64,000 bases of DNA from Comamonadaceae bacterium. Lineage in GTDB: Bacteria; Pseudomonadota; Gammaproteobacteria; Burkholderiales; Burkholderiaceae_C. Where the stretch lies: contig CANBWK010000005.1 of NCBI GenBank assembly GCA_947373105.1, forward strand, positions 1-64,000. The letters are read 5' to 3'. Position numbers and translations under genes: made by a program. The notes below the pieces were generated by a model, which was not told the DNA's origin, made no database searches, and saw only the letters and a program-made list of their open reading frames with translations. This document shows, piece by piece, positions 1-64,000 of this stretch (position 1 is the stretch's first letter; each line of letters begins with the position of its first letter).

Positions 1-1076
1 GCGGCGTCGGCAAACTTGTCGCTGGCCACGCTGATAGAGGCACTGTTGCCGGTGGTAGACGGCGTGAAGGTGGCGGTGTAGACCTTGGGGTCGGTGGTGC
101 TTTGGGTGAGGCTGCTCAAGCTGCCGCCGGTCACAGCCACGTCGTCCGCCGTGAAGTCACTGCTCAGCTCGGACAGGGTGAAGGTGATGACGGCCGTCTC
201 GCCTGCGGCCAGGGCTGCTGCGTTGCTGGTGATGGCCACCGTGGGCGGCGTGGTGTCGATGGTGAAGGGCGTGAGGTTACTCGCGGTGGTCACGCCGTTT
301 TGCGTGACGTTGAGCACCGGGTAGTAGGTGCCGTCAGGCAAGTTGGTCGGGTTGGTGAAGAGCCAGGTGCCGTCGGGGTTGACCGTGACGGGGTAGGTCT
401 GGCCGTTGATCGTGACCGTGGCGGTGGAGCCTGCGGGCACGGTGCCGCTCAGCGTGGGGGTGTTGTCGTTGGTTTTGTGGTCGCCCAGCACGCCCGAGTC
501 ACTGGAGGGGTCCAAGGCGCCGGTGATGCCAGAGCCTGCGCTGCCTTTGGAGGCTGCCGCCACGGCCACGGCCGCTCCGGCCAAGCCCAATGCGCCCAGC
601 AAAGGCCCGAAGGCAAACACCGCCAGCGCAGCGCCTGCGCCCTGCACCTCTTGCCCGCCCAGGGCCACGTTGACCGCTTGGCCGCCTTCGGCCAACTCGG
701 GGATCAAACCCTTGACTTGCGGGTCCTCGGGCACGTATTCATAAAAGGCACCGTTCTCGGCTTTGCCGATCACGCCGTTGTAGCCCTCGGGCATGACGCC
801 GTAGTAGTCCTCGATGATGACGTCTGAGGCGCTGTCGTCTTCAAAGGTGATGTGCAGGTCTTTGCCCACGCGGCGCACTTTGACGTACTCGGGGGCGGCG
901 CTCTTGGCTTTGTCGATCTCTTGGAGTTGGTACTTCACGCCCGCTTGCGCCTTGATGCGCAGGGGCTGGCCGCGGTCGCCTGCGCCTTGGGTGACGTCTA
1001 AAGATCGGTTGTCTTCTGCTTTGCCGGTGTTGACGAGTACTTTGTATTGTTTTGCGAAGCTGGTGCTGATGGCCAT
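1..1076 (-). CDS. Bap-like adhesin, N-terminal part (BapA-prefix-like domain followed by Ig-like repeats); partial, runs off left edge
   Basis: Reverse-strand reading from ATG at 1076: MAISTSFAKQYKVLVNTGKAEDNRSLDVTQGAGDRGQPLRIKAQAGVKYQLQEIDKAKSAAPEYVKVRRVGKDLHITFEDDS...VMPEGYNGVIGKAENGAFYEYVPEDP..., then Gly/Ala-rich segment and Ig-like NDNTPTLSGTVPAGSTATVTINGQTYPVTVNPDGTW. Open at window edge so absent from the ORF track. Confidence 0.82.
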   Translation of the reverse strand, partial: MAISTSFAKQYKVLVNTGKAEDNRSLDVTQGAGDRGQPLRIKAQAGVKYQLQEIDKAKSAAPEYVKVRRVGKDLHITFEDDSASDVIIEDYYGVMPEGYNGVIGKAENGAFYEYVPEDPQVKGLIPELAEGGQAVNVALGGQEVQGAGAALAVFAFGPLLGALGLAGAAVAVAAASKGSAGSGITGALDPSSDSGVLGDHKTNDNTPTLSGTVPAGSTATVTINGQTYPVTVNPDGTWLFTNPTNLPDGTYYPVLNVTQNGVTTASNLTPFTIDTTPPTVAITSNAAALAAGETAVITFTLSELSSDFTADDVAVTGGSLSSLTQSTTDPKVYTATFTPSTTGNSASISVASDKFADA

Positions 1077-1168
1077 GGCTTAGTCCCTGATACCTGAAGG
1101 TGTTGAAAAAAGTCGGCGTTGCCCGACGGTCTCGTTCTCAAGTTTGTCAGTTAAAAAAGCAAAATCAA

Positions 1169-1184
1169 TACGCCAATTGGCGTA
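1169..1184. promoter_or_regulatory. Perfect 16-bp palindrome TACGCCAATTGGCGTA upstream of the adhesin gene; candidate operator
   Basis: Sequence read directly; 93 bp upstream of the adhesin start codon. Confidence 0.4.
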
Positions 1185-1369
1185 CGCCATCCAGAATCCT
1201 GGGCGGGGAATAGGTACCAAATAATTCAGAAATGAGAAAACCGGGGGAAACGTTGAAAAGCGGGGTGCACGGATGTCGGACCTGAAGGTGCCGACCTACT
1301 CAAGTCGGGGCCGACTTACGGATGCTTCATCTCCACGTCTGATCGCTTGCAGGCAAACGCCTACCAAAA

Positions 1370-1579
1370 TCAGCGGCGCAAGGGCTTAAGTAAATGGCTC
1401 AGGCCGTTGTGGTCGATCTCTTGCATCAACTGCAGCAAGCGCCCTACCTCGCCTTTGGGGAAACCTTCTCGCGCAAACCAGTTGAGGTAATTGCCGGGCA
1501 GGTCGGCCAGCAACACACCTTTGTGTTTTCCAAAGGGCATTGGCATTGTGACCAGCTTCAGCAGGTCTTCGGGGTTCAC
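1370..1579 (-). CDS. DUF3820 family small protein
   Basis: NPEDLLKLVTMPMPFGKHKGVLLADLPGNYLNWFAREGFPKGEVGRLLQLM matches DUF3820; likely GTG start at 1579 overlapping the upstream hydrolase stop (GTGA). Confidence 0.75.
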   Translation of the reverse strand: MNPEDLLKLVTMPMPFGKHKGVLLADLPGNYLNWFAREGFPKGEVGRLLQLMQEIDHNGLSHLLKPLRR

Positions 1580-2391
1580 GATTTGTCCATGATCGGGGTC
1601 TGAACAGCCAGCCAGTCCTGCACACACGCGTGAAAGGCCTCGGGCCTTGAAATCATGACCCAATGCCCACAAGCTAGGCCTTGCACCGCACTGCCGGGTG
1701 CGGCCGCTACTTTTTCAAGCCATGCCTTTGAATGAAACATGAAGGGCTTGCGCTCGCCATAGACAAAGAGCAAAGGCATGGACAACCGGATTTGCGCCGC
1801 ACGTTGAAAGCCACCCGCCGTGCCAAACCATTGCATGGCATAGGGGTAGTTCATCTTGTGGGTGATGGTGTCTTGATCGGTCGGGCAACGCAGCCAGCGG
1901 GCCATGGCACGGGTCATGTGGGTGCCCAGTCTACCCCCCAGCTTCCAAGCCACAGCCAGCCAGAACTGGTAAGCAAAAACAGACAGACTTTCCCGAGGCC
2001 GCCAACTGCGCAGCAAGGCCTGAGCGTTGTGGTCTCCCACGTCTACCGCCACCACACGGGCGACGAGTTCGGGTTGGCGCATGGCAAATTCGTAGCCAAA
2101 AACACAACCCCAGTCGTGCAGCATGAGAGTCACAGGCCGCTCGGGGCTGATGCGTTCGATGATTTGACGCAACAGCTGGCACATGTCGTCGAGGCTGGTG
2201 ACTTTGGGGCCACTTTCAAAACCGGGCATGGTCAAGCGGGCACAGGTGTATCGGTCGGCAAGGGCCGTTACGGTGCTGCTCCACAAGGCTCGGGTATCGG
2301 GCCAGCCGTGAAGCATGAGAACGACTTCTTGCCCCTGCCCTTGCAGCCAGATTTCGGTGCCGTTGACGGTGATGCAGCGTTCTTGGTTCAT
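1576..2391 (-). CDS. alpha/beta hydrolase
   Basis: LMLHGWPDTRALW and MLHDWGCVFGYEFA motifs, late HWVMISRPE. Confidence 0.85.
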   Translation of the reverse strand: MNQERCITVNGTEIWLQGQGQEVVLMLHGWPDTRALWSSTVTALADRYTCARLTMPGFESGPKVTSLDDMCQLLRQIIERISPERPVTLMLHDWGCVFGYEFAMRQPELVARVVAVDVGDHNAQALLRSWRPRESLSVFAYQFWLAVAWKLGGRLGTHMTRAMARWLRCPTDQDTITHKMNYPYAMQWFGTAGGFQRAAQIRLSMPLLFVYGERKPFMFHSKAWLEKVAAAPGSAVQGLACGHWVMISRPEAFHACVQDWLAVQTPIMDKS

Positions 2392-2402
2392 GATCTATAT
2401 GT

Positions 2403-2533
2403 GTAGGAGCCTGAAGGCGATGTTGTAGGAGCCTGCCTGCAGGCGATTTGTGGGTAGGCAAAAGCCCATCGCGAGCAGGCTCGCTCCTACAAAGAGATTA
2501 CAAATCCATCGCGAGCAGGCTCGCTCCTACAAA
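2403..2533. repeat. REP-like element cluster; two copies of CCATCGCGAGCAGGCTCGCTCCTAC in a 40-bp direct repeat (2466-2490, 2506-2530) plus two degenerate TGTAGGAGCCTG...AGGCGAT copies
   Basis: Direct reading; each unit has the GCGAGCAGGCTCGC palindromic core, followed by ACAAAGAGATNACAA. Confidence 0.85.
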
Positions 2534-2537
2534 GAGA

Positions 2538-3746
2538 TCACAAGGCTTTGGCCAGGCGTGCAATGCCGTCGAGGATTTTGTCTTCTGCGGCGGTGGCAAA
2601 ACTCAGGCGAAAGGTGGCGTGATCGGGGTTGGCACAGAAGAACGGCGCACCGGGCACAAAGGCCACGCCATTGTCGATGGCGCGTTTGGCAAACACATTG
2701 CCGTCAGCTACTTGGCCTCGCGCACCTGTCAAACGCGCCCAGACAAACAAGCCGCCTTGAGGTTGGACAAACTCGACCGCGTCACCCAGCTCTTTGCGCA
2801 AGGCATCACCCATGGTTTGGGCTCGCTTGGCGTAAACACTGCGCACTTTGTCCAGTGTGGCAGGCATACGGCCCGCCTTAAGGTAGTGCGCCGCAGTGGC
2901 TTGGGCAAAGGTGCTGGTGTGCGCATCGCTGAATTGTTTGCACATCGTGGCGCGGGACAGCAAGGCTTCGGGGGCCACCATCCAGCCCACACGCAGACCA
3001 GGTGAGAGTACCTTGGACAAAGAGCCGCAATGCACCAGCAACTCGCGGCTACCGGGCACCTTGCTGCTCAAAGCCAGCAAGCTGGGGGGCGGGGGTTCGC
3101 CAAAGTACAAGTCGCCATAAGGGTCGTCTTCGACAATCAAAGTCTGGTGTTTGACGGCCATCTGCAGCACCTGCAGGCGTCGCTCGGCGCTGAGCAAGGC
3201 ACCGCTGGGGTTGCCAAAGGTGGGGATCAGGTAGACAAATTTGGGTTTGTGCTCTGCGATCAGTTTTTCTAATTCTTCGGTTTGGACGCCATGGCCGTCG
3301 ACCGGGGCGCTGATGAGCTCAGCCCCATACAAACGAAAGCACTGAATGGTGGCCAAAAAGGTCGGGCCTTCGACGATCACTTTGTCGCCGGGACTGATCA
3401 TGGTCTTGCCTATCAAATCCAGGGCTTGCTGGCTGCCGGTGGTCACGATCAGATCCTCGGGGCTGACGCTTTGGGCGCCCTTTTGCGCCATAAAGTGCGC
3501 CAGTTGCTCGCGCAACGGGCCAAAGCCTTCGGTGGCGCCGTATTGCAAGGCTGCACCGGGGTCTTGCGTCAGGGCGGCATTGCTGGCTTCACGGATGCCT
3601 TCTACGTCAAACATGGCGCTGTCAGGAAAGCCACCGGCAAAGCTGATGATGCCTGGCTTGCCCAGGAGCTTGAAAAGTTCACGGATGGCAGAGGTTTCAA
3701 CGTTGTTCAGGCGGTCAGCGAAATGCAATGGAGACGTTTTGGACAT
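2538..3746 (-). CDS. PLP-dependent aminotransferase (aminotransferase class I/II, LysN/2-aminoadipate type)
   Basis: GIISFAGGFPDSAMFD, VEDDPYGDLYF, GSLSKVLSPGLRVGW PLP-lysine motif. Confidence 0.88.
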   Translation of the reverse strand: MSKTSPLHFADRLNNVETSAIRELFKLLGKPGIISFAGGFPDSAMFDVEGIREASNAALTQDPGAALQYGATEGFGPLREQLAHFMAQKGAQSVSPEDLIVTTGSQQALDLIGKTMISPGDKVIVEGPTFLATIQCFRLYGAELISAPVDGHGVQTEELEKLIAEHKPKFVYLIPTFGNPSGALLSAERRLQVLQMAVKHQTLIVEDDPYGDLYFGEPPPPSLLALSSKVPGSRELLVHCGSLSKVLSPGLRVGWMVAPEALLSRATMCKQFSDAHTSTFAQATAAHYLKAGRMPATLDKVRSVYAKRAQTMGDALRKELGDAVEFVQPQGGLFVWARLTGARGQVADGNVFAKRAIDNGVAFVPGAPFFCANPDHATFRLSFATAAEDKILDGIARLAKAL

Positions 3747-3799
3747 GGTGTATCTTTCTGATTGTCTTGACCACCATTTTGCCAACTTCCGAAAGTGCA

Positions 3800-4453
3800 A
3801 TGAAACCCGCTCAAATTGAATCTTTTTTTGCCACACTGCAAGCGGCCAATCCCACGCCCGTGACGGAGCTCGAATTCAACAGCAATTTCCAGTTGCTGGC
3901 TGCGGTGCTGCTGTCTGCGCAGGCCACCGATGTGGGCGTGAACAAGGCCACACGCAAGCTGTTTCCCGTCGCGGGTACGCCGAAAAAAATCCTCGCACTG
4001 GGTCTGGAAGGACTGGAGAGCTATATCCAGACCATTGGCCTTTACAAAAGCAAAGCCCGTCACCTGATGGCCACCTGCAGCATATTGGTCGAGCAGCATG
4101 GCGGCAAAGTACCCCGAACCCGCGAAGCCCTTGAAGCGCTGCCCGGTGTGGGCCGTAAAACGGCCAACGTGGTGCTCAATGTGGCCTTTGGCGAGCCGAC
4201 AATGGCTGTCGACACGCACATTTTTCGACTGGGTAACCGCACCGGACTGGCACCGGGCAAGACGCCTTTGGCCGTGGAAATGAAACTGCTTAAACGGATT
4301 CCTGCCCACTATCTGGTGCACGCACACCACTGGCTGATTCTGCATGGGCGCTACATTTGCCAAGCGCGCAAGCCACTGTGCTACCAGTGCGGGGTGTCGG
4401 CCTTTTGCAGCTTCAAACCCAAAACTAGCCCGCCAGAAACAGGCGTTCAGTAA
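3800..4453 (+). CDS. nth: endonuclease III
   Basis: LLSAQATDVGVNKAT, LPGVGRKTANVVLN (HhH), VDTHIFRLGNRTG, C-x6-C-x2-C-x5-C iron-sulfur motif. Confidence 0.95.
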   Translation: MKPAQIESFFATLQAANPTPVTELEFNSNFQLLAAVLLSAQATDVGVNKATRKLFPVAGTPKKILALGLEGLESYIQTIGLYKSKARHLMATCSILVEQHGGKVPRTREALEALPGVGRKTANVVLNVAFGEPTMAVDTHIFRLGNRTGLAPGKTPLAVEMKLLKRIPAHYLVHAHHWLILHGRYICQARKPLCYQCGVSAFCSFKPKTSPPETGVQ

Positions 4454-5712
4454 CGCTCTGTGCGCCCACCTAAGGACTGCAACACCCCCATCCACAGGGC
4501 CGATCTTTCTGCATAGGGCTCTGGGTCTTGTGCGCCACTGGCCTGGGCGTATACCGCGGTTTGCACCATCACAATGCCTGTGGCTGGTTGGACAAACACG
4601 GACTGGCCGTGCACCCCTTGAAAAGCAAAACTGCGCTCTTTCAAAGGATGCAACCAAAACTGGTAACCGTAGCCAAAATAGGGCGTGGCTTTGTAAGGCG
4701 CAAATGCGGCGGGTTGCTTGGCAATGTCCGTCGCTTCGCGCAGGTACTCGGCTGAAATGATTTGCTTGCCGCCTGCTTTGCCGTCATTGGCCATCAACAG
4801 GCCCAAACGTCCCCAGTCGCGCAAGACGGCATTGAAGCAAAAATACGCGCCGGCCTGGCGGTCTCGGCCGTGGCACCAAAAGGCGTCACCTTCTGCGCCC
4901 AAGGGCTTCCACAGCCACTCTGTTGTCAAATCGGCCATGCTGCGCCCGGTGGCGCCGGTCAACACACGGCCAAGAACTTCGGTCTCGGCGCTGGCGTAAA
5001 CGAACTTCGCGCCCGATGGGCTGTGCCGGTCAGAGAAGGTGCGCAATACGCTGACGACCTGAGGAGTGCCGGTGGCAAAACTGGAGGACAACTTGGACAC
5101 ATCGTCTTGCCCGTCATATCGCTCGGTAAAGCTAATCCCCGAACTCATGCGCAAGAGATGGCGGATGGGCGTGGCACCGTAGGCGCTGCCCGCCAGGTCT
5201 TTGGCGTATTGACCTGCAGGGTCATCCAAAGATGCGATCAAGCCCTTTTCTAATGCCACACCGATCAACATGGACGTGACGCTTTTGGCCATCGAGAAAG
5301 ACAAAAACCGCGCATCTTCGGTGCGGCCATATCGGTAGCGCTCGGTCACGATTTCGCCATCCTTGAGAATCAGCAAACCTGTGATCCTGCGCCGCTCCAG
5401 GTACTCGTCAATCGAGTAACCGAGGTTGCGATAACGGTATTTGATGTCAGGTGGATTCACAGCCTTGGGCAGTGGATTGACGGTGTCGCCACGTTGGACA
5501 AATTGACCCAAGACACCGGGTACTTTGTCCAGTGCAGACCAAGCGCCGACCCGGTTTTCCATGGCCGACCAGCGACTCCCTATGGGGTAACCCGCCTGCT
5601 TGCCCAAAAGGGCTTCGTCGGGTTCAGCCCAAATCGAAGCACTGCCCCCTATCAAGCAAAGGGTCACGCACATTTTCATAAAAAATTTGTTTTCTTTTAA
5701 ATTCATTTTCAT
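4447..5712 (-). CDS. serine hydrolase, beta-lactamase (class C-like) family
   Basis: Signal-like N-terminus; SFSMAKSVTSMLIG (SxxK), YASAETEVLG (YxS-like). Confidence 0.85.
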   Translation of the reverse strand: MKMNLKENKFFMKMCVTLCLIGGSASIWAEPDEALLGKQAGYPIGSRWSAMENRVGAWSALDKVPGVLGQFVQRGDTVNPLPKAVNPPDIKYRYRNLGYSIDEYLERRRITGLLILKDGEIVTERYRYGRTEDARFLSFSMAKSVTSMLIGVALEKGLIASLDDPAGQYAKDLAGSAYGATPIRHLLRMSSGISFTERYDGQDDVSKLSSSFATGTPQVVSVLRTFSDRHSPSGAKFVYASAETEVLGRVLTGATGRSMADLTTEWLWKPLGAEGDAFWCHGRDRQAGAYFCFNAVLRDWGRLGLLMANDGKAGGKQIISAEYLREATDIAKQPAAFAPYKATPYFGYGYQFWLHPLKERSFAFQGVHGQSVFVQPATGIVMVQTAVYAQASGAQDPEPYAERSALWMGVLQSLGGRTERY

Positions 5713-5904
5713 TTCCTTTCGCTCTTGGTCTGGTCATGCAAGCTCCCCTGCGCTAACAGGTAAAATCTAACCAGACGATGCATGCTTAAAGCGGCAGTTT
5801 CTCCACTTTGAAGCCATTTGTCCATTCTCATTAATTATCCTGATCGGCCCCACCCTGGCGCGCAAGAACCCAGCTCTGCTGGACCAAACGCCCCATTTGA
5901 ATGT

Positions 5905-6672
5905 ATGACGAGAGCCGAAACCCGAGCCCATCTGAACAGTTCCAACCTCACGCGATTCTTAACTGAAAGCGGTATGACCGAGCCTGCGCCGTCCAAAGAA
6001 GACGTTGGGCAACAGTTGGGGGACTGGCTGAACTTCAAGCAAGCGATTTCACTGCATGGGGTCCTGAGCCAGGAATCGCTGACCCTGGCAGCATCGCCGC
6101 GCAGTGTTGCGCCGATCGCCACAAAAGCCCTGCGCCAGCATGTTGAAAAAGTTCGCACTGCATTGGCGCTGTCCCTGTCCGAAGGCGCGCCCACCGGTTC
6201 GGGCTTGACACGCATTGATATGCCTGAAGTCGGACTCGACGAACCGATTGACTTTAAGGCCGCCTTTGAACCGTACCGAAGATTCCATGCGGCTCATCAG
6301 CGGCAGATGGAACAAGTCATCAGGACTTTGCGTTCGCAGGTGCGAGGCCAAATGGCCAATGCACCCGCACTGAAACAACTGGCCCATTTGGATGCTGAAT
6401 TTGAAAATATTCTTCAAGAACGCGAAACAGCCTTATTTGGCAAAGTGACCAAGCTGTTTGAAAAGCGCTTTACCCAAGCCCTCAAACAACACCTCAAAAA
6501 GCAAACAGAAGCCACCCAAGAGAACCCTCCTGCCGACTTGAACCCATGGGCGTGGTTAAGCGCACTGCGACAAGAATTGCGAACCGCCTTGCTGGCCGAA
6601 CTGGACACGCGGATGCAACCCACCATGGGCTTGCTTGAAGCCTTAAACCCAGAATACCCACAAGAACAATGA
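5905..6672 (+). CDS. DUF3348 family protein
   Basis: MTRAETRAHLNSSNLTRFLTESGM...QLGDWLNFKQAISLHGVL resembles the DUF3348 N-terminus; ORF opens at TTG 5818 but ATG at 5905 fits the family start. Overlaps next gene by ATGA. Confidence 0.75.
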   Translation: MTRAETRAHLNSSNLTRFLTESGMTEPAPSKEDVGQQLGDWLNFKQAISLHGVLSQESLTLAASPRSVAPIATKALRQHVEKVRTALALSLSEGAPTGSGLTRIDMPEVGLDEPIDFKAAFEPYRRFHAAHQRQMEQVIRTLRSQVRGQMANAPALKQLAHLDAEFENILQERETALFGKVTKLFEKRFTQALKQHLKKQTEATQENPPADLNPWAWLSALRQELRTALLAELDTRMQPTMGLLEALNPEYPQEQ

Positions 6673-8708
6673 AACGATATTCCTTTCAAATTGCATTTTC
6701 AATCGGCGCTTTCGCACTCCTATGGGTTGCGGCTTACGTGGCCAGCAGTCACCTTTTGGTCCTCGTCATGACGGCACTCATTGGGGCGGTCTATCTTTTT
6801 GGTGCGTTGGAGTTGCGGCATTACCGCAGCACCACGACAGCCTTGAGTCAAGGTTTAGAAGAAATTCCTGAGAATTTGCACACCCTGAACGATTGGCTGA
6901 TCACCCTGCCCGCTTCGCTGCACAACGCGGTGCGTCAACGTGTTGAAGGCGAACGGCAAGGATTGCCCGGCCCGGCACTCACGCCCTATCTGGTGGGGCT
7001 GCTGGTCATGCTGGGCATGTTGGGCACCTTTTTGGGGATGGTGGTCACGCTCAATGGCGCCGTCTTTGCGTTGGAAGGCTCCAGCAACGTGGCGGGCATC
7101 CGCGCCGCATTTTCAGAACCCATCAAAGGCTTGGGCCTGGCGTTTGGCACCTCGGTTGCTGGTGTGGCCACCTCGGCCATGCTGGGTCTGATGAGCAGCC
7201 TGGCCCGACGCGAGCGCGCTCAAGCAAGCCAGACGCTGGACAGCCGCATCGCCAGCAGCCTGAGAAGCTTTTCACTCACGCACCAGCGCCAGGAAACCTT
7301 CAAAGCCTTGCAACAGCAATCGCATGCCCTCCCCCAAGTGGTCGCACAACTGCAGACCATGATGCTGCAGATGGCCCAGACCAGCGAACAAATCAATGCA
7401 CAGCTCATAGCCAACCAGCAAAGCTTTCACCAGGATGTGCACACCGCCTACACGGGCTTGGCACAATCGGTGGACCAATCGCTGCGTACCAGCTTGAGTC
7501 AGAGCATGCAAATGGCCAGCGACGGCATACGTCCTGTGGTACAGGCAACGATGACGCACTTGGCCGAGCAAGCCCAGAGCATGAACGAGAAATTGCGACT
7601 CAACACACAGCAGCAACTGAGCGAGCTCAACGCGCAGTTCAGCGTCACAGCAGCAAGTGTGTCGCAGACTTACCGCACAGCCCTTGATCAGAACCAAGCA
7701 CAGCAAAGCATCGCCGACCAAGCCCGTTTGGAGGCTTGGAAAGCCTCGCTTGAAAGCATGGCCACATCGTTGAGCAGCCAATGGCAAGCCTCGGGCACGC
7801 AAACACTGACCCAGCAGCAAGCCGTCTGCGACACCCTGACCCAAACCGCGCAAGCGATCACCACCCACACCCAAACGCAGGCCACGCAAACGCTGGCCGA
7901 GGTCACCCGCCTCATGGCCAGCAGCGAAGAGCTGATGCGCGCGCGCATTGCTTCAGAGGCGCAATGGGCGGCGCAGCACGCCCAGCGCTCGGAAGAGCTC
8001 AGCGCCTTGCTTCGCACCGAGCTGTCGGCCCTGCGCGAGGCCGAAGACGTACGCGGCCAGGCCGCCGTGGCCCGTTTGAGCGAATTGCAAACCGCCGTGA
8101 CGGTGCACCTGACGACCTTGGGCACCGCCCTGGAAGACCCGATCACACGCCTGATCGAGACCGCATCGCAAGCACCCAAAGCAGCGGCCGAAGTGATTGG
8201 TCAGTTGCGCCAAGAAATCTCAGTCAGCGTGGCGCGAGACAACACCCTGCTTGAAGAGCGCACCCGCATCATGGACACGCTCAGCCATTTGTTAGATGCG
8301 ATCAACCATTCGTCGACCGAACAACGCAGCGTGATCGACAACTTGGTCAGCTCGTCCGCGGCCACCTTGAACCAGGCCAACAGCCAGTTCATCGACCATG
8401 TGAGCAGTGAGTCTGCCAAGCTGGGCGACATTGCGGCGCAAGTGACGGCCAGCGCGGTGGACGTGGCGAGTCTGGGCGAGACCTTTGCTTTTGCAGTGCG
8501 CTCGTTCAACGAGACCAACGAAAAGCTCATGGGCAACTTGCAGCGCATCGAGCAGGCGATCGACAAGTCCATGACCCGCAGCGACGAGCAGCTGGCTTAC
8601 TACGTGGCACAGGCCCGCGAAATCATTGACCTGAGCATCACTTCGCAAAAAGACGTGCTGGAAACGCTGCAAAGACGTGCAGCCCAGACCCATGAGGGAG
8701 CCGTTTGA
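6669..8708 (+). CDS. DUF802 family protein: MotA/TolQ/ExbB-like membrane domain with about 450-residue helical tail
   Basis: Hydrophobic segments near N-terminus, LTPYLVGLLVMLGMLGTFLGMVVTLNG and IKGLGLAFGTSVAGVATSAMLGLMSSLARRERAQ; then long Gln/Ala/Ser/Thr-rich helical region. Confidence 0.82.
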   Translation: MKRYSFQIAFSIGAFALLWVAAYVASSHLLVLVMTALIGAVYLFGALELRHYRSTTTALSQGLEEIPENLHTLNDWLITLPASLHNAVRQRVEGERQGLPGPALTPYLVGLLVMLGMLGTFLGMVVTLNGAVFALEGSSNVAGIRAAFSEPIKGLGLAFGTSVAGVATSAMLGLMSSLARRERAQASQTLDSRIASSLRSFSLTHQRQETFKALQQQSHALPQVVAQLQTMMLQMAQTSEQINAQLIANQQSFHQDVHTAYTGLAQSVDQSLRTSLSQSMQMASDGIRPVVQATMTHLAEQAQSMNEKLRLNTQQQLSELNAQFSVTAASVSQTYRTALDQNQAQQSIADQARLEAWKASLESMATSLSSQWQASGTQTLTQQQAVCDTLTQTAQAITTHTQTQATQTLAEVTRLMASSEELMRARIASEAQWAAQHAQRSEELSALLRTELSALREAEDVRGQAAVARLSELQTAVTVHLTTLGTALEDPITRLIETASQAPKAAAEVIGQLRQEISVSVARDNTLLEERTRIMDTLSHLLDAINHSSTEQRSVIDNLVSSSAATLNQANSQFIDHVSSESAKLGDIAAQVTASAVDVASLGETFAFAVRSFNETNEKLMGNLQRIEQAIDKSMTRSDEQLAYYVAQAREIIDLSITSQKDVLETLQRRAAQTHEGAV

Positions 8709-9355
8709 TGCTGGACCACGACGCAGACGTCGAGTCGAGCGCGCCAGTCTGGATCTCGTTTGCCGACCTGATGACCGGCCTGCTGGGCGCATTTGTACTG
8801 CTGTTGGTGGGCGTCATGGCCACACAGTTGGACATGGCCTCCAAGCTGGAAAACGAGGTGCAAAAGCGCCAGATCGAAGAACAAAAACGCCTGACACTGG
8901 AGAAGGCACTGGCCATTCCACTGGCCAGCGGTCGGATCACCTTGAACAATGGCCGTATCGGCATCAGCGGCAAATTGCTGTTTGAACTCAACTCCGACAA
9001 GCTCGAACCCGAGGGCCGCCAGCTGCTCAAAAGTCTGGTGGTGCCGCTGCGCAGTTACCTGCAATCACGTGAAGAAATGCTGATGGTCAGCGGATTTACC
9101 GATGACAAATCGATCACCAGTCGCAACCGTCAATTTGAAGACAACTGGGAACTTTCTGCACAACGTGCGCTGACTGTCACCCGCACTTTGATTGACGAAG
9201 GCATGCCGCCGTCCATGCTGTTTGCCGCCGCATTTGGCAAAGAGCAAGCCCTGACACCCAACACCGATGACAAAGCCCGAGCCCAAAACAGACGCGTAGA
9301 AATTGCGCCTGTGCCCAAAGTCAGCAATGCAACCCCAACCGCAGCCAAGCCATGA
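8708..9355 (+). CDS. OmpA/MotB-like peptidoglycan-binding protein with single N-terminal TM helix
   Basis: VWISFADLMTGLLGAFVLLLVGVMATQ TM segment; OmpA core LLFELNSDKLEPEGRQLLKSL...SGFTDDK...NWELSAQRALTVTRTLI...NRRVEI. Confidence 0.88.
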   Translation: MLDHDADVESSAPVWISFADLMTGLLGAFVLLLVGVMATQLDMASKLENEVQKRQIEEQKRLTLEKALAIPLASGRITLNNGRIGISGKLLFELNSDKLEPEGRQLLKSLVVPLRSYLQSREEMLMVSGFTDDKSITSRNRQFEDNWELSAQRALTVTRTLIDEGMPPSMLFAAAFGKEQALTPNTDDKARAQNRRVEIAPVPKVSNATPTAAKP

Positions 9356-9963
9356 ACCAGGTGGCGCCCAGCATGCCCCTATCGCAATCCCTGGTGGCGT
9401 CGCTGCGAACTGAAGGTGCGGCGAACTTTGATGCTGTGGGTTGGCATTACATCGAAGTGTTGCATGAACGCACCTGCGGGCAAACGGGTTTGGCGCAGCA
9501 ACTGCTCACTGAAAAATTGGTCAAACTGCTGGTCGATTTCAAAGCACGATTTGAAGCCGGGCAAAAGCCGCCACAGGCCCTGCCGTTGCCCCCAATGGAA
9601 CCGCCTTCACCCTTGGCCAATTTGCTGAATGACATGGTCCAGCACTTGCCCACAGAGGACTCAACCCGCAGGGGTAAGACAGCCAACTGGCGCGTTGAAA
9701 GCCCCCAAGTTAAAAGGTTCCGTCAAGCGCTGGGCAAAATCAGCGTGCAAAAACAAGTGGCGAAGGCCATGGCCCAGGCACCGCACAATGCGGGTCCCAT
9801 CAACTCGCACATGCTGGTTCTCAGATCGCTGGGTCTCATGCGCCAATGTGCACCGGACTACTTGAACCGGTTTATGGCTTATACGCAGACCTTGTTCTAT
9901 TTGGACGATGCCGGCAAAGTGCGGCAACCCGCGCCCAAAAAATCAACGCCATTGAAACGTTAA
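9352..9963 (+). CDS. DUF2894 family protein
   Basis: Position in DUF3348-DUF802-OmpA operon and family-like content (WRVESPQVKRFRQALGKISVQKQVAKAMAQAPHNAGPINSHMLVLRSLGLMRQCAPDYLNRFMAYTQTLFYLD). Confidence 0.75.
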   Translation: MNQVAPSMPLSQSLVASLRTEGAANFDAVGWHYIEVLHERTCGQTGLAQQLLTEKLVKLLVDFKARFEAGQKPPQALPLPPMEPPSPLANLLNDMVQHLPTEDSTRRGKTANWRVESPQVKRFRQALGKISVQKQVAKAMAQAPHNAGPINSHMLVLRSLGLMRQCAPDYLNRFMAYTQTLFYLDDAGKVRQPAPKKSTPLKR

Positions 9964-10988
9964 ACCGTCAACAAATCCATCTGGAATTGAGGCATCACTT
10001 CTTCAATAAACAAGTTAAGTGAGGTCAACGACTCCTCGTAGGTCAAGTCCCCAAATGCAAATCGCGTTAAGACGTAATTAGCACCAGAAATTTGCACTTC
10101 GCGGGCCAACTTTTCGGCCACTTCATCCGCTGTACCGGTAATGACAATGCCGGCGCTGGTTGCCGCAGCAAAATCTTCGGGGATGGGGTAGCTTTTCATG
10201 GGATTGCCATGCGCACGCCACAGGTGCTGCAAACTGTTGTACCAACAGGCGAAGGCGCGTTTGCCAATGTTGTAGGCCTCTTGGCTGGTTTTGGCTATCA
10301 CCAAGTGCCGCCCTAAACCCATGAAGGGCATGACAGACTTTTCGGCATCAAATTTGGCATGCCAAATTTCTTTGTACTTGTCGGTAATGGCTTTGATCGG
10401 CGCAGAGGGCCCGTTGCACACAATATTGACGTTGTTTTCTGCAGCCCATGGGACCGCAGCGGGAGAAGACATGCCATACCAAATGGGTGGATGCGGCTTT
10501 TGCACACACTCCAACTCAACAGGCACATTGTCAAACTTGAAGTACTCGCCTTCAAAGTTGATCCGCTTGGAAGTCAGCCCCATCATGACCACATCGTAGG
10601 ACTCGATGTACAACTTGCCTGAGTTCTGGGCGTTGACCCCGAAATACCCCATTTCGTAGGGAGAGCTGCCACGGCCAATGCCCAATTCAAGTCGTCCACC
10701 ACTCATTTGGTCCAGCATGCAGACCTCCTCAATGATGCGCAAAGGGTGCGTCAAACTGAGCGTGTATACGAGAGGACCGAATCGCAAATTTTTCGTTCTT
10801 TGCGCAACGGCCGCTAAAAATACACTCGGAGATGAAGCCATCCCAAGCGGCGTGCCATGGTGCTCAGCAATGTGATACGCATGAAAGTTGGCACGGTCAT
10901 AGACTTCCGCCAATTTGAGCCTGTTTTCAAAATGCGCTGTCAAGCCCACAGCGCCACGATCCAAGTGGTCAAATACACCAAATTTCAT
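9960..10988 (-). CDS. LLM class flavin-dependent oxidoreductase (luciferase-like)
   Basis: MKFGVFDHLDRG...YHIAEHHGTPLG...LDQMSGGRLELGIGRGSSPYE. Confidence 0.9.
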   Translation of the reverse strand: MKFGVFDHLDRGAVGLTAHFENRLKLAEVYDRANFHAYHIAEHHGTPLGMASSPSVFLAAVAQRTKNLRFGPLVYTLSLTHPLRIIEEVCMLDQMSGGRLELGIGRGSSPYEMGYFGVNAQNSGKLYIESYDVVMMGLTSKRINFEGEYFKFDNVPVELECVQKPHPPIWYGMSSPAAVPWAAENNVNIVCNGPSAPIKAITDKYKEIWHAKFDAEKSVMPFMGLGRHLVIAKTSQEAYNIGKRAFACWYNSLQHLWRAHGNPMKSYPIPEDFAAATSAGIVITGTADEVAEKLAREVQISGANYVLTRFAFGDLTYEESLTSLNLFIEEVMPQFQMDLLTV

Positions 10989-11005
10989 ACCGTATCACTC
11001 GCCTT

Positions 11006-11593
11006 TTAAGTTTGGGGGGCCAGGGGGTCTATGCCATCGATCAAAACAAACGCCAGTCGGCAAAAGTCTTTAGAGCGATTCACCCACGCGTGGTTGGTAC
11101 CTTGCTGCACCATGATGTCACCCGCTTTCATGTGGACCTCTGAGTCATCGAGGAGCATGTCTATTTCGCCCGATAAAACAATCGCGTAATCCACACTTGG
11201 GGTCCGGTGCATGTAAGCATGGCGTGCGCCTTTCCCGTCAGCATGTGGGTCCACGCCCATGGCTTTGAGCAGGTCTTCTTGATTCATGGCTTCGGCTTCA
11301 GCTGTGATGGGCGGAAAATCCACGATCCTTAAAATTGAGCCTTTTGAAGGCGGCGGCACGCTGATGGTTCTGGCGGCGCGGTCGGTTTTTGTATCGAGTC
11401 GCGCAGGCGTTTCTTCTGTGACCCACAGGAGGGTGCTGACAAAACCGGCCCCTTCCCTGGTTTTTTGGTTCGGTGCAAAGCCATCTATTTCTACGATGGC
11501 TTTTCCATGAGCGTCATGCCCTGTGACGATTCGGCGAATTCTGTGGTCCATGTTCATTCTTTCTATCAAGTCATTTTCAATCGACGACGGCAC
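11006..11593 (-). CDS. cupin domain-containing protein
   Basis: HRTPSVDYAIVLSGEIDMLLDDSEVHMKAGDIMVQQGTNHAWVNRS; real start may be the internal MNMDHRIRR. Confidence 0.85.
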   Translation of the reverse strand: MPSSIENDLIERMNMDHRIRRIVTGHDAHGKAIVEIDGFAPNQKTREGAGFVSTLLWVTEETPARLDTKTDRAARTISVPPPSKGSILRIVDFPPITAEAEAMNQEDLLKAMGVDPHADGKGARHAYMHRTPSVDYAIVLSGEIDMLLDDSEVHMKAGDIMVQQGTNHAWVNRSKDFCRLAFVLIDGIDPLAPQT

Positions 11594-12545
11594 CTGAGTT
11601 TTGAATTGCAGGCGCCCAGCGTTTGTATTCCCTTTTCACAAACTCAGCCATCTCTGCGGGGCTCAAAGGCTCAGAGGGTTCCATGGCGGCCTTGTCCAAG
11701 AGTGCTGCATAGGCTGGCGTGGCCTGGAATTTTTTAAGCCTGTCTGCAAGCAACTCCACGATGGCGCTGGGCATATTGGGAGGGCCTGCAAAGGCGATCC
11801 AACCTGACCAATCAAAGCCAGGAACAGTTTCTGCAATCGGGGGGACGGACGGCACGAGGACAGTTCTTTTGGCCATGGACGTGCCCAGGGCAAAGAGCTT
11901 GTTGGTTTTTAAATGGGGAATCGCCAAGGTGCCATCAATGAATGACATATCGACTTGACCTGACAATAAATCCACCATCGAGGTGTTGCTGCCTTTATAG
12001 GGCACATGAATGATGTTCAGGCCAAGTTGTTTTTTAAGTAACTCCATGAAGATGTGTTGCGGTGACCCATTGCCTGATGAGGCATAAGAGTATTTTCCGG
12101 GGTTCTTGCGCACCACCTCAATCCAATCTTTCATGTTGCGCGCTGGAAATGTAGACGTTGCCACGAGAAAGAAATTGGTCACACCCAGGCGCGCGATGGG
12201 CGTCAAGTCTTTCAGGGGATCAAACCCTGGATTGGCCATCAACTGCGGCCCCAGACTCAGGGTGGTGACCGTCGGCACCATCAGCGTATAGCCATCAGGT
12301 GGCGCCACTGCAACGGCCTTCGCTGCCAACAAGGTACTGGCGCCCGCCTTGTTTTCAATCACAAAAGTTTGCTTCAGGCTTGATTGCAACTCATCACCAA
12401 TGGCGCGTCCAAGGGCATCTACAAGAGATCCTGCCGTGAATGGCACGACGATTTTGACCGGCTTGTTCGGGTAAGTTTTAACATCTTGGCCTTGTGCATT
12501 GATGCTGATCAATGCACACGCCCAGAATAAAAGTAAATTTAACAA
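11577..12545 (-). CDS. tripartite tricarboxylate transporter substrate-binding protein (Bug/TctC family)
   Basis: YPNKPVKIVVPFTAGSLVDALGRAIGDEL...VENKAGASTLLAAKAVA...PDGYTL...HVPYKGS. Confidence 0.9.
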   Translation of the reverse strand: MLNLLLFWACALISINAQGQDVKTYPNKPVKIVVPFTAGSLVDALGRAIGDELQSSLKQTFVIENKAGASTLLAAKAVAVAPPDGYTLMVPTVTTLSLGPQLMANPGFDPLKDLTPIARLGVTNFFLVATSTFPARNMKDWIEVVRKNPGKYSYASSGNGSPQHIFMELLKKQLGLNIIHVPYKGSNTSMVDLLSGQVDMSFIDGTLAIPHLKTNKLFALGTSMAKRTVLVPSVPPIAETVPGFDWSGWIAFAGPPNMPSAIVELLADRLKKFQATPAYAALLDKAAMEPSEPLSPAEMAEFVKREYKRWAPAIQNSGAVVD

Positions 12546-12566
12546 TGGTTGCTCCTTGTTTTTAAA

Positions 12567-12581
12567 TTACGTTTAGCGTAA
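12567..12581. promoter_or_regulatory. Inverted repeat TTACG-N5-CGTAA in the divergent promoter region; candidate IclR-family operator
   Basis: Read directly between tctC-like gene (start 12545, -) and IclR gene (start 12675, +). Confidence 0.5.
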
Positions 12582-12674
12582 ATTCTTACGTATAATGAAA
12601 TGAATTTAATACGGCAACACGACCCTGTCAACAGGGTTTTCACGCCTTTTCTGCAACAAAAAAAGAAACAACCC

Positions 12675-13463
12675 ATGCAAACAAGACAACAGGGCGTAGA
12701 TGCAGCAGAGGTCGTGGGCGCCATTGTGCAGGGGATGCTTCAAACCTCTCGCCCTGTTCGGTTGAAAGACTTGGAAAAGCAAACAGGCATAGCCTCGGCA
12801 AAGCTGCACCGCTATTTGGTCAGCATGTTGCGTTCTGGGCTTGTCGCCAAAACAGCCGATGGCAGTCGATACGACTTTGGCTTGTTAGCCTATCGAATTG
12901 GACAGTTGGCCACCCACGACCAAGATGAGTTGGACTTGTTGGAACCCTTTTTCAAAGACTTTATTGACCAACTTCAGGACGACGATCTGGGGCAGGCGGT
13001 AGGAATAGGTCGCTGGGTCGGCACAGGCGCAACCATGGTGAAATGGTTTGAGCGTGATTCGCCGCTCTCGATCCGCTCCAACCCGGGCGCGCAATTGGGC
13101 ATCACCACATCGGCCACGGCCAAATTATTGGCGGCCCATTTACCCGCTAAAGTGACAAAACCTTTGGTGCTGCGCGAACTCAAAGAACGCGCGTGTTTTT
13201 CAAACGCCAATGTCAAATTGGTGTTCAATGACTACGCAAAAATAGTGACTACCGGCATTGCCAACTCCATAGGCGCACGGCGAACTGGTTTGAATGCTTT
13301 GTCCACACCACTCTTTGACAAGTCAGGCAAAGTGGTTGCCGCCATCACCATTTTGGGCATGGCTCCGAACTTCGAAGCCAGCCTCGATGGCCGGGCCGCC
13401 CAATTGCTGATGACCTTGGGTCGGCAGTTGTCTTTGAAGCTGGGGTTCAGCCCATCTCCCTGA
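12675..13463 (+). CDS. IclR family transcriptional regulator
   Basis: Helix-turn-helix RLKDLEKQTGIASAKLHRYLVSMLRSGLV and IclR effector domain; ORF extends upstream to 12600. Confidence 0.88.
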   Translation: MQTRQQGVDAAEVVGAIVQGMLQTSRPVRLKDLEKQTGIASAKLHRYLVSMLRSGLVAKTADGSRYDFGLLAYRIGQLATHDQDELDLLEPFFKDFIDQLQDDDLGQAVGIGRWVGTGATMVKWFERDSPLSIRSNPGAQLGITTSATAKLLAAHLPAKVTKPLVLRELKERACFSNANVKLVFNDYAKIVTTGIANSIGARRTGLNALSTPLFDKSGKVVAAITILGMAPNFEASLDGRAAQLLMTLGRQLSLKLGFSPSP

Positions 13464-13499
13464 AATCATGCGCAGGCATGCATCTGGGTGACACTGCGC

Positions 13500-14264
13500 T
13501 CAGATCCGGGGCAATACGACCCATTGCCCCTGCAGCGGAACAATGCGTATGCGCCGTTCAAAAACCTCCTCAATGGCTTGATGGGTGATCAGGTCCATTG
13601 CGGCGCCATGGTGGGTCACTTGTCCTTCGCGCATGACAATGATGTCGTCGGCATGCAGGGCCATACCGATTTCGTGCAGCACACTCACCACGGTGGTACC
13701 CAATGCCCTAAGGCACTGCACTTGTTCAAGCCAGTCCACCTGATGGGGTGGGTCCAAGTTGGCCAAAGGTTCGTCCATCAACATCAAAGGGGCATTGCCC
13801 GCCAAAACGCGCGCCAACAGGACGCGTTGACGCTCGCCACCCGAGAGATCTCCCAAAGTGCGATCGCACCAGGCCCAGGCCTGGGTGGCTTTGAGAGCCG
13901 CCTGTACCATGGCGTGATCCTGCGCGGTCGGCCCAGATAACCAGCTTTGATGCGGCAAGCGGCCCAACATCACAACGTCGAACACGCGCAAGTCAAGAGA
14001 GGCTGATTCACCCTGCCCCAACCACGACAATTGCAACGCCCTTTGTTGGCGGCTTAAGGTGGCTAAGGGCTGTCCACCCCATAGCACTTCACCGGTCACG
14101 GGTAACAGGCCTGCCAATGCTTTGAGCAAGGTGGATTTGCCTGCCCCATTGGGCCCCACCACACAGGTCCAACGCGCTGGCGAGATTTGCAAATCAATGC
14201 CGCGTAAAACTGACCGTCCACCCAAGGCGACTTCAATGGCACAAGCTTGCATGGACAAGCTCAT
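13500..14264 (-). CDS. btuD: ABC transporter ATP-binding protein, cobalamin/siderophore type
   Basis: VVGPNGAGKSTLLKALAG, LSGGERQRVLLARVLAG, LMDEPLANLD; downstream of cobalamin riboswitch and BtuB. Confidence 0.85.
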   Translation of the reverse strand: MSLSMQACAIEVALGGRSVLRGIDLQISPARWTCVVGPNGAGKSTLLKALAGLLPVTGEVLWGGQPLATLSRQQRALQLSWLGQGESASLDLRVFDVVMLGRLPHQSWLSGPTAQDHAMVQAALKATQAWAWCDRTLGDLSGGERQRVLLARVLAGNAPLMLMDEPLANLDPPHQVDWLEQVQCLRALGTTVVSVLHEIGMALHADDIIVMREGQVTHHGAAMDLITHQAIEEVFERRIRIVPLQGQWVVLPRI

Positions 14265-15259
14265 GCGCGATCTCCACTGACTCGGTTCATTCGCCAAAGC
14301 AAATAGGCCCCGCCAAGAACTGCGGTGAGCACACCCACCGGCATCTCTTGAGGGGCCATCAGACCTCGGGCCAGCACATCAGCCATCAGCAACAAGGCCG
14401 CGCCCATCAATGCCGAAAGGACCAACACACCGGCATGCGTGCAACGCACAAGTGAGCGCACAGCATGCGGTGCAGCCAGCCCCACAAAGGCAACCAAACC
14501 CATCTGCGCCACAGCGGCACCTGTCGCCAAAGACAACAAGCCCACCAGCAGTAATCGGGCCTGAGGCAGTGGCATGCCCAAGCTCAGCGCGGTTGACTCT
14601 CCCAGCGTGAGTGCATCAAGTACGCGCGACAAAGCCCAGGACCCGCTCAAACAAACGCCCAAGGCCAAAGCCATCAGTGCGCAAGCGTACCAGCCGATGA
14701 AAGAGGTTGAACCTAACAAAAATCCTTGCATGGCCTGCATCACTTGAGGCGACATCAAGGCGACCAGTGAAGCCAAGGCCCCGAGTACCACACCCACCAC
14801 CACGCCGGCCAACAACAAACGCAAAGTTTGCTGAACCCCCCTCGCTAAAAAAAGCGTCATCATCACCGCCAACACAGCACCGGCAAAGGCGGCCCCTGTC
14901 ATGCCGAGACGCGGCCACCAGCCTACCGCCATCACGGAGCCGCCCAGCAAAGACACATACAGGCTCACGCCCAAAGAGGCCCCCGAGGCACTCCCGAGCA
15001 GGTACGGATCGGCCAATGGGTTGCGAAACAAGCCTTGTGCAACGGCGCCGGCCAGACCCAGCAATGCGCCGCCCAGCCACGCGCCCAGACTGCGGGGCAA
15101 GCGAATGTCCCAAACGATTTGATAAACCACCGGATCCGTCGAACCTAGCCACCACGCCTCGACACCTTGACTGCCCACCGTTGTGCCCCATAAAACCCCC
15201 AACAGGCCCAACAACAGCAAGGCCAATCCCCACCCAGTGACGCTCCAGCGTGGGTTCAT
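14261..15259 (-). CDS. btuC: FecCD-family ABC permease, cobalamin uptake
   Basis: IRLPRSLGAWLGGALLGLAGAVAQGLFRNPLADPYLLGSASGASLG. Confidence 0.88.
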   Translation of the reverse strand: MNPRWSVTGWGLALLLLGLLGVLWGTTVGSQGVEAWWLGSTDPVVYQIVWDIRLPRSLGAWLGGALLGLAGAVAQGLFRNPLADPYLLGSASGASLGVSLYVSLLGGSVMAVGWWPRLGMTGAAFAGAVLAVMMTLFLARGVQQTLRLLLAGVVVGVVLGALASLVALMSPQVMQAMQGFLLGSTSFIGWYACALMALALGVCLSGSWALSRVLDALTLGESTALSLGMPLPQARLLLVGLLSLATGAAVAQMGLVAFVGLAAPHAVRSLVRCTHAGVLVLSALMGAALLLMADVLARGLMAPQEMPVGVLTAVLGGAYLLWRMNRVSGDRA

Positions 15260-16137
15260 GACGCCGCCCTTGCTGTCCGGTTCAGGCACTGGGCCATCAA
15301 CCGGGCGCCTTCTGCCATCCGAGGGCCCGCACGCACCACCACATCGGCCTGGTCTTGCGGAAACACACACAGCCGCTCTTGCCGTACCGCCCTGAGTTGC
15401 GGCCAACCTGGGCGCTGCAATAGGCTTTGGCGCGAGCTGTCACCCGCCAAAATAACATCGGGCTGGGCGCGCACGACAAACTCGGGATTGATCTGGGGAA
15501 AAGGCCCCAGCGCTGCCGGCAAAATATTGCCTACGCCCATGCGCAATAAGGTTTCACCAATGAAGGAGGATTCACTTGCACCGTAAGGTGTCGGACTGAC
15601 TTCAAAATAAACCCGTTGCAATCGGGCCTGTGCAGACAGCGATTGCACAGCGGTCTCGACCCCCGCATCAATATCGCGCCAGACGCGCTCACCTTCGGTT
15701 AGTGTCAGCCCCAAAGCTTGGGCAATTGTGAGTACCACGCGCTTGACATCGGCGTGGGTGCGTGGCTCCAGACTGAGCACGGTGATGCCCAGCGATTGCA
15801 GACGCTCAATGCCCCTTGTGGAGCCGGCCAACAGAACCAAGTCCGGCTTTTGCGCCACGATGCTTTCAATGTTGGGATCGATACCGCCGCCCATGCGCGG
15901 CAGGGATTTGACGCTTTCTGGCCAGTTTGAATAGCGGTCCACACCCACCAGTTTGGCGCATTGCCCGAGCGCACAAACGGTCTCCGTCAAAGAAGGAAGC
16001 AAACTCACGATGCGTTGGGCTGGCTTGGCAAGCTCTACTTTTTTCTGCTGATCGTCAAAGAGGGTCATGCCATGCGCAGCGCTGCACAGAAGCCCAAACA
16101 TCAGCAGTTGCAAGCAGCGATCAACCATGCTGTGCAT
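15256..16137 (-). CDS. btuF: periplasmic cobalamin-type ABC substrate-binding protein
   Basis: Signal peptide-like N-terminus, PAQRIVSLLPSLTETVCALGQCAKLVGVDRYSNWPESV. Confidence 0.85.
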   Translation of the reverse strand: MHSMVDRCLQLLMFGLLCSAAHGMTLFDDQQKKVELAKPAQRIVSLLPSLTETVCALGQCAKLVGVDRYSNWPESVKSLPRMGGGIDPNIESIVAQKPDLVLLAGSTRGIERLQSLGITVLSLEPRTHADVKRVVLTIAQALGLTLTEGERVWRDIDAGVETAVQSLSAQARLQRVYFEVSPTPYGASESSFIGETLLRMGVGNILPAALGPFPQINPEFVVRAQPDVILAGDSSRQSLLQRPGWPQLRAVRQERLCVFPQDQADVVVRAGPRMAEGARLMAQCLNRTARAAS

Positions 16138-16930
16138 TCCACTGGCTGATGATGCGGTGCAACTGGGTTACGCCGTCGGTCAAAGCCGCAGGGCCGGGTT
16201 GCAAAATATCGGCCGATTTGATTTCGAAAATATGCCCTGTACGCACAGCCGGTACGTCTTGCCATCCAGGTCGGCTGGCGACTTTTTCAGGGCGAAATTT
16301 TTTGCCACACCAAGAGCCAATGATGATATCGGGTGCACGGTCCACAATCGTTTGCCCTTGGGCAATGATGCGGTCTTTGCCCATGGGCTCCAGGGCCAAC
16401 TCAGGAAACACATCATCGCCACCGGCGATTCCGACAAGTTCGGACACCCATCGGATGGCACTGATGTGGGGCACATCCCATTCTTCAAAAAAAACTTTGG
16501 GGCGGCGCTTGAAATCGGCAGATTTTTGCCTCATTGCATCCAACTCTGAGCGCATGGCTTGCAGCTTGGCCACGCCCTGCTCCGCCTGGCCCACCATGGC
16601 CGCCACTTGGTACAGCATCGAAAATATCTCATCAACACTGCGTTGGTTGAATATCGTCACCTGCACGCCAGCGCGAATCAACAAGGCCGCAATATCAGCC
16701 TGCAGGTCAGAAAAACCAAACACACAGTCCGGTTGAAGTGCCAAAATTTTGTCAATCTTGGCGCTCAAAAAAGCACTGACCTTGGGCTTTTCTTCCCGGG
16801 CCCGCCGCGGGCGAACGGTGTAGCCCGAAATACCCACAATGCGATGCGCTTGGCCCAACAGGTACAACCACTCCGTTGCCTCTTCGGTCAGGCACACGAT
16901 GCGCTGCGGGCCAAGATCAAATGTGTTCAT
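16121..16930 (-). CDS. second BtuF-like cobalamin-binding protein without obvious signal peptide
   Basis: MNTFDLGPQRIVCLTEEATEWLYLLGQAHRIVGISGYTVRP...KIDKILALQPDCVFGFSDLQADIAALLIRAGVQV; starts directly with the mature-like fold. Confidence 0.8.
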   Translation of the reverse strand: MNTFDLGPQRIVCLTEEATEWLYLLGQAHRIVGISGYTVRPRRAREEKPKVSAFLSAKIDKILALQPDCVFGFSDLQADIAALLIRAGVQVTIFNQRSVDEIFSMLYQVAAMVGQAEQGVAKLQAMRSELDAMRQKSADFKRRPKVFFEEWDVPHISAIRWVSELVGIAGGDDVFPELALEPMGKDRIIAQGQTIVDRAPDIIIGSWCGKKFRPEKVASRPGWQDVPAVRTGHIFEIKSADILQPGPAALTDGVTQLHRIISQWNAQHG

Positions 16931-18819
16931 CACTTGGGGCTGTATTGCAATGTTGCAAAGAGGCCGCGTCCCGGGGTGTTATAGCCATAGGCCAGTTGGT
17001 ATTGTTTGTCAAAGGCATTGTCCAGTCGCAAACGGAGGGTCCAATTTTCATCCATTTTGCGGCTGGCATACAGCGACCACAGCGCGTACCCGCCCAAGTT
17101 AACGCCAGGGCTGTAATGCGAGTCTTTGCGTTGCCCTGCCGCGTAAGCTTTGACGCCCAGTTCAAACTCACCCACTGAACGGGAGACATCCACAGAGGCG
17201 TAGGTCTTGGCACGGCGCGCCAGAGGTTCGTTGTAGCTGACGCTCCAAGGGTCTTGCGATACCGCCGTCATGCGGATCCGGTTGCCCCACCACAGCGCAC
17301 GCAAGGTGGCCTCAAGGCCTTGATTGCGCGTCTCGCCTATGTTGAGCACGTTGTAATTGGCGTCGAAATCAATAGCATCACGCGTGGCTGTAGAAAAATA
17401 AACCAAGCGCGCCAAGGTGTCTGCGCTGCTGTAGACCACCCCGGCCTCACGCGATTGGTGAGTTTCTGGTTTGAGCAAAGGGTTGGAAGAAACATCACTG
17501 GCCGTTGGGGCCCGAAATCCTGTGGAGGCGGTTGCCGTCAATCGCCATTGCGGCGCCATTTGGTAGCCTAAACCGAACAGACCTGTGGTGATTTTGTTCT
17601 GATTGGCCGTGGCATTCCACACATCGTTGTGCACCACATTCACCTCATCGTGCCGCACGTTCAGTTGCGCTGTGAGTTTGTCTAACTTTTGCGTCAAACC
17701 AGCAAACAAACCCGTGGTTTTGCGTTCCATGTTGTAAGCATAGTCACCCACAGCTGCAAAATTTTCGCGCAGGCTATCGGCGCCAAAAGTCAGGACGGTA
17801 CCCGACTGAATCTGCATTTGATTGGACCAGCGCAAGGTGTTTTGTTGACCATTGAAGCGCCCATTTTTATAAGAACCATCGCCAGCGGCATACAGCACGC
17901 CGTTCTTGGCGTCCAGATAGTTCAGTTTGGCACTGGCGATATCCAGTTGCGTGGACCATTGATCGGTGACAGCGTGTCGAAGAAACGCGCCGATCACTTC
18001 ATTTTTTTGTTGAAACAGATGAGTGTCCGTCACGCCTGTGCGATCGTCAGTGTCCACTTTGGAAAGCCTTGAGCTCAAACGCAATCCCACCACCAGATTG
18101 GCGTTGATGTTGCGCTCGAACTTGGCAGATGCAAATTCAGAGGTGTAACCATCCTTGTCGGGATTCACGCCACTTCGTTGCGTGGGGTTCATGGCAGAAA
18201 AGCCTTCACTGGCCGTTTTACCTGCGTTGATGTCGAAACGGTTATCTCCTACCGTTCCGCCATAACCTGCATTCCATCCCCAGCTGTTGCGCGAACCCGC
18301 ACTCACGCTGCCATAGGCCTGAGGGACACCACGACCTTGGCGTGTAAACACCTGGATCACCCCGCCAATGGCCGCCTCGCCATACAAAGCACTGGCATTG
18401 CCACGCAAAATCTCAATGCGCTCAACCTGCGACAGGGGGACATCGGTGATTTGCAGGGCCCCAATGCCATCGGTTTGCGCACGCACGCCATCGACCAACA
18501 AAACCACATTCTGACTATTTTGACCGCGCAAAAAGAAGGAGGTGGTCGCCCCTGGGCCGCCATTGCGCCCAAACTCCAAACCCGCCTCACCTTGCACCAA
18601 GTCGGCCAGACTGGCCGCTTGCGATCTGTCGATATCTTGTCGGGTGATCACAGAGACAGAAGGCAATACGTCAGAAAGGGATTGCTCCAAGCGGGCCGCG
18701 GAAATGACAACAGGGTTAAGTTCTTGCGCCTGAATGGCCGAAGCACCCAAGACGATTAACACCCGACACAACGCGATTGAACAGGCACGAACAGGCCGTG
18801 CAAGAAAAGTTTTATTCAT
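16930..18819 (-). CDS. btuB: TonB-dependent outer-membrane receptor, BtuB-like
   Basis: Plug domain ARLEQSLSDVLPSVSVITRQDIDRSQAASLADLVQGEAGLEFGRNGGPGATTSFFLRGQNSQNVVLLVDGVR; C-terminal beta-barrel; behind cobalamin riboswitch. Confidence 0.9.
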   Translation of the reverse strand: MNKTFLARPVRACSIALCRVLIVLGASAIQAQELNPVVISAARLEQSLSDVLPSVSVITRQDIDRSQAASLADLVQGEAGLEFGRNGGPGATTSFFLRGQNSQNVVLLVDGVRAQTDGIGALQITDVPLSQVERIEILRGNASALYGEAAIGGVIQVFTRQGRGVPQAYGSVSAGSRNSWGWNAGYGGTVGDNRFDINAGKTASEGFSAMNPTQRSGVNPDKDGYTSEFASAKFERNINANLVVGLRLSSRLSKVDTDDRTGVTDTHLFQQKNEVIGAFLRHAVTDQWSTQLDIASAKLNYLDAKNGVLYAAGDGSYKNGRFNGQQNTLRWSNQMQIQSGTVLTFGADSLRENFAAVGDYAYNMERKTTGLFAGLTQKLDKLTAQLNVRHDEVNVVHNDVWNATANQNKITTGLFGLGYQMAPQWRLTATASTGFRAPTASDVSSNPLLKPETHQSREAGVVYSSADTLARLVYFSTATRDAIDFDANYNVLNIGETRNQGLEATLRALWWGNRIRMTAVSQDPWSVSYNEPLARRAKTYASVDVSRSVGEFELGVKAYAAGQRKDSHYSPGVNLGGYALWSLYASRKMDENWTLRLRLDNAFDKQYQLAYGYNTPGRGLFATLQYSPK

Positions 18820-18899
18820 GAAAAACCAAAAATACAAGTGTCCTCACCGCCTTCCCCGACAGTGCATGGACGTTAAAGCCGTGGGTTTTAGACGCAAGG

Positions 18900-19110
18900 C
18901 CACCTTGTTGGCCGGTATCCGGGCTGGCGGAGACGACCTCTGTCGCCTTCCCAGTCGCTTGTTCAAGGCGACCAGTGGCATATTGACAGAGACAGAACTG
19001 TGAAGTTCGTCCGCTTGACCGTTGCGGGGGCAGCGCAGGTTGGATGTTGTCGAGCGAGCGACGCGACCTTCCTGCTTCCCGTTGAACTGCGGCGTGTGAA
19101 CCACACCGCG
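18900..19110 (-). ncRNA. Cobalamin (adenosylcobalamin-type) riboswitch
   Basis: Reverse strand carries CGGGAAGCAGG, the B12 box GCTGCCCCCGCAACGGTCAAGCGG, GCCACTGG, GGGAAGGCGACAGAGGTCGTCTCCGCCAGCCCGGATACCGGCC, immediately upstream of btuB. Confidence 0.93.
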
Positions 19111-19184
19111 AGCACCAACAAGTTCGATTGTAAGTATGAATCTGTCTTCAACCCTACAATACGGGTATTCACTTTTTGTCGGCC

Positions 19185-19406
19185 ATGACAAACAACCAAA
19201 CCATCGACCTGATTGCTGAACGTGTTGAACACTTGTTGCTTCGACACGAAGAGCTCGCACGCACCAACGATTTGCTAAGGCAGCAAGTCTCGGCTTTAGC
19301 GCAAGAACGCGATTTACTCAAGTCCCGACTGGCCGCTGCCCGCGCCCGGGTGGATGGCTTGATCGATCGTTTGCCCGCCACCCCTGCCTCGGATACTGCA
19401 CCATGA
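19185..19406 (+). CDS. small coiled-coil protein, TIGR02449-like (ZapB-like), upstream of zapA
   Basis: LIAERVEHLLLRHEELARTNDLLRQQVSALAQERDLLKSRLAAARARVDGLIDRLP coiled coil; overlaps zapA. Confidence 0.8.
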   Translation: MTNNQTIDLIAERVEHLLLRHEELARTNDLLRQQVSALAQERDLLKSRLAAARARVDGLIDRLPATPASDTAP

Positions 19407-19744
19407 GTACAAAACAACTGGAAGTCCAAATCATGGGGCAAAGCTACCTGTTGGGCTGCCCTGAGGGCGGAGAGCCCCAGTTGCTGGCTGCGGTGGGCAA
19501 GGTGGATCAGGCCATGTGCAAAATCCGTGATGCCGGCAAAATCAAGGCTCGGGACAAAATTGCAGTGCTGGCCGCATTGAATTTGGCCTTTGATGCCAAT
19601 GAGGCGGTAGCGGTTGCGCCCACCCCAGCGCTGACCACCCTCACGCCCAGCGAGAACCCTTTGTCGGATGCGCAATCGGTTCGTTTAAGCCAATTGCTCA
19701 AGCGCTTGGACCAAGCGCTGAGTCTTGATGGACAACTCATTTAA
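19403..19744 (+). CDS. zapA: cell division protein ZapA
   Basis: KQLEVQIMGQSYLLGCPEGGEPQLLAAVGKVDQAMCKIRDAGKIKARDKIAVLAALNLAFD. Confidence 0.9.
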   Translation: MSTKQLEVQIMGQSYLLGCPEGGEPQLLAAVGKVDQAMCKIRDAGKIKARDKIAVLAALNLAFDANEAVAVAPTPALTTLTPSENPLSDAQSVRLSQLLKRLDQALSLDGQLI

Positions 19745-19781
19745 CGCGCATTGTTAACCCACATTGGCCTACAATTGGGCC

Positions 19782-19952
19782 GTCTGCAGTGCATGCTGGG
19801 TCTTATATTTCCTTGAACCAATGCTCACTGAGCTCGGGCTTGGTACATTGACTGGTGAGCGTGATCATCTCGCGTCAGATGAACCCAACGTCAGTCTGCC
19901 CTCGCCCACCTGAACCCCCGGTTCAGGATGAGGGTCCGGTGGCACTGCAGAC
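19782..19952 (+). ncRNA. ssrS: 6S RNA
   Basis: Perfect 11-bp closing stem GTCTGCAGTGC (19782-19792) / GCACTGCAGAC (19942-19952), internal CTTGAACC...GGTTCAGG and GGGTCCGGTGG, TACAAT -10 upstream, position after zapA. Confidence 0.9.
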
Positions 19953-19983
19953 ACCTTAATTAGCCCTTCCCAGATTGAACCCC

Positions 19984-20799
19984 ATGATGTTTGACCCCAC
20001 CCTGATTCTTGAACTTGCAGCGTTGGGTATTGCCACTGGTTTTCTCGCCGGCTTACTGGGTATTGGTGGGGGCATGGTCTTGGTGCCGTTCTTGACTTAT
20101 TTGCTGGGTCAGCAAAACGTTGCACCTGAACTGGCCGTCAAAATGGCCATTGCCACTTCCATGGCGACCATCATCTTTACCTCCATCTCCAGTGTGCGTG
20201 CTCACCATAAACGCGGGGCAGTGCGCTGGTCTCTGGTCAAAGGTCTGGCGCCAGGCATCGTGCTCGGCAGCCTGGTCGCCAGCATGGGTGTGTTTGCATT
20301 CCTCAAGGGCACATTTCTGGCTTTGTTCTTTGCGGGCTTTGTGGGCTTTTCAGCCACCCAAATGTTTTTGGACAAAAAGCCCGCCCCCTCACGCCAAGTG
20401 CCAGGCACAGCAGGCCTCTTGGGTGCGGGTGGCGTCATTGGTTTTTTATCAGGCTTGGTGGGGGCGGGTGGCGGCTTTGTGTCTGTACCCTTCATGGCAT
20501 GGTGCAACATTGCCATCCACAATGCTGTCGCCACCAGCGCGGCCTTAGGGTTCCCGATTGCCTTGGCCAATGTGATCGGTTATGTCATCAGCGGACAAAA
20601 CGTTCCGAACCTGCCGGAATATTCATTCGGTTATTTGTGGTTACCCGCCATGGTGGTGATTGCATGCTGCAGCGTGTTCATGGCCCCGCTCGGTGCCAGT
20701 GCAGCCCACCGTTTACCGGTCAAGCAACTCAAGCGCGTGTTCGCCAGCATCCTGTATGTTCTGGCCGCGTACATGCTTTACAAGGGTTTGAGCATCTAA
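19984..20799 (+). CDS. TSUP family sulfite/sulfonate exporter-like membrane protein (TauE/SafE)
   Basis: LGIGGGMVLVPFLTYLL, GLVGAGGGFVSVPFMAWCNIAIHNAVATSAALGFPIA. Confidence 0.88.
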   Translation: MMFDPTLILELAALGIATGFLAGLLGIGGGMVLVPFLTYLLGQQNVAPELAVKMAIATSMATIIFTSISSVRAHHKRGAVRWSLVKGLAPGIVLGSLVASMGVFAFLKGTFLALFFAGFVGFSATQMFLDKKPAPSRQVPGTAGLLGAGGVIGFLSGLVGAGGGFVSVPFMAWCNIAIHNAVATSAALGFPIALANVIGYVISGQNVPNLPEYSFGYLWLPAMVVIACCSVFMAPLGASAAHRLPVKQLKRVFASILYVLAAYMLYKGLSI

Positions 20800-21500
20800 A
20801 CCGGTGCCACGCACCAAGGGGCTTGATCATGAACCAGGCCCATCCACAGTGCCCAGCCCGATATCGCAACAAGTGCCATACCCGCGAGTCGGATGCCCCA
20901 GCGTCTATCGCCCAGGTATTTAAGCTGAAGCAATAACCAAGGTCCTGCCCACAGGCTCACGCTGCTGCCCAAGGCAAACAAGGCCATGGTCATGGCGCCA
21001 TTCGGGATATCGCCCGTCAATGCGGCCACCATCAGGGATGAATACAAGAGGCCGCAAGGCATGAGCGACCACAAAGTGCCAATGAAGACGGGGGTCACTT
21101 GCATCCAACGACTTCCACTCCGACCACCCCACCGCTGACCCCACTGTCGCACTTGTTGCCAAATTTTTTGGGCCCCGCCGTCTAACCAGACGGGTTGCTG
21201 ACCCTGAGTCATCAGCAACAGCCCGAGCGCTATGGCGGCCACATGCAGCAATGACCAGACCGGTCGAACAGCGGCCGATTGAACCGTGAGCCACCCCAGA
21301 GCGCTGACACTGGCCGCCGCCAAGCCACCCATCAAAGCGTAGCCCAACAAGCGTCCAATTTGAAAACCCAGCATTGAACGCGAAGCGCCCACACCGGCAG
21401 CCTGCCCTATGCCCGCGCAGGCAGCGCCACACATGGCCACACAATGTGGTCCACCGGCCAAGCCCATGAGCAAGGCCGTTACGGCCAGGGAACTGGACAT
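20796..21500 (-). CDS. sulfite exporter TauE/SafE-type membrane protein (UreH/CcdA-like, cbb3 maturation context)
   Basis: LLMGLAGGPHCVAMCGAACAG; multiple TM segments. Confidence 0.82.
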   Translation of the reverse strand: MSSSLAVTALLMGLAGGPHCVAMCGAACAGIGQAAGVGASRSMLGFQIGRLLGYALMGGLAAASVSALGWLTVQSAAVRPVWSLLHVAAIALGLLLMTQGQQPVWLDGGAQKIWQQVRQWGQRWGGRSGSRWMQVTPVFIGTLWSLMPCGLLYSSLMVAALTGDIPNGAMTMALFALGSSVSLWAGPWLLLQLKYLGDRRWGIRLAGMALVAISGWALWMGLVHDQAPWCVAPV

Positions 21501-21509
21501 CGAAACGAC

Positions 21510-22883
21510 TCAAATGATTTTGGAAAAGCGCGTCCGGTTGGCATCCGCCTTGACATAGCGGTCAAACGACATGGCCACGCCACGCACAAAGAACCAACCC
21601 ATGGGGGTGACCTGGATCCCTGCGTCTGACAACTCTACCAGCCCTTGAGATTGCATGTCTTCCAAGTGGGTCATTTCGGATTTGAAATAGGATTTGAAAT
21701 CAATGAGCCACGCCAGGTTGATGGATTCGAATTGCAATTGTCCCTGGCACATGATCGCCATGATCACAGCGCGGCGAATCATATCGTCACGACTCAACGC
21801 CAAGCCTCGTACCACGGGGATTTGGTCTTGGTCGATCAGGTCGTAATATTCACTCAATGTTTTGGCGTTCTGGCTGTAGGTTGCTCCCACACGACCAATG
21901 GCCGACACGCCCAAGGCAATCAAATCGCAATCTGGTTGTGTGCTGTAGCCTTGAAAATTGCGGTGCAGTCGGCCTTGCCGTTTGGCAATGGCCAAAGCGT
22001 CATCCGGCAAGGCGAAGTGATCCATGCCGACATAGACGTAGCCGGCTTCTTCAAGTGAAGCCAGAGACCTGGCCAACATGGTTATTTTTTCACCAGGCAA
22101 TGGCAAATCGGCCGAGATGATGCGACGCTGGGGTTTGAAGCGTGCAGGCAAATGGGCATACGCATACAGGGCAATGCGGTCAGGGTGAAGGACATTGATC
22201 TGTTCCAAGGTGCGATCAAAGGACTCGGGCGTTTGGTGCGGCAGACCGTAGATCAGGTCAACATTGATGGATTCAAACCCGATTATGCGGGCCTGGGCGA
22301 CCAAATCAAACACCTGCTGTGCAGGCTGAATGCGGTGTACGGCCTCCTGAACCTTGGGGTCAAAATCCTGTACCCCAAAACTCAAACGGTTGAACCCCAA
22401 CTGCGCCAGCACAGACAAGCGCTGAGCGTCCACCGTGCGCGGGTCCACCTCAATCGAATACTCACCTCCAGGCACGATATTGAAGTTGCTTTTGAGCATC
22501 GCCATCAAGGCCATCAATTGCGCATCACTCAGGAATGTGGGCGTCCCGCCGCCCAGATGCAACTGGCTGACGGGCTGCCCCTTGCCCACATGTTTGACAT
22601 GCAAGGCCACTTCGCGGGCCAAATAGTCCAAATAGTCCACGGCCCGCTCGGGGTGCTTTGTGATGATTTTGTTGCAGGCGCAGTAATAGCACAAAGATTC
22701 ACAGAATGGAATATGCACATACAAAGACAAGGGCATGGCGCGGTTGGGCGAGGCATCCCGCCGCATTTCTAGCGCCTGAGCATAGTCTGCACAGCCAAAC
22801 GCTTCTACAAATCGATCCGCCGTCGGGTAAGAGGTATACCGAGGCCCTGGCACATCAAACCGGGTCAGTAATTCGGACGTCAT
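21510..22883 (-). CDS. hemN: oxygen-independent coproporphyrinogen III oxidase
   Basis: GPRYTSYPTADRF, YVHIPFCESLCYYCACNK radical SAM motif, HLGGGTPTFLS. Confidence 0.95.
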   Translation of the reverse strand: MTSELLTRFDVPGPRYTSYPTADRFVEAFGCADYAQALEMRRDASPNRAMPLSLYVHIPFCESLCYYCACNKIITKHPERAVDYLDYLAREVALHVKHVGKGQPVSQLHLGGGTPTFLSDAQLMALMAMLKSNFNIVPGGEYSIEVDPRTVDAQRLSVLAQLGFNRLSFGVQDFDPKVQEAVHRIQPAQQVFDLVAQARIIGFESINVDLIYGLPHQTPESFDRTLEQINVLHPDRIALYAYAHLPARFKPQRRIISADLPLPGEKITMLARSLASLEEAGYVYVGMDHFALPDDALAIAKRQGRLHRNFQGYSTQPDCDLIALGVSAIGRVGATYSQNAKTLSEYYDLIDQDQIPVVRGLALSRDDMIRRAVIMAIMCQGQLQFESINLAWLIDFKSYFKSEMTHLEDMQSQGLVELSDAGIQVTPMGWFFVRGVAMSFDRYVKADANRTRFSKII

Positions 22884-22954
22884 CCTCACCATGCGTTTTT
22901 CTCCTCTGATTTTTTATCGCTTACGCACTGTGCCCTCCTCCAAGGGCCAAAACC

Positions 22955-22968
22955 TTGACGCAAATCAA
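22955..22968. promoter_or_regulatory. FNR-type box TTGAC-GCAA-ATCAA upstream of hemN
   Basis: 9 of 10 match to TTGAT-N4-ATCAA, about 72 bp upstream of hemN start. Confidence 0.7.
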
Positions 22969-23093
22969 CTCAATGGCAATGAAGGTGGAATGCATGGCTG
23001 TCTACCTCGAATATGTCAATCTTTGTTGGATTCAAGGACTAGAATGAAAACGTGACTTCCATCAATTTGCTATATTTTTAAGGGGCATGAACC

Positions 23094-23816
23094 ATGACAC
23101 CACACGCTATCAAAGTTGCCTGCAGCAACTGCAATATGCGCGAACTGTGCATGCCCGTGGGGTTGAGCGAACCAGAGCTTCAGCGCATTGATGACTTGAT
23201 CGGTACGCGTCGCAAAGTCAAACGCAATGAGACTCTTTTTCGCAACGGCGAAAAGTTCAGCTCCTTGTATGCGATACGCACCGGTTTTTTCAAAACCTGC
23301 ATGGCGACAGAAGATGGCCGAGACCAAGTTACGGGTTTCCAAATGGCGGGCGAAATTATGGGCCTGGATGGCATCGTCAACGACTTCCACTCATGCGATG
23401 CGGTTGCACTGGAAGACGCCGAAGTTTGCGTCATGCCTTTTGACAAAATAGAAGAACTGTCGCGCGAAGTAACTTCTCTTCAGCACCACGTCCACAAAAT
23501 CATGAGCCGAGAAATTGTGCGTGAGCACGGTGTCATGTTGTTGCTGGGCAGCATGCGGGCCGAAGAGCGGTTGGCGGCATTTTTATTGAATCTGGTTCAA
23601 AGATTGCACGCACGTGGTTTTTCGCAGTCTGAGCTGATCCTGCGAATGACCCGCGAAGAAATCGGCAGCTATTTGGGCCTCAAGCTTGAAACCGTCAGCC
23701 GTACCTTCTCCAAATTTGTCGAAGAAGGCACCGTCGAAGTCAAACAAAGGCATGTACGGATTTTGGATACTGCGGCTCTACAGCAATTGGTAAATAACCA
23801 GCAGGCCTGTCACTGA
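23094..23816 (+). CDS. fnr: FNR-type Crp family transcriptional regulator
   Basis: N-terminal CSNCNMRELC cysteine cluster, cNMP fold, HTH EEIGSYLGLKLETVSRTFSKF. Confidence 0.93.
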   Translation: MTPHAIKVACSNCNMRELCMPVGLSEPELQRIDDLIGTRRKVKRNETLFRNGEKFSSLYAIRTGFFKTCMATEDGRDQVTGFQMAGEIMGLDGIVNDFHSCDAVALEDAEVCVMPFDKIEELSREVTSLQHHVHKIMSREIVREHGVMLLLGSMRAEERLAAFLLNLVQRLHARGFSQSELILRMTREEIGSYLGLKLETVSRTFSKFVEEGTVEVKQRHVRILDTAALQQLVNNQQACH

Positions 23817-23852
23817 GCGCCCCTTGATGCCTTGCCCAGCTGCGGCATGCGC

Positions 23853-24185
23853 TCAGCAATGCGTGCCTTTTGCACAGTCCGCTGGCCTTTGATCCACCGG
23901 CACGGGGCACCGATTGACTTCAAACGGTGATGCCGATAGCAGCGTGGTCAAGCCACTCGAGACCATGGCGAGAATCCAGAAAGCAAAGAAAGACAAGCTG
24001 TAAACGGCTTGGCGTGAGAGGGCAAAGGGATGGCCAAACCATTGCAGATCCTGCGGATCCACGAACGCAAAAACCAAAGCTTCCAACATACCGGCCACCA
24101 AAAAAGCCGGCCAAGCTATCCACATCATTCTTTGAGCCAGCATGCTGTTTCCTTTTGTGTCATACCTTGTCTCCGTTGTATTCAT
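23853..24185 (-). CDS. uncharacterised small membrane protein downstream of ccoH
   Basis: Two or three hydrophobic segments, C-terminal CPVPVDQRPADCAKGTHC; between fixH-like gene and fnr. Confidence 0.65.
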   Translation of the reverse strand: MNTTETRYDTKGNSMLAQRMMWIAWPAFLVAGMLEALVFAFVDPQDLQWFGHPFALSRQAVYSLSFFAFWILAMVSSGLTTLLSASPFEVNRCPVPVDQRPADCAKGTHC

Positions 24186-24188
24186 CTG

Positions 24189-24458
24189 TCAGGGTTTGGC
24201 AGGCACCACACCCGTTGCAGCATGGTTGCGCGCTGTCATGGCAGGTGCCAAACTCGCACCGGCACCTGCTTGACTCTGTGCAGCAGACTCTGTTTCAAGC
24301 ACGGTATTGGGCGAACTCAATGCCAAATACAAAGTTATGAAACTGGCCACGACCACGACAGCAGGACCGGCAATCACCATCCACACATGGCCAAATTTCC
24401 ACCAAGGCTGTGCCACATGATCGATCGTGTTTGCAGTTGATGTTGACATTTTCGGCAT
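24189..24458 (-). CDS. ccoH: FixH/CcoH family protein
   Basis: PWWKFGHVWMVIAGPAVVVVASFITLYLAL; directly downstream of ccoG. Confidence 0.82.
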   Translation of the reverse strand: MPKMSTSTANTIDHVAQPWWKFGHVWMVIAGPAVVVVASFITLYLALSSPNTVLETESAAQSQAGAGASLAPAMTARNHAATGVVPAKP

Positions 24459-24480
24459 ACTTTCAAAAATCAGGCGTCCT

Positions 24481-25932
24481 TCAGCGGGGCACCAAGAAAA
24501 CAGATTTTTCGACAATTTTTTCACTTGGCGAACTCGAGGTGATGCTGAAGTGAATCGGATGTGAGCCCGCAGCGATTGCATCGTAAGGCACTTGCAAACG
24601 TACTGAAATCCATTTGGACTCGGTCGATGCAACGATCGCCTGGTCATCGGTCACCAAGGTCAAACCCGGCACACCTTCTGCGGCAATGGTAAAGCGCTGC
24701 TCTTGCTCAGCCGCATTCATGATCTGCAAACGGTAGTTGTTCTCTATTTTTCCACCTGCCACGATACGCGCCAAGGATGCGCGATCGCGCACCACATCAA
24801 CTTTGAAGGGTGTGCGCAGGGCCAAGCTCACACCCACCGCGATCACAATGGTCCACAAAATACCGGTGTAGATCAACACACGGGGCCTGAAAATTCGGCG
24901 CACCATTTGGGCGTGCGTCCAGCCTTGCTTCATCGCATGCTGCGTAGAATATTTGACCAAGCCCCGTGGGTAGCCCATTTTGTCCATCACGACATCGCAA
25001 ACATCTGCACACGCACCGCAACCAATGCATTCGTATTGAAGACCCTTGCGAATATCAATGCCCGTGGGACATACTTGGACGCACAGCGTGCAGTCTACGC
25101 ATGCACCTAAATTCAATACACTCGCATCGACTTTTTTACTGCGTGCGCCACGCGGCTCTCCACGCTGTTCATCGTAGGTCACGATCAATGTGTCTTTGTC
25201 AAACATGGCACTCTGAAACCGTGCATAAGGGCACATGTACTTGCACACTTGCTCACGCATAAAGCCTGCGTTACCGTAAGTGGCAAAGCCATAAAAGAAG
25301 ACCCAAAAAACTTCCCAAGACGACATACGGCCTAAGAAAAATTCCATCCCCAAGTCACGTATGGGCGTGAAGTAGCCCACAAAAGTAAAACCCGTCCACA
25401 TAGATAAGCTGATCCACAAGAAATGTTTGTACCATTTTTTGACCAGTTTCTCGAGTGACATGGACGAATCATCCAGGCGGATACGGGCGGTGCGATCCCC
25501 TTCGACCTTGCGTTCGATCCACATGAAAATTTCGCTGTAAACCGTCTGTGGGCAGGCATAGCCGCACCACAAGCGGCCCGCTACCGCTGTAAACAAAAAC
25601 AAGGACAGTGCGGAGATCACAAGCAAGGCGGTCAGATAGATAAAGTCTTGCGGATACAAGACAATGCCAAAAATGTAAAACCGCCGTGCACCCAAATCGA
25701 AAAGAACCGCTTGACGCTGTCCCCATTCGAACCAGGGTAGGCCGTAAAAAACAAGTTGCGTGATCAACACCATCACCCAACGCCACTTGGCAAACAAGCC
25801 CGTGACGCTGCGTGGATAGATTTTTTGATGCGCTATATACAGCGAATTTAATTCGTCTGTATCCTCCTCGACCGTCATTGCCAAAGGATGAATGGGAATG
25901 ATCTTCGGTACAGATCCAGAGTTTTTTTTCAA
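24481..25932 (-). CDS. ccoG: cytochrome c oxidase accessory protein CcoG (4Fe-4S)
   Basis: RLWCGYACPQTVYSEIFMWIER, CVDCTLCVQVCPTGIDIRKGLQYECIGCGACADVCD. Confidence 0.95.
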   Translation of the reverse strand: MKKNSGSVPKIIPIHPLAMTVEEDTDELNSLYIAHQKIYPRSVTGLFAKWRWVMVLITQLVFYGLPWFEWGQRQAVLFDLGARRFYIFGIVLYPQDFIYLTALLVISALSLFLFTAVAGRLWCGYACPQTVYSEIFMWIERKVEGDRTARIRLDDSSMSLEKLVKKWYKHFLWISLSMWTGFTFVGYFTPIRDLGMEFFLGRMSSWEVFWVFFYGFATYGNAGFMREQVCKYMCPYARFQSAMFDKDTLIVTYDEQRGEPRGARSKKVDASVLNLGACVDCTLCVQVCPTGIDIRKGLQYECIGCGACADVCDVVMDKMGYPRGLVKYSTQHAMKQGWTHAQMVRRIFRPRVLIYTGILWTIVIAVGVSLALRTPFKVDVVRDRASLARIVAGGKIENNYRLQIMNAAEQEQRFTIAAEGVPGLTLVTDDQAIVASTESKWISVRLQVPYDAIAAGSHPIHFSITSSSPSEKIVEKSVFLVPR

Positions 25933-25959
25933 GCCGTTATCAATTCAACAAGTATCAAT

Positions 25960-26889
25960 TTATTTCGCAGCAGGCGCAACCGCAGCGGGACCTTTGTTGG
26001 ACAAACCCCAGACGTAGGACGCCAGAACATGAATTTGCCCATCGGTCAATTTGTCTGCTTGTGCTGGCATCTGATTTATCTTGCCATTGTTGATTTTGTC
26101 CACAATAGCGGCCTCCCCCCAACCATGCAACCAGATGTCGTCGGTCAAATTAGGGGCCCCCAAGGCTTGATTGCCTTTGCCATCCATGCCATGGCAGGCG
26201 GCGCAGGCACCAAACTTGGATTTACCCAATGAAGCGCGCAGCGAATCGTTCGGACTGCCGGACAGGCTGAGCACATAATGCGCCACATTACGGACATCGT
26301 CAGGTGTGCCGACAGCCGCCGCCATAGGCGGCATCTGTCCGATGCGACCTTTCGTTAAGCTTTCCTTGATCTTGTCGGGCGTGCCACCGTGCAACCAATC
26401 GGCATCTGTCAAATTCGGAAAGCCTTTGCTACCCCGCGCATCGGAGCCATGGCACTGGGAACAGTTGTTCATGAACAAGCGATCACCAATGGCCATGGCT
26501 TGTGGGTCCTTGGCCACGTCTTCGGGCGGCATGCCAGCAAAGCGCGCATAGATGGGCTCTACCTCTTTGTTGCCTTTAGCCACTTCGGCCTGGTACTGCC
26601 CAATGGATGTCCAACCGAGTTGGCCAGCAAAGTTACCCAGGCCAGGGTACAAAGCCAAGTACATCAAAGAAAACACGATGGTGATGATGAACAAGCCGAC
26701 CCACCAACGGGGCAGTGGATTGTTCATTTCGCGCAGATCGCCATCCCACACGTGACCGGTGGTGTTGTCATTGGCCGTCATGGCTTTGGCTTTGCCGCTG
26801 AACCACAGCAGCAGCAAACAGGCAAAGATGCCAACCAGCGAAATGCCAGCCACATACATTGACCAGAAATTGCTTGTGAAGTCACTCAT
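25960..26889 (-). CDS. ccoP: cbb3-type cytochrome c oxidase subunit III (diheme)
   Basis: WDGDLREMNNPLPRWW, two CxxCH motifs (CSQCH, CAACH). Confidence 0.95.
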   Translation of the reverse strand: MSDFTSNFWSMYVAGISLVGIFACLLLLWFSGKAKAMTANDNTTGHVWDGDLREMNNPLPRWWVGLFIITIVFSLMYLALYPGLGNFAGQLGWTSIGQYQAEVAKGNKEVEPIYARFAGMPPEDVAKDPQAMAIGDRLFMNNCSQCHGSDARGSKGFPNLTDADWLHGGTPDKIKESLTKGRIGQMPPMAAAVGTPDDVRNVAHYVLSLSGSPNDSLRASLGKSKFGACAACHGMDGKGNQALGAPNLTDDIWLHGWGEAAIVDKINNGKINQMPAQADKLTDGQIHVLASYVWGLSNKGPAAVAPAAK

Positions 26890-26925
26890 TTCGATTCCTT
26901 TTTATATTCATTTCGCAAGACCACC

Positions 26926-27066
26926 TCAGTCGTCTTGGCGGAAAGGCAATTGGGCCGCTTCGTCAAATGCCGCTTGATTGCGGCGCGACCAAGCCCAGGT
27001 CACGATCCCGATGAACACCACAAAGGTGACCACTGTGACCAAGGCGCGCAGGGTATTGATGTCCAC
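26926..27066 (-). CDS. ccoQ: cbb3-type oxidase subunit CcoQ, GTG start
   Basis: Hand translation: MDINTLRALVTVVTFVVFIGIVTWAWSRRNQAAFDEAAQLPFRQDD; between ccoO and ccoP; too short for the ORF track. Confidence 0.9.
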   Translation of the reverse strand: MDINTLRALVTVVTFVVFIGIVTWAWSRRNQAAFDEAAQLPFRQDD

Positions 27067-27075
27067 GGTCACTCC

Positions 27076-27705
27076 TTATTTGCGGTGAATGCCTAAAACC
27101 TGCAGGTAAGCGATGACCGCATCCAACTCGTTCTTGCCTTTGACGTCGTCAGAGGCTTTGGCGATTTCTTCATCTGAATAAGGGGCGCCCAAAGTGCGCA
27201 GTCCTTTCATGTGCACGGCTAAGCTGTCTGCATCTACAGGACTCTTTTCCAACCAGGAATAAGCGGGCATGTTTGACTCCGGCACCACATCGCGTGGATT
27301 CACCAAATGAATGCGATGCCATTCATCGCTGTACTTACCACCCACCCTGGCAAGGTCAGGGCCCGTGCGCTTGCTGCCCCATTGGAAAGGGTGGTCATAC
27401 ACCGACTCACCTGCGACGGAGTAAGGTCCGTAGCGCAAAGTTTCGGCACGGAAAGGACGGATCATCTGCGAGTGGCAGTTGTAACAACCTTCACGCACAT
27501 AAATATCCCGGCCAAGCACCTGCAAGGCGGTGTAGGGCTTGAGGCCCGGAATCGGTTCGGTCGTCGACTTTTGAAAGAACAAAGGCACGATTTCGACCAA
27601 GCCACCAAACAAGAGAACCAAGAGGATCAAGACGATCATCAAGAAGTTGCTGGTTTCGATCTTTTCATGGGACAGACCGCTGCCTGTTTTATTGTTATCT
27701 GACAT
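27076..27705 (-). CDS. ccoO: cbb3-type cytochrome c oxidase subunit II
   Basis: [25 protein letters not shown]-type motif ([39 protein letters not shown]). Confidence 0.95.
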
Positions 27706-27717
27706 TTTGGTCACTCC

Positions 27718-29160
27718 TTAAGCGTGTGCGGTGAGAACGGGAATCTGGACATCCACAGCACGACCCGTTGTTGCAGTTTTGAGTGTGTTCCAGAGCATCA
27801 GCACCATGCCACCAAGGTACAAGAGGCCTCCAATCAAGCGCAACACATAGAAGGGGAAGGTGGCTTTGACGGATTCAACAAAGGTGTATGTCAAGGTGCC
27901 GTCTGCGTTGACAGCGCGCCACATCAGGCCTTGCATGACACCGGCGATCCACATGGCTGCGATGTAAATCACAATGCCAATCGTGGCCGCCCAGAAGTGA
28001 ATTTCAATGGCCTTGACGCTGTACATCTGCTTTTTGCCAAAGAGGCGCGGAATCAGGTAATACATAGAGCCCATGGTCACCAGCCCCACCCAACCCAAGG
28101 CGCCCGAGTGCACATGGCCCACGGTCCAATCGGTGTAATGCGATAAAGCATTGACTGTTTTAATGGACATCATCGGACCTTCGAAGGTCGACATGCCGTA
28201 GAAAGACAGCGACACGATCAAGAATCGCAAGATCGGGTCATCACGCAACTTGTGCCATGCGCCAGACAGGGTCATGACACCATTGATCATGCCGCCCCAG
28301 CTGGGCGCCAACAAAATCAGAGAAAACACCATGCCTACGGACTGGGTCCAATCTGGCAAGGCGGTGTAGTGAAGGTGGTGAGGGCCTGCCCACATGTAGG
28401 TAAAAATCAAAGCCCAGAAGTGAACGATCGACAAGCGGTACGAGTAAACAGGACGCTCAGCTTGCTTGGGGATGAAGTAGTACATCATCCCCAAAAAGCC
28501 TGCCGTCAAAAAGAAACCGACTGCATTGTGGCCATACCACCATTGCACCATCGCATCTTGCACACCGGCATAGGCCGAATAGGATTTCATCCAACCCACG
28601 GGCAAAGCCGCGCTGTTGACCAAGTGCAGCAGGGCTACCGCGATGATGAAGGCACCAAAGAACCAATTCGCAACGTAAATGTGACGCACCTTGCGGGTGC
28701 CCAAAGTGCCAAAGAATACGATGGCGAAACTCACCCAAACCAAAGTGATCAGAATGTCGATAGGCCATTCAAGCTCTGCATATTCTTTGCCACTGGTGTA
28801 GCCCATAGGCAATGAAATGGCGGCCAGCACAATCACCAGCTGCCATCCCCAAAAGGTGAAAGCGGCCAATTTATCGCCGAACAGACGCACATTGCAGGTG
28901 CGCTGCGCCACGTAGTACGCGCTGGCAAACAAGCCGCATCCGCCGAATGCAAAAATCACGGCGTTGGTATGCAAGGGTCGCAAGCGACCGTAGCTCAACC
29001 AAGAAATACCGAAGTTCAGTTCAGGCCATGTCAACTGGGCAGCGATGATCACCCCCACCAACATGCCCACAACGCCCCAGACCACCGTCATGATGGCGAA
29101 CTGCCGAACAACGGTGTCGTTGTAGACAGTGGCTTGCGCATTGGCAAATTTCATTTTCAC
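27718..29160 (-). CDS. ccoN: cbb3-type cytochrome c oxidase subunit I
   Basis: [67 protein letters not shown]. Confidence 0.97.
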
Positions 29161-29211
29161 CTCTTCTTGAAAAATTCAAGTTGAGTATGGGCAGCTTACA
29201 AAATCTAATTC

Positions 29212-29225
29212 TTGATGTAGATCAA
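29212..29225. promoter_or_regulatory. FNR box TTGAT-GTAG-ATCAA upstream of ccoN, overlapping end of ccoS
   Basis: Perfect 10/10 match to TTGAT-N4-ATCAA, 52 bp upstream of ccoN ORF start. Confidence 0.85.
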
Positions 29226-29359
29226 TCGCCACGCAGAATTCGCTCACCTTCCGCCTCAATGTCTTCAAATTGACCACGGTGAATGGCCCACCATAAACCC
29301 GCCAAAATGACAAAAACGAGGGCTACCGACAATGGAATTAATAAAAACAAAATATCCAT
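29222..29359 (-). CDS. ccoS: cbb3 oxidase assembly protein CcoS
   Basis: Hand translation: MDILFLLIPLSVALVFVILAGLWWAIHRGQFEDIEAEGERILRGD; too short for ORF track. Confidence 0.92.
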   Translation of the reverse strand: MDILFLLIPLSVALVFVILAGLWWAIHRGQFEDIEAEGERILRGD

Positions 29360-29362
29360 AGA

Positions 29363-31666
29363 TCAAACCTTCAAGTAATCATTCAACTCAGTTGATAAAC
29401 GCAGGGCATTGAACACGACACACAACGAGCTGAATGCCATGCCCAAACCAGCCAGCCAAGCCGGCAACCAACCCAAGATCGCCACAGGGACACAAGCAGC
29501 GTTGTAAATGGCCGCCCAAGCCAAGTTTTGATGGACCACGCGCAGGGTCAAACGACTGCGTGCCCAAACAGAAACCAAAACGCCCAACTGGGCACCCAGC
29601 AGCACGAAATCAGCCTTGGATTGGGCCAACGGAACGGCTTGCCCCAAGGCAAATGAGACGTTGGCACCCGCCAGAATAGGACCGTCGTTGAGCCCATCGC
29701 CGACCATGGCGACTTGGTGGCCTTGCGCTTGGAGCCCTTGAAGTGCAGCCAATTTATCTTGCGGGCTGCAGCCCCCTCTTGCATCGGTAATTCCTACCAT
29801 GCTCGCGACTTTTTGCACCGCTGCGTCGCCATCACCAGACAACAGCATCACATGCAATCCCTGGTTTATGAAGGCCTGTACCGTTTCTCGGGCATCGCTG
29901 CGAATTTCTTCTTGCAATTCAAAGGTGGCGAGCCATCCTGTTTCATCGGCCAGCACGGCACGCAAAGCCAGAGATGCAGTTAAATTGACTCCGCAAAAGC
30001 GCCCGGAACCCAATCGCAACTTGCCGGTCGGCACCCTTAAGTTGGGCTGAGTAACAGGGCTCATCAGCCCTTCAACGCCCTCTCCTGCTATTTCTTGCAT
30101 CTGACTCACTTGCAGTGACTCCCATGCTGCCAGTTGATCAGTCTTTGAAGCCTCTTGGCGCGAGGCTGAACTGATAGCGCGCGACACAGGGTGCAAAGAG
30201 TGCCGCGCCAATGCACCGGCCCAAAACAAAGCCTGCGCAGGGCTTAGACCTTCTCGGGTTTGAACGGCGGCCAGCGCAAAAGCATCCTGGGTCAGGGTGC
30301 CCGTTTTATCAAACACCACGGTATCCACCGAGGCCAAAGCTTGCAGGCCCTGTAACTTGCGCACCAAAACACCACCGCGTGCCAGGGCTCCTGCACTGGC
30401 CAACATGGCCGCAGGAGTAGCCAATGACAAAGCACAAGGACAGGTCACTATCAAAACCGCGACCGCTACCATCAGCGCATGGGCCGGGCTTTGCGGCCAC
30501 CAGTAAATGGCAGCACCCAATGACGCCATCAACACAAACCCTAAAAATGGCTTGGCCCACCGATCCGCCACCATGGCGATCTCGGGTTTAGACACAGAAG
30601 CACTTTCCATCAATGCCACGATGTGCGCAAATCGTGTCGCCGCGCCCACCTGAGTGACACGCACCTGAATCGGTGCTGAAAGGTTGTGACTGCCCGCAAT
30701 CACGTCGCTGCCCAACCCGCGAGATAAGGGGCGCGATTCACCGGTCAGCAAGGCTTCATCTACCTGCGAAAGGCCATCAATCACTTTGCCATCGGCAGCA
30801 ATCGCTTCACCGGGCAAGATCAACAGCACATCCCCGACGACCAAACGACGAATGGCTATGCGCTCCCAAAGCCCGTTGGTTGTCTTCCTGTTGACGCTGC
30901 TGGGGAGCCGGTTCATGACCGCTTCCAAAGCGCCCGCAGTTCGATTGCGCAAACGCAATTCGAGCCAACGACCGGTCAACAAGAAAAAAACGAACATGGT
31001 CAGGGAGTCGAAATAAACCTCACCACCAAAAGGTCCTGCAGGCTCAAACGTACCTAAAGAGCTCACGATGAAAGTAACTGCAATACCGATGGCCACTGGC
31101 AAATCCATGCTGACTCGGCGTTGACTCACATCACGCCAGGCACTGGCAAAGAAGGGCCGACATGAGAAAAACATCACTGGCAAGGACAGGACCCAAGAAG
31201 CCCACCGCAATAATTGAACCATCTCTGGCGTGATGTCGCCCGGTTTGGACAGGTAGGCAGGCGTGACATACATCATCACTTGCATCATGCAAAGGCCCGC
31301 AACACTCCAGCGCCATAACAGTTGCCGCGCATCTGAGCGCCGCTGTTCATTGGCCAACGCGTCATTGGCGGGGACAACTTTGTAACCGGCCTTTTCGGCT
31401 GCCGCCATCCATTCAGATGGACGCGTTTGGGCATCCGTCCATTCAACCAAACCGCGGTGACTGGCCGCACTGACCTGCACAGCACCAACGCCAGGCACCG
31501 CCTTGAGCGCGTCTTCAATGTGGATGGCGCAAGCAGCGCAATGCATGCCTTCAAACACCACACTGGATTGCCACACATGCGATTGCTGACGCACTGACTG
31601 GCTGAATGCCGACCACTCCTGGGGATCATCGAATAAAGACAAGGGGGCGACAGCGGTGAACAACAT
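29363..31666 (-). CDS. ccoI: P1B-type copper-transporting ATPase (CcoI/FixI)
   Basis: HMA motif GMHCAACAIH, VTCPCALSLATPAAM, VFDKTGTLTQDAF, MVGDGLNDGP. Confidence 0.95.
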   Translation of the reverse strand: MLFTAVAPLSLFDDPQEWSAFSQSVRQQSHVWQSSVVFEGMHCAACAIHIEDALKAVPGVGAVQVSAASHRGLVEWTDAQTRPSEWMAAAEKAGYKVVPANDALANEQRRSDARQLLWRWSVAGLCMMQVMMYVTPAYLSKPGDITPEMVQLLRWASWVLSLPVMFFSCRPFFASAWRDVSQRRVSMDLPVAIGIAVTFIVSSLGTFEPAGPFGGEVYFDSLTMFVFFLLTGRWLELRLRNRTAGALEAVMNRLPSSVNRKTTNGLWERIAIRRLVVGDVLLILPGEAIAADGKVIDGLSQVDEALLTGESRPLSRGLGSDVIAGSHNLSAPIQVRVTQVGAATRFAHIVALMESASVSKPEIAMVADRWAKPFLGFVLMASLGAAIYWWPQSPAHALMVAVAVLIVTCPCALSLATPAAMLASAGALARGGVLVRKLQGLQALASVDTVVFDKTGTLTQDAFALAAVQTREGLSPAQALFWAGALARHSLHPVSRAISSASRQEASKTDQLAAWESLQVSQMQEIAGEGVEGLMSPVTQPNLRVPTGKLRLGSGRFCGVNLTASLALRAVLADETGWLATFELQEEIRSDARETVQAFINQGLHVMLLSGDGDAAVQKVASMVGITDARGGCSPQDKLAALQGLQAQGHQVAMVGDGLNDGPILAGANVSFALGQAVPLAQSKADFVLLGAQLGVLVSVWARSRLTLRVVHQNLAWAAIYNAACVPVAILGWLPAWLAGLGMAFSSLCVVFNALRLSTELNDYLKV

Positions 31667-31700
31667 CGGCTCACGATAAATGAAAACACTTGACTGCAAC

Positions 31701-31714
31701 TTGATCTAAGTCAA
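31701..31714. promoter_or_regulatory. FNR-type box TTGAT-CTAA-GTCAA between ccoI and usp genes
   Basis: 9 of 10 match to FNR consensus in divergent promoter region. Confidence 0.75.
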
Positions 31715-31775
31715 GACGCAAGTTGTCTACAGGCGTAACCTGAAGTTTCTCTCATAACTTTCCAAGGAGATTTGC

Positions 31776-32219
31776 ATGTACAAACGAATTCTTGTCGCCA
31801 CCGATGGCTCTACACTTTCTAAAAAAGCGGTGACCAGCGCCATTGGACTGGCCGCCACTTGCGGCGCAGAACTTGTCGCACTGAAAGTAGTTCCACGCTA
31901 CCCTCAAGCTTATTTTGAGGGCAGCATCCCGCTGTCTGTTGACGATGTGAGCCGCGTAGAAAAGCAGTGGACCGATGCTGCACAAGCTGCGGTGGATGCG
32001 GTCGTGAAGTCGGCCAAAAGCAAAAACGTGCAAGCCAAAGGCATCACTGCCAAATCAGATGTGGTTTCGGATGCGATCATTGCCGCGGCCAAAAAACAAA
32101 ATGCCGACTTGATTGTCATGGCATCACATGGACGCAAGGGGATCAAACGCTTGTTACTGGGCAGCGAAACCCAACAAGTGTTGACGCACTCGCACATCCC
32201 TGTGTTGGTTTTGCGCTGA
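31776..32219 (+). CDS. universal stress protein
   Basis: MYKRILVATDGSTLSKKAV...LIVMASHGRKGIKRLLLGSETQQVLTHSHIPVLVLR. Confidence 0.95.
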   Translation: MYKRILVATDGSTLSKKAVTSAIGLAATCGAELVALKVVPRYPQAYFEGSIPLSVDDVSRVEKQWTDAAQAAVDAVVKSAKSKNVQAKGITAKSDVVSDAIIAAAKKQNADLIVMASHGRKGIKRLLLGSETQQVLTHSHIPVLVLR

Positions 32220-32249
32220 CCACTGGCAGCGCTTTTCCATCGTGCTTGT

Positions 32250-33470
32250 TTAGACGATTCCTTCGGCGCGCAATCTGGTGATATCTGCATCGCCCTTGCC
32301 CAGGGCGCGCAGTACCTCCTCGGTGTGCTGCCCAAGGGTGGGCGGCGCGAGCTTGTGCTCGATGGGCGTGCCAGAAAAACGCATTGGGCTGGCCACCAAA
32401 GGCATCTTGCCAGCGACCGGGTGGTCGAGTTCGATTTTGATATTACGTGCCTTCACCTGGTCTTCTTCGAACACTTGTGCAATGTTATTGATAGGGCCAT
32501 TGGGCACCCCGGCCGCTTCGAGTGCTTCAACCCAGTCTTTGGTCTTGCGTGTGGAGAAAATCGCTTGCAACAAGCGGGTGATCTCGACACGGTTTTCAAC
32601 GCGTTTGCCATTGCTTGAAAAGCGCGCATCCTCAGCCAGTTCAGTGCAACCCGCCACGGCACAAAATTTGCGGAACAGATTGTCATTGCCGCATGCGAGG
32701 ATGACGCTGCCGTCGGCGGTTTTAAAGGGCTGGTAGGGCACGATGTTCGGATGCAGATTGCCAATGCGCGAAGGTGGCTTACCCGTGGCAAAGTAATTGC
32801 TATTCTGGTAACTCATCAGGGCGATTTGTGAATCCAGAAGCGCCAGATCAAGGTGCTGTCCCAGACCTGTTTCTGCGCGGTTGGCAATGGCGGCACAAAT
32901 GGCAATCGACGCATACATGCCCGTAATGATGTCTGCTACAGGCACGCCAGCGCGTTGCGGACCACCGCCAGGGGCATCATCGGGTTCGCCGGTGACGCTC
33001 ATCATGCCGCCCATGCCTTGGATCATGAAATCGTAGCCCGGATGTTCGCGGTAAGGGCCGGTTTGACCAAAGCCCGTCACCGAACAATAGATTAAGCGTG
33101 GATTGATTTTTACAAGATCCTCATAACCCAGGCCATAGCGCGCGAGGTCTCCGAATTTGTAGTTCTCGATCAAAACATCCGCGCGTTCAGCCAGTTCGCG
33201 CACAATCGCCTGCCCCTGGGGGTCTGAGATGTTCAGGGTGATGGATTTTTTACCCCGGTTGGCGGAGGTGTAATAGGCGGACTCACGCGTGTCCCGACCT
33301 TCGGCGTCTTTTATCCAGGGCGGGCCAAAAGCGCGGGAATCATCCCCGATCTTAGGCCGCTCCACCTTGATCACCTCGGCGCCAAGGTCGGCCAAATTCT
33401 GCCCCGCCCAAGGGCCGGCCAGCACGCGGGAAAGATCGAGAACACGAATGTGTGAAAGTGGTCCTGCCAT
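32250..33470 (-). CDS. CaiB/BaiF (family III) CoA transferase
   Basis: GPLSHIRVLDLSRVLAGPWAGQNLADLGAEVIKVE, ANRGKKSITLN, VLIENYKFGDLARYGLGY. Confidence 0.93.
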   Translation of the reverse strand: MAGPLSHIRVLDLSRVLAGPWAGQNLADLGAEVIKVERPKIGDDSRAFGPPWIKDAEGRDTRESAYYTSANRGKKSITLNISDPQGQAIVRELAERADVLIENYKFGDLARYGLGYEDLVKINPRLIYCSVTGFGQTGPYREHPGYDFMIQGMGGMMSVTGEPDDAPGGGPQRAGVPVADIITGMYASIAICAAIANRAETGLGQHLDLALLDSQIALMSYQNSNYFATGKPPSRIGNLHPNIVPYQPFKTADGSVILACGNDNLFRKFCAVAGCTELAEDARFSSNGKRVENRVEITRLLQAIFSTRKTKDWVEALEAAGVPNGPINNIAQVFEEDQVKARNIKIELDHPVAGKMPLVASPMRFSGTPIEHKLAPPTLGQHTEEVLRALGKGDADITRLRAEGIV

Positions 33471-33503
33471 TTGATAAATCCTTTAAACAATCTGCGCGGC
33501 AGA

Positions 33504-34556
33504 TCAATCCAATTTAGCGCCAGAGGCCTTGACCACTTGCGCCCATTTACGTAATTCAGATTTGATGAATGCGTCAAACTGCGCACCCGTCAAATTCGGA
33601 AACTCTGCACCTTGATTGGCCCATACAGCTTTGGCTTCCTCTGTTTGACAAGCTTTGCGCATTTCGTCCACTGCATGCGTTTGCGCCTCAACGGGCGTGC
33701 CCTTGGGTGCCCACAGGCCATACCAAGTGGTGACGGTGTAGTCAGGCAAGCCCAACTCGGCTGAGCTTGGTACATCTGGAAAGGCAGGGCTTCGTTTAGC
33801 ACCAGAGACCATCAGTGCTTTGATACGTCCGCCTTTGATGTGGGCTGCTGAAGAGCCCAAGCCGTCGAACATCATGTCCACATTGCCCGCAATCAAATCC
33901 TGCAAAGCGGGACCTGCACCGCGGTAGGGAATGTGGGTGATGAAGGTCTGCGTCTGCAGCTTGAAAAGCTCCCCCGCCAAGTGATGCGAAGTACCGCCAC
34001 CGGCTGATCCATAGTTCAATTTGCCGGGGTTTTTCTTCACAAATTCGATGAACTCTTTGAAATTTGCAACAGGCACTTTTTTGGGATTGACCACCAACAC
34101 CTGCGGCACACTGGCCAGCAGAATCAGCGGGACCAAATCACGCTCTAACTCATAGTCGAGCTTGGCATACATGTAGGGTGCAATCGTGTGGTGCACCGCC
34201 CCCATGAACAAGGTGTAGCCATCGGGCGTCGCTTTTGCGGCAATACCGGCACCCAAAGTGCCGCCTGCGCCACCGCGGTTGTCGATGATCAATTGCTTGC
34301 CGGTGAGTCTTGAGAATTGAGCAGACATCGGTCGTGCAAATGCATCTGTTCCACCCCCTGCCGGAAAAGGCACGATCAAGGTCACGGGCTTGATCGGCCA
34401 TGTGGATTGGGCCCAAGCAGGCAAAGCCCCGCCCACCACAGAAGCAGCAGCGTACTTGATCACCGTACGGCGATCGGTCATGGAATTGAATTTTGTCATT
34501 GCATTTGTCTCCTCATTTGACATTGTGATTGCACACTGGTTTGTAGTTGAACTCAA
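33504..34556 (-). CDS. tripartite tricarboxylate transporter substrate-binding protein (Bug/TctC)
   Basis: WPIKPVTLIVPFPAGGGTDAFARPMSAQ...IDNRGGAGGTLGAGIAAKATPDGYTLFMG. Confidence 0.9.
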   Translation of the reverse strand: MSSTTNQCAITMSNEETNAMTKFNSMTDRRTVIKYAAASVVGGALPAWAQSTWPIKPVTLIVPFPAGGGTDAFARPMSAQFSRLTGKQLIIDNRGGAGGTLGAGIAAKATPDGYTLFMGAVHHTIAPYMYAKLDYELERDLVPLILLASVPQVLVVNPKKVPVANFKEFIEFVKKNPGKLNYGSAGGGTSHHLAGELFKLQTQTFITHIPYRGAGPALQDLIAGNVDMMFDGLGSSAAHIKGGRIKALMVSGAKRSPAFPDVPSSAELGLPDYTVTTWYGLWAPKGTPVEAQTHAVDEMRKACQTEEAKAVWANQGAEFPNLTGAQFDAFIKSELRKWAQVVKASGAKLD

Positions 34557-36031
34557 AAATACAGGCTCTCAACATTGCCTGATACAGGGATCTTGCCGGC
34601 TTCCATCATATGGCGATGGTTGTCAATTTTTCGCAAATCGTAAAGGTAATTCACCATCAGGCCAAAAGATTGCTTCACACCTTTGGCTGACAAGTCTGCG
34701 GCCCAATGGATCAACTCTACCCTTGCACCATTGCCCAAATGAAAACGTGCCACAGGGTCTGCAGGCCGCCCCTCTGTGATCTCTTTACCGAGATAGTATG
34801 CGGCACAACCGAGCAGCCATTGCCGCAGGGCAGAACGCTCCGGCAAAGTGGTGATTTGATCGAGTGCCGACAAGACATGCTCGACAGAAGCAGGCTCAAA
34901 TCCAACCGCACGGCCCAATTGAGCGCGCATTTTATCGGGTGTCTCATTGAACATTCGAGAAGCGTTACGACCCATCCATTGACGAAAGCCTGGTATAGGC
35001 GACAAAGTCGCAAATGTTTTGAGTTTGGGAAAATCAGCGCGCAGGGTTTCAACCACCCGCTTGATCAAGGAGTCCCCAAAACTGACGCCCTTGAGTCCGG
35101 TTTGGGTGTTGCTGATCGAGTAAAAAATCGCCGTCTTTGATTTGCTCAAGTCGACCGCTTCAGCGGATTCGTCTAACAAGGGGCTGATGCTCGAGGCGAT
35201 CTCGTCCATGAATGCGACCTCCACAAAAATCAGAGGCTCATCGGGCAGACGGGGATGAAAAAATCCGTAACACCGCCGGTCCGAGTCAAGCCGGTTCTTG
35301 ACGTCACCCCAGCTCTTGATGTCGTGAACGGCTTCGTATTTAATGAGCTTTTCCACTAAGCTGGCTGGAGAATCCCAACTGATACGGCGTAATTCCAAAA
35401 ACGCCACATCGAACCAGGTGGTGAACAAATTTTCAAGTTCAGCCTCCAAGGCCAAAATCCGTTTATTGCCCTTGAGTGCAGGCAACAACTCAGCGCGCAA
35501 ATCCACCAAAAACCGCATGCCTTCCGGGAACACTGCGAACCGTTGCAACAGTCGAGTACGGGGAGATACCAAAGCTTTGCGCATGCGTATTTCAGCGACA
35601 CCTTCGTCTGGCGTGCCTACAGAGGCTTCATATTGTTCGCGGGCCGCTTTGACTTTGGTCGCATCGGGTGCAAATTGCTCACTCATCAACAACCAGCAGT
35701 CTTGGCGTTGCAAAGGCGTTGCCTTGCTGTACCACTGGGCAACGCCCTTGGCTCGGCGGCCCCCTTCGACCTCACTCACCCCAGGATCCACAATCGCTTG
35801 CAACTCGGTCAATGTGCGGCGCAGCACACGTGGCGACAAGGCTTCTTCTTTTTGACGCAGTTTCGCATTCAACCTTTCTTTCGATGATCGCCCATGCAAT
35901 GCGGCATCTTCGGTGGCCGATGATGGTGTCTTGGATTTGGCATCAGCAGCACCTTTGGTCGTTGATTTATCGACCTTTGCAACGGGCAACCATCCAGCCA
36001 CTTTGCGGCCGAACCATTCTGAGGTATTCAT
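34553..36031 (-). CDS. malonyl-CoA decarboxylase
   Basis: YGFFHPRLPDEPLIFVEVAFM, FYSISNTQTGLKGVSFGDSLIKRVV, FATLSPIPGFRQWM, NGARVELIHWAADLSAKGVKQSFGLMVNYLYDL. Confidence 0.93.
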   Translation of the reverse strand: MNTSEWFGRKVAGWLPVAKVDKSTTKGAADAKSKTPSSATEDAALHGRSSKERLNAKLRQKEEALSPRVLRRTLTELQAIVDPGVSEVEGGRRAKGVAQWYSKATPLQRQDCWLLMSEQFAPDATKVKAAREQYEASVGTPDEGVAEIRMRKALVSPRTRLLQRFAVFPEGMRFLVDLRAELLPALKGNKRILALEAELENLFTTWFDVAFLELRRISWDSPASLVEKLIKYEAVHDIKSWGDVKNRLDSDRRCYGFFHPRLPDEPLIFVEVAFMDEIASSISPLLDESAEAVDLSKSKTAIFYSISNTQTGLKGVSFGDSLIKRVVETLRADFPKLKTFATLSPIPGFRQWMGRNASRMFNETPDKMRAQLGRAVGFEPASVEHVLSALDQITTLPERSALRQWLLGCAAYYLGKEITEGRPADPVARFHLGNGARVELIHWAADLSAKGVKQSFGLMVNYLYDLRKIDNHRHMMEAGKIPVSGNVESLYF

Positions 36032-36747
36032 GTCGTCTGGACCTTGGAAGCAAGTGAAAAATTAACGTCAGGCATGGCCATGCCTGACAACCGGGAAGAT
36101 TGTCTTTGCATCAGACTGCGCAAGGCTTCACGCTGTCGTGTCAGGTGAAGGTGCATGGCCTCCTCGGCCGCAAGGGCATTGCGCTTTTGCAAGGCAGAAA
36201 AAATAGCCAAGTGCTCACTCAAAGATTGCGCCAAACGGCCAGGAGCGTTGAGTTGCTGCAAACGCGCCAGCTTGAGTATTTTGCGCAAATCCCCAATGGC
36301 CATGGCCAGCCACTTGTTGCCCGCCATGGCGATGATGGATTCGTGAATGATGTAGTTGGTGGCGTAGTAGTCTGGAATGCGGCCGGCTTGTGCATGCGCT
36401 TGCAACTGATCATGTAAATCGGCCAAGGCCATTAAATCTGCGTCCGAAGCATGACAAGCCGCTTCATGCGCGCATCGCCCTTCCAGCAAGGCAATCACGG
36501 GGAAAATTTCATCCAAATCTTGCTCGGTAACCTCATTGACAAAGCAACCTCGGCGAGGCTCATGGCGCACCAAGCCTTCAGCACTGAGCACTTTGAGGGC
36601 TTCGCGCAGAGGCGTTCGGGAGATCTCCCAGGCTTCACACAGACGAACCTCGTCCACCCACTGACCCGGTGTCAAGTCACCTGAAAAAATCAGCCCGCGC
36701 AAACGCTCGGCGACCTCGTCATGCAGTGAGTTGTGGGATCGTGCCAT
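36028..36747 (-). CDS. GntR family transcriptional regulator (FCD domain), candidate malonate regulator
   Basis: LRGLIFSGDLTPGQWVDEVRLCEAWEISRTPLREALKVLSAEGLVRHEPRRGCFV; overlaps malonyl-CoA decarboxylase gene. Confidence 0.9.
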   Translation of the reverse strand: MARSHNSLHDEVAERLRGLIFSGDLTPGQWVDEVRLCEAWEISRTPLREALKVLSAEGLVRHEPRRGCFVNEVTEQDLDEIFPVIALLEGRCAHEAACHASDADLMALADLHDQLQAHAQAGRIPDYYATNYIIHESIIAMAGNKWLAMAIGDLRKILKLARLQQLNAPGRLAQSLSEHLAIFSALQKRNALAAEEAMHLHLTRQREALRSLMQRQSSRLSGMAMPDVNFSLASKVQTT

Positions 36748-36771
36748 GTCAGGATAATTCGTTATTTTCTG

Positions 36772-36787
36772 TAATTACACGTAATTA
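36772..36787. promoter_or_regulatory. Inverted repeat TAATTAC-AC-GTAATTA just upstream of gntR; candidate autoregulatory operator
   Basis: Perfect 7-bp arms with 2-bp spacer, 24 bp upstream of the regulator start. Confidence 0.6.
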
Positions 36788-36908
36788 TGATCAAAGTGCA
36801 AGACCTTGCAAAGCAAATTCGAGAAGGAAGTGCAGAAAATACACAGGGGTTTCCCCTCGGAGCACAAAAACTCACGATCGGCCACCCAGCGGGCAGATGC
36901 CGGACAGC

Positions 36909-37559
36909 TCAGTCGTCAATGCCCAGCAAACGCAGCGCTTTCTGATAAGACGCTTGGGGCGCCATCACATCAAAGTGAACGCATTGCATGCCTGCAGCCT
37001 GTCCACCACGCACATTGCGCAATTGATCGTCCACAAAAACGCACGCTTCCAGCCCCAGGCCTAATTGCTGCGCACACAGCTGGTAAGCACGTGGATCGGG
37101 CTTGAGGATGTGGGTGTGGCTGGCATCCACGATCACATCAAATGCCTGCAGCAGGGGCAAACGAGCGCGAAAGCCTTCGCCATAAAACAAATCCAACTCA
37201 TTAGACAAAATGGCCAACTTACATCCTGCAGCCTTGGCCAATGCGATCGCGGACTTGGCTTCGGGTCTAATCACAGCATCTACATCGTCGCCCCGTGCAC
37301 GCTGCACAAAAGTCTCCATGCGAGTCCAATTCTCTCCAAGCAGGGCCCCCACTTCTCGGGTCCGGGCAGTCCAGTAATCGCGTTCACTGATCTTGTCTGC
37401 CTGCATGTCTCGCCACAGCGGATCTTGCTCTGGCGCAAACGGCCCGCGCCATTGCAGCGCGCCGGACGGAAGGCCCAAGGCGGCCTCACTGAGCGCATGG
37501 GTTTCAAACAAGGTGCGGCTGATGACACCGCCAAAATCAAGCACCAATGCGCGGCTCAT
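36909..37559 (-). CDS. HAD family hydrolase
   Basis: LVLDFGGVISRT, CKLAILSNELDLFY, KPDPRAYQLCAQQLGL, CVFVDDQLRNVRGGQAAGM. Confidence 0.87.
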   Translation of the reverse strand: MSRALVLDFGGVISRTLFETHALSEAALGLPSGALQWRGPFAPEQDPLWRDMQADKISERDYWTARTREVGALLGENWTRMETFVQRARGDDVDAVIRPEAKSAIALAKAAGCKLAILSNELDLFYGEGFRARLPLLQAFDVIVDASHTHILKPDPRAYQLCAQQLGLGLEACVFVDDQLRNVRGGQAAGMQCVHFDVMAPQASYQKALRLLGIDD

Positions 37560-38797
37560 GCTGTGGCTTTCAAAATCAGACCTTGCGCCAGCCATTCATC
37601 AAACACGGTCAGCGCATGGGCCGCAAATGCGGCGTCATTGATGTGCGCATTGACACGCGATACTTTGGCGGCGCCCAAGTCACACACATCCAACTCCGCG
37701 AACAGGGCGGCCAGCCCAGCAGGGTCATGCAGAGGTGCACCCGGACGGTCCCACTCCTCAATACCCTGCAAAGGCAACACCAAATGGGTAGGGCCTTGGG
37801 CTTGTCTTAAGCGACGCGCTAACTCACGGGCAAACTCTCTGCGCATGGGAACGTCTATGCCTACCGAGGCGATCAAGCGGTTGTGATCGTGCGATGGACG
37901 CCCCTTAAACCGGGCAGGCTTTTCGCCCCATGCAGGGTAGTCCACCAAGTCGGTAGCCCCCGGAGCGACGATCATGGGCACCCCCTTGAGTCCAGCGCCC
38001 ATCAAGCGATCGGGGCCGGCGCTGACCACTGAGCCGCCCATTTGGTTGACCACTTCTTGCAAGCTGAAGTCCATCACACAAGCAAACTGACCCTGAGCCG
38101 CCAGTGATTCAAACGCTCTGCCTCCCATGCCCGTGGTGTGAAATACCGCCAGATCAAAGCCGCGCTGGTCCAATTCGGTCTTCAAGTGCACCATGTACTG
38201 CAAACAACTCGAACCCAACGAGGTCATACCGACCACCGGGCGTTCAAATCGCGGGACCCTCGCCACGCGGCACGCGCCCACCACCGCACCTGCTGCTTGC
38301 GCCAGAGCAGATTGGCACAAGCTGTTCAACCCGTAAAGCCCGCCCGCCCACAGCACCATCATCAAATCGGGCGGCATGCGTTCGGGTGGCAACAAAGGCG
38401 AAAAAGCCACCGTGGAGAGCACCACCTTGGGAACCCCCAACGGCAAACTGCTGGCCACGTCCAACGCCAGATCGGTGCCCATGGTGCCGCCCAGCACCAA
38501 CAGTCCGTCCATAAGACCCTCGCGGTGCAGTTGCGAAGCCAGGTTGCTCGCGCCTACTGCCATCAGGGCCATGGCGCTGTTTTCATCGCCGCTGTCGATC
38601 ACCTGTTGCAGGGTCACGCCTGCTGCGTTGGCCACCTCGGTGTTGGTCATGTCCGGGATCAGTCGCCCTTGTGCCAGCACCCCCACATCCATGATCAAAG
38701 CCTGTCCCCCTGCGGACAGCACCTGCTCACGCATGAAATCGATCTCATCGCTTTTGGTATCGACCGTCCCCACAATCAGGATAACGGGGGTCTTCAT
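37556..38797 (-). CDS. Tm-1-like ATP-binding domain protein (UPF0261 family)
   Basis: MKTPVILIVGTVDTKSDEIDFMREQVLSAGGQALIMDVGVL...FHTTGMGGRAFESL...GAGLKGVPMIVAPGATDLVDYPAW. Confidence 0.9.
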   Translation of the reverse strand: MKTPVILIVGTVDTKSDEIDFMREQVLSAGGQALIMDVGVLAQGRLIPDMTNTEVANAAGVTLQQVIDSGDENSAMALMAVGASNLASQLHREGLMDGLLVLGGTMGTDLALDVASSLPLGVPKVVLSTVAFSPLLPPERMPPDLMMVLWAGGLYGLNSLCQSALAQAAGAVVGACRVARVPRFERPVVGMTSLGSSCLQYMVHLKTELDQRGFDLAVFHTTGMGGRAFESLAAQGQFACVMDFSLQEVVNQMGGSVVSAGPDRLMGAGLKGVPMIVAPGATDLVDYPAWGEKPARFKGRPSHDHNRLIASVGIDVPMRREFARELARRLRQAQGPTHLVLPLQGIEEWDRPGAPLHDPAGLAALFAELDVCDLGAAKVSRVNAHINDAAFAAHALTVFDEWLAQGLILKATA

Positions 38798-40158
38798 GCA
38801 CGGCCTTCTTGAACAGCAGCAAAGGCCTCCTCCAGAACGCCACACATGAAGTCCACCTCTTCGCGGGTAATGACCAGCGGCGGCGACAAAATCAAGTTCG
38901 GGCCAGAGATGCGCACCATCAAGCCTGCTTTGTAAGCGGCCTTGGCCACCCGCGCGGGAATGTCACTGGCACGGGTCATCGACGTGCGTTTGGCCTTGTC
39001 GCTTACCATCTCGATGCCCAGCATCAGGCCCACACCGCGCACATCACCCACAAAACTGCAGGTGTCAACCAGCTTGCGCAAACGGGCTTGCAGGTGCGCG
39101 CCCACACGGGTCGCATTGCCGGGAATGTCCAAAGCCTCAATCTGGTCCAACGTGGCCAGCGCCGCTGCAGCCGCCACCGGATGTGCGCTGTAGGTGTACC
39201 CATGCGAAACCGAAGCCGTGCCGGTGGTGTCAGCATCAAACACATCCGCAATGCGGTGGTTGATGGCTGTGGCCCCCATCGGGATATAGCCTGAAGAAAT
39301 GCCTTTGGCCAGGCACCACATGTCTGCGTTCACACCCCACAAACGCGTGCCAAACATCTCGCCACTGCGGCCAAAACCGGTCACCACCTCATCGGCAATC
39401 AAGAGCACGCCGTACTTGTCGCAAATCTGGCGCACCAGCGGCCAGTAGTTGGGCGGGGGCACAATCACACCGCCCGCGCCCTGCACCGGCTCGGCGATGA
39501 AGGCCGCCACCGTGTCCGGGCCCTGAAACACGATTTCGCGCTCCAGCAGTTCAGCACAAATTTCGCCCAAGCGAATCGGGTCTTCGGTGTAGGGGTTGTG
39601 GTACGCCCAAGGCGTGTCAATGTGAAAACACCCGGGCAGCAGCGGCTCATAGGCTCGTCGAAAGTTGGTGTTACCGTTCACGCTCATGCCGCCAAAGTGC
39701 ACGCCGTGGTAACCCTGTCGCAAACTGATGAACTTGAAACGGTCGGCCTGACCTTTGAGCTTCCAGTACTGACGAGCGACCTTCAAAGCGCCTTCCACCG
39801 CGTCCGAGCCGCCATTGCTGAACATCACGGTGGCCACATCTTCGGGTTGCATCATCTGCACCAGGCGCTTGGACAACTCGATCGCCCGCACATGGGTGGT
39901 GCCGCGGAACACATTGTAAAACGGCAGCTCGTCCATCTGCGCCACGATGGCGTCGCGCACCGGTTTGTTGCTGTGACCCAGATTGCAGGCCCACAAGCCC
40001 CCCACGCCATCGAGCATCTTGTGGCCGTCTACATCCCAGATCCAACAGCCCTCGCCCTTGGCGATGATGTCGGGGGCTGACTTTTTCATCGCACCGGGAT
40101 GGGCCATGGGGTGCCAGAGGAATTGTGCGTTGTCGGCTTTGAGTTGGTCGTTTTTCAT
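38794..40158 (-). CDS. class III PLP-dependent aminotransferase
   Basis: SNGGSDAVEGALKVARQYWKLKG, AEPVQGAGGVIVPPPNYW, LLIADEVVTGFGRSG. Confidence 0.92.
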   Translation of the reverse strand: MKNDQLKADNAQFLWHPMAHPGAMKKSAPDIIAKGEGCWIWDVDGHKMLDGVGGLWACNLGHSNKPVRDAIVAQMDELPFYNVFRGTTHVRAIELSKRLVQMMQPEDVATVMFSNGGSDAVEGALKVARQYWKLKGQADRFKFISLRQGYHGVHFGGMSVNGNTNFRRAYEPLLPGCFHIDTPWAYHNPYTEDPIRLGEICAELLEREIVFQGPDTVAAFIAEPVQGAGGVIVPPPNYWPLVRQICDKYGVLLIADEVVTGFGRSGEMFGTRLWGVNADMWCLAKGISSGYIPMGATAINHRIADVFDADTTGTASVSHGYTYSAHPVAAAAALATLDQIEALDIPGNATRVGAHLQARLRKLVDTCSFVGDVRGVGLMLGIEMVSDKAKRTSMTRASDIPARVAKAAYKAGLMVRISGPNLILSPPLVITREEVDFMCGVLEEAFAAVQEGRA

Positions 40159-40173
40159 TGTGTTCCTTGAAAA

Positions 40174-41658
40174 TCAGAGCTGAATCCAGGCGGTCTTCAG
40201 GTCCAGGTATTTGTCCATGGCGTGCATCGATTTGTCATGCCCGTTGCCCGACTGGCGCACCCCTCCCAAAGGCACTGTGATGTCTGGCCCGCCATAGGTG
40301 TTGACATGCACCAGCCCGGCCTTGATGGCGCGCACCATGCGGTGCGCCCGCGAGAGGTTGCCCGTCCACACCGCAGAAGCCAGGCCATAAGTCGTGTCAT
40401 TGGCCAAGCGAACGGCCTCGGCTTCGTCGTCAAACGGCAACACAGCGAGCACCGGTCCAAAGACTTCTTCGCGGGCCAGAGTCATGTCGGGCGTCACACC
40501 GTCAAACAAAGCGGGGGTCATGTAAAAACCCCCTGCCACTGGCGCAATCACCTCACCACCTACACGCCATCGTGCACCCTGCTCGCGGGCAGTATGTACC
40601 GCCTTCTGGTTGCGAGACAGTTGAGCGCGGCTGCAGACTGCGCCAATGTCGGTCATCACATCGAGCGGATCACCTACCCGCAGATTGGCGGCAATTTTTT
40701 GGAGCCGCTCGACAAACTCGTCGTGCACCGATCGCTGTACCAACAAGCGAGAGCCCGCCACACACACCTGCCCGCTGTTGCGGTAGATGCCCATGGCCGA
40801 CACCTTGGCCGCGTGCGCCAGATCGGGCGCATCGTCAAAAACGATGTTCGGCGATTTGCCCCCGAGCTCTAAGTAGACTCGCTTGAGGTTGGACTCGGCA
40901 GAGGCTTTGAGCAGCAAACGGCCAACAGGGCCGGATCCGGTGAAGGCCAGAATATCCACATCCATGTGCCGCGCCAGCGCATCACCTGTCACTGCGCCAG
41001 TACCGGTGACTACGTTGAGTACGCCCGCAGGCAAGCCCGCATCGAGACACAACTGCGCTAAGCGCAGCAACGACAGCGACGCATCTTCCGAGGGCTTGAG
41101 CACCACCGAGTTACCTGCAGCCAAAGCAGGCGCGATCTTCCAGGCGCCGATCATCAGCGGAAAGTTCCATGGCACGATGGCTGCGACCACGCCTACCGGC
41201 TCTTTGTGAATCAGGCCCAACGTACCGTCGGGCGTGGGGGCGATCTCGCCGTTGATCTTGTCCGCGCATTCGGCGTAATACCTGAAGGTGCCCGCCGCGC
41301 TGCCGGGCTCGGCCTTCCAGGCCATGGCGATTTCGGTGCCGTTATCGCGCACACCCAGCACCGCGAGTTCAGCATGGTGCGCCTCGATGCGATCGGCAAT
41401 TCGGTGGAGCACCTTCTTGCGCTCGGCAGGTGCCATGCGTGACCACACGCCCTGCTCAAAACTGCAGCGGGCGGCCTGCACAGCGCGGTCCACATCCGCA
41501 AGTCCTGCGGCGGCCAGGGTGCAGAGCGTCTGCCCGTCGATGGGTGAAACCACGGGCAAAGTCTGGCCGGATGATGCGGGCTGCCACTGACCGTCGATCA
41601 GCAGATCTTGGTTGGCAATGGGCAGGTGACGAAGCGCGTCGATGTGTTCTTGTTTCAT
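40174..41658 (-). CDS. NAD(P)-dependent aldehyde dehydrogenase (PuuC-like)
   Basis: VPWNFPLMIGAWKIAPALAAGN, LAFTGSGPVGRLL, LELGGKSPNIVFDDA, NSGQVCVAGSRLLV. Confidence 0.93.
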   Translation of the reverse strand: MKQEHIDALRHLPIANQDLLIDGQWQPASSGQTLPVVSPIDGQTLCTLAAAGLADVDRAVQAARCSFEQGVWSRMAPAERKKVLHRIADRIEAHHAELAVLGVRDNGTEIAMAWKAEPGSAAGTFRYYAECADKINGEIAPTPDGTLGLIHKEPVGVVAAIVPWNFPLMIGAWKIAPALAAGNSVVLKPSEDASLSLLRLAQLCLDAGLPAGVLNVVTGTGAVTGDALARHMDVDILAFTGSGPVGRLLLKASAESNLKRVYLELGGKSPNIVFDDAPDLAHAAKVSAMGIYRNSGQVCVAGSRLLVQRSVHDEFVERLQKIAANLRVGDPLDVMTDIGAVCSRAQLSRNQKAVHTAREQGARWRVGGEVIAPVAGGFYMTPALFDGVTPDMTLAREEVFGPVLAVLPFDDEAEAVRLANDTTYGLASAVWTGNLSRAHRMVRAIKAGLVHVNTYGGPDITVPLGGVRQSGNGHDKSMHAMDKYLDLKTAWIQL

Positions 41659-41700
41659 TCTTTCTCCCTAAGTTCAATGGCGCAGTATTCGGACCAATTT

Positions 41701-42015
41701 TCAGTCGAGCACATGCAGCACGATGCCGTCCAGCGCAGCAGAGGCGATCAACTGGCAGCTCAGGCGGCTGCCGCTTTGGCGTGGCGAGATGACGATGTCG
41801 AGCATGGCATTTTCGACCTCATCCATGGGTGGACAGGCAGCGAGCCAAGCCTCATCGACATAAACATGGCAGGTGGCGCACGACAGGCAGCCGCCGCATT
41901 CGCCCGCGACCCCAGGGATGCTGTTCATCTGCGCGGCGTCCATCAGGTTGGTGCCGTCGTTCACGTCGTCGCTCACGCGATTGCCGTTGCTCATGATCCA
42001 GTGCACTTGGGGCAT
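41701..42015 (-). CDS. 2Fe-2S ferredoxin (adrenodoxin/putidaredoxin type)
   Basis: GECGGCLSCATCHVYV...SRLSCQL cysteine pattern. Confidence 0.93.
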   Translation of the reverse strand: MPQVHWIMSNGNRVSDDVNDGTNLMDAAQMNSIPGVAGECGGCLSCATCHVYVDEAWLAACPPMDEVENAMLDIVISPRQSGSRLSCQLIASAALDGIVLHVLD

Positions 42016-42042
42016 GGTTCGGTCTTTCAGATTTCAGAAATG

Positions 42043-43338
42043 TCAGATGAAACGGATGTAGTAATCACGCAGGGCGTCGCCTTCCAGGCCCGCCGTACGT
42101 TCAATTTCGTGGCGCTTAATGCCCACATGGTTGGCCACCAGACCTTCACCCAACGCTTGCGTGATCGCCATGTCGGCTTCCAGCGCGTCCAGCGCGCCGG
42201 CAAGGGTGTCAGGCACGCTCTGGGTGGCGTCTTTGTTTTCCAAGCAGTCACCCGTTTCGATGGACTGCAGTGCATAAGCATTGGCCACGCCCAGTCGCGC
42301 CGCCTGCAGCACCGCAGCTGTGTGGGTGTAGGGGTTGGCAGCAGCATCGCCCATGCGGTGCTCGATGCGCGCGCCGGGACCCGACTCGGCCGACAGGCGC
42401 ACTGTGACGCCCCGGTGGTCCACCGCCCAGTTTTGCCAAAAGCCCGAGAGACTGGCTGGTTGCAGGCGTTGGTAAGAATTGGCGCTCGGGGCCAGCAAAC
42501 CCGCCAGCGCCTGGTGGTGGTGCATGAGTCCGGCGGTGCAACCCAGTGTGAGGGCGTTGAACTGGCTGGCGTCGTGCCCGCCCGAGATCGCATTGTGGCC
42601 TTGGCCGTCGCGCAGGCTGAAGTTGATGTGCACGCCGCTGCCGCCCACCGTGAGGATCGGCTTGGGCATGAAGGTCAGCACGATGCCATGCTGGAAAGCG
42701 ACTTCGCGTGCCAGCAGGCGAAACAAAAAAATGTCGTCCACCGCCTTGACGGCGCGGTCGTAGGTCAGCGTGAATTCGAACTGCGGCGCGTCGTATTCGG
42801 TGTTCATGCTGTCAATTCGAAAGCCAGCGGCCGTGGCCTTTTCCCAAAGGGCATCGGTGAAGCCCCTCGGGTCGGAAAAGGGGCCTGTGGAATACACATG
42901 GGCCGCAGGCGTGTCATAAGGCTTGAGCGAACCATCGGGCTCGATCTGGAAGGCAAAGGCTTCGAGTTCAATGCCCACCATCGGCTCGTAGCCCACGGCC
43001 TGCCAGTCGGCCACGGCGCGCTTCAAGGCACTGCGCCCACACATGGGCAGGGGCGTGCCGTCGTTAGCTTTGAGGTCGCCAATCGCCACCTTCGTGAACG
43101 GCTGCCAGCCCGGGCGGATGTCTTCGGCGCTGTAGGCCACTTCCATGTCCGGCAGACCTTCCATGACCATGGCGCCAGGCGCAGGGATCAATTCTTTTTC
43201 ATACGTGACGCCAAAAGTGCCCCGGCAAAAGCGGGCACCGCCGCCTTGTCCGGGCTTGAGCGTGACGTATTTTCCTCGCGCTATGGCCAAGTGGTCGCAA
43301 AACAGCACCCGCAGGCGCTCGTGTGCAGCAGAAGTCAT
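42043..43338 (-). CDS. glutamine synthetase-like protein (putative gamma-glutamylamine ligase)
   Basis: EYDAPQFEFTL, GSGVHINFSLRDGQGHNAISGG, ESGPGARIEHRMGDAAANPYTHTAAVLQAARLG. Confidence 0.85.
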   Translation of the reverse strand: MTSAAHERLRVLFCDHLAIARGKYVTLKPGQGGGARFCRGTFGVTYEKELIPAPGAMVMEGLPDMEVAYSAEDIRPGWQPFTKVAIGDLKANDGTPLPMCGRSALKRAVADWQAVGYEPMVGIELEAFAFQIEPDGSLKPYDTPAAHVYSTGPFSDPRGFTDALWEKATAAGFRIDSMNTEYDAPQFEFTLTYDRAVKAVDDIFLFRLLAREVAFQHGIVLTFMPKPILTVGGSGVHINFSLRDGQGHNAISGGHDASQFNALTLGCTAGLMHHHQALAGLLAPSANSYQRLQPASLSGFWQNWAVDHRGVTVRLSAESGPGARIEHRMGDAAANPYTHTAAVLQAARLGVANAYALQSIETGDCLENKDATQSVPDTLAGALDALEADMAITQALGEGLVANHVGIKRHEIERTAGLEGDALRDYYIRFI

Positions 43339-43348
43339 GGTATTCCCT

Positions 43349-44614
43349 TCAGATGAGGTGCATGCGCACCGGCAGGCGTTTGATGCCACAGACAAAATTC
43401 GATCGCAAAAAGGCGTGCTCACCCGTTTGCTCGATGCGGTCGACCCGCTTGATCAGCTCTTGCATCAAGACGCGCAACTCCAGCCGAGCCAGCCACATGC
43501 CCAGACAGGCATGCGCCCCACCCTGACCGAACGACAGGTGGCGGTTCACGCCCCGGTTCAGGTCAACGGTGAATGGGCGATCAAAAGCCTGCTCATCGCG
43601 GTTGCCCGAGATGAACCATAGCAGCACCTTGTCGCCCACCTTGACGCGCTTGCCGTGGTATTCGAAGTCTTCGGTCGCGGTGCGGCGAAAGTGCGTGGCG
43701 GGTGAGGCCCAGCGGATGAACTCGTCGGCCACGCCCTCCCAGGCGGCTTCGCTCTGCACCGCATTGAGCTGCGCCATGAGGCCCGGTTGGTTGGCCAGTG
43801 CGTGCAAGGCGGCGGCGATCGAATAGCGCGTGGTGTCGTTGCCCGCAGCCACCAGCAGGCAAAAGAAGTTGCGAAATTCGGTGTCGCTGATCACATTGCC
43901 CTGAGCGTCGGGCTGGGTGATCAGGTGCAGCACGCCGCTGGTGTCGCCCGCTGCGCGCTTGCGTTCCATCAACTGGGCCGCGTAGTCGAACAGGTCGGCC
44001 CCGGCGGGCGAGCGAAACGGCATGAAGCGGTAAGCCTCGGTGTCCATTTTGTCGACCACATGGCTCGTGAAATCGCTGTCGGTGTTGGCCATGAGCGCGT
44101 CGCCCTTGTCCACCAGCCAGTCCAGATCCTCCTCAGGCAGGCCCGCGATGCGCCCCAGCATGCGCATGGGCAACTGGCGGGCGATCTGGTGCGTGGCGTC
44201 AAACTCGCCCAGCGCCAGGGCCTGATCAAGGATACCCACACACAGCTCGCGGATCTGCTCTTCGTACAACGCCATCATGGGCTTGGAAAAGGCCTTGGCC
44301 ACCAGCATGCGGGTGCGGGTGTGCTCGGGCGGATCGGTCTCTTGAAAGGTGCGCCGCGCCATGTACTCCTCATGCGACTGGTCTTCCATGCGGATGCCCT
44401 GGGCCGAAGACAAGCGCTGGTGGTTGCGGTTGAGCTCCAAAATATCGGCATGCCGCGTGACCGACCAAAAGCCCTTGCCTTCGGACCAATCGCTCCAGGC
44501 CATCGGGTCTTCATCGCGCAGACGCTTGAAGGTGTTGTGCGGCGTGCCGTTCACATAGCTGTCATGGTCCGAAAGGTCTGCGTGGCCATCGTCGGTGGGT
44601 ATCCAAACGGTCAT
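43349..44614 (-). CDS. cytochrome P450
   Basis: I-helix LLVAAGNDTTRYSIAAALHAL, ExxR, RRTATEDFEYHGKRVKVGDKVLLWFISGNRDEQAF, heme loop LSFGQGGAHACLGMWLARLELR. Confidence 0.95.
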   Translation of the reverse strand: MTVWIPTDDGHADLSDHDSYVNGTPHNTFKRLRDEDPMAWSDWSEGKGFWSVTRHADILELNRNHQRLSSAQGIRMEDQSHEEYMARRTFQETDPPEHTRTRMLVAKAFSKPMMALYEEQIRELCVGILDQALALGEFDATHQIARQLPMRMLGRIAGLPEEDLDWLVDKGDALMANTDSDFTSHVVDKMDTEAYRFMPFRSPAGADLFDYAAQLMERKRAAGDTSGVLHLITQPDAQGNVISDTEFRNFFCLLVAAGNDTTRYSIAAALHALANQPGLMAQLNAVQSEAAWEGVADEFIRWASPATHFRRTATEDFEYHGKRVKVGDKVLLWFISGNRDEQAFDRPFTVDLNRGVNRHLSFGQGGAHACLGMWLARLELRVLMQELIKRVDRIEQTGEHAFLRSNFVCGIKRLPVRMHLI

Positions 44615-45336
44615 GTTGTTTCCCTTGCCTGTTCAAAAAACTGCACCATCCATTGACCGAACAGCGGCACATCGGCAGCGTTGGCCAGGCTGGCGTGGGC
44701 GCGGGCCAAAGTGGCAGCATCGAGCTTATCAGCCAGATACCCCAGCAAAGCCTGCATGAACACCAACGGCATTTCAGGGTGGTACTGCGTGGTCCAGATG
44801 TGTTGGCCGATCTGCATCGACGAGAAGGGGCAAAAATCGCTTCCACCAAGGCACTCGGCCCCCTCGGGCATGCGGGTGACTTGTTCGTTGTGGGCCGCCA
44901 TCAAGGTGATGGTGGTGTGAAAGGGCTGCATCCAAGCTCGCGCATGCTGCCAGTGCGTGGCCGCCGTTCCCAAACCCCAGCCCGCCGCGTTACGCGCCAC
45001 CTGCCCGCCCAGTGCCCGGGCCACGGCTTGGTGGCCAAAGCACAGGCCAATCAGCGGCTGGCGCGCCGCATGAACGGATCGGATAAAGGCCAGCAACGGC
45101 CCCACCCAAAGCAAGCTGTCATCGTTGACGGAGGCCGGGCTTCCGGTGATGACATAGCCGTCAAAGGCAGTGGCGCTCGGTGGCAAAATCCCGTCCATGA
45201 CAGGCACAACTGAATATTGCCAATCTGTCCTCAAGGGTTGAAGCAACTGCAAGACCTTATGTCCGTCATTGAGAAAATGCGAGGCAAATTCTGAGGTGTC
45301 ATTGTTGGTCAGCAAAATTGCTATTCGGCGCATCAT
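44611..45336 (-). CDS. class I glutamine amidotransferase-like protein (possible gamma-glutamyl hydrolase)
   Basis: GYVITGSPASVND, PLIGLCFGHQAVARALGG nucleophile elbow, TQYHPEMP. Confidence 0.88.
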   Translation of the reverse strand: MMRRIAILLTNNDTSEFASHFLNDGHKVLQLLQPLRTDWQYSVVPVMDGILPPSATAFDGYVITGSPASVNDDSLLWVGPLLAFIRSVHAARQPLIGLCFGHQAVARALGGQVARNAAGWGLGTAATHWQHARAWMQPFHTTITLMAAHNEQVTRMPEGAECLGGSDFCPFSSMQIGQHIWTTQYHPEMPLVFMQALLGYLADKLDAATLARAHASLANAADVPLFGQWMVQFFEQARETT

Positions 45337-45418
45337 CGGTCAGCTTTCAAAGATCACCCATGCTAATCCTGACACTTGTTGTCAGCTATCAAGTTTGAGC
45401 AGCGCATCACTGGGGTTT

Positions 45419-45835
45419 TCACCCCCTTTCACTGGCCGCCTTCGCTGACAAATAGGCCTTGTAATCACCGCTCGGAATTCGTGTGAAGCCTTGTACACTT
45501 CGGTTGTAGAGATAGCACCAAACCTGATCAGGCAGTCCCTCAGCGGGTTGGACCAGGGCGATGCGTCGGCGTAAATATAAAGAAGCCGCATCGTTATCAG
45601 GGACCACCTCCTCCAGTTCATCCAGTTGCAACAAGAGGGGCATGGAAACGGCATATACCTCACCGGCGACTTTTGACAAGTCATTCGCCGGAGAATCAAT
45701 GATCCCTGGGTAATCTCCCAGGTCGTATAAATGCGCATGAACAAGCCCTGCGCCACGCACAGTGGCACCCTGAAGGAAGGAATGCAAGCGCAGCCCAGAC
45801 AGCAGAGTGCCATAAACAAAAATGAAATGTTTCAT
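45419..45835 (-). CDS. gamma-glutamylcyclotransferase (AIG2/GGCT-like)
   Basis: FIFVYGTLLSGLRLHSFLQGA, AGEVYAVSMPLLLQLDELEEV, WCYLYNRSVQGFTRIPSGDYKAYL. Confidence 0.88.
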   Translation of the reverse strand: MKHFIFVYGTLLSGLRLHSFLQGATVRGAGLVHAHLYDLGDYPGIIDSPANDLSKVAGEVYAVSMPLLLQLDELEEVVPDNDAASLYLRRRIALVQPAEGLPDQVWCYLYNRSVQGFTRIPSGDYKAYLSAKAASERG

Positions 45836-45964
45836 GGATCAAAAGATTAACATGTTGAGCCGGAAAGACATATCGGCTTGCCCTGACGTCTTCAGTCTGC
45901 GCTGAAGCATCTTGCGGCCATAATCTGCCTTGATACAGACCGACTGACCGAATCCATCGTCTCG

Positions 45965-46924
45965 ATGACTCTAGCAAAATCCGTCCAACCGATCACTAGC
46001 ATTCTGAACACACAGGACATGGATCAACATGCCTGCGCGCAACAGGGCTGGGCGCTACATTACGAACAGCTCTCGCCTGGCCAGTTCAAAGGGCGCATCC
46101 ACCAAGTGCAACTGCCCGAGGTGACCCTGCTGCGAGAAGACACCAACATCGCCCTGCGCCAGCGTGGGCGCCTCGATGACAGCGTGTACGGTTTTGCCAT
46201 GGGGTTACAGGACACGTCGGATCTTTTCTTCAACGGCCAGCGCGTGCCTGAGCAAGCCATCATGTGCGGCAAGGGCGATGAGGTGGACTTGACCACCCCA
46301 CCCCACTTCACATTGATCGCGGTGGTGGTCGAGCGCAGCCTGCTCAACCCACTATGGGAGCGTATGTACCAAAAGCCCATGGCCCATTGGCTCGAAAAGC
46401 AGCTGGTACTTCAAACCTCAGGCATCAAGGCGCAAATTTTGCGCGACTTGCAGCTCACCGTTATGGACCAGGCTAGCACCCTGGCGAACCGCCAGCAGGA
46501 CCCACAGGCACTGCGACAACTGCGTGACGAGATTCTGATGGAATGGATCGAAGCCCTGCCTGAGAAGGTGGACACTTCCGAATTGCCGAATCTGGAGCGC
46601 CGCAAAAAACTGGTCGACCACGCCTGCGAACTGATGATGGGCCATACCGACGAGCCGCTGTCAATTCTGCAAGTGTGCAGCCATATAGGTACAAGCCGCC
46701 GCAAACTGAACTACAGTTTTCAGGATGTATTAGGCACCACGCCAGTTAAATACCTGCGGGCTTTGCGGCTTAACGGTGTTCGTCGCGGTCTGCGTGACGC
46801 AGCCAAAGGCGTCACAGTGCAAGACGTTGCAGCGCATTGGGGCTTTTGGCACCTGGGCCAGTTTGCCCAGGACTACAAGCGACTCTTCGACGAGTTGCCA
46901 TCCACCACATTGCGCCACCCATGA
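45965..46924 (+). CDS. AraC family transcriptional regulator
   Basis: C-terminal double HTH: LSILQVCSHIGTSRRKLNYSFQDVLGTTPVKYLRALRLNGVRRGLRDAA...VQDVAAHWGFWHLGQFAQDYKRLFDELPS. Confidence 0.92.
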   Translation: MTLAKSVQPITSILNTQDMDQHACAQQGWALHYEQLSPGQFKGRIHQVQLPEVTLLREDTNIALRQRGRLDDSVYGFAMGLQDTSDLFFNGQRVPEQAIMCGKGDEVDLTTPPHFTLIAVVVERSLLNPLWERMYQKPMAHWLEKQLVLQTSGIKAQILRDLQLTVMDQASTLANRQQDPQALRQLRDEILMEWIEALPEKVDTSELPNLERRKKLVDHACELMMGHTDEPLSILQVCSHIGTSRRKLNYSFQDVLGTTPVKYLRALRLNGVRRGLRDAAKGVTVQDVAAHWGFWHLGQFAQDYKRLFDELPSTTLRHP

Positions 46925-47784
46925 ACAAACCCCAAACTCCCCACCTCATCGCCATACTGACCATGGTGGCCTCCATGGCCTGCTTGTCAACGCAAGACAC
47001 TTTCAGCAAAATTCTGATGCTCACGCTGACACCGATGATCATCATCTGGACTCGCTATGGCGTGCAGACGGCGATGATCACAGTGACCATTTTGCGAAAA
47101 AAATCGCCCCACTTATTCACAACCCAACAAGCCCGGCTTCATCTGTTGCGAGGCAGTTTGGTCGTGTGCGGTAGTCTGTTCGGTTATGGCGCACTTCAAC
47201 GCATCCCCGTTGCCGAATTCACAGCCATCTATTGCCTGGTGCCCTTGGCGGTCACCCTGTTAGCGCGCTTTGTTTTGAAAGAAAAAGTCAGTGCAATCGG
47301 CTGGCTTTTCATCGCAGGCGGCATGACAGGGGCTTTGCTGGTGGTTCGCCCCGGAGGAGACGTAGACCCAACCGGTGCGACCTTGGCATTGTTGGGGGTG
47401 ATCTGCTACACAGGCTTTCAAACACTCACCGGCTATCTGGCAAGAAAAGACTCCCCTTTAACCATCCAGTTTTTTACAAGCTTGCTGGGTTTTTCGGTCA
47501 TGAGCAGTGCGGTCCCATTCTTCTGGCCTGGCAGCATGACTGGGGCTGAATTGGGCTTGCTGGCCTTCGTCGCAGTGGCCGGATCCTACGGACAGTTTTT
47601 CATGGTCTTGGCGTTTGCCAAAGCGCCCGCCTCCGTCTTGTCGCCTTATTTGTACAGCGCCATTGGATTTTCTGCACTGGGCGGTTGGTTGATGTTCAAC
47701 CACCTGCCCGACCTGTGGGCACTGATTGGCATGCTCATGATTGCCGGTTTTGGCCTGGCATCCGTTTGGTCCAATCGGCGTTGA
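46921..47784 (+). CDS. DMT (EamA) family transporter
   Basis: Ten hydrophobic segments, VAEFTAIYCLVPLAVTLLARFVLKEKVSAIGWLFIAGGMTGALLVVRPG; ATGA overlap with araC-type gene. Confidence 0.9.
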   Translation: MNKPQTPHLIAILTMVASMACLSTQDTFSKILMLTLTPMIIIWTRYGVQTAMITVTILRKKSPHLFTTQQARLHLLRGSLVVCGSLFGYGALQRIPVAEFTAIYCLVPLAVTLLARFVLKEKVSAIGWLFIAGGMTGALLVVRPGGDVDPTGATLALLGVICYTGFQTLTGYLARKDSPLTIQFFTSLLGFSVMSSAVPFFWPGSMTGAELGLLAFVAVAGSYGQFFMVLAFAKAPASVLSPYLYSAIGFSALGGWLMFNHLPDLWALIGMLMIAGFGLASVWSNRR

Positions 47785-47851
47785 TTTTTTCGTCGTTGAC
47801 GAATGGCGATTGCACGGTCTTAGGTACCGATCACCAAGAATGAGTCTGTGT

Positions 47852-49180
47852 CTAACGTACCAAGCAGGGCTGCTTAGGGTTGAACTTCCAGTTGGGCAAC
47901 AGATACTGCATGGCCAAGGCGTCGTCGCGCGCACCCAAACCGTGTTGCAGGTAGAGTTGGTGCGCGGCTTCAACCTTGTCCATGTCCAGCTCAATGCCCA
48001 GGCCGCCTTGCTGAGGCACGTCGATAAAACCGTTGCGGATTTGCAGCGGCTCTTTCGTCAGGCGTTGTCCGTCTTGCCAGATCCAGTGCGTATCCATGGC
48101 TGTGACCCGGCCAGGTGCAGCGGCACCCACATGCGTGAACATGGCCAGCGAAATATCAAAATGATTGTTCGAATGCGAGCCCCAAGTCAGGCCCCAAGTC
48201 TGGCAGGCTTGTGCCACACGAACAGAACCCTGCATGGTCCAAAAATGCGGGTCTGCCAAAGGAATATCCACCGACTGCAACTGAATCGCATGCGCCATCT
48301 GTCGCCAATCGGTGGCGACCATGTTAGTGGCGGTGCGCAAACCGGTCTCACGACGAAACTCGGCCATGATTTCACGGCCGCTGAAGCCGTGCTCTGCACC
48401 GCACGGATCTTCGGCATAGGCCAAGATACCATGCATGTCCCGCATCAAGCGAACCGCATCTTGAAGTGGCCAGGCGCCATTGGGGTCCAGGGTGATCCGT
48501 GCCTTTGGAAAGCGCTCGTGCAAAGCCGTCACCGCGTCCACTTCGTCTTCACCGCGCAGGACACCGCCCTTGAGTTTAAAGTCATTGAAGCCATAGCGCG
48601 CATAAGCCGCTTCGGCCAACTTCACAATCGTCTCGGGCGTTAACGCTTCTTCGTGGCGCAGATGTGACCAATCGTTATCTGCATCAGGCTCACTGACATA
48701 AGGCAAATCGGTCTTGCGACGGTCCCCTACATAAAACAGATAACCGAGCATTTCTACTTTCTCGCGCTGCTGACCTTCACCCAACAAAGCAGCCACAGGC
48801 ACACCGAGAAACTGGCCTAACAAATCCAGCAACGCCGATTCGACTGCGGTCACCGCATGCACGGTAGTGCGCAGGTCAAAGGTCTGGAGGCCCCGACCAC
48901 TGGCATCGCGGTTACCAAAGGCAGTTTGCATGCTTTGCAAGACCGTCAAATACTTGCCCAAGGGTTGACCGATCACCAATTCCCGTGCGTCTTCCAGTGT
49001 TTGGCGAATGGCCTCTCCACCGGGAACTTCACCCACACCGGTGTGGCCCAGACTGTCCGTCAAGACCAACACATTGCGTGTAAAAAAAGGCGCATGCGCC
49101 CCGCTCAAATTCAAAAGCATGTCGTCGCGACCCGCAACAGGGATGACGCGCATGGCAGTGACAACGGGCGATGAGGTCAT
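47852..49180 (-). CDS. gudD: glucarate dehydratase (enolase superfamily)
   Basis: [111 protein letters not shown]. Confidence 0.93.
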
Positions 49181-49198
49181 GATTTTTCTTTGTAAAGA

Positions 49199-50776
49199 TC
49201 AGGTGATCGGGGCAGGGTTGAACAAAACCAAAGCATTGTGCAGCTTCCAATGCTCAGCCCAGGTTTTTCGGCCACTGGCCACATCGAGCAGCATACGGAA
49301 CAACTCCCACCCTGATTCTTCAATGGTAATTTCACCATCCGCAATGCGCCCGGCATTGAGGTCCATCAGATCATGCCAACGACGGGCCAGATCGGTGCGT
49401 GTCGCCACCTTGATCACAGGGCAGGCCTGCAAGCCATAAGGCGTGCCGCGTCCAGTGGTGAACACATGCAGGTTCATGCCAGCGGCCAATTGCAAGGTAC
49501 CGCAAATAAAGTCGCTGGCCGGTGTGGCGGCAAAGACCAATCCTTTTTGGTCGGGTTTGAGTTTTTCACCCGGCCCAAGCACACTGCTGATGGCTGCCGT
49601 GCCGCTCTTGATAACGGAGCCCATGGCTTTTTCAGCGATATTGGACAATCCACCCGCCTTGTTGCCCGGAGTGGTGTTGGCGCTACGGTCCACGCGGCCA
49701 CGGTCGAGGTACTGGTCGTACCAATCGAGTTCACGCACCACCGCTTGCGCAACTTCAGGGCTCGCTGCACGACTGGTGAGTTGCTCAACGGCATCTCGTA
49801 CCTCGGTGTTTTCAGAGAACATCACCGTGCCCCCTGCCCGCACGATCAAATCGGACATGAAACCCACCGCGGGGTTGGCGGTGACGCCAGAAAACGCATC
49901 ACTGCCCCCGCATTGAACCCCGACCACCAAGGCACTGGCAGGCACGGTTTGACGTTTGCGCGCGTTGAGCCTGGCCAGGTGCGGCTTGGCTCGCTCCAAA
50001 ATGTCATCGATCATGGACATGAAGCCCACATGTTCATCGTCCTGCAAACAAACGAGGTCCGGGCCCTTGCCTTCGTCGCGTACATCCTGGATCGGAAAAC
50101 TGCCTGGCGGCAACAGGCGATCGGGCTGGAGTTTTTCACACCCCAAACTGACCACCATGACTTCACCACCAAAATTGGGGTTCAAGCTGATGTGGCGCAA
50201 AGTGCGAATCGGGATCTCGGCGCCCGGGGCTTCAATGGCCACGCCACAGCCGTAGCTGTGCTCCAAGCCCACCACACCATCTACATTCGGGTAGTGCGCT
50301 AAAAGTTCGCGCTCGATCCGTTCTATCGCAATCTTGACAACGCCCGCAACGCATTGCACCGTGGTCGTGATGGCCAATAAATTGCGCGTGCCCACAGAAC
50401 CGTCTGCGTTCACAAAACCTTCAAAGGTATAACCGTCCAGTGCGTCCAGCAATGGCGGTTGGACAGTCGCCATGGGCAAGTCTTTCAACTCACGGGCCGA
50501 GGGCATGTCGAGCAGGCGTTCATGCACCCAACTGCCGGCCAGAATGTCTTGGCGGACAAAGCCAATCGGCACGTTGTAACGCATAACCGCCTGACCTTTT
50601 GCCAGATCGGTGAGCGCGACTTTATGGCCTTGCGGAACTCTGTCACGCAAGACCAGTCCCTCAGCCACGCCAGCGGGCATGACCGTGCCAGCCGGCATGC
50701 CGCCATCGTTGGCGATGATGGCAACGTTATCGGCTGGGTTCATCCGGATCGCCAAGGGGGGTCGCACAGAACTCAT
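49199..50776 (-). CDS. garD: galactarate dehydratase
   Basis: [93 protein letters not shown]. Confidence 0.92.
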
Positions 50777-50800
50777 AACGGCTTTTCCAATGTCAAAAAA

Positions 50801-52090
50801 TCACTTGAGTAAATGAGGCAGCCACAGTGTGAACTGCGGCACATAAGTCACCAGCAACATGGCCAAAGTTAATGCGCCATAAAACGGTGCAATCGTTCGC
50901 ATCACCTGTCCGACAGAGATGCCGCCAATCGCACAGCCTACAAACTGTACCGTACCCACTGGCGGCGTGTTCAGGCCCAAGGCGCAATTGATCAACAGCA
51001 TAATGCCGAACTGCATCGGGTCCATGCCAAAGTGCATCGCGATCGGCAAAAAGATGGGTGTGCAAATCAGGATGGTTGCAGCCATGTCCAAGAAGGTGCC
51101 CAAAATGAACAACAAGACATTGATCATGAGAAAAATGACCCAGGGTTCGGTGCTGATTTTTTGCATCAGCGCACCCGTCATCTGCGGCACCTCATAAAGC
51201 GCCATAAAGTAACCGAAGGCATTCGAAATTCCAATCAAGAGCAACACCACGCCGGTGGTCTTGCAGGCCTTGGCGCAGGCCTTGAGAAAGTTTTGAAACG
51301 TCAGCGTGCGGTAGATCACCACGGTGACAAACAAGGCCCAAGCCACGGCGATAGAAGCCGACTCGGTGGCCGTGAAAGCACCCGATAAAATGCCACCCAA
51401 AATGATCACCACGACAAACAAGCCGGGCAATGCGGCGCCAAAAGCCCTGAGCACTTCGAGCCAGCCGGGAAATTTGCCGTGAATCGGGTAACCGCGGCGC
51501 ACCGCCACCCAGTAGGCTGCACCCAAATTGCACAGTGTCAAAATGATCGCCGGCACCAGACCCGCCAAAATCAAGCCCAGCACACTGACCGAGGCCAGGC
51601 CCGAAGCGGCCAGCGTGAAGATGATCATGTTGTGCGAGGTGGGCATGATGGCGCCCACCAGCGCGGCGTGCGTGGTCACGTTCACCGCGTAGTCGGCGTC
51701 GTAGCCTTCTTTTTTCATGAGCGGGATCATGACCGAGCCCATGGCCGACACGTCGGCCAATGGTGAGCCCGCAACTCCCCCAAAGATGGTGCAGCCGATC
51801 ACATTGCTCATGCCCAATCCACCCCGCACATGGCCCACCAGGCTGTTGGCAAAACGCACGATGCGGTCGGCAATACCGCCGTAGAGCATCAGCTCACCGG
51901 CAAACACAAAAAACGGAATGGCCAGGAAGGAGAACACCTGCATGCCTCCGACCATTTTTTGAAACACCATGGCCACCGGCAAACCCGCCGCAATGATGGT
52001 CGCAACCGAAGACAGGCCAATGGCAAAGGCCACCGGCACACCCAAAATCAACAGGAGGGAAAAGCTCAGTGCAAGGACGGTCAATTCCAT
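50801..52090 (-). CDS. TRAP transporter large permease (DctM)
   Basis: Many TM segments; FFVFAGELMLYGGIADRIVRFANSLVGHVRGGLGMSNVIGCTIFGGVAGSPLADVSAMGSVMIPLM. Confidence 0.95.
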   Translation of the reverse strand: MELTVLALSFSLLLILGVPVAFAIGLSSVATIIAAGLPVAMVFQKMVGGMQVFSFLAIPFFVFAGELMLYGGIADRIVRFANSLVGHVRGGLGMSNVIGCTIFGGVAGSPLADVSAMGSVMIPLMKKEGYDADYAVNVTTHAALVGAIMPTSHNMIIFTLAASGLASVSVLGLILAGLVPAIILTLCNLGAAYWVAVRRGYPIHGKFPGWLEVLRAFGAALPGLFVVVIILGGILSGAFTATESASIAVAWALFVTVVIYRTLTFQNFLKACAKACKTTGVVLLLIGISNAFGYFMALYEVPQMTGALMQKISTEPWVIFLMINVLLFILGTFLDMAATILICTPIFLPIAMHFGMDPMQFGIMLLINCALGLNTPPVGTVQFVGCAIGGISVGQVMRTIAPFYGALTLAMLLVTYVPQFTLWLPHLLK

Positions 52091-52094
52091 CTTG

Positions 52095-52583
52095 TCACTC
52101 CCAGACCGGCGTGACAACCTGACCACGCAAGAGAGCCACAATATGCTCAATCGAAAAAAGCAAGATCAAGGCACCGGCAATGATCACTGGCACATAGTCA
52201 ATTCCATCGGGGACCGGCAGCATGGGTTTTTTCTCTGACCACTTGGCTGATGCCCACAGCCAACCGCCCTGCACCATCAAATAACCAAACAAAGCCACCA
52301 AGGCATGGATCAAAATTTCGATGCGATGCTGCCATTTTTTCGGCAACAAAACCACCAAAGATTCGAGCCCGATATGACCTGCATCACGCACACCGACGGC
52401 CAAACCAAACGCGGTGACAAACAACACAATCAACATGGCCAAGGCTTCAGCCCAGGTCGGTGTATCGTTCAAAACATAGCGACCGATGACCTGCCATTGC
52501 ACACACAAGATCACGGCAATCAGCCCCAGCACCGCCAACACCAAACTGATCTTGGAGACGGTTGCACAAAATTTGGTGAACAT
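52095..52583 (-). CDS. TRAP transporter small permease (DctQ)
   Basis: Four TM segments with QVIGRYVLNDTPTWAEALAMLIVLFVTAFGLAVGVRDAGHIGLE. Confidence 0.92.
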   Translation of the reverse strand: MFTKFCATVSKISLVLAVLGLIAVILCVQWQVIGRYVLNDTPTWAEALAMLIVLFVTAFGLAVGVRDAGHIGLESLVVLLPKKWQHRIEILIHALVALFGYLMVQGGWLWASAKWSEKKPMLPVPDGIDYVPVIIAGALILLFSIEHIVALLRGQVVTPVWE

Positions 52584-52631
52584 GGAAAACTCCAGCCCTC
52601 TGCTCGCGACGAAGGCATCAGGAAAAGCCGA

Positions 52632-53594
52632 TTATTTGGTGTCTTGTATGGCTTTGACCGCGCGCTTCATTTCTGGCGTGGTCATGAACTTGTCGTAGAC
52701 AGGGCCCATGACGGCCTGGAAGGACTTTTTGTCGACTTCCACAATTTCAGCCCCGGCGGCTTTGACATTGGCCAGCGATTTGCCCTCTTGCTCATCCCAG
52801 GCCTTGCGCTCGACAGCCACAGACTCTTTGGCTGCCTGACGGATCATGGCTTGCTCGTTGGCTGGCAACTTGTCCCAAATGACTTTGGACATCACCAAGA
52901 TTTCAGGGGCCATTGAATGTTCGGTCTTAGAGTAGACCTTGACGGCTTCAACGTGTTTAGCAGTGTCAAACGAGGGAATGTTATTTTCAGCAGCGTCTAT
53001 CAGACCTGTCTTGAGTCCGGTGTACACCTCGCCATAAGGCATGGGCGTGGCGTTGGCGCCCATGGCGCTGACCAGTGCCACCCATAAATCTGATTGCTGC
53101 ACACGTATCTTCAAGCCCTTGGCATCGGCCACAGAGCGGATCGCCTTTTTGGCGTAAATCGAACGGGCACCGCTGTCATAGAAAGCCAAGCCGACATAGC
53201 CCACCGACTCGCAACTCTTGAGGATTTCAGCGCCAATGGGCCCATCCAAAGACTTGCGCATATGGTCGACTGAATGGAACAAGAAAGGCATGGTGGGCAC
53301 CATGGTCATCGGGCAAACACCGTTCATGGGCGCTACGTTCACACGCACTAAATCCAATGCACCAATCTTGACTTGATCGATGGTTTCTTTTTCAGAACCC
53401 AAAGCACCTTTGTTAAACACCTTGATTTTGTGTTTACCACCCGACAATTTTTCAAGCACAGTGCTCATGTGTTTGACAGCCACCACGGTGGGGTAGTCAT
53501 CGGCATTGTGGATATCGGCTGAGCGGAACTCGACCGCATGGACATTGAAAGAGAGGGATGCGGCCATGGCCACAACCAATGCATTGAATTTCAT
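52632..53594 (-). CDS. TRAP transporter substrate-binding protein (DctP)
   Basis: Signal peptide, [40 protein letters not shown]. Confidence 0.93.
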
Positions 53595-53760
53595 ATTTGT
53601 CTCCAATTGGGGTAAAAACGTCAAGGAATTTATGATGGACTGTACCTGCTCATTCGCCTGCCAAGGCAACTCCGGCCTTGAGGCGGCTCACGGCTTCGCA
53701 TTGAATGCGTTTGCGACAGTCCAGATAAGGCAGTGCAATTTCGGACGTCAAAATGTGCGA

Positions 53761-54564
53761 TCACAAGGGCCCTATCTTGACGAAGCCCCCCCCCTGGAAC
53801 TGCACAGCAGGATCGGATAAATCGGGCTCAGTCGTTTGTGCATAAATGGCAGCGCGGAAATCGTCTGAGCTGTCTTGAGGGCGGAACCCAATGTGTCGTG
53901 CCAGGTGGTTGTCATACCAACCAACGCTGTTGTCAGAAGTGCCGTAAATAATACTGTGTCCCAGAACTGGCGTGGTCAAGCAAGCCGTAATCAACCTGTG
54001 CAAATCGCCATAACTCAGCCAGGTGGCCAACATGCGTCTGTCACGTGGCTCTGGAAAGGAAGAACCGATGCGAACACAAGCCGTCTCGATTCCATAGCGA
54101 TCGAAATACAAACGAGACAAATCTTCGCCGAATGCTTTGCTCAGACCATACAAACCGTCAGGACGCGGCGGGCTCAAGGCATCGACCACCTCGTTTTGAC
54201 GGTAAAAGCCCATGACATGGTTGGAACTGGCAAACACCACGCGCTTGACCCCATGAACGCGAGCGGCTTCGTATAAGTTGTACAAACCAATGATGTTGGC
54301 TTGCAAAATGGGCTCCCAAGGCTGCTCAACCGAGATGCCTCCAAAGTGAACAATCGCATGGCAGTCCGCGACCATGTTGTGAACGGCAGCCTTGTCGGAC
54401 AGATCAGCTTGCACCACCTCTTCACCAGCTTGCGCGGGCGCCAAGGGTGATAAGTCACTCAAACGCAAAAAAGCACAATTGGCCTTCAAGCGTGAGCGCA
54501 TGGCCTGCCCTAAGCCGCCTGCGGCACCGGTCATGAGAAGCCTGTGATGAGATTGAATGGTCAT
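53761..54564 (-). CDS. udh: NAD-dependent uronate dehydrogenase-like short-chain/extended SDR
   Basis: LLMTGAAGGLGQAMRSRL, HFGGISVEQPWEPILQANIIGLYNLYEAA, YGLSKAFGEDLSRLYFDRYGIETACVRIGSSFPEPRD; next to TRAP and aldarate dehydratase genes. Confidence 0.85.
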   Translation of the reverse strand: MTIQSHHRLLMTGAAGGLGQAMRSRLKANCAFLRLSDLSPLAPAQAGEEVVQADLSDKAAVHNMVADCHAIVHFGGISVEQPWEPILQANIIGLYNLYEAARVHGVKRVVFASSNHVMGFYRQNEVVDALSPPRPDGLYGLSKAFGEDLSRLYFDRYGIETACVRIGSSFPEPRDRRMLATWLSYGDLHRLITACLTTPVLGHSIIYGTSDNSVGWYDNHLARHIGFRPQDSSDDFRAAIYAQTTEPDLSDPAVQFQGGGFVKIGPL

Positions 54565-54581
54565 GGGAATAGGTGCTCCAG

Positions 54582-55394
54582 TCAAAGCGTTTGAATTGCG
54601 TTGCGATTCCTCAGCAAAAGCCAAAGGCCGCCCAGAATCATAGGCACACACAGCCACTGCCCCATGCTCATGCCCAAGGACAAGAGCCCCAAATGGGCGT
54701 CAGGCTCTCTGAAAAATTCTGCCGTAAACCGAAACACGCCATACCCCAAGGAAAAGGCCCCTGAGACTTGGCCTATGGGCCTGTCCTTTCGGGCAAACAG
54801 CCACAGCAAGACAAACAGCAACAAGCCCTCGAGCAAAAACTGGTAGACCTGCGAAGGGTGTCGCGGCATGTCTCCCGCGCCTCTGAACACCATACCCCAT
54901 GGCAAGGACGGGTCGGCCACGCGGCCCCACAACTCGCCGTTGATGAAATTCCCAACACGGCCAGCCGCCAGGCCGGTCGGCACGCAGGGTGCCACAAAAT
55001 CCATGACCTGCAAGAAGGGGCGTTTGCGTGTTCGGGCAAACCACACCATGGCCACAATCACCCCCAGCAAACCCCCGTGAAAACTCATACCCCCTTGCCA
55101 AACAGCCAAAATTTCAACAGGGTTAGAAAGGTAGTACAGGGGTTTGTAAAAAAGGCAATAACCCATGCGCCCGCCCAAAACAACGCCCATGACCCCCATG
55201 AACAATATGTCCTCAACATCTTGTTTATGCCAAGCTTGGTCGCCTTCCAATTTGGCAAATGCAGGGTGACGCAATCGCCTTAGTCCCAGAAACATGAACA
55301 GCCCAAAAGCAGCGAGATAGGTCATGCCGTACCAATGCACAGCCAAGGGACCCAATTGGAGGGCGACAGGATCGATTTGAGGATGTATCAACAT
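54582..55394 (-). CDS. lgt: prolipoprotein diacylglyceryl transferase
   Basis: [49 protein letters not shown]. Confidence 0.95.
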
Positions 55395-55493
55395 AGCTAG
55401 GATTGTGCCTGACAGGCCGTTAGAATAGCTGTTCAGAGTGTACAAGGCCGAGGTCCAAGGCCCACTTCAACCGATTTTTTTACCCCAAACACC

Positions 55494-57197
55494 ATGAGCG
55501 ACAAAATCATCCCCATCACACCGATCAACCGCCGCAGCGCCAACATCACACAAGGCAAATCGCGAGCGCCCAATCGGTCCATGTACTACGCCATGGGTTA
55601 TGAAGAAAGTGATTTCGTCAAACCCATGGTGGGCGTCGCCAATGGCCACAGCACCATCACCCCATGCAACAGCGGCCTGCAAAAGCTGGCTGATGCGGCG
55701 GTGGCAGGCATCGAAGAAGCCGGTGGCAACGCCCAGATTTTTGGCACCCCGACCATCTCTGACGGCATGGCCATGGGCACAGAGGGCATGAAGTATTCGT
55801 TGGTCAGCCGCGAAGTGATTTCAGACTGCATTGAAACTTGCGTGCAGGGCCAATGGATGGACGGTGTTTTGGTCGTCGGCGGTTGCGACAAAAACATGCC
55901 TGGCGGCATGATGGGCATTTTGCGCGCCAACGTGCCCGCCATTTATGTGTACGGCGGCACCATCTTGCCCGGCCGCTACCAAGGCCGCGACCTGAACATC
56001 GTCAGCGTCTTTGAGGCCGTGGGCGAAAACGCTGCCGGCAAAATGAGTGATGCCGACTTACGCGAAATTGAAATGCGCGCCATTCCCGGCACTGGCTCTT
56101 GTGGCGGCATGTATACCGCCAACACCATGTCCTCAGCCTTTGAGGCTTTGGGCATGTCACTGCCCTACTCTTCCACCATGGCCAACCCCCATGATGAAAA
56201 AGAAAATTCCGCCAAGGAGTCGGCCAAGGTTTTGATTGAAGCGATCAAAAAAGACCTCAAACCCCGCGACATCGTCACCAAGAAAGCACTCGAAAACGCA
56301 GTGGCCGTTATCATGGCTACTGGGGGATCGACCAATGCGGTACTGCACTTTTTGGCCATTGCCCACACCGCCGGTGTGGAATGGACCATTGACGATTTCG
56401 AGCGCATGCGCAAAAAAATCCCTGTTATTTGCGATTTGAAGCCCAGTGGCAAATACCTCGCCGTGGATCTGCACCAAGCCGGCGGCATCCCCCAAGTCAT
56501 GAAAACGCTGCTGGCTGCTGGTCTGCTGCACGGTGACTGCATGACCATCACAGGCAAGACCATTGCTGAGAGCCTGAAAGACATTCCGGACGTGCCTCGC
56601 TCTGACCAGGACGTGATTCGCCCGATCGATAAGCCAATGTATGCCGAAGGCCATTTGGCCATTCTCAAAGGCAACCTCTCGCCTGAAGGCGCTGTGGCCA
56701 AAATCACCGGCTTGAAGAACCCGGTCATCACCGGACCTGCACGCGTGTTTGACGACGAGCAGTCGGCTTTGGCCGCCATTTTGGCCGGCAAAATCAAAGC
56801 AGGCGATGTCATGGTCTTGCGTTACCTCGGCCCCAAAGGCGGCCCTGGCATGCCCGAAATGCTGGCTCCCACAGGTGCACTGATTGGTGCAGGCTTGGGA
56901 GAAACCGTGGGCCTGATCACCGATGGTCGCTTCTCTGGTGGGACATGGGGCATGGTGGTCGGCCACGTCGCACCTGAAGCCGCTGCTGGGGGCAACATTG
57001 CTTTTGTCAATGAAGGCGACAGCATCACCATTGACGCTCACAAACTGGTTCTGGAACTCAACGTCCCCGAAGCTGAATTGGCCAAGCGGCGTGAAGGCTG
57101 GGTAGCGCCTGCCCCACGTTACACACGTGGTGTGCAAGCTAAGTTTGCCTTCAATGCCTCCAGCGCCAGCAAGGGTGCGGTTCTGGACTTGTATTAA
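55494..57197 (+). CDS. ilvD: dihydroxy-acid dehydratase
   Basis: [65 protein letters not shown]. Confidence 0.96.
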
Positions 57198-57237
57198 TCC
57201 ATGATCCGCATCTTTCCACAAACTCCCTAGGACATTT

Positions 57238-57543
57238 ATGAAAAAAATCGTGTTTGTATTGGCCTTGAGCGCCGCAGCCGCATTTCCTGCCATGGCTGAC
57301 CAAGCTTTGGCGCAAGCTAAAAACTGCATGGCTTGCCACGCTGTTGACAATAAACTCGTGGGTCCCGGCTACAAAGAGGTTGCCGTCAAATACAAAGGTG
57401 ACAAAACAGCGGCAGACAAACTGGCCGAAAAAATCATCAAGGGTGGTTCTGGCGTTTGGGGCCCTGTGCCGATGCCTGCCAATGCCCAAGTCAATGACGC
57501 GGAAGCCAAAAAATTGGCCGCTTGGATACTGGGACTGAAGTAA
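57238..57543 (+). CDS. class I cytochrome c (c551-like)
   Basis: Signal peptide, KNCMACHAVDNKLVGPGYKEVAVKY, GPVPMPANAQV heme Met ligand. Confidence 0.93.
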   Translation: MKKIVFVLALSAAAAFPAMADQALAQAKNCMACHAVDNKLVGPGYKEVAVKYKGDKTAADKLAEKIIKGGSGVWGPVPMPANAQVNDAEAKKLAAWILGLK

Positions 57544-57561
57544 CTTGTGTTGCCTTCAATC

Positions 57562-57598
57562 AAAAAGCCCGCGACTGCAAAGTACGCGGGCTTTTTTT
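57562..57598 (+). terminator. Rho-independent terminator
   Basis: AAAGCCCGCG-actgcaaagta-CGCGGGCTTTTTTT immediately after the cytochrome c gene; could serve the convergent gene too. Confidence 0.92.
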
Positions 57599-57612
57599 AA
57601 CGCCTTGGCGTC

Positions 57613-58020
57613 TTACAAGCCGATGGCTGCAATTCCGGCTTTGGCGATCTGGGCATCCTCACTGGACTTGACACCGCTCACGCCAACGGCGCCCAGGCAA
57701 AAACCATCTTTCATGATGGGTACGCCCCCTTCAAGCATGCCCTGCACAGTGGGCGCAGTCAAAAATGAATAGCGCCCCCCGTTGATTACGTCTTCATAGA
57801 TTTTGCTTTCACGGCGACCCAAGGCGGCCGTATGGGCTTTGGCGGGCGCGATGTGCGCCGAAATAGGAGGCGCACCGTCCAAACGAGAAAAACTCAGCAA
57901 ATGGCCGCCTGAATCGACAATGGCAATGCTCACAGCCCAATTGTTTTTGAGGGCTTCCGCTTCGGCAGCGGCGGCGATGGCCTTGACATCTGACAGTTCG
58001 AGACTCGATTGTGTTTTCAT
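57613..58020 (-). CDS. GlcG/HbpS heme-binding family protein
   Basis: AAAAEAEALKNNWAVSIAIVDSGGHLLSFSRLDGAPPIS...GGVPIMKDGFCLGAVGVSGVKSSEDAQIAKAGI. Confidence 0.92.
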   Translation of the reverse strand: MKTQSSLELSDVKAIAAAAEAEALKNNWAVSIAIVDSGGHLLSFSRLDGAPPISAHIAPAKAHTAALGRRESKIYEDVINGGRYSFLTAPTVQGMLEGGVPIMKDGFCLGAVGVSGVKSSEDAQIAKAGIAAIGL

Positions 58021-58158
58021 GGTTCACCCAGTGGAGTAAAAAACAACAAGCATACCGCTTCTAATTCCCCGTTTTTGGCACGGTGATTGCACGGGCAGGC
58101 CACTCCCACCCTACAATGTGCTTAGCCTTCGTCTACAAGGCATCTAAGGAGATATCAG

Positions 58159-58848
58159 ATGAGTGAATTTCAAACCATTGACACCGCATGGGGCTTGGAT
58201 GTTCAGGCGCAACGCAACCGCGTCATGCGCAACACCTACGGACTCTTGGCATTGAGCCTGCTGCCTACCGTGTTAGGCGCATGGCTTGGCGTCGCAACAG
58301 GCATCACCCAATCATTGAGTGGCGGCTTGGGCCTGATTGTTTTCTTGGCAGGTGCATTTGGTTTTATGTATGCCATTGAAAAGACCAAGAACTCTGCGGC
58401 GGGCGTTCCTGTTCTGCTGGGCTTTACCTTCTTCATGGGCCTGATGCTCTCGCGCATGATCGCCATGGTACTGGGCTTTAAAAATGGTCCTGATCTGATC
58501 ATGACTGCATTTGCAGGCACAGCGGGAGTGTTTGCTTTGATGGCCTCATTGGCCAGTGTCATCAAACGTGATTTATCTGGCATGTCCAAATGGCTGTTTG
58601 TCGGTGCCTTGGTGCTGATGGTCGGCGGCATTGTCAACGTGTTTGTCGGCTCCTCAGCGGGCATGATGGCCTTGTCGGTTGCAGCGATTGGTATTTTCAG
58701 TGCCTACATGTTGTATGACCTCAAGCAAATCATTGACGGCGGTGAAACCAACTACATCAGCGCCACATTGGCCCTGTACTTGGACTTGTTCAATATCTTC
58801 CAAAGCTTACTGGCCTTGCTTGGCATCTGGGGCGGCGAACGCGACTAA
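58159..58848 (+). CDS. Bax inhibitor-1/YccA family membrane protein
   Basis: RVMRNTYGLLALSLLPTVLGAWLG, IFSAYMLYDLKQIIDGGETNYISATLALYLDLFNIFQSLLALLG. Confidence 0.94.
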   Translation: MSEFQTIDTAWGLDVQAQRNRVMRNTYGLLALSLLPTVLGAWLGVATGITQSLSGGLGLIVFLAGAFGFMYAIEKTKNSAAGVPVLLGFTFFMGLMLSRMIAMVLGFKNGPDLIMTAFAGTAGVFALMASLASVIKRDLSGMSKWLFVGALVLMVGGIVNVFVGSSAGMMALSVAAIGIFSAYMLYDLKQIIDGGETNYISATLALYLDLFNIFQSLLALLGIWGGERD

Positions 58849-58852
58849 TCTC

Positions 58853-60310
58853 TTAAGCCAACTCAAACACCGCCATGCTTTCGACGTGTGCGGTGTGCGC
58901 AAACATATTCACCACGCCGGCGCTGACGCAGCGGTAACCGGCCGAGTGCACCAGCAAACCCGCATCGCGCGCCAAGGTCGCTGGGTTACAGCTTACATAG
59001 ACAATCCGCTTCGGAGGCTGCCAGCCTTGACGCAGCTCAGGGGTTTCGTTCAATTGCGCCAAGGCTTTGATCAAGGCGAAAGCGCCCTCTCTGGGGGGAT
59101 CAATCAGCCATTTGTCGGCGTACCCGTCTGCCGTCAACATCTGCGCAGTCATATCGAATAAATTGCGAGCGACAAACTGCGTGGGAGCCAAGGCTTGTCC
59201 CGGAGGCCGAGATGCTTGGTTTTCCCGCAGATTTTCTTCAGAGCGTTCGACCAAAGTCGCTGCGCCTTCGATGCCCAGCACTTCCTGCGCTTGGGTGGCC
59301 AAGGGCAAAGTGAAATTGCCCAAACCACAAAACCAGTCGATCACACGTTCGGTTTTTTTAACTGCCAGCAAACGCAAAGCGCGTGAGACCAAGACGCGGT
59401 TGATGTAGGGATTGACTTGGGTGAAGTCGGTCGGACGGTACGGCATGTGAATGCTGAAATCGGGCAATTCATAAGCCAACAGCGGGCCCTTTTCGTCGAG
59501 CAACTTGACCGTATCAGGTCCCTTGATTTGAACCCACCACTGCACCTTGTGAAGTGCTGCAAAGTCATGCAACTTGCCCACATCCTTTGTGCTCAAAGGC
59601 TCCAAATGACGCAACACCAAGGCGGTCACATCGTCACCACAGGCCAATTCAATTTGCGGCACCGTTTCGCGAGCGTCCATGCTGAAAATCAGTGCCCGCA
59701 AAGGCATGAGCATGTCGCTCACATGCGCCGGCAAGACGCGGCAGCTTTGAATGTCCGCAACATAGCGGCTTTTACGCTCGTGAAATCCGATCAGCACCTC
59801 GCCTTTTTTATGCACATAGCGCACCGACAGACGGGCGCGAAAACGGTAACCCCAGGCAGGGCCCTCGACAGGCCGCAGCATGGACTCGGGCTTGACTTTG
59901 CCCAAATGCCATAGGTTGTCTTCGAGCACGCGTTGCTTCATGGCCACTTGCGCGCTGGCGTCCAGATGCTGCATCTTGCATCCACCGCACGCGCCATTGT
60001 GCAACCCAAAATGGATACAACCTGGGCGCACACGCTGCGAGGACTCGTGGTGAATGTCTGTCACCACGCCTTTTTCAAAACTGTTTTTAGAGCGGTGAAT
60101 TTGCGCAGACACCACCTCAAAGGGCAATGCGCCTTCGATGAAAACCACCTTTCCATCTGGCTTGCGGGCAATGCCTTGGGTTTCAATGTCCATGGCATCA
60201 ATACGGTAGTGGCCGGGGTGCAACATGCCATCGGGCAGTTCCATGGCGGTCAAAGCGGTAGCGGAGGGATCTTGCGCTTGTTGCAAGTCTTTTGTTTTTT
60301 GGGAGGTCAT
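58853..60310 (-). CDS. rlmD: 23S rRNA (uracil-C5)-methyltransferase RlmD
   Basis: Fe-S cysteines [49 protein letters not shown]. Confidence 0.94.
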
Positions 60311-60324
60311 AGGTTCCGTTGTGT

Positions 60325-61110
60325 TCAGCGCCACGCGGCCAGGTACGCTTGCCAATGCGGCGCATGGGGCGTCAACTCACCCAGCGTGGACTGAACAAAT
60401 TCAATTTCCGCGTCATATTCTTTTTCAGTGAAACCACCGCGCATTTTTTGATAGCGGCAGTACATCAAATAGGTGTTCATCACATCCGTCTCGCAATAGT
60501 TCTGGATGTCATCGGTTTGGCCCGCAAGGTATTGCGCATAAACCTGTGAACCGTCCATGCCCAGCTTGCCCGGAAAACCGCACAACTTGGCCAATGCATC
60601 CAATGGGGCGTTGTTTTTAGCCGTGTACATGGCCAGCAAATCCATCAAGTCCAAATGCCTCTGGTGGTAGCGGGCAATGTAGTTGTTCCACTTGAACTCG
60701 CGGTCGTCGTCACCCATGTCCCAGTATTTGTCGGCCACTACACCATGCCGCAAACCACGATAGTGCAGAACAGGCAAGTCAAATCCACTGCCATTCCAGC
60801 TGACCAATTGGGGCGTGTGCTTTTCAATAGCGTTGTAAAAGGTCTGAACAATCTTGCCTTCACTCGCTCCATCGCGGTCCGTGAATGAATGAACCCGCAA
60901 ACCTTCGGAATTCCTGAATACACAACTGATGACCAGCACACGCTGAAGGTACAAAGGCAGAAAATCACTCTGCCCTTTAGCCTGGCGCTCTTGCACCCAT
61001 GCCGCATGCACTTGAGCATCGGTCATTGCGTGGCCCTCGGGATTTAATATACGCAAGCCATCGATGTCCGGAATGGTTTCGATGTCAAACACCAATACGG
61101 GCCAAACCAT
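60325..61110 (-). CDS. 3'-5' exonuclease (PolB-like predicted exonuclease, DEDD type)
   Basis: [54 protein letters not shown]. Confidence 0.9.
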
Positions 61111-61124
61111 AAGCCGCTTTGTAC

Positions 61125-62066
61125 TCAGCGAGCAGGCAACAGTTTGGCCGGATCGACAGGCTTGCCCTGGCGGCGGATCTCAAAGTGCAGCTTGACGCCG
61201 CTGGGGCTGTCAGAGCTGCCCATCTCGGCGATCTTTTGCCCCTTCTTGACCTTCTGGTCTTCTTTGACCAACAAGGCTTGGTTGTGGGCATAAGCCGTCA
61301 AGAAAATGTTGTTGTGTTTCAAGATCAGCAAATTGCCATACCCCCGCAAACCGGCGCCGGCGTAGACCACTTGACCATCAGCAGCAGCCAGCACGGCATC
61401 TCCGGCTTTGCCGCCAATGTCCAAGCCTTTGTTTTTGGCTTCGTCAAAACCGGTTAACAGGGGTCCGGTGGCAGGCCAAATGAAGCCCAAGCCCTCATCG
61501 ACTGGGAGCACGGGTGCGGCAGGTAATGCCGAAGCCGAGGCCGAAGCATTAGCGGCAGAAGGTAATGCCGCACTCTTAGTGCTGCCTTCCACTGGGGGAT
61601 TGGCCGCAGTCGCCTTGACAGAAGGCAGGGATGAGTTCACGCCCGAATTCACAACGGGCCGCACCACCACACCAGCAGCCTCCACTGCAGCATTGGGAGG
61701 TGCAATACGAATGACCTGACCCACTTCAATCAGATTCGGATTTTCCAGGTTATTCCATTTGGCCAAGTCGCGCCAAGCATGACCATTGTCCAAACCAATG
61801 CGGGTCAAGGTATCGCCTTGCCGAATGGTGTAGTAACCTGGCTTGCCCGCGTTTTCTGCGCCTAGCAAGACTTTCTCAGGTTCTGGATTTGGCGCTTTCG
61901 TTGCAGCAACCGGCACAGCAGGCACAGCGGTCTGCAAAGCGCTGCCCTCCAAGCGGTCCTCCACAGGCGCCAAGGCTCGGGGCCCAGAAGAACACCCTAC
62001 CACCAAGAACAGCAAGGTGGCCAGAGCGAGGACGGTAAAGCGTCGTTGAAAAGAATTCAAAATCAT
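61125..62066 (-). CDS. nlpD: LysM/M23 peptidase-domain lipoprotein NlpD
   Basis: Lipobox LFLVVGCSS, LysM YYTIRQGDTLTRIGLDNGHAWRDLAKWNNLENPNLIEVGQVIRI, M23 domain GNLLILKHNNIFLTAYAHNQALLVKEDQKVKKGQKIAEMGSSD. Confidence 0.93.
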   Translation of the reverse strand: MILNSFQRRFTVLALATLLFLVVGCSSGPRALAPVEDRLEGSALQTAVPAVPVAATKAPNPEPEKVLLGAENAGKPGYYTIRQGDTLTRIGLDNGHAWRDLAKWNNLENPNLIEVGQVIRIAPPNAAVEAAGVVVRPVVNSGVNSSLPSVKATAANPPVEGSTKSAALPSAANASASASALPAAPVLPVDEGLGFIWPATGPLLTGFDEAKNKGLDIGGKAGDAVLAAADGQVVYAGAGLRGYGNLLILKHNNIFLTAYAHNQALLVKEDQKVKKGQKIAEMGSSDSPSGVKLHFEIRRQGKPVDPAKLLPAR

Positions 62067-62076
62067 TCCTATTCCC

Positions 62077-62853
62077 TCAGGAGATGCCCGATTTTAGAGG
62101 GACAAAGTGGACAGCCTCTAACACCTGATGTTTAAACCCTTGCGAGGATTTATCTACGACGACCAAGGCTTGGTGTCCGGTCGGTGTGACCATCGGGGCC
62201 ACCAAACGTCCCCCCACCGCCAATTGGTCAAGCCAAGCCTGAGGAATGCTATTGCCCCCTGCCGCAGCAATGATGGCGGCATAAGGGGCGCCTTTGGCAA
62301 AACCCTCCATGCCATCGCCAAACAACAAATGCACATTCCGCAAACGAAAGCTGCGCAAATTGTCACGCGCTTTTTCGTGCAGACCTTTCAAGCGCTCGAT
62401 GCTGTAGACCTCGGTGGCAATGTGGCTGAGTACTGCGGCCTGGTAACCACACCCGGTCCCCACCTCAAGCACCCGGCCAAGTTGCCCGGCCGCACCATTG
62501 CGCAGCAATTCAATCATCCGCGCCACCACGTTGGGCTTGGAGATAGTTTGCCCCAAGCCGATAGGCAAGCTGGTGTCCTCATAGGCCTGATTCACCAAAC
62601 CGGTTTCTACAAACAGGTGACGCTCGACCGTGCCCATGGCGTTCAAAACATGTGCATCCTGTATACCGCTGGCGGCCAGTTTTTGCACCATCCTGTTGCG
62701 TACGGCCAAGGAATCAAGCCCCAACCCTGATGGCCGAGGTGCCGAAATCGCACCCGAGGGTCTCGATGCAGAAGCCGAGGCCTTGGCTTTGGCTTTGGGC
62801 TGGTTGCCAGACAAACTGTCCAACTGAATCGGAAAGGCTCTTCGCTGCGTCAT
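62077..62853 (-). CDS. pcm: protein-L-isoaspartate O-methyltransferase
   Basis: AMGTVERHLFVETGLVNQAYEDTSLPIGLGQTISKPNVVARMIELL, VLEVGTGCGYQAAVLS. Confidence 0.95.
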   Translation of the reverse strand: MTQRRAFPIQLDSLSGNQPKAKAKASASASRPSGAISAPRPSGLGLDSLAVRNRMVQKLAASGIQDAHVLNAMGTVERHLFVETGLVNQAYEDTSLPIGLGQTISKPNVVARMIELLRNGAAGQLGRVLEVGTGCGYQAAVLSHIATEVYSIERLKGLHEKARDNLRSFRLRNVHLLFGDGMEGFAKGAPYAAIIAAAGGNSIPQAWLDQLAVGGRLVAPMVTPTGHQALVVVDKSSQGFKHQVLEAVHFVPLKSGIS

Positions 62854-63632
62854 GACTTTCCCACGGCAAGCGAAGACTTGGACATCTGTAAAAAGGACTG
62901 TCCCCAATTGCTCAGGCTCTCATGGTCAGTCAAATCCACCTTCAAGGGCGTGACTGTCATGTGGCCTTGGCGAGAGGCATGAAAGTCAGTGCCCTCGCCG
63001 TCGTCCAGGGCCTCTCCCGCACTGCCAATCCAATACATGGTCTCGCCGCGGGGGCTGACTTGAGTGATCACTTTTTCAGCTGCGTGGCGGCGGCCGAGCC
63101 GGCACAACTTGGCCGGCAAGATGTGATCGAATGACGCATTGGGAATGTTCACATTGAGCAACCATGGCTGCTGTGCAATCATGGCTTGCGCTTGCAGTTG
63201 AAGCACCATTTCACGGGCCTTTTGGGCTGCAGCATCCAAATGCTTCCAACCCTTTTCCGCTTGTGAGAAGGCAATCGCGGGAATCCCGAACAAATACCCT
63301 TCCATGGCCGCACCCACTGTGCCCGAATACAAGGTGTCATCACCCATGTTCGCGCCATTGTTGATGCCTGACACCACCAGATCAGGGCGGTAGCCCAGCA
63401 TACCCGTCAAGGCAATGTGCACACAGTCTGCGGGCGTGCCGTTGACGTAACGAAATCCGTTGTCTGCACGGTGCACATACAAGGGCGCGTTGAGCGTCAA
63501 GGCGTTGGACTTGGCACTGTTATTGTGCTCTGGCGCAACTACCTCCACTTCGGCCACGGTTTTGAGCGCTTCATAGAGCGCCACCAGGCCCTCAGCGCGG
63601 TAACCGTCGTCGTTGGAAATCAAGATTTTCAT
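62850..63632 (-). CDS. surE: 5'/3'-nucleotidase SurE
   Basis: MKILISNDDGYRAEGLVALYEAL, APEHNNSAKSNALTL, VVSGINNGANMGDDTLYSGTVGAAMEG. Confidence 0.97.
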   Translation of the reverse strand: MKILISNDDGYRAEGLVALYEALKTVAEVEVVAPEHNNSAKSNALTLNAPLYVHRADNGFRYVNGTPADCVHIALTGMLGYRPDLVVSGINNGANMGDDTLYSGTVGAAMEGYLFGIPAIAFSQAEKGWKHLDAAAQKAREMVLQLQAQAMIAQQPWLLNVNIPNASFDHILPAKLCRLGRRHAAEKVITQVSPRGETMYWIGSAGEALDDGEGTDFHASRQGHMTVTPLKVDLTDHESLSNWGQSFLQMSKSSLAVGKS

Positions 63633-63756
63633 GGTGGAATGTGGGGTTAATCTCCGATTGTAGAGGGCGAACCACCCTGACTCGCACTTGGTCGCTGATG
63701 GGACAAGCCAAAGCGCTATGGACCGTTAGATTTGCCCTTTACTTGAGGAGAATTTT

Positions 63757-64000
63757 GTGCACGCTTGGCTTTGTGAAAACCCTGTGGGCGTTGACGCCCT
63801 GACCTGGAAAGAAATCCCCACCCCCGCGCCTCAAAAAGGCGAGGTCTTGATTGAGATCCAAGCCGCAAGTCTGAACTTTCCGGACCTGCTGATTGTTCAA
63901 AACAAGTACCAAATGAAACCCGAACTGCCCTTTGTGCCCGGCTCTGAATATGCGGGCATCATCCGTGCGGTGGGCGAAGGCGTGACGCATTTGCAAGTGG
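63757..64000 (+). CDS. zinc-type alcohol dehydrogenase/NADPH:quinone oxidoreductase family, N-terminal part; partial at right edge, GTG start
   Basis: Hand translation MHAWLCENPVGVDALTWKEIPTPAPQKGEVLIEIQAASLNFPDLLIVQNKYQMKPELPFVPGSEYAGIIRAVGEGVTHLQV; SD-like GAGGAG upstream. Confidence 0.9.
   Translation, partial: MHAWLCENPVGVDALTWKEIPTPAPQKGEVLIEIQAASLNFPDLLIVQNKYQMKPELPFVPGSEYAGIIRAVGEGVTHLQV

What the first reader, a model, noticed from the sequence alone, without database searches (positions are those of the whole stretch)
5905..9963. Four-gene coupled operon DUF3348 - DUF802 - OmpA - DUF2894: candidate ion-driven envelope motor of unknown function
Seen in sequence: four consecutive + strand genes joined by overlapping stop/start codons (ATGA at 6669-6672, TGATG at 8706-8710, ATGA at 9352-9355). 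The 679-aa DUF802 protein has MotA/TolQ/ExbB-like hydrophobic segments near its N-terminus, then roughly 450 residues of predicted helical, Gln/Ala-rich tail. Its partner has one TM helix and a C-terminal OmpA peptidoglycan-binding domain, as in MotB. Established knowledge: MotA/MotB, ExbB/ExbD and ZorA/ZorB (Zorya anti-phage system) are 5:2 ion-driven motors, and ZorA has a long intracellular helical tail. Inference: this operon encodes a ZorAB-like long-tailed stator, with the DUF3348 and DUF2894 proteins as cytoplasmic partners in place of ZorC/D/E. I know of no described function for these DUFs.
Basis: partly seen in the sequence, partly recalled or inferred. Interest (0 to 1): 0.82.

Follow-up and report, generated by a model that had tools for sequence, protein, structure and literature searches.

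The report
Zorya type III anti-phage motor operon
These four genes are an ordinary, intact copy of a known bacterial anti-virus system (Zorya type III), an ion-driven, flagellar-motor-like complex in the cell envelope with a long internal rod and two helper proteins of unknown action; the fresh points are that the rod's length evolves by duplications that keep its helix in phase and that some bacterial genera almost always carry the system.

Summary
The four coupled genes at 5905-9963 are real and intact. They are a Zorya type III system in a Limnohabitans genome, in the order DUF3348, zorA, zorB, DUF2894 (PADLOC E 1e-55, 1e-247, 7e-105, 6e-51).

Found here: (1) perfect co-occurrence: ZorB3, DUF3348 and DUF2894 sit in the same 97 of 301 family genomes, none without the others; (2) motor residues conserved (ZorB D20; ZorA T120 and S162 in 60/60, T161 in 53/60); (3) constant ZorA motor and conserved tip, but a rod of 311-826 residues that grows by tandem duplications preserving helical phase at 3.63 residues/turn (0 of 5000 random sets match); (4) near-universal in two genera (e.g. 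68/70 Variovorax species), not found in phage records; (5) DUF3348 and DUF2894 proteins are all-helical without a recognisable fold, and DUF2894 has a basic C-terminal tail.

Verdict: known system, correctly inferred; modest interest.

The parts
5905..6672 (+). DUF3348 gene, 255 aa (ZorG in PADLOC-DB 2, called ZorF in the text of Payne 2021); predicted all-helical, no recognisable fold
   Evidence: Pfam DUF3348 1.4e-54; PADLOC ZorG3 1.4e-55; AF2 pLDDT 88.3, pTM 0.85; no Foldseek match at E<=0.001 in PDB or BFVD
6669..8708 (+). zorA type III, 679 aa: motor domain (residues 1-230), rod (about 231-490), conserved tip (about 491-679)
   Evidence: PADLOC ZorA3 1.2e-247; profile of homologues finds solved type I ZorA 8vvn at E 8e-9; conservation profile
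6669..7358 (+). ZorA motor domain, residues 1-230, four hydrophobic segments; ion-ring residues T120, T161, S162
   Evidence: N-domain 220-250 aa in 60 homologues; T120 60/60, S162 60/60, T161 53/60; opposite T158 and T197/S198 of Shewanella ZorA by counting along the alignment
7359..8138 (+). ZorA rod, residues 231-490, hydrophobic period about 3.66; the stretch that varies in length by tandem duplication in relatives (no strong repeat in this copy)
   Evidence: Tail 311-826 aa in 132 homologues, repeat units in phase
8139..8705 (+). ZorA tip, residues 491-679, with near-invariant RSDEQLAYYVAQARE (637-651): proposed docking site for the DUF3348 and DUF2894 proteins
   Evidence: Conservation 0.5-0.7 against 0.22-0.24 in residues 401-480; invariant columns. 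Docking is inference
8708..9355 (+). zorB type III, 215 aa: one TM helix with D20, linker, C-terminal OmpA peptidoglycan-binding domain (91-195)
   Evidence: PADLOC ZorB3 7.5e-105; OmpA 7.5e-17; D20 aligns to D24 of 8vvn and D26 of 8qyd; invariant in 32 homologues
9352..9963 (+). DUF2894 gene, 203 aa (ZorF in PADLOC-DB 2, called ZorG in the text of Payne 2021); helical, with a basic C-terminal tail
   Evidence: Pfam DUF2894 2.6e-42; PADLOC ZorF3 6.1e-51; AF2 pLDDT 79.9, pTM 0.42; tail basic in the 45 of 47 homologues with at least 8 tail residues
3728..4453 (+). nth (endonuclease III), conserved upstream neighbour marking the insertion site in Limnohabitans; not part of the system
   Evidence: 16 of 20 same-genus loci have it upstream; in 8 genomes without the operon it is next to or near btuDCF

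Best explanation
The operon is an intact Zorya type III anti-phage system. SHOWN here by sequence: ZorA and ZorB carry the MotAB/ZorAB motor signature; ZorB has a peptidoglycan-binding domain; ZorA has a constant motor domain, a helical rod of variable length and a conserved type III tip; the DUF3348 and DUF2894 genes are obligate companions. SHOWN elsewhere: a type III system protects E. coli from phages (Payne 2021), and type I/II ZorAB are 5:2 ion-driven motors with a five-helix rod that need ion flow, peptidoglycan binding and the rod (Mariano 2025). INFERRED: ZorA5B2 sits in the inner membrane; phage damage to the envelope lets ZorB grip peptidoglycan and opens the ion path; ZorA turns or strains; the rod (about 67 nm for 449 tail residues at 1.5 A each) carries this into the cytoplasm; its tip recruits or activates the DUF3348 and DUF2894 proteins. 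DUF2894, with its basic tail, most likely touches DNA and DUF3348 most likely bridges it to the rod. Neither resembles a known nuclease or helicase, so the block on the phage would be DNA binding, an unrecognised enzyme, or a recruited host enzyme. Identity as type III Zorya: about 0.95; the inferred steps after the motor: about 0.35.
For: PADLOC type III models match all four genes. Gene order kept in 60 loci. ZorB3, DUF3348 and DUF2894 in the same 97 of 301 genomes and never apart. ZorB D20 and ZorA T120/T161/S162 aligned to solved Zorya motors and conserved. In-phase repeat units, 3.63 residues/turn, 0 of 5000 random sets, and hydrophobic period 3.66: a continuous multi-helix rod. Tip conservation. 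Basic DUF2894 tail. Purifying selection on all four. Phage protection by a type III system and requirement for ion flow, peptidoglycan binding and rod in types I/II (PMC8565338, PMC11890865).
Against: No phage test of this copy. No direct evidence for 5:2 assembly, ion flow, tip docking or DNA contact in type III. The near-fixed, chromosomal pattern in some genera is unusual for a defence system. No neighbouring defence genes. No effector enzyme identified.
Confidence: 0.72

Rival explanations
1. A domesticated, near-core envelope machine: in genera such as Variovorax the complex mainly does a house-keeping job (sensing or answering envelope stress through a peptidoglycan-anchored motor and rod), and phage defence is secondary or appears on over-expression.
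For: Present in 68 of 70 good Variovorax genomes, one per species, and 16 of 18 in a second genus, against one weak hit for the type I ZorA model in the same Variovorax genomes; syntenic on both sides in 5 of 6 named Variovorax species; not in phage records; on plasmids only 27 of 72,556, those listed 0.37-3.5 Mb; core in R. solanacearum (PMC13064858).
Against: Phage protection was shown directly (PMC8565338). Patchy in Limnohabitans with clean empty sites and in only 42 of 115 genera of the family, so it is dispensable. Zorya and rpoB trees agree only partly between genera.
Confidence: 0.15
2. Abortive ion leak: the motor opens on infection and depolarises the cell, with the DUF3348 and DUF2894 proteins as gate or sensor only.
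For: Proposed for Zorya by Doron et al. as cited in PMC8565338; an ion path with conserved D20 and polar ring is present; no effector enzyme recognised.
Against: In types I and II the work is done by DNA-acting partners brought in by ZorAB (PMC11890865); a leak does not need a phase-kept rod of up to 826 residues or a basic DUF2894 tail.
Confidence: 0.08
3. A transport energiser of the ExbBD/TolQR kind or a flagellar stator, misfiled as Zorya.
For: Same motor superfamily; hydrophobic N-terminal segments; OmpA partner.
Against: Type III Zorya models far outscore all others; best solved relative of the ZorA profile is ZorA; long rod; DUF3348/DUF2894 always present; no transporter or flagellar partner among conserved flanks.
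Confidence: 0.02

Closest known systems
Zorya type III (Payne et al. 2021, PMC8565338; tested operon from Stenotrophomonas nitritireducens)
   Same: All four genes, by PADLOC models built for this type; ZorAB flanked by the two DUF genes.
   Different: No functional difference known. This copy has a short rod (449 tail residues) and lacks the DUF802 stretch found in many relatives.
Zorya types I and II (ZorAB with ZorC/ZorD, or ZorE; Mariano et al. 2025, PMC11890865)
   Same: Motor core: ZorB Asp, ZorA Ser/Thr ring, OmpA domain, long helical ZorA tail.
   Different: No ZorC, ZorD or ZorE; type-specific ZorA tip; tail length varies 311-826 residues with tandem repeats, whereas sizes are described as well conserved within types I and II.
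MotA/MotB and PomA/PomB flagellar stators
   Same: Same ion-motor superfamily, peptidoglycan-anchored OmpA partner with TM Asp.
   Different: No rotor, long cytoplasmic rod, operon partners DUF3348 and DUF2894.
ExbB/ExbD and TolQ/TolR
   Same: Related motor fold by established knowledge.
   Different: Partner here is OmpA/MotB-like, not ExbD/TolR-like.

Membership tests
Zorya type III | ZorA and ZorB of the type III families | tested here: met
   PADLOC ZorA3 1.2e-247 and ZorB3 7.5e-105; type I/II models at best 6e-7 (ZorA) and 2.8e-20 (ZorB)
Zorya type III | Flanking genes for DUF3348 and DUF2894 proteins | tested here: met
   Pfam 1.4e-54 and 2.6e-42; PADLOC 1.4e-55 and 6.1e-51; adjacent and overlapping
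Zorya type III | Essential motor residues intact (ZorB TM Asp, ZorA polar ring) | tested here: met
   D20; T120, T161, S162
Zorya type III | Protection against phage | not testable with these tools
   Shown for another type III operon (PMC8565338), not for this one
Zorya type III | 5:2 ZorA:ZorB assembly | not testable with these tools
   No multimer prediction available; solved for types I and II only
Zorya type I | ZorC and ZorD in the operon | tested here: not met
   No such gene among the four or among 10 neighbours scanned with PADLOC
Zorya type II | ZorE (HNH nickase) in the operon | tested here: not met
   No such gene among the four or the 10 neighbours
DUF802 (PF05650) | Match over the Pfam cut-off | tested here: not met
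   No match at E<=1 for the window protein and none in the genome; 22 of 35 relatives do match
MotA/MotB flagellar stator | MotA/MotB families and flagellar gene context | tested here: not met
   No MotA Pfam match for gene 2, MotB_plug below cut-off for gene 3; no flagellar neighbours in the flanks read

The most novel reading that the evidence does not exclude
Type III Zorya is not a typical mobile defence system but a largely vertically kept, near-core envelope motor of several Burkholderiales genera in which the length of the ZorA rod is under selection: it changes in whole-turn steps by tandem duplication between a fixed motor and a fixed tip, so the rod works as an adjustable reach or lever, and the helpers ride on the tip to act on DNA (DUF2894 through its basic tail) without any classical nuclease.
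Probability: 0.2. Interest if true: 0.68.

Novelty: new member of a known kind. Interest (0 to 1): 0.36.

Why it matters
The locus adds one more member to a known defence type. The family view could matter more: I found no published structure or effector for type III, and it is near-core in some genera. Its rod forms a natural length series (311-826 residues, about 47-124 nm at 1.5 A per residue) with constant ends, a ready-made set for asking whether Zorya rods are levers, reach devices or tethers.

Tried and rejected
DUF802 as the identity of gene 2: rejected for this copy. A ZorA-ZorB fusion in L115: rejected, the reading shows a frameshift in the ZorA tip that runs into the zorB frame, and DUF2894 there has an internal stop. 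Foldseek for DUF3348 (PDB, viral) and DUF2894 (PDB): nothing significant; weak BrxX hits for DUF2894 (E about 1 or worse) discarded. My first rpoB trees mixed in antisense frames or lost nearly all rows and were redone. 'Defence island': weak PADLOC hits of nth, the LLM oxidoreductase and BtuD are house-keeping look-alikes. Other OmpA proteins match the ZorB3 model at E 1e-23 to 1e-6 in all relatives and were excluded by the E<=1e-60 limit. The Nature paper on E. coli type I Zorya is not in the library.
Full report
WHAT IS THERE. Pfam confirms DUF3348 (E 1.4e-54), OmpA (7.5e-17) and DUF2894 (2.6e-42), but not DUF802, which is absent from the whole genome at E<=0.001. The host is in the same genus as genomes deposited as Limnohabitans: same-genus contig G004:C37 (51,425 bases) has the length of the Limnohabitans record NZ_JAOASQ010000037.1 and the same match position.

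WHAT IT IS. PADLOC models of Zorya type III match every gene: ZorA3 1.2e-247, ZorB3 7.5e-105, DUF3348 1.4e-55, DUF2894 6.1e-51. Payne et al. 2021 (PMC8565338) named the type, counted 6,401 loci, showed that the Stenotrophomonas nitritireducens operon lowers plaquing of at least one phage in E. [quoted passage not shown] Mariano et al. 2025 (PMC11890865) solved type I and II ZorAB as 5:2 motors with a pentameric rod and mention type III without studying it. Names are swapped between sources: the Payne text calls DUF3348 ZorF and DUF2894 ZorG, PADLOC-DB 2 the reverse.

TESTS OF THE MOTOR READING. The ZorB helix aligns without gaps to solved type I ZorB, D20 opposite D24 of 8vvn and D26 of 8qyd, and D20 is invariant in 32 homologues. 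A profile of ZorA homologues finds solved type I ZorA (8vvn) first, E 8e-9, with T120 and T161/S162 opposite T158 and T197/S198 by counting along the alignment. T120 and S162 are invariant in 60 homologues and T161 is Thr in 53. Mariano et al. saw Na+ on the type I ring, so sodium use is a prediction here, not a result.

TESTS OF THE FOUR-GENE UNIT. In 60 loci (20 same genus, 40 from other genera of the family) the order DUF3348-zorA-zorB-DUF2894 is kept, with all four intact in 59. In 301 genomes of the family, ZorB3, DUF3348 and DUF2894 are each found in the same 97 genomes and nowhere else. All four genes are under purifying selection within the genus: median dN/dS 0.11 ZorB, 0.20 ZorA, 0.28 DUF3348, 0.33 DUF2894.

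THE ROD. ZorA residues 1-230 have near-constant length and high conservation. Residues 491-679 are again conserved, with a near-invariant RSDEQLAYYVAQARE, while 401-480 are poorly conserved (0.22-0.24). Among 132 ZorA proteins the tail is 311-826 residues long, and 55 carry tandem repeats. In 21 genes the repeats are still visible in DNA (at least 78% identity over 150 bases). All periods are multiples of three bases, and the units are 29, 40, 62, 69, 73, 80, 87, 91, 94 and 102 residues (plus 138 = 2 x 69). They are close to whole numbers of turns at 3.63 residues per turn: mean cosine 0.93 for the 11 listed lengths, reached by 0 of 5000 random sets of the same size and range with the period re-fitted each time. 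Caveats: 138 is not independent of 69, and each length is counted once whatever the number of species. The hydrophobic period of the same region, a separate measure, is 3.66. Within Limnohabitans the protein steps by 73 residues between relatives (716 to 789; 723 to 796). The simplest reading is a continuous multi-helix rod between fixed ends in which only phase-keeping changes survive. Mariano et al. state that sizes are well conserved within types I and II. My own control is weak: eight type I stretches scored at most 0.94 where repeats score 2 or more, several of them fragments.

THE HELPERS. DUF3348 is predicted all-helical with good confidence (pLDDT 88.3, pTM 0.85) and has no significant match among solved structures or viral models. 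DUF2894 is two helical parts with an uncertain mutual position (pTM 0.42), no significant match, and a C-terminal tail that is basic in all 45 of 47 homologues with at least 8 tail residues (K+R 31%, D+E 4%, median net charge +6). A basic tail suggests nucleic-acid contact; that is inference.

WHERE IT LIVES. It is found in 24 of 36 genomes of the genus. Of 20 same-genus loci, 16 keep nth and the PLP aminotransferase upstream, 18 keep btuD downstream and 15 keep both. In eight genomes without it the same site is clean: nth is followed by btuDCF within 31-358 bases in five and 1.5-2.9 kb in three. In Variovorax it is near-universal (68 of 70 good genomes, one per species), at a conserved site in five of six named species, while the type I ZorA model gives one weak hit. 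A second genus has it in 16 of 18. A survey shows type III Zorya as a highly conserved system of R. solanacearum (PMC13064858). No phage record has the DUF3348 gene; 27 of 72,556 plasmids have the ZorB gene, those listed being 0.37-3.5 Mb. Trees of the Zorya genes and rpoB agree within genera for the most part and only partly between them (8 of 27 splits shared; Mantel rho 0.44, 0 of 2000 permutations): mostly kept within genera, sometimes moved between them.

HOW IT MOST LIKELY WORKS. Motor and peptidoglycan grip (tested by sequence), continuous rod (tested by phase), tip docking and DNA contact (inferred), effector step (open). Rivals are a near-core envelope role, an abortive ion leak, and a misfiled transport or flagellar energiser.

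VERDICT. The extra findings on rod length and near-fixation are worth a note and easy to test, but they do not make the locus new.

Noticed in passing
ZorA genes in L062, L064, L087, L093, L101, L110, L117, L181, L188, L194: Rod length of ZorA3 evolves by tandem duplication of 29-102 residue units, all close to whole numbers of helical turns at 3.63 residues per turn; the window's copy has no strong repeat.
   Followed up: yes
L081-L091 and genus of G238 (Variovorax): Zorya type III is near-universal in Variovorax (68/70 good genomes) at a conserved chromosomal site, unusual for a defence system.
   Followed up: partly
L115 7442-10180: ZorA of G309 has a frameshift in its tip that runs into the zorB frame, and DUF2894 there has an in-frame TGA: a decayed copy or a sequencing error.
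   Followed up: partly
window 5905-6672 and 9352-9963: ZorF/ZorG names are swapped between the text of Payne 2021 and PADLOC-DB 2.0, a trap for annotation.
   Followed up: yes
window 9960-13463: LLM-class oxidoreductase, cupin-like, Bug-family and IclR-like genes lie between DUF2894 and btuD here but were not found at this place in the 20 same-genus loci.
   Followed up: no
Limnohabitans genomes: Near-complete genomes lacking the operon are small (about 2.8-3.1 Mb) while those with it range 2.6-4.9 Mb, a hint of loss with genome reduction.
   Followed up: no
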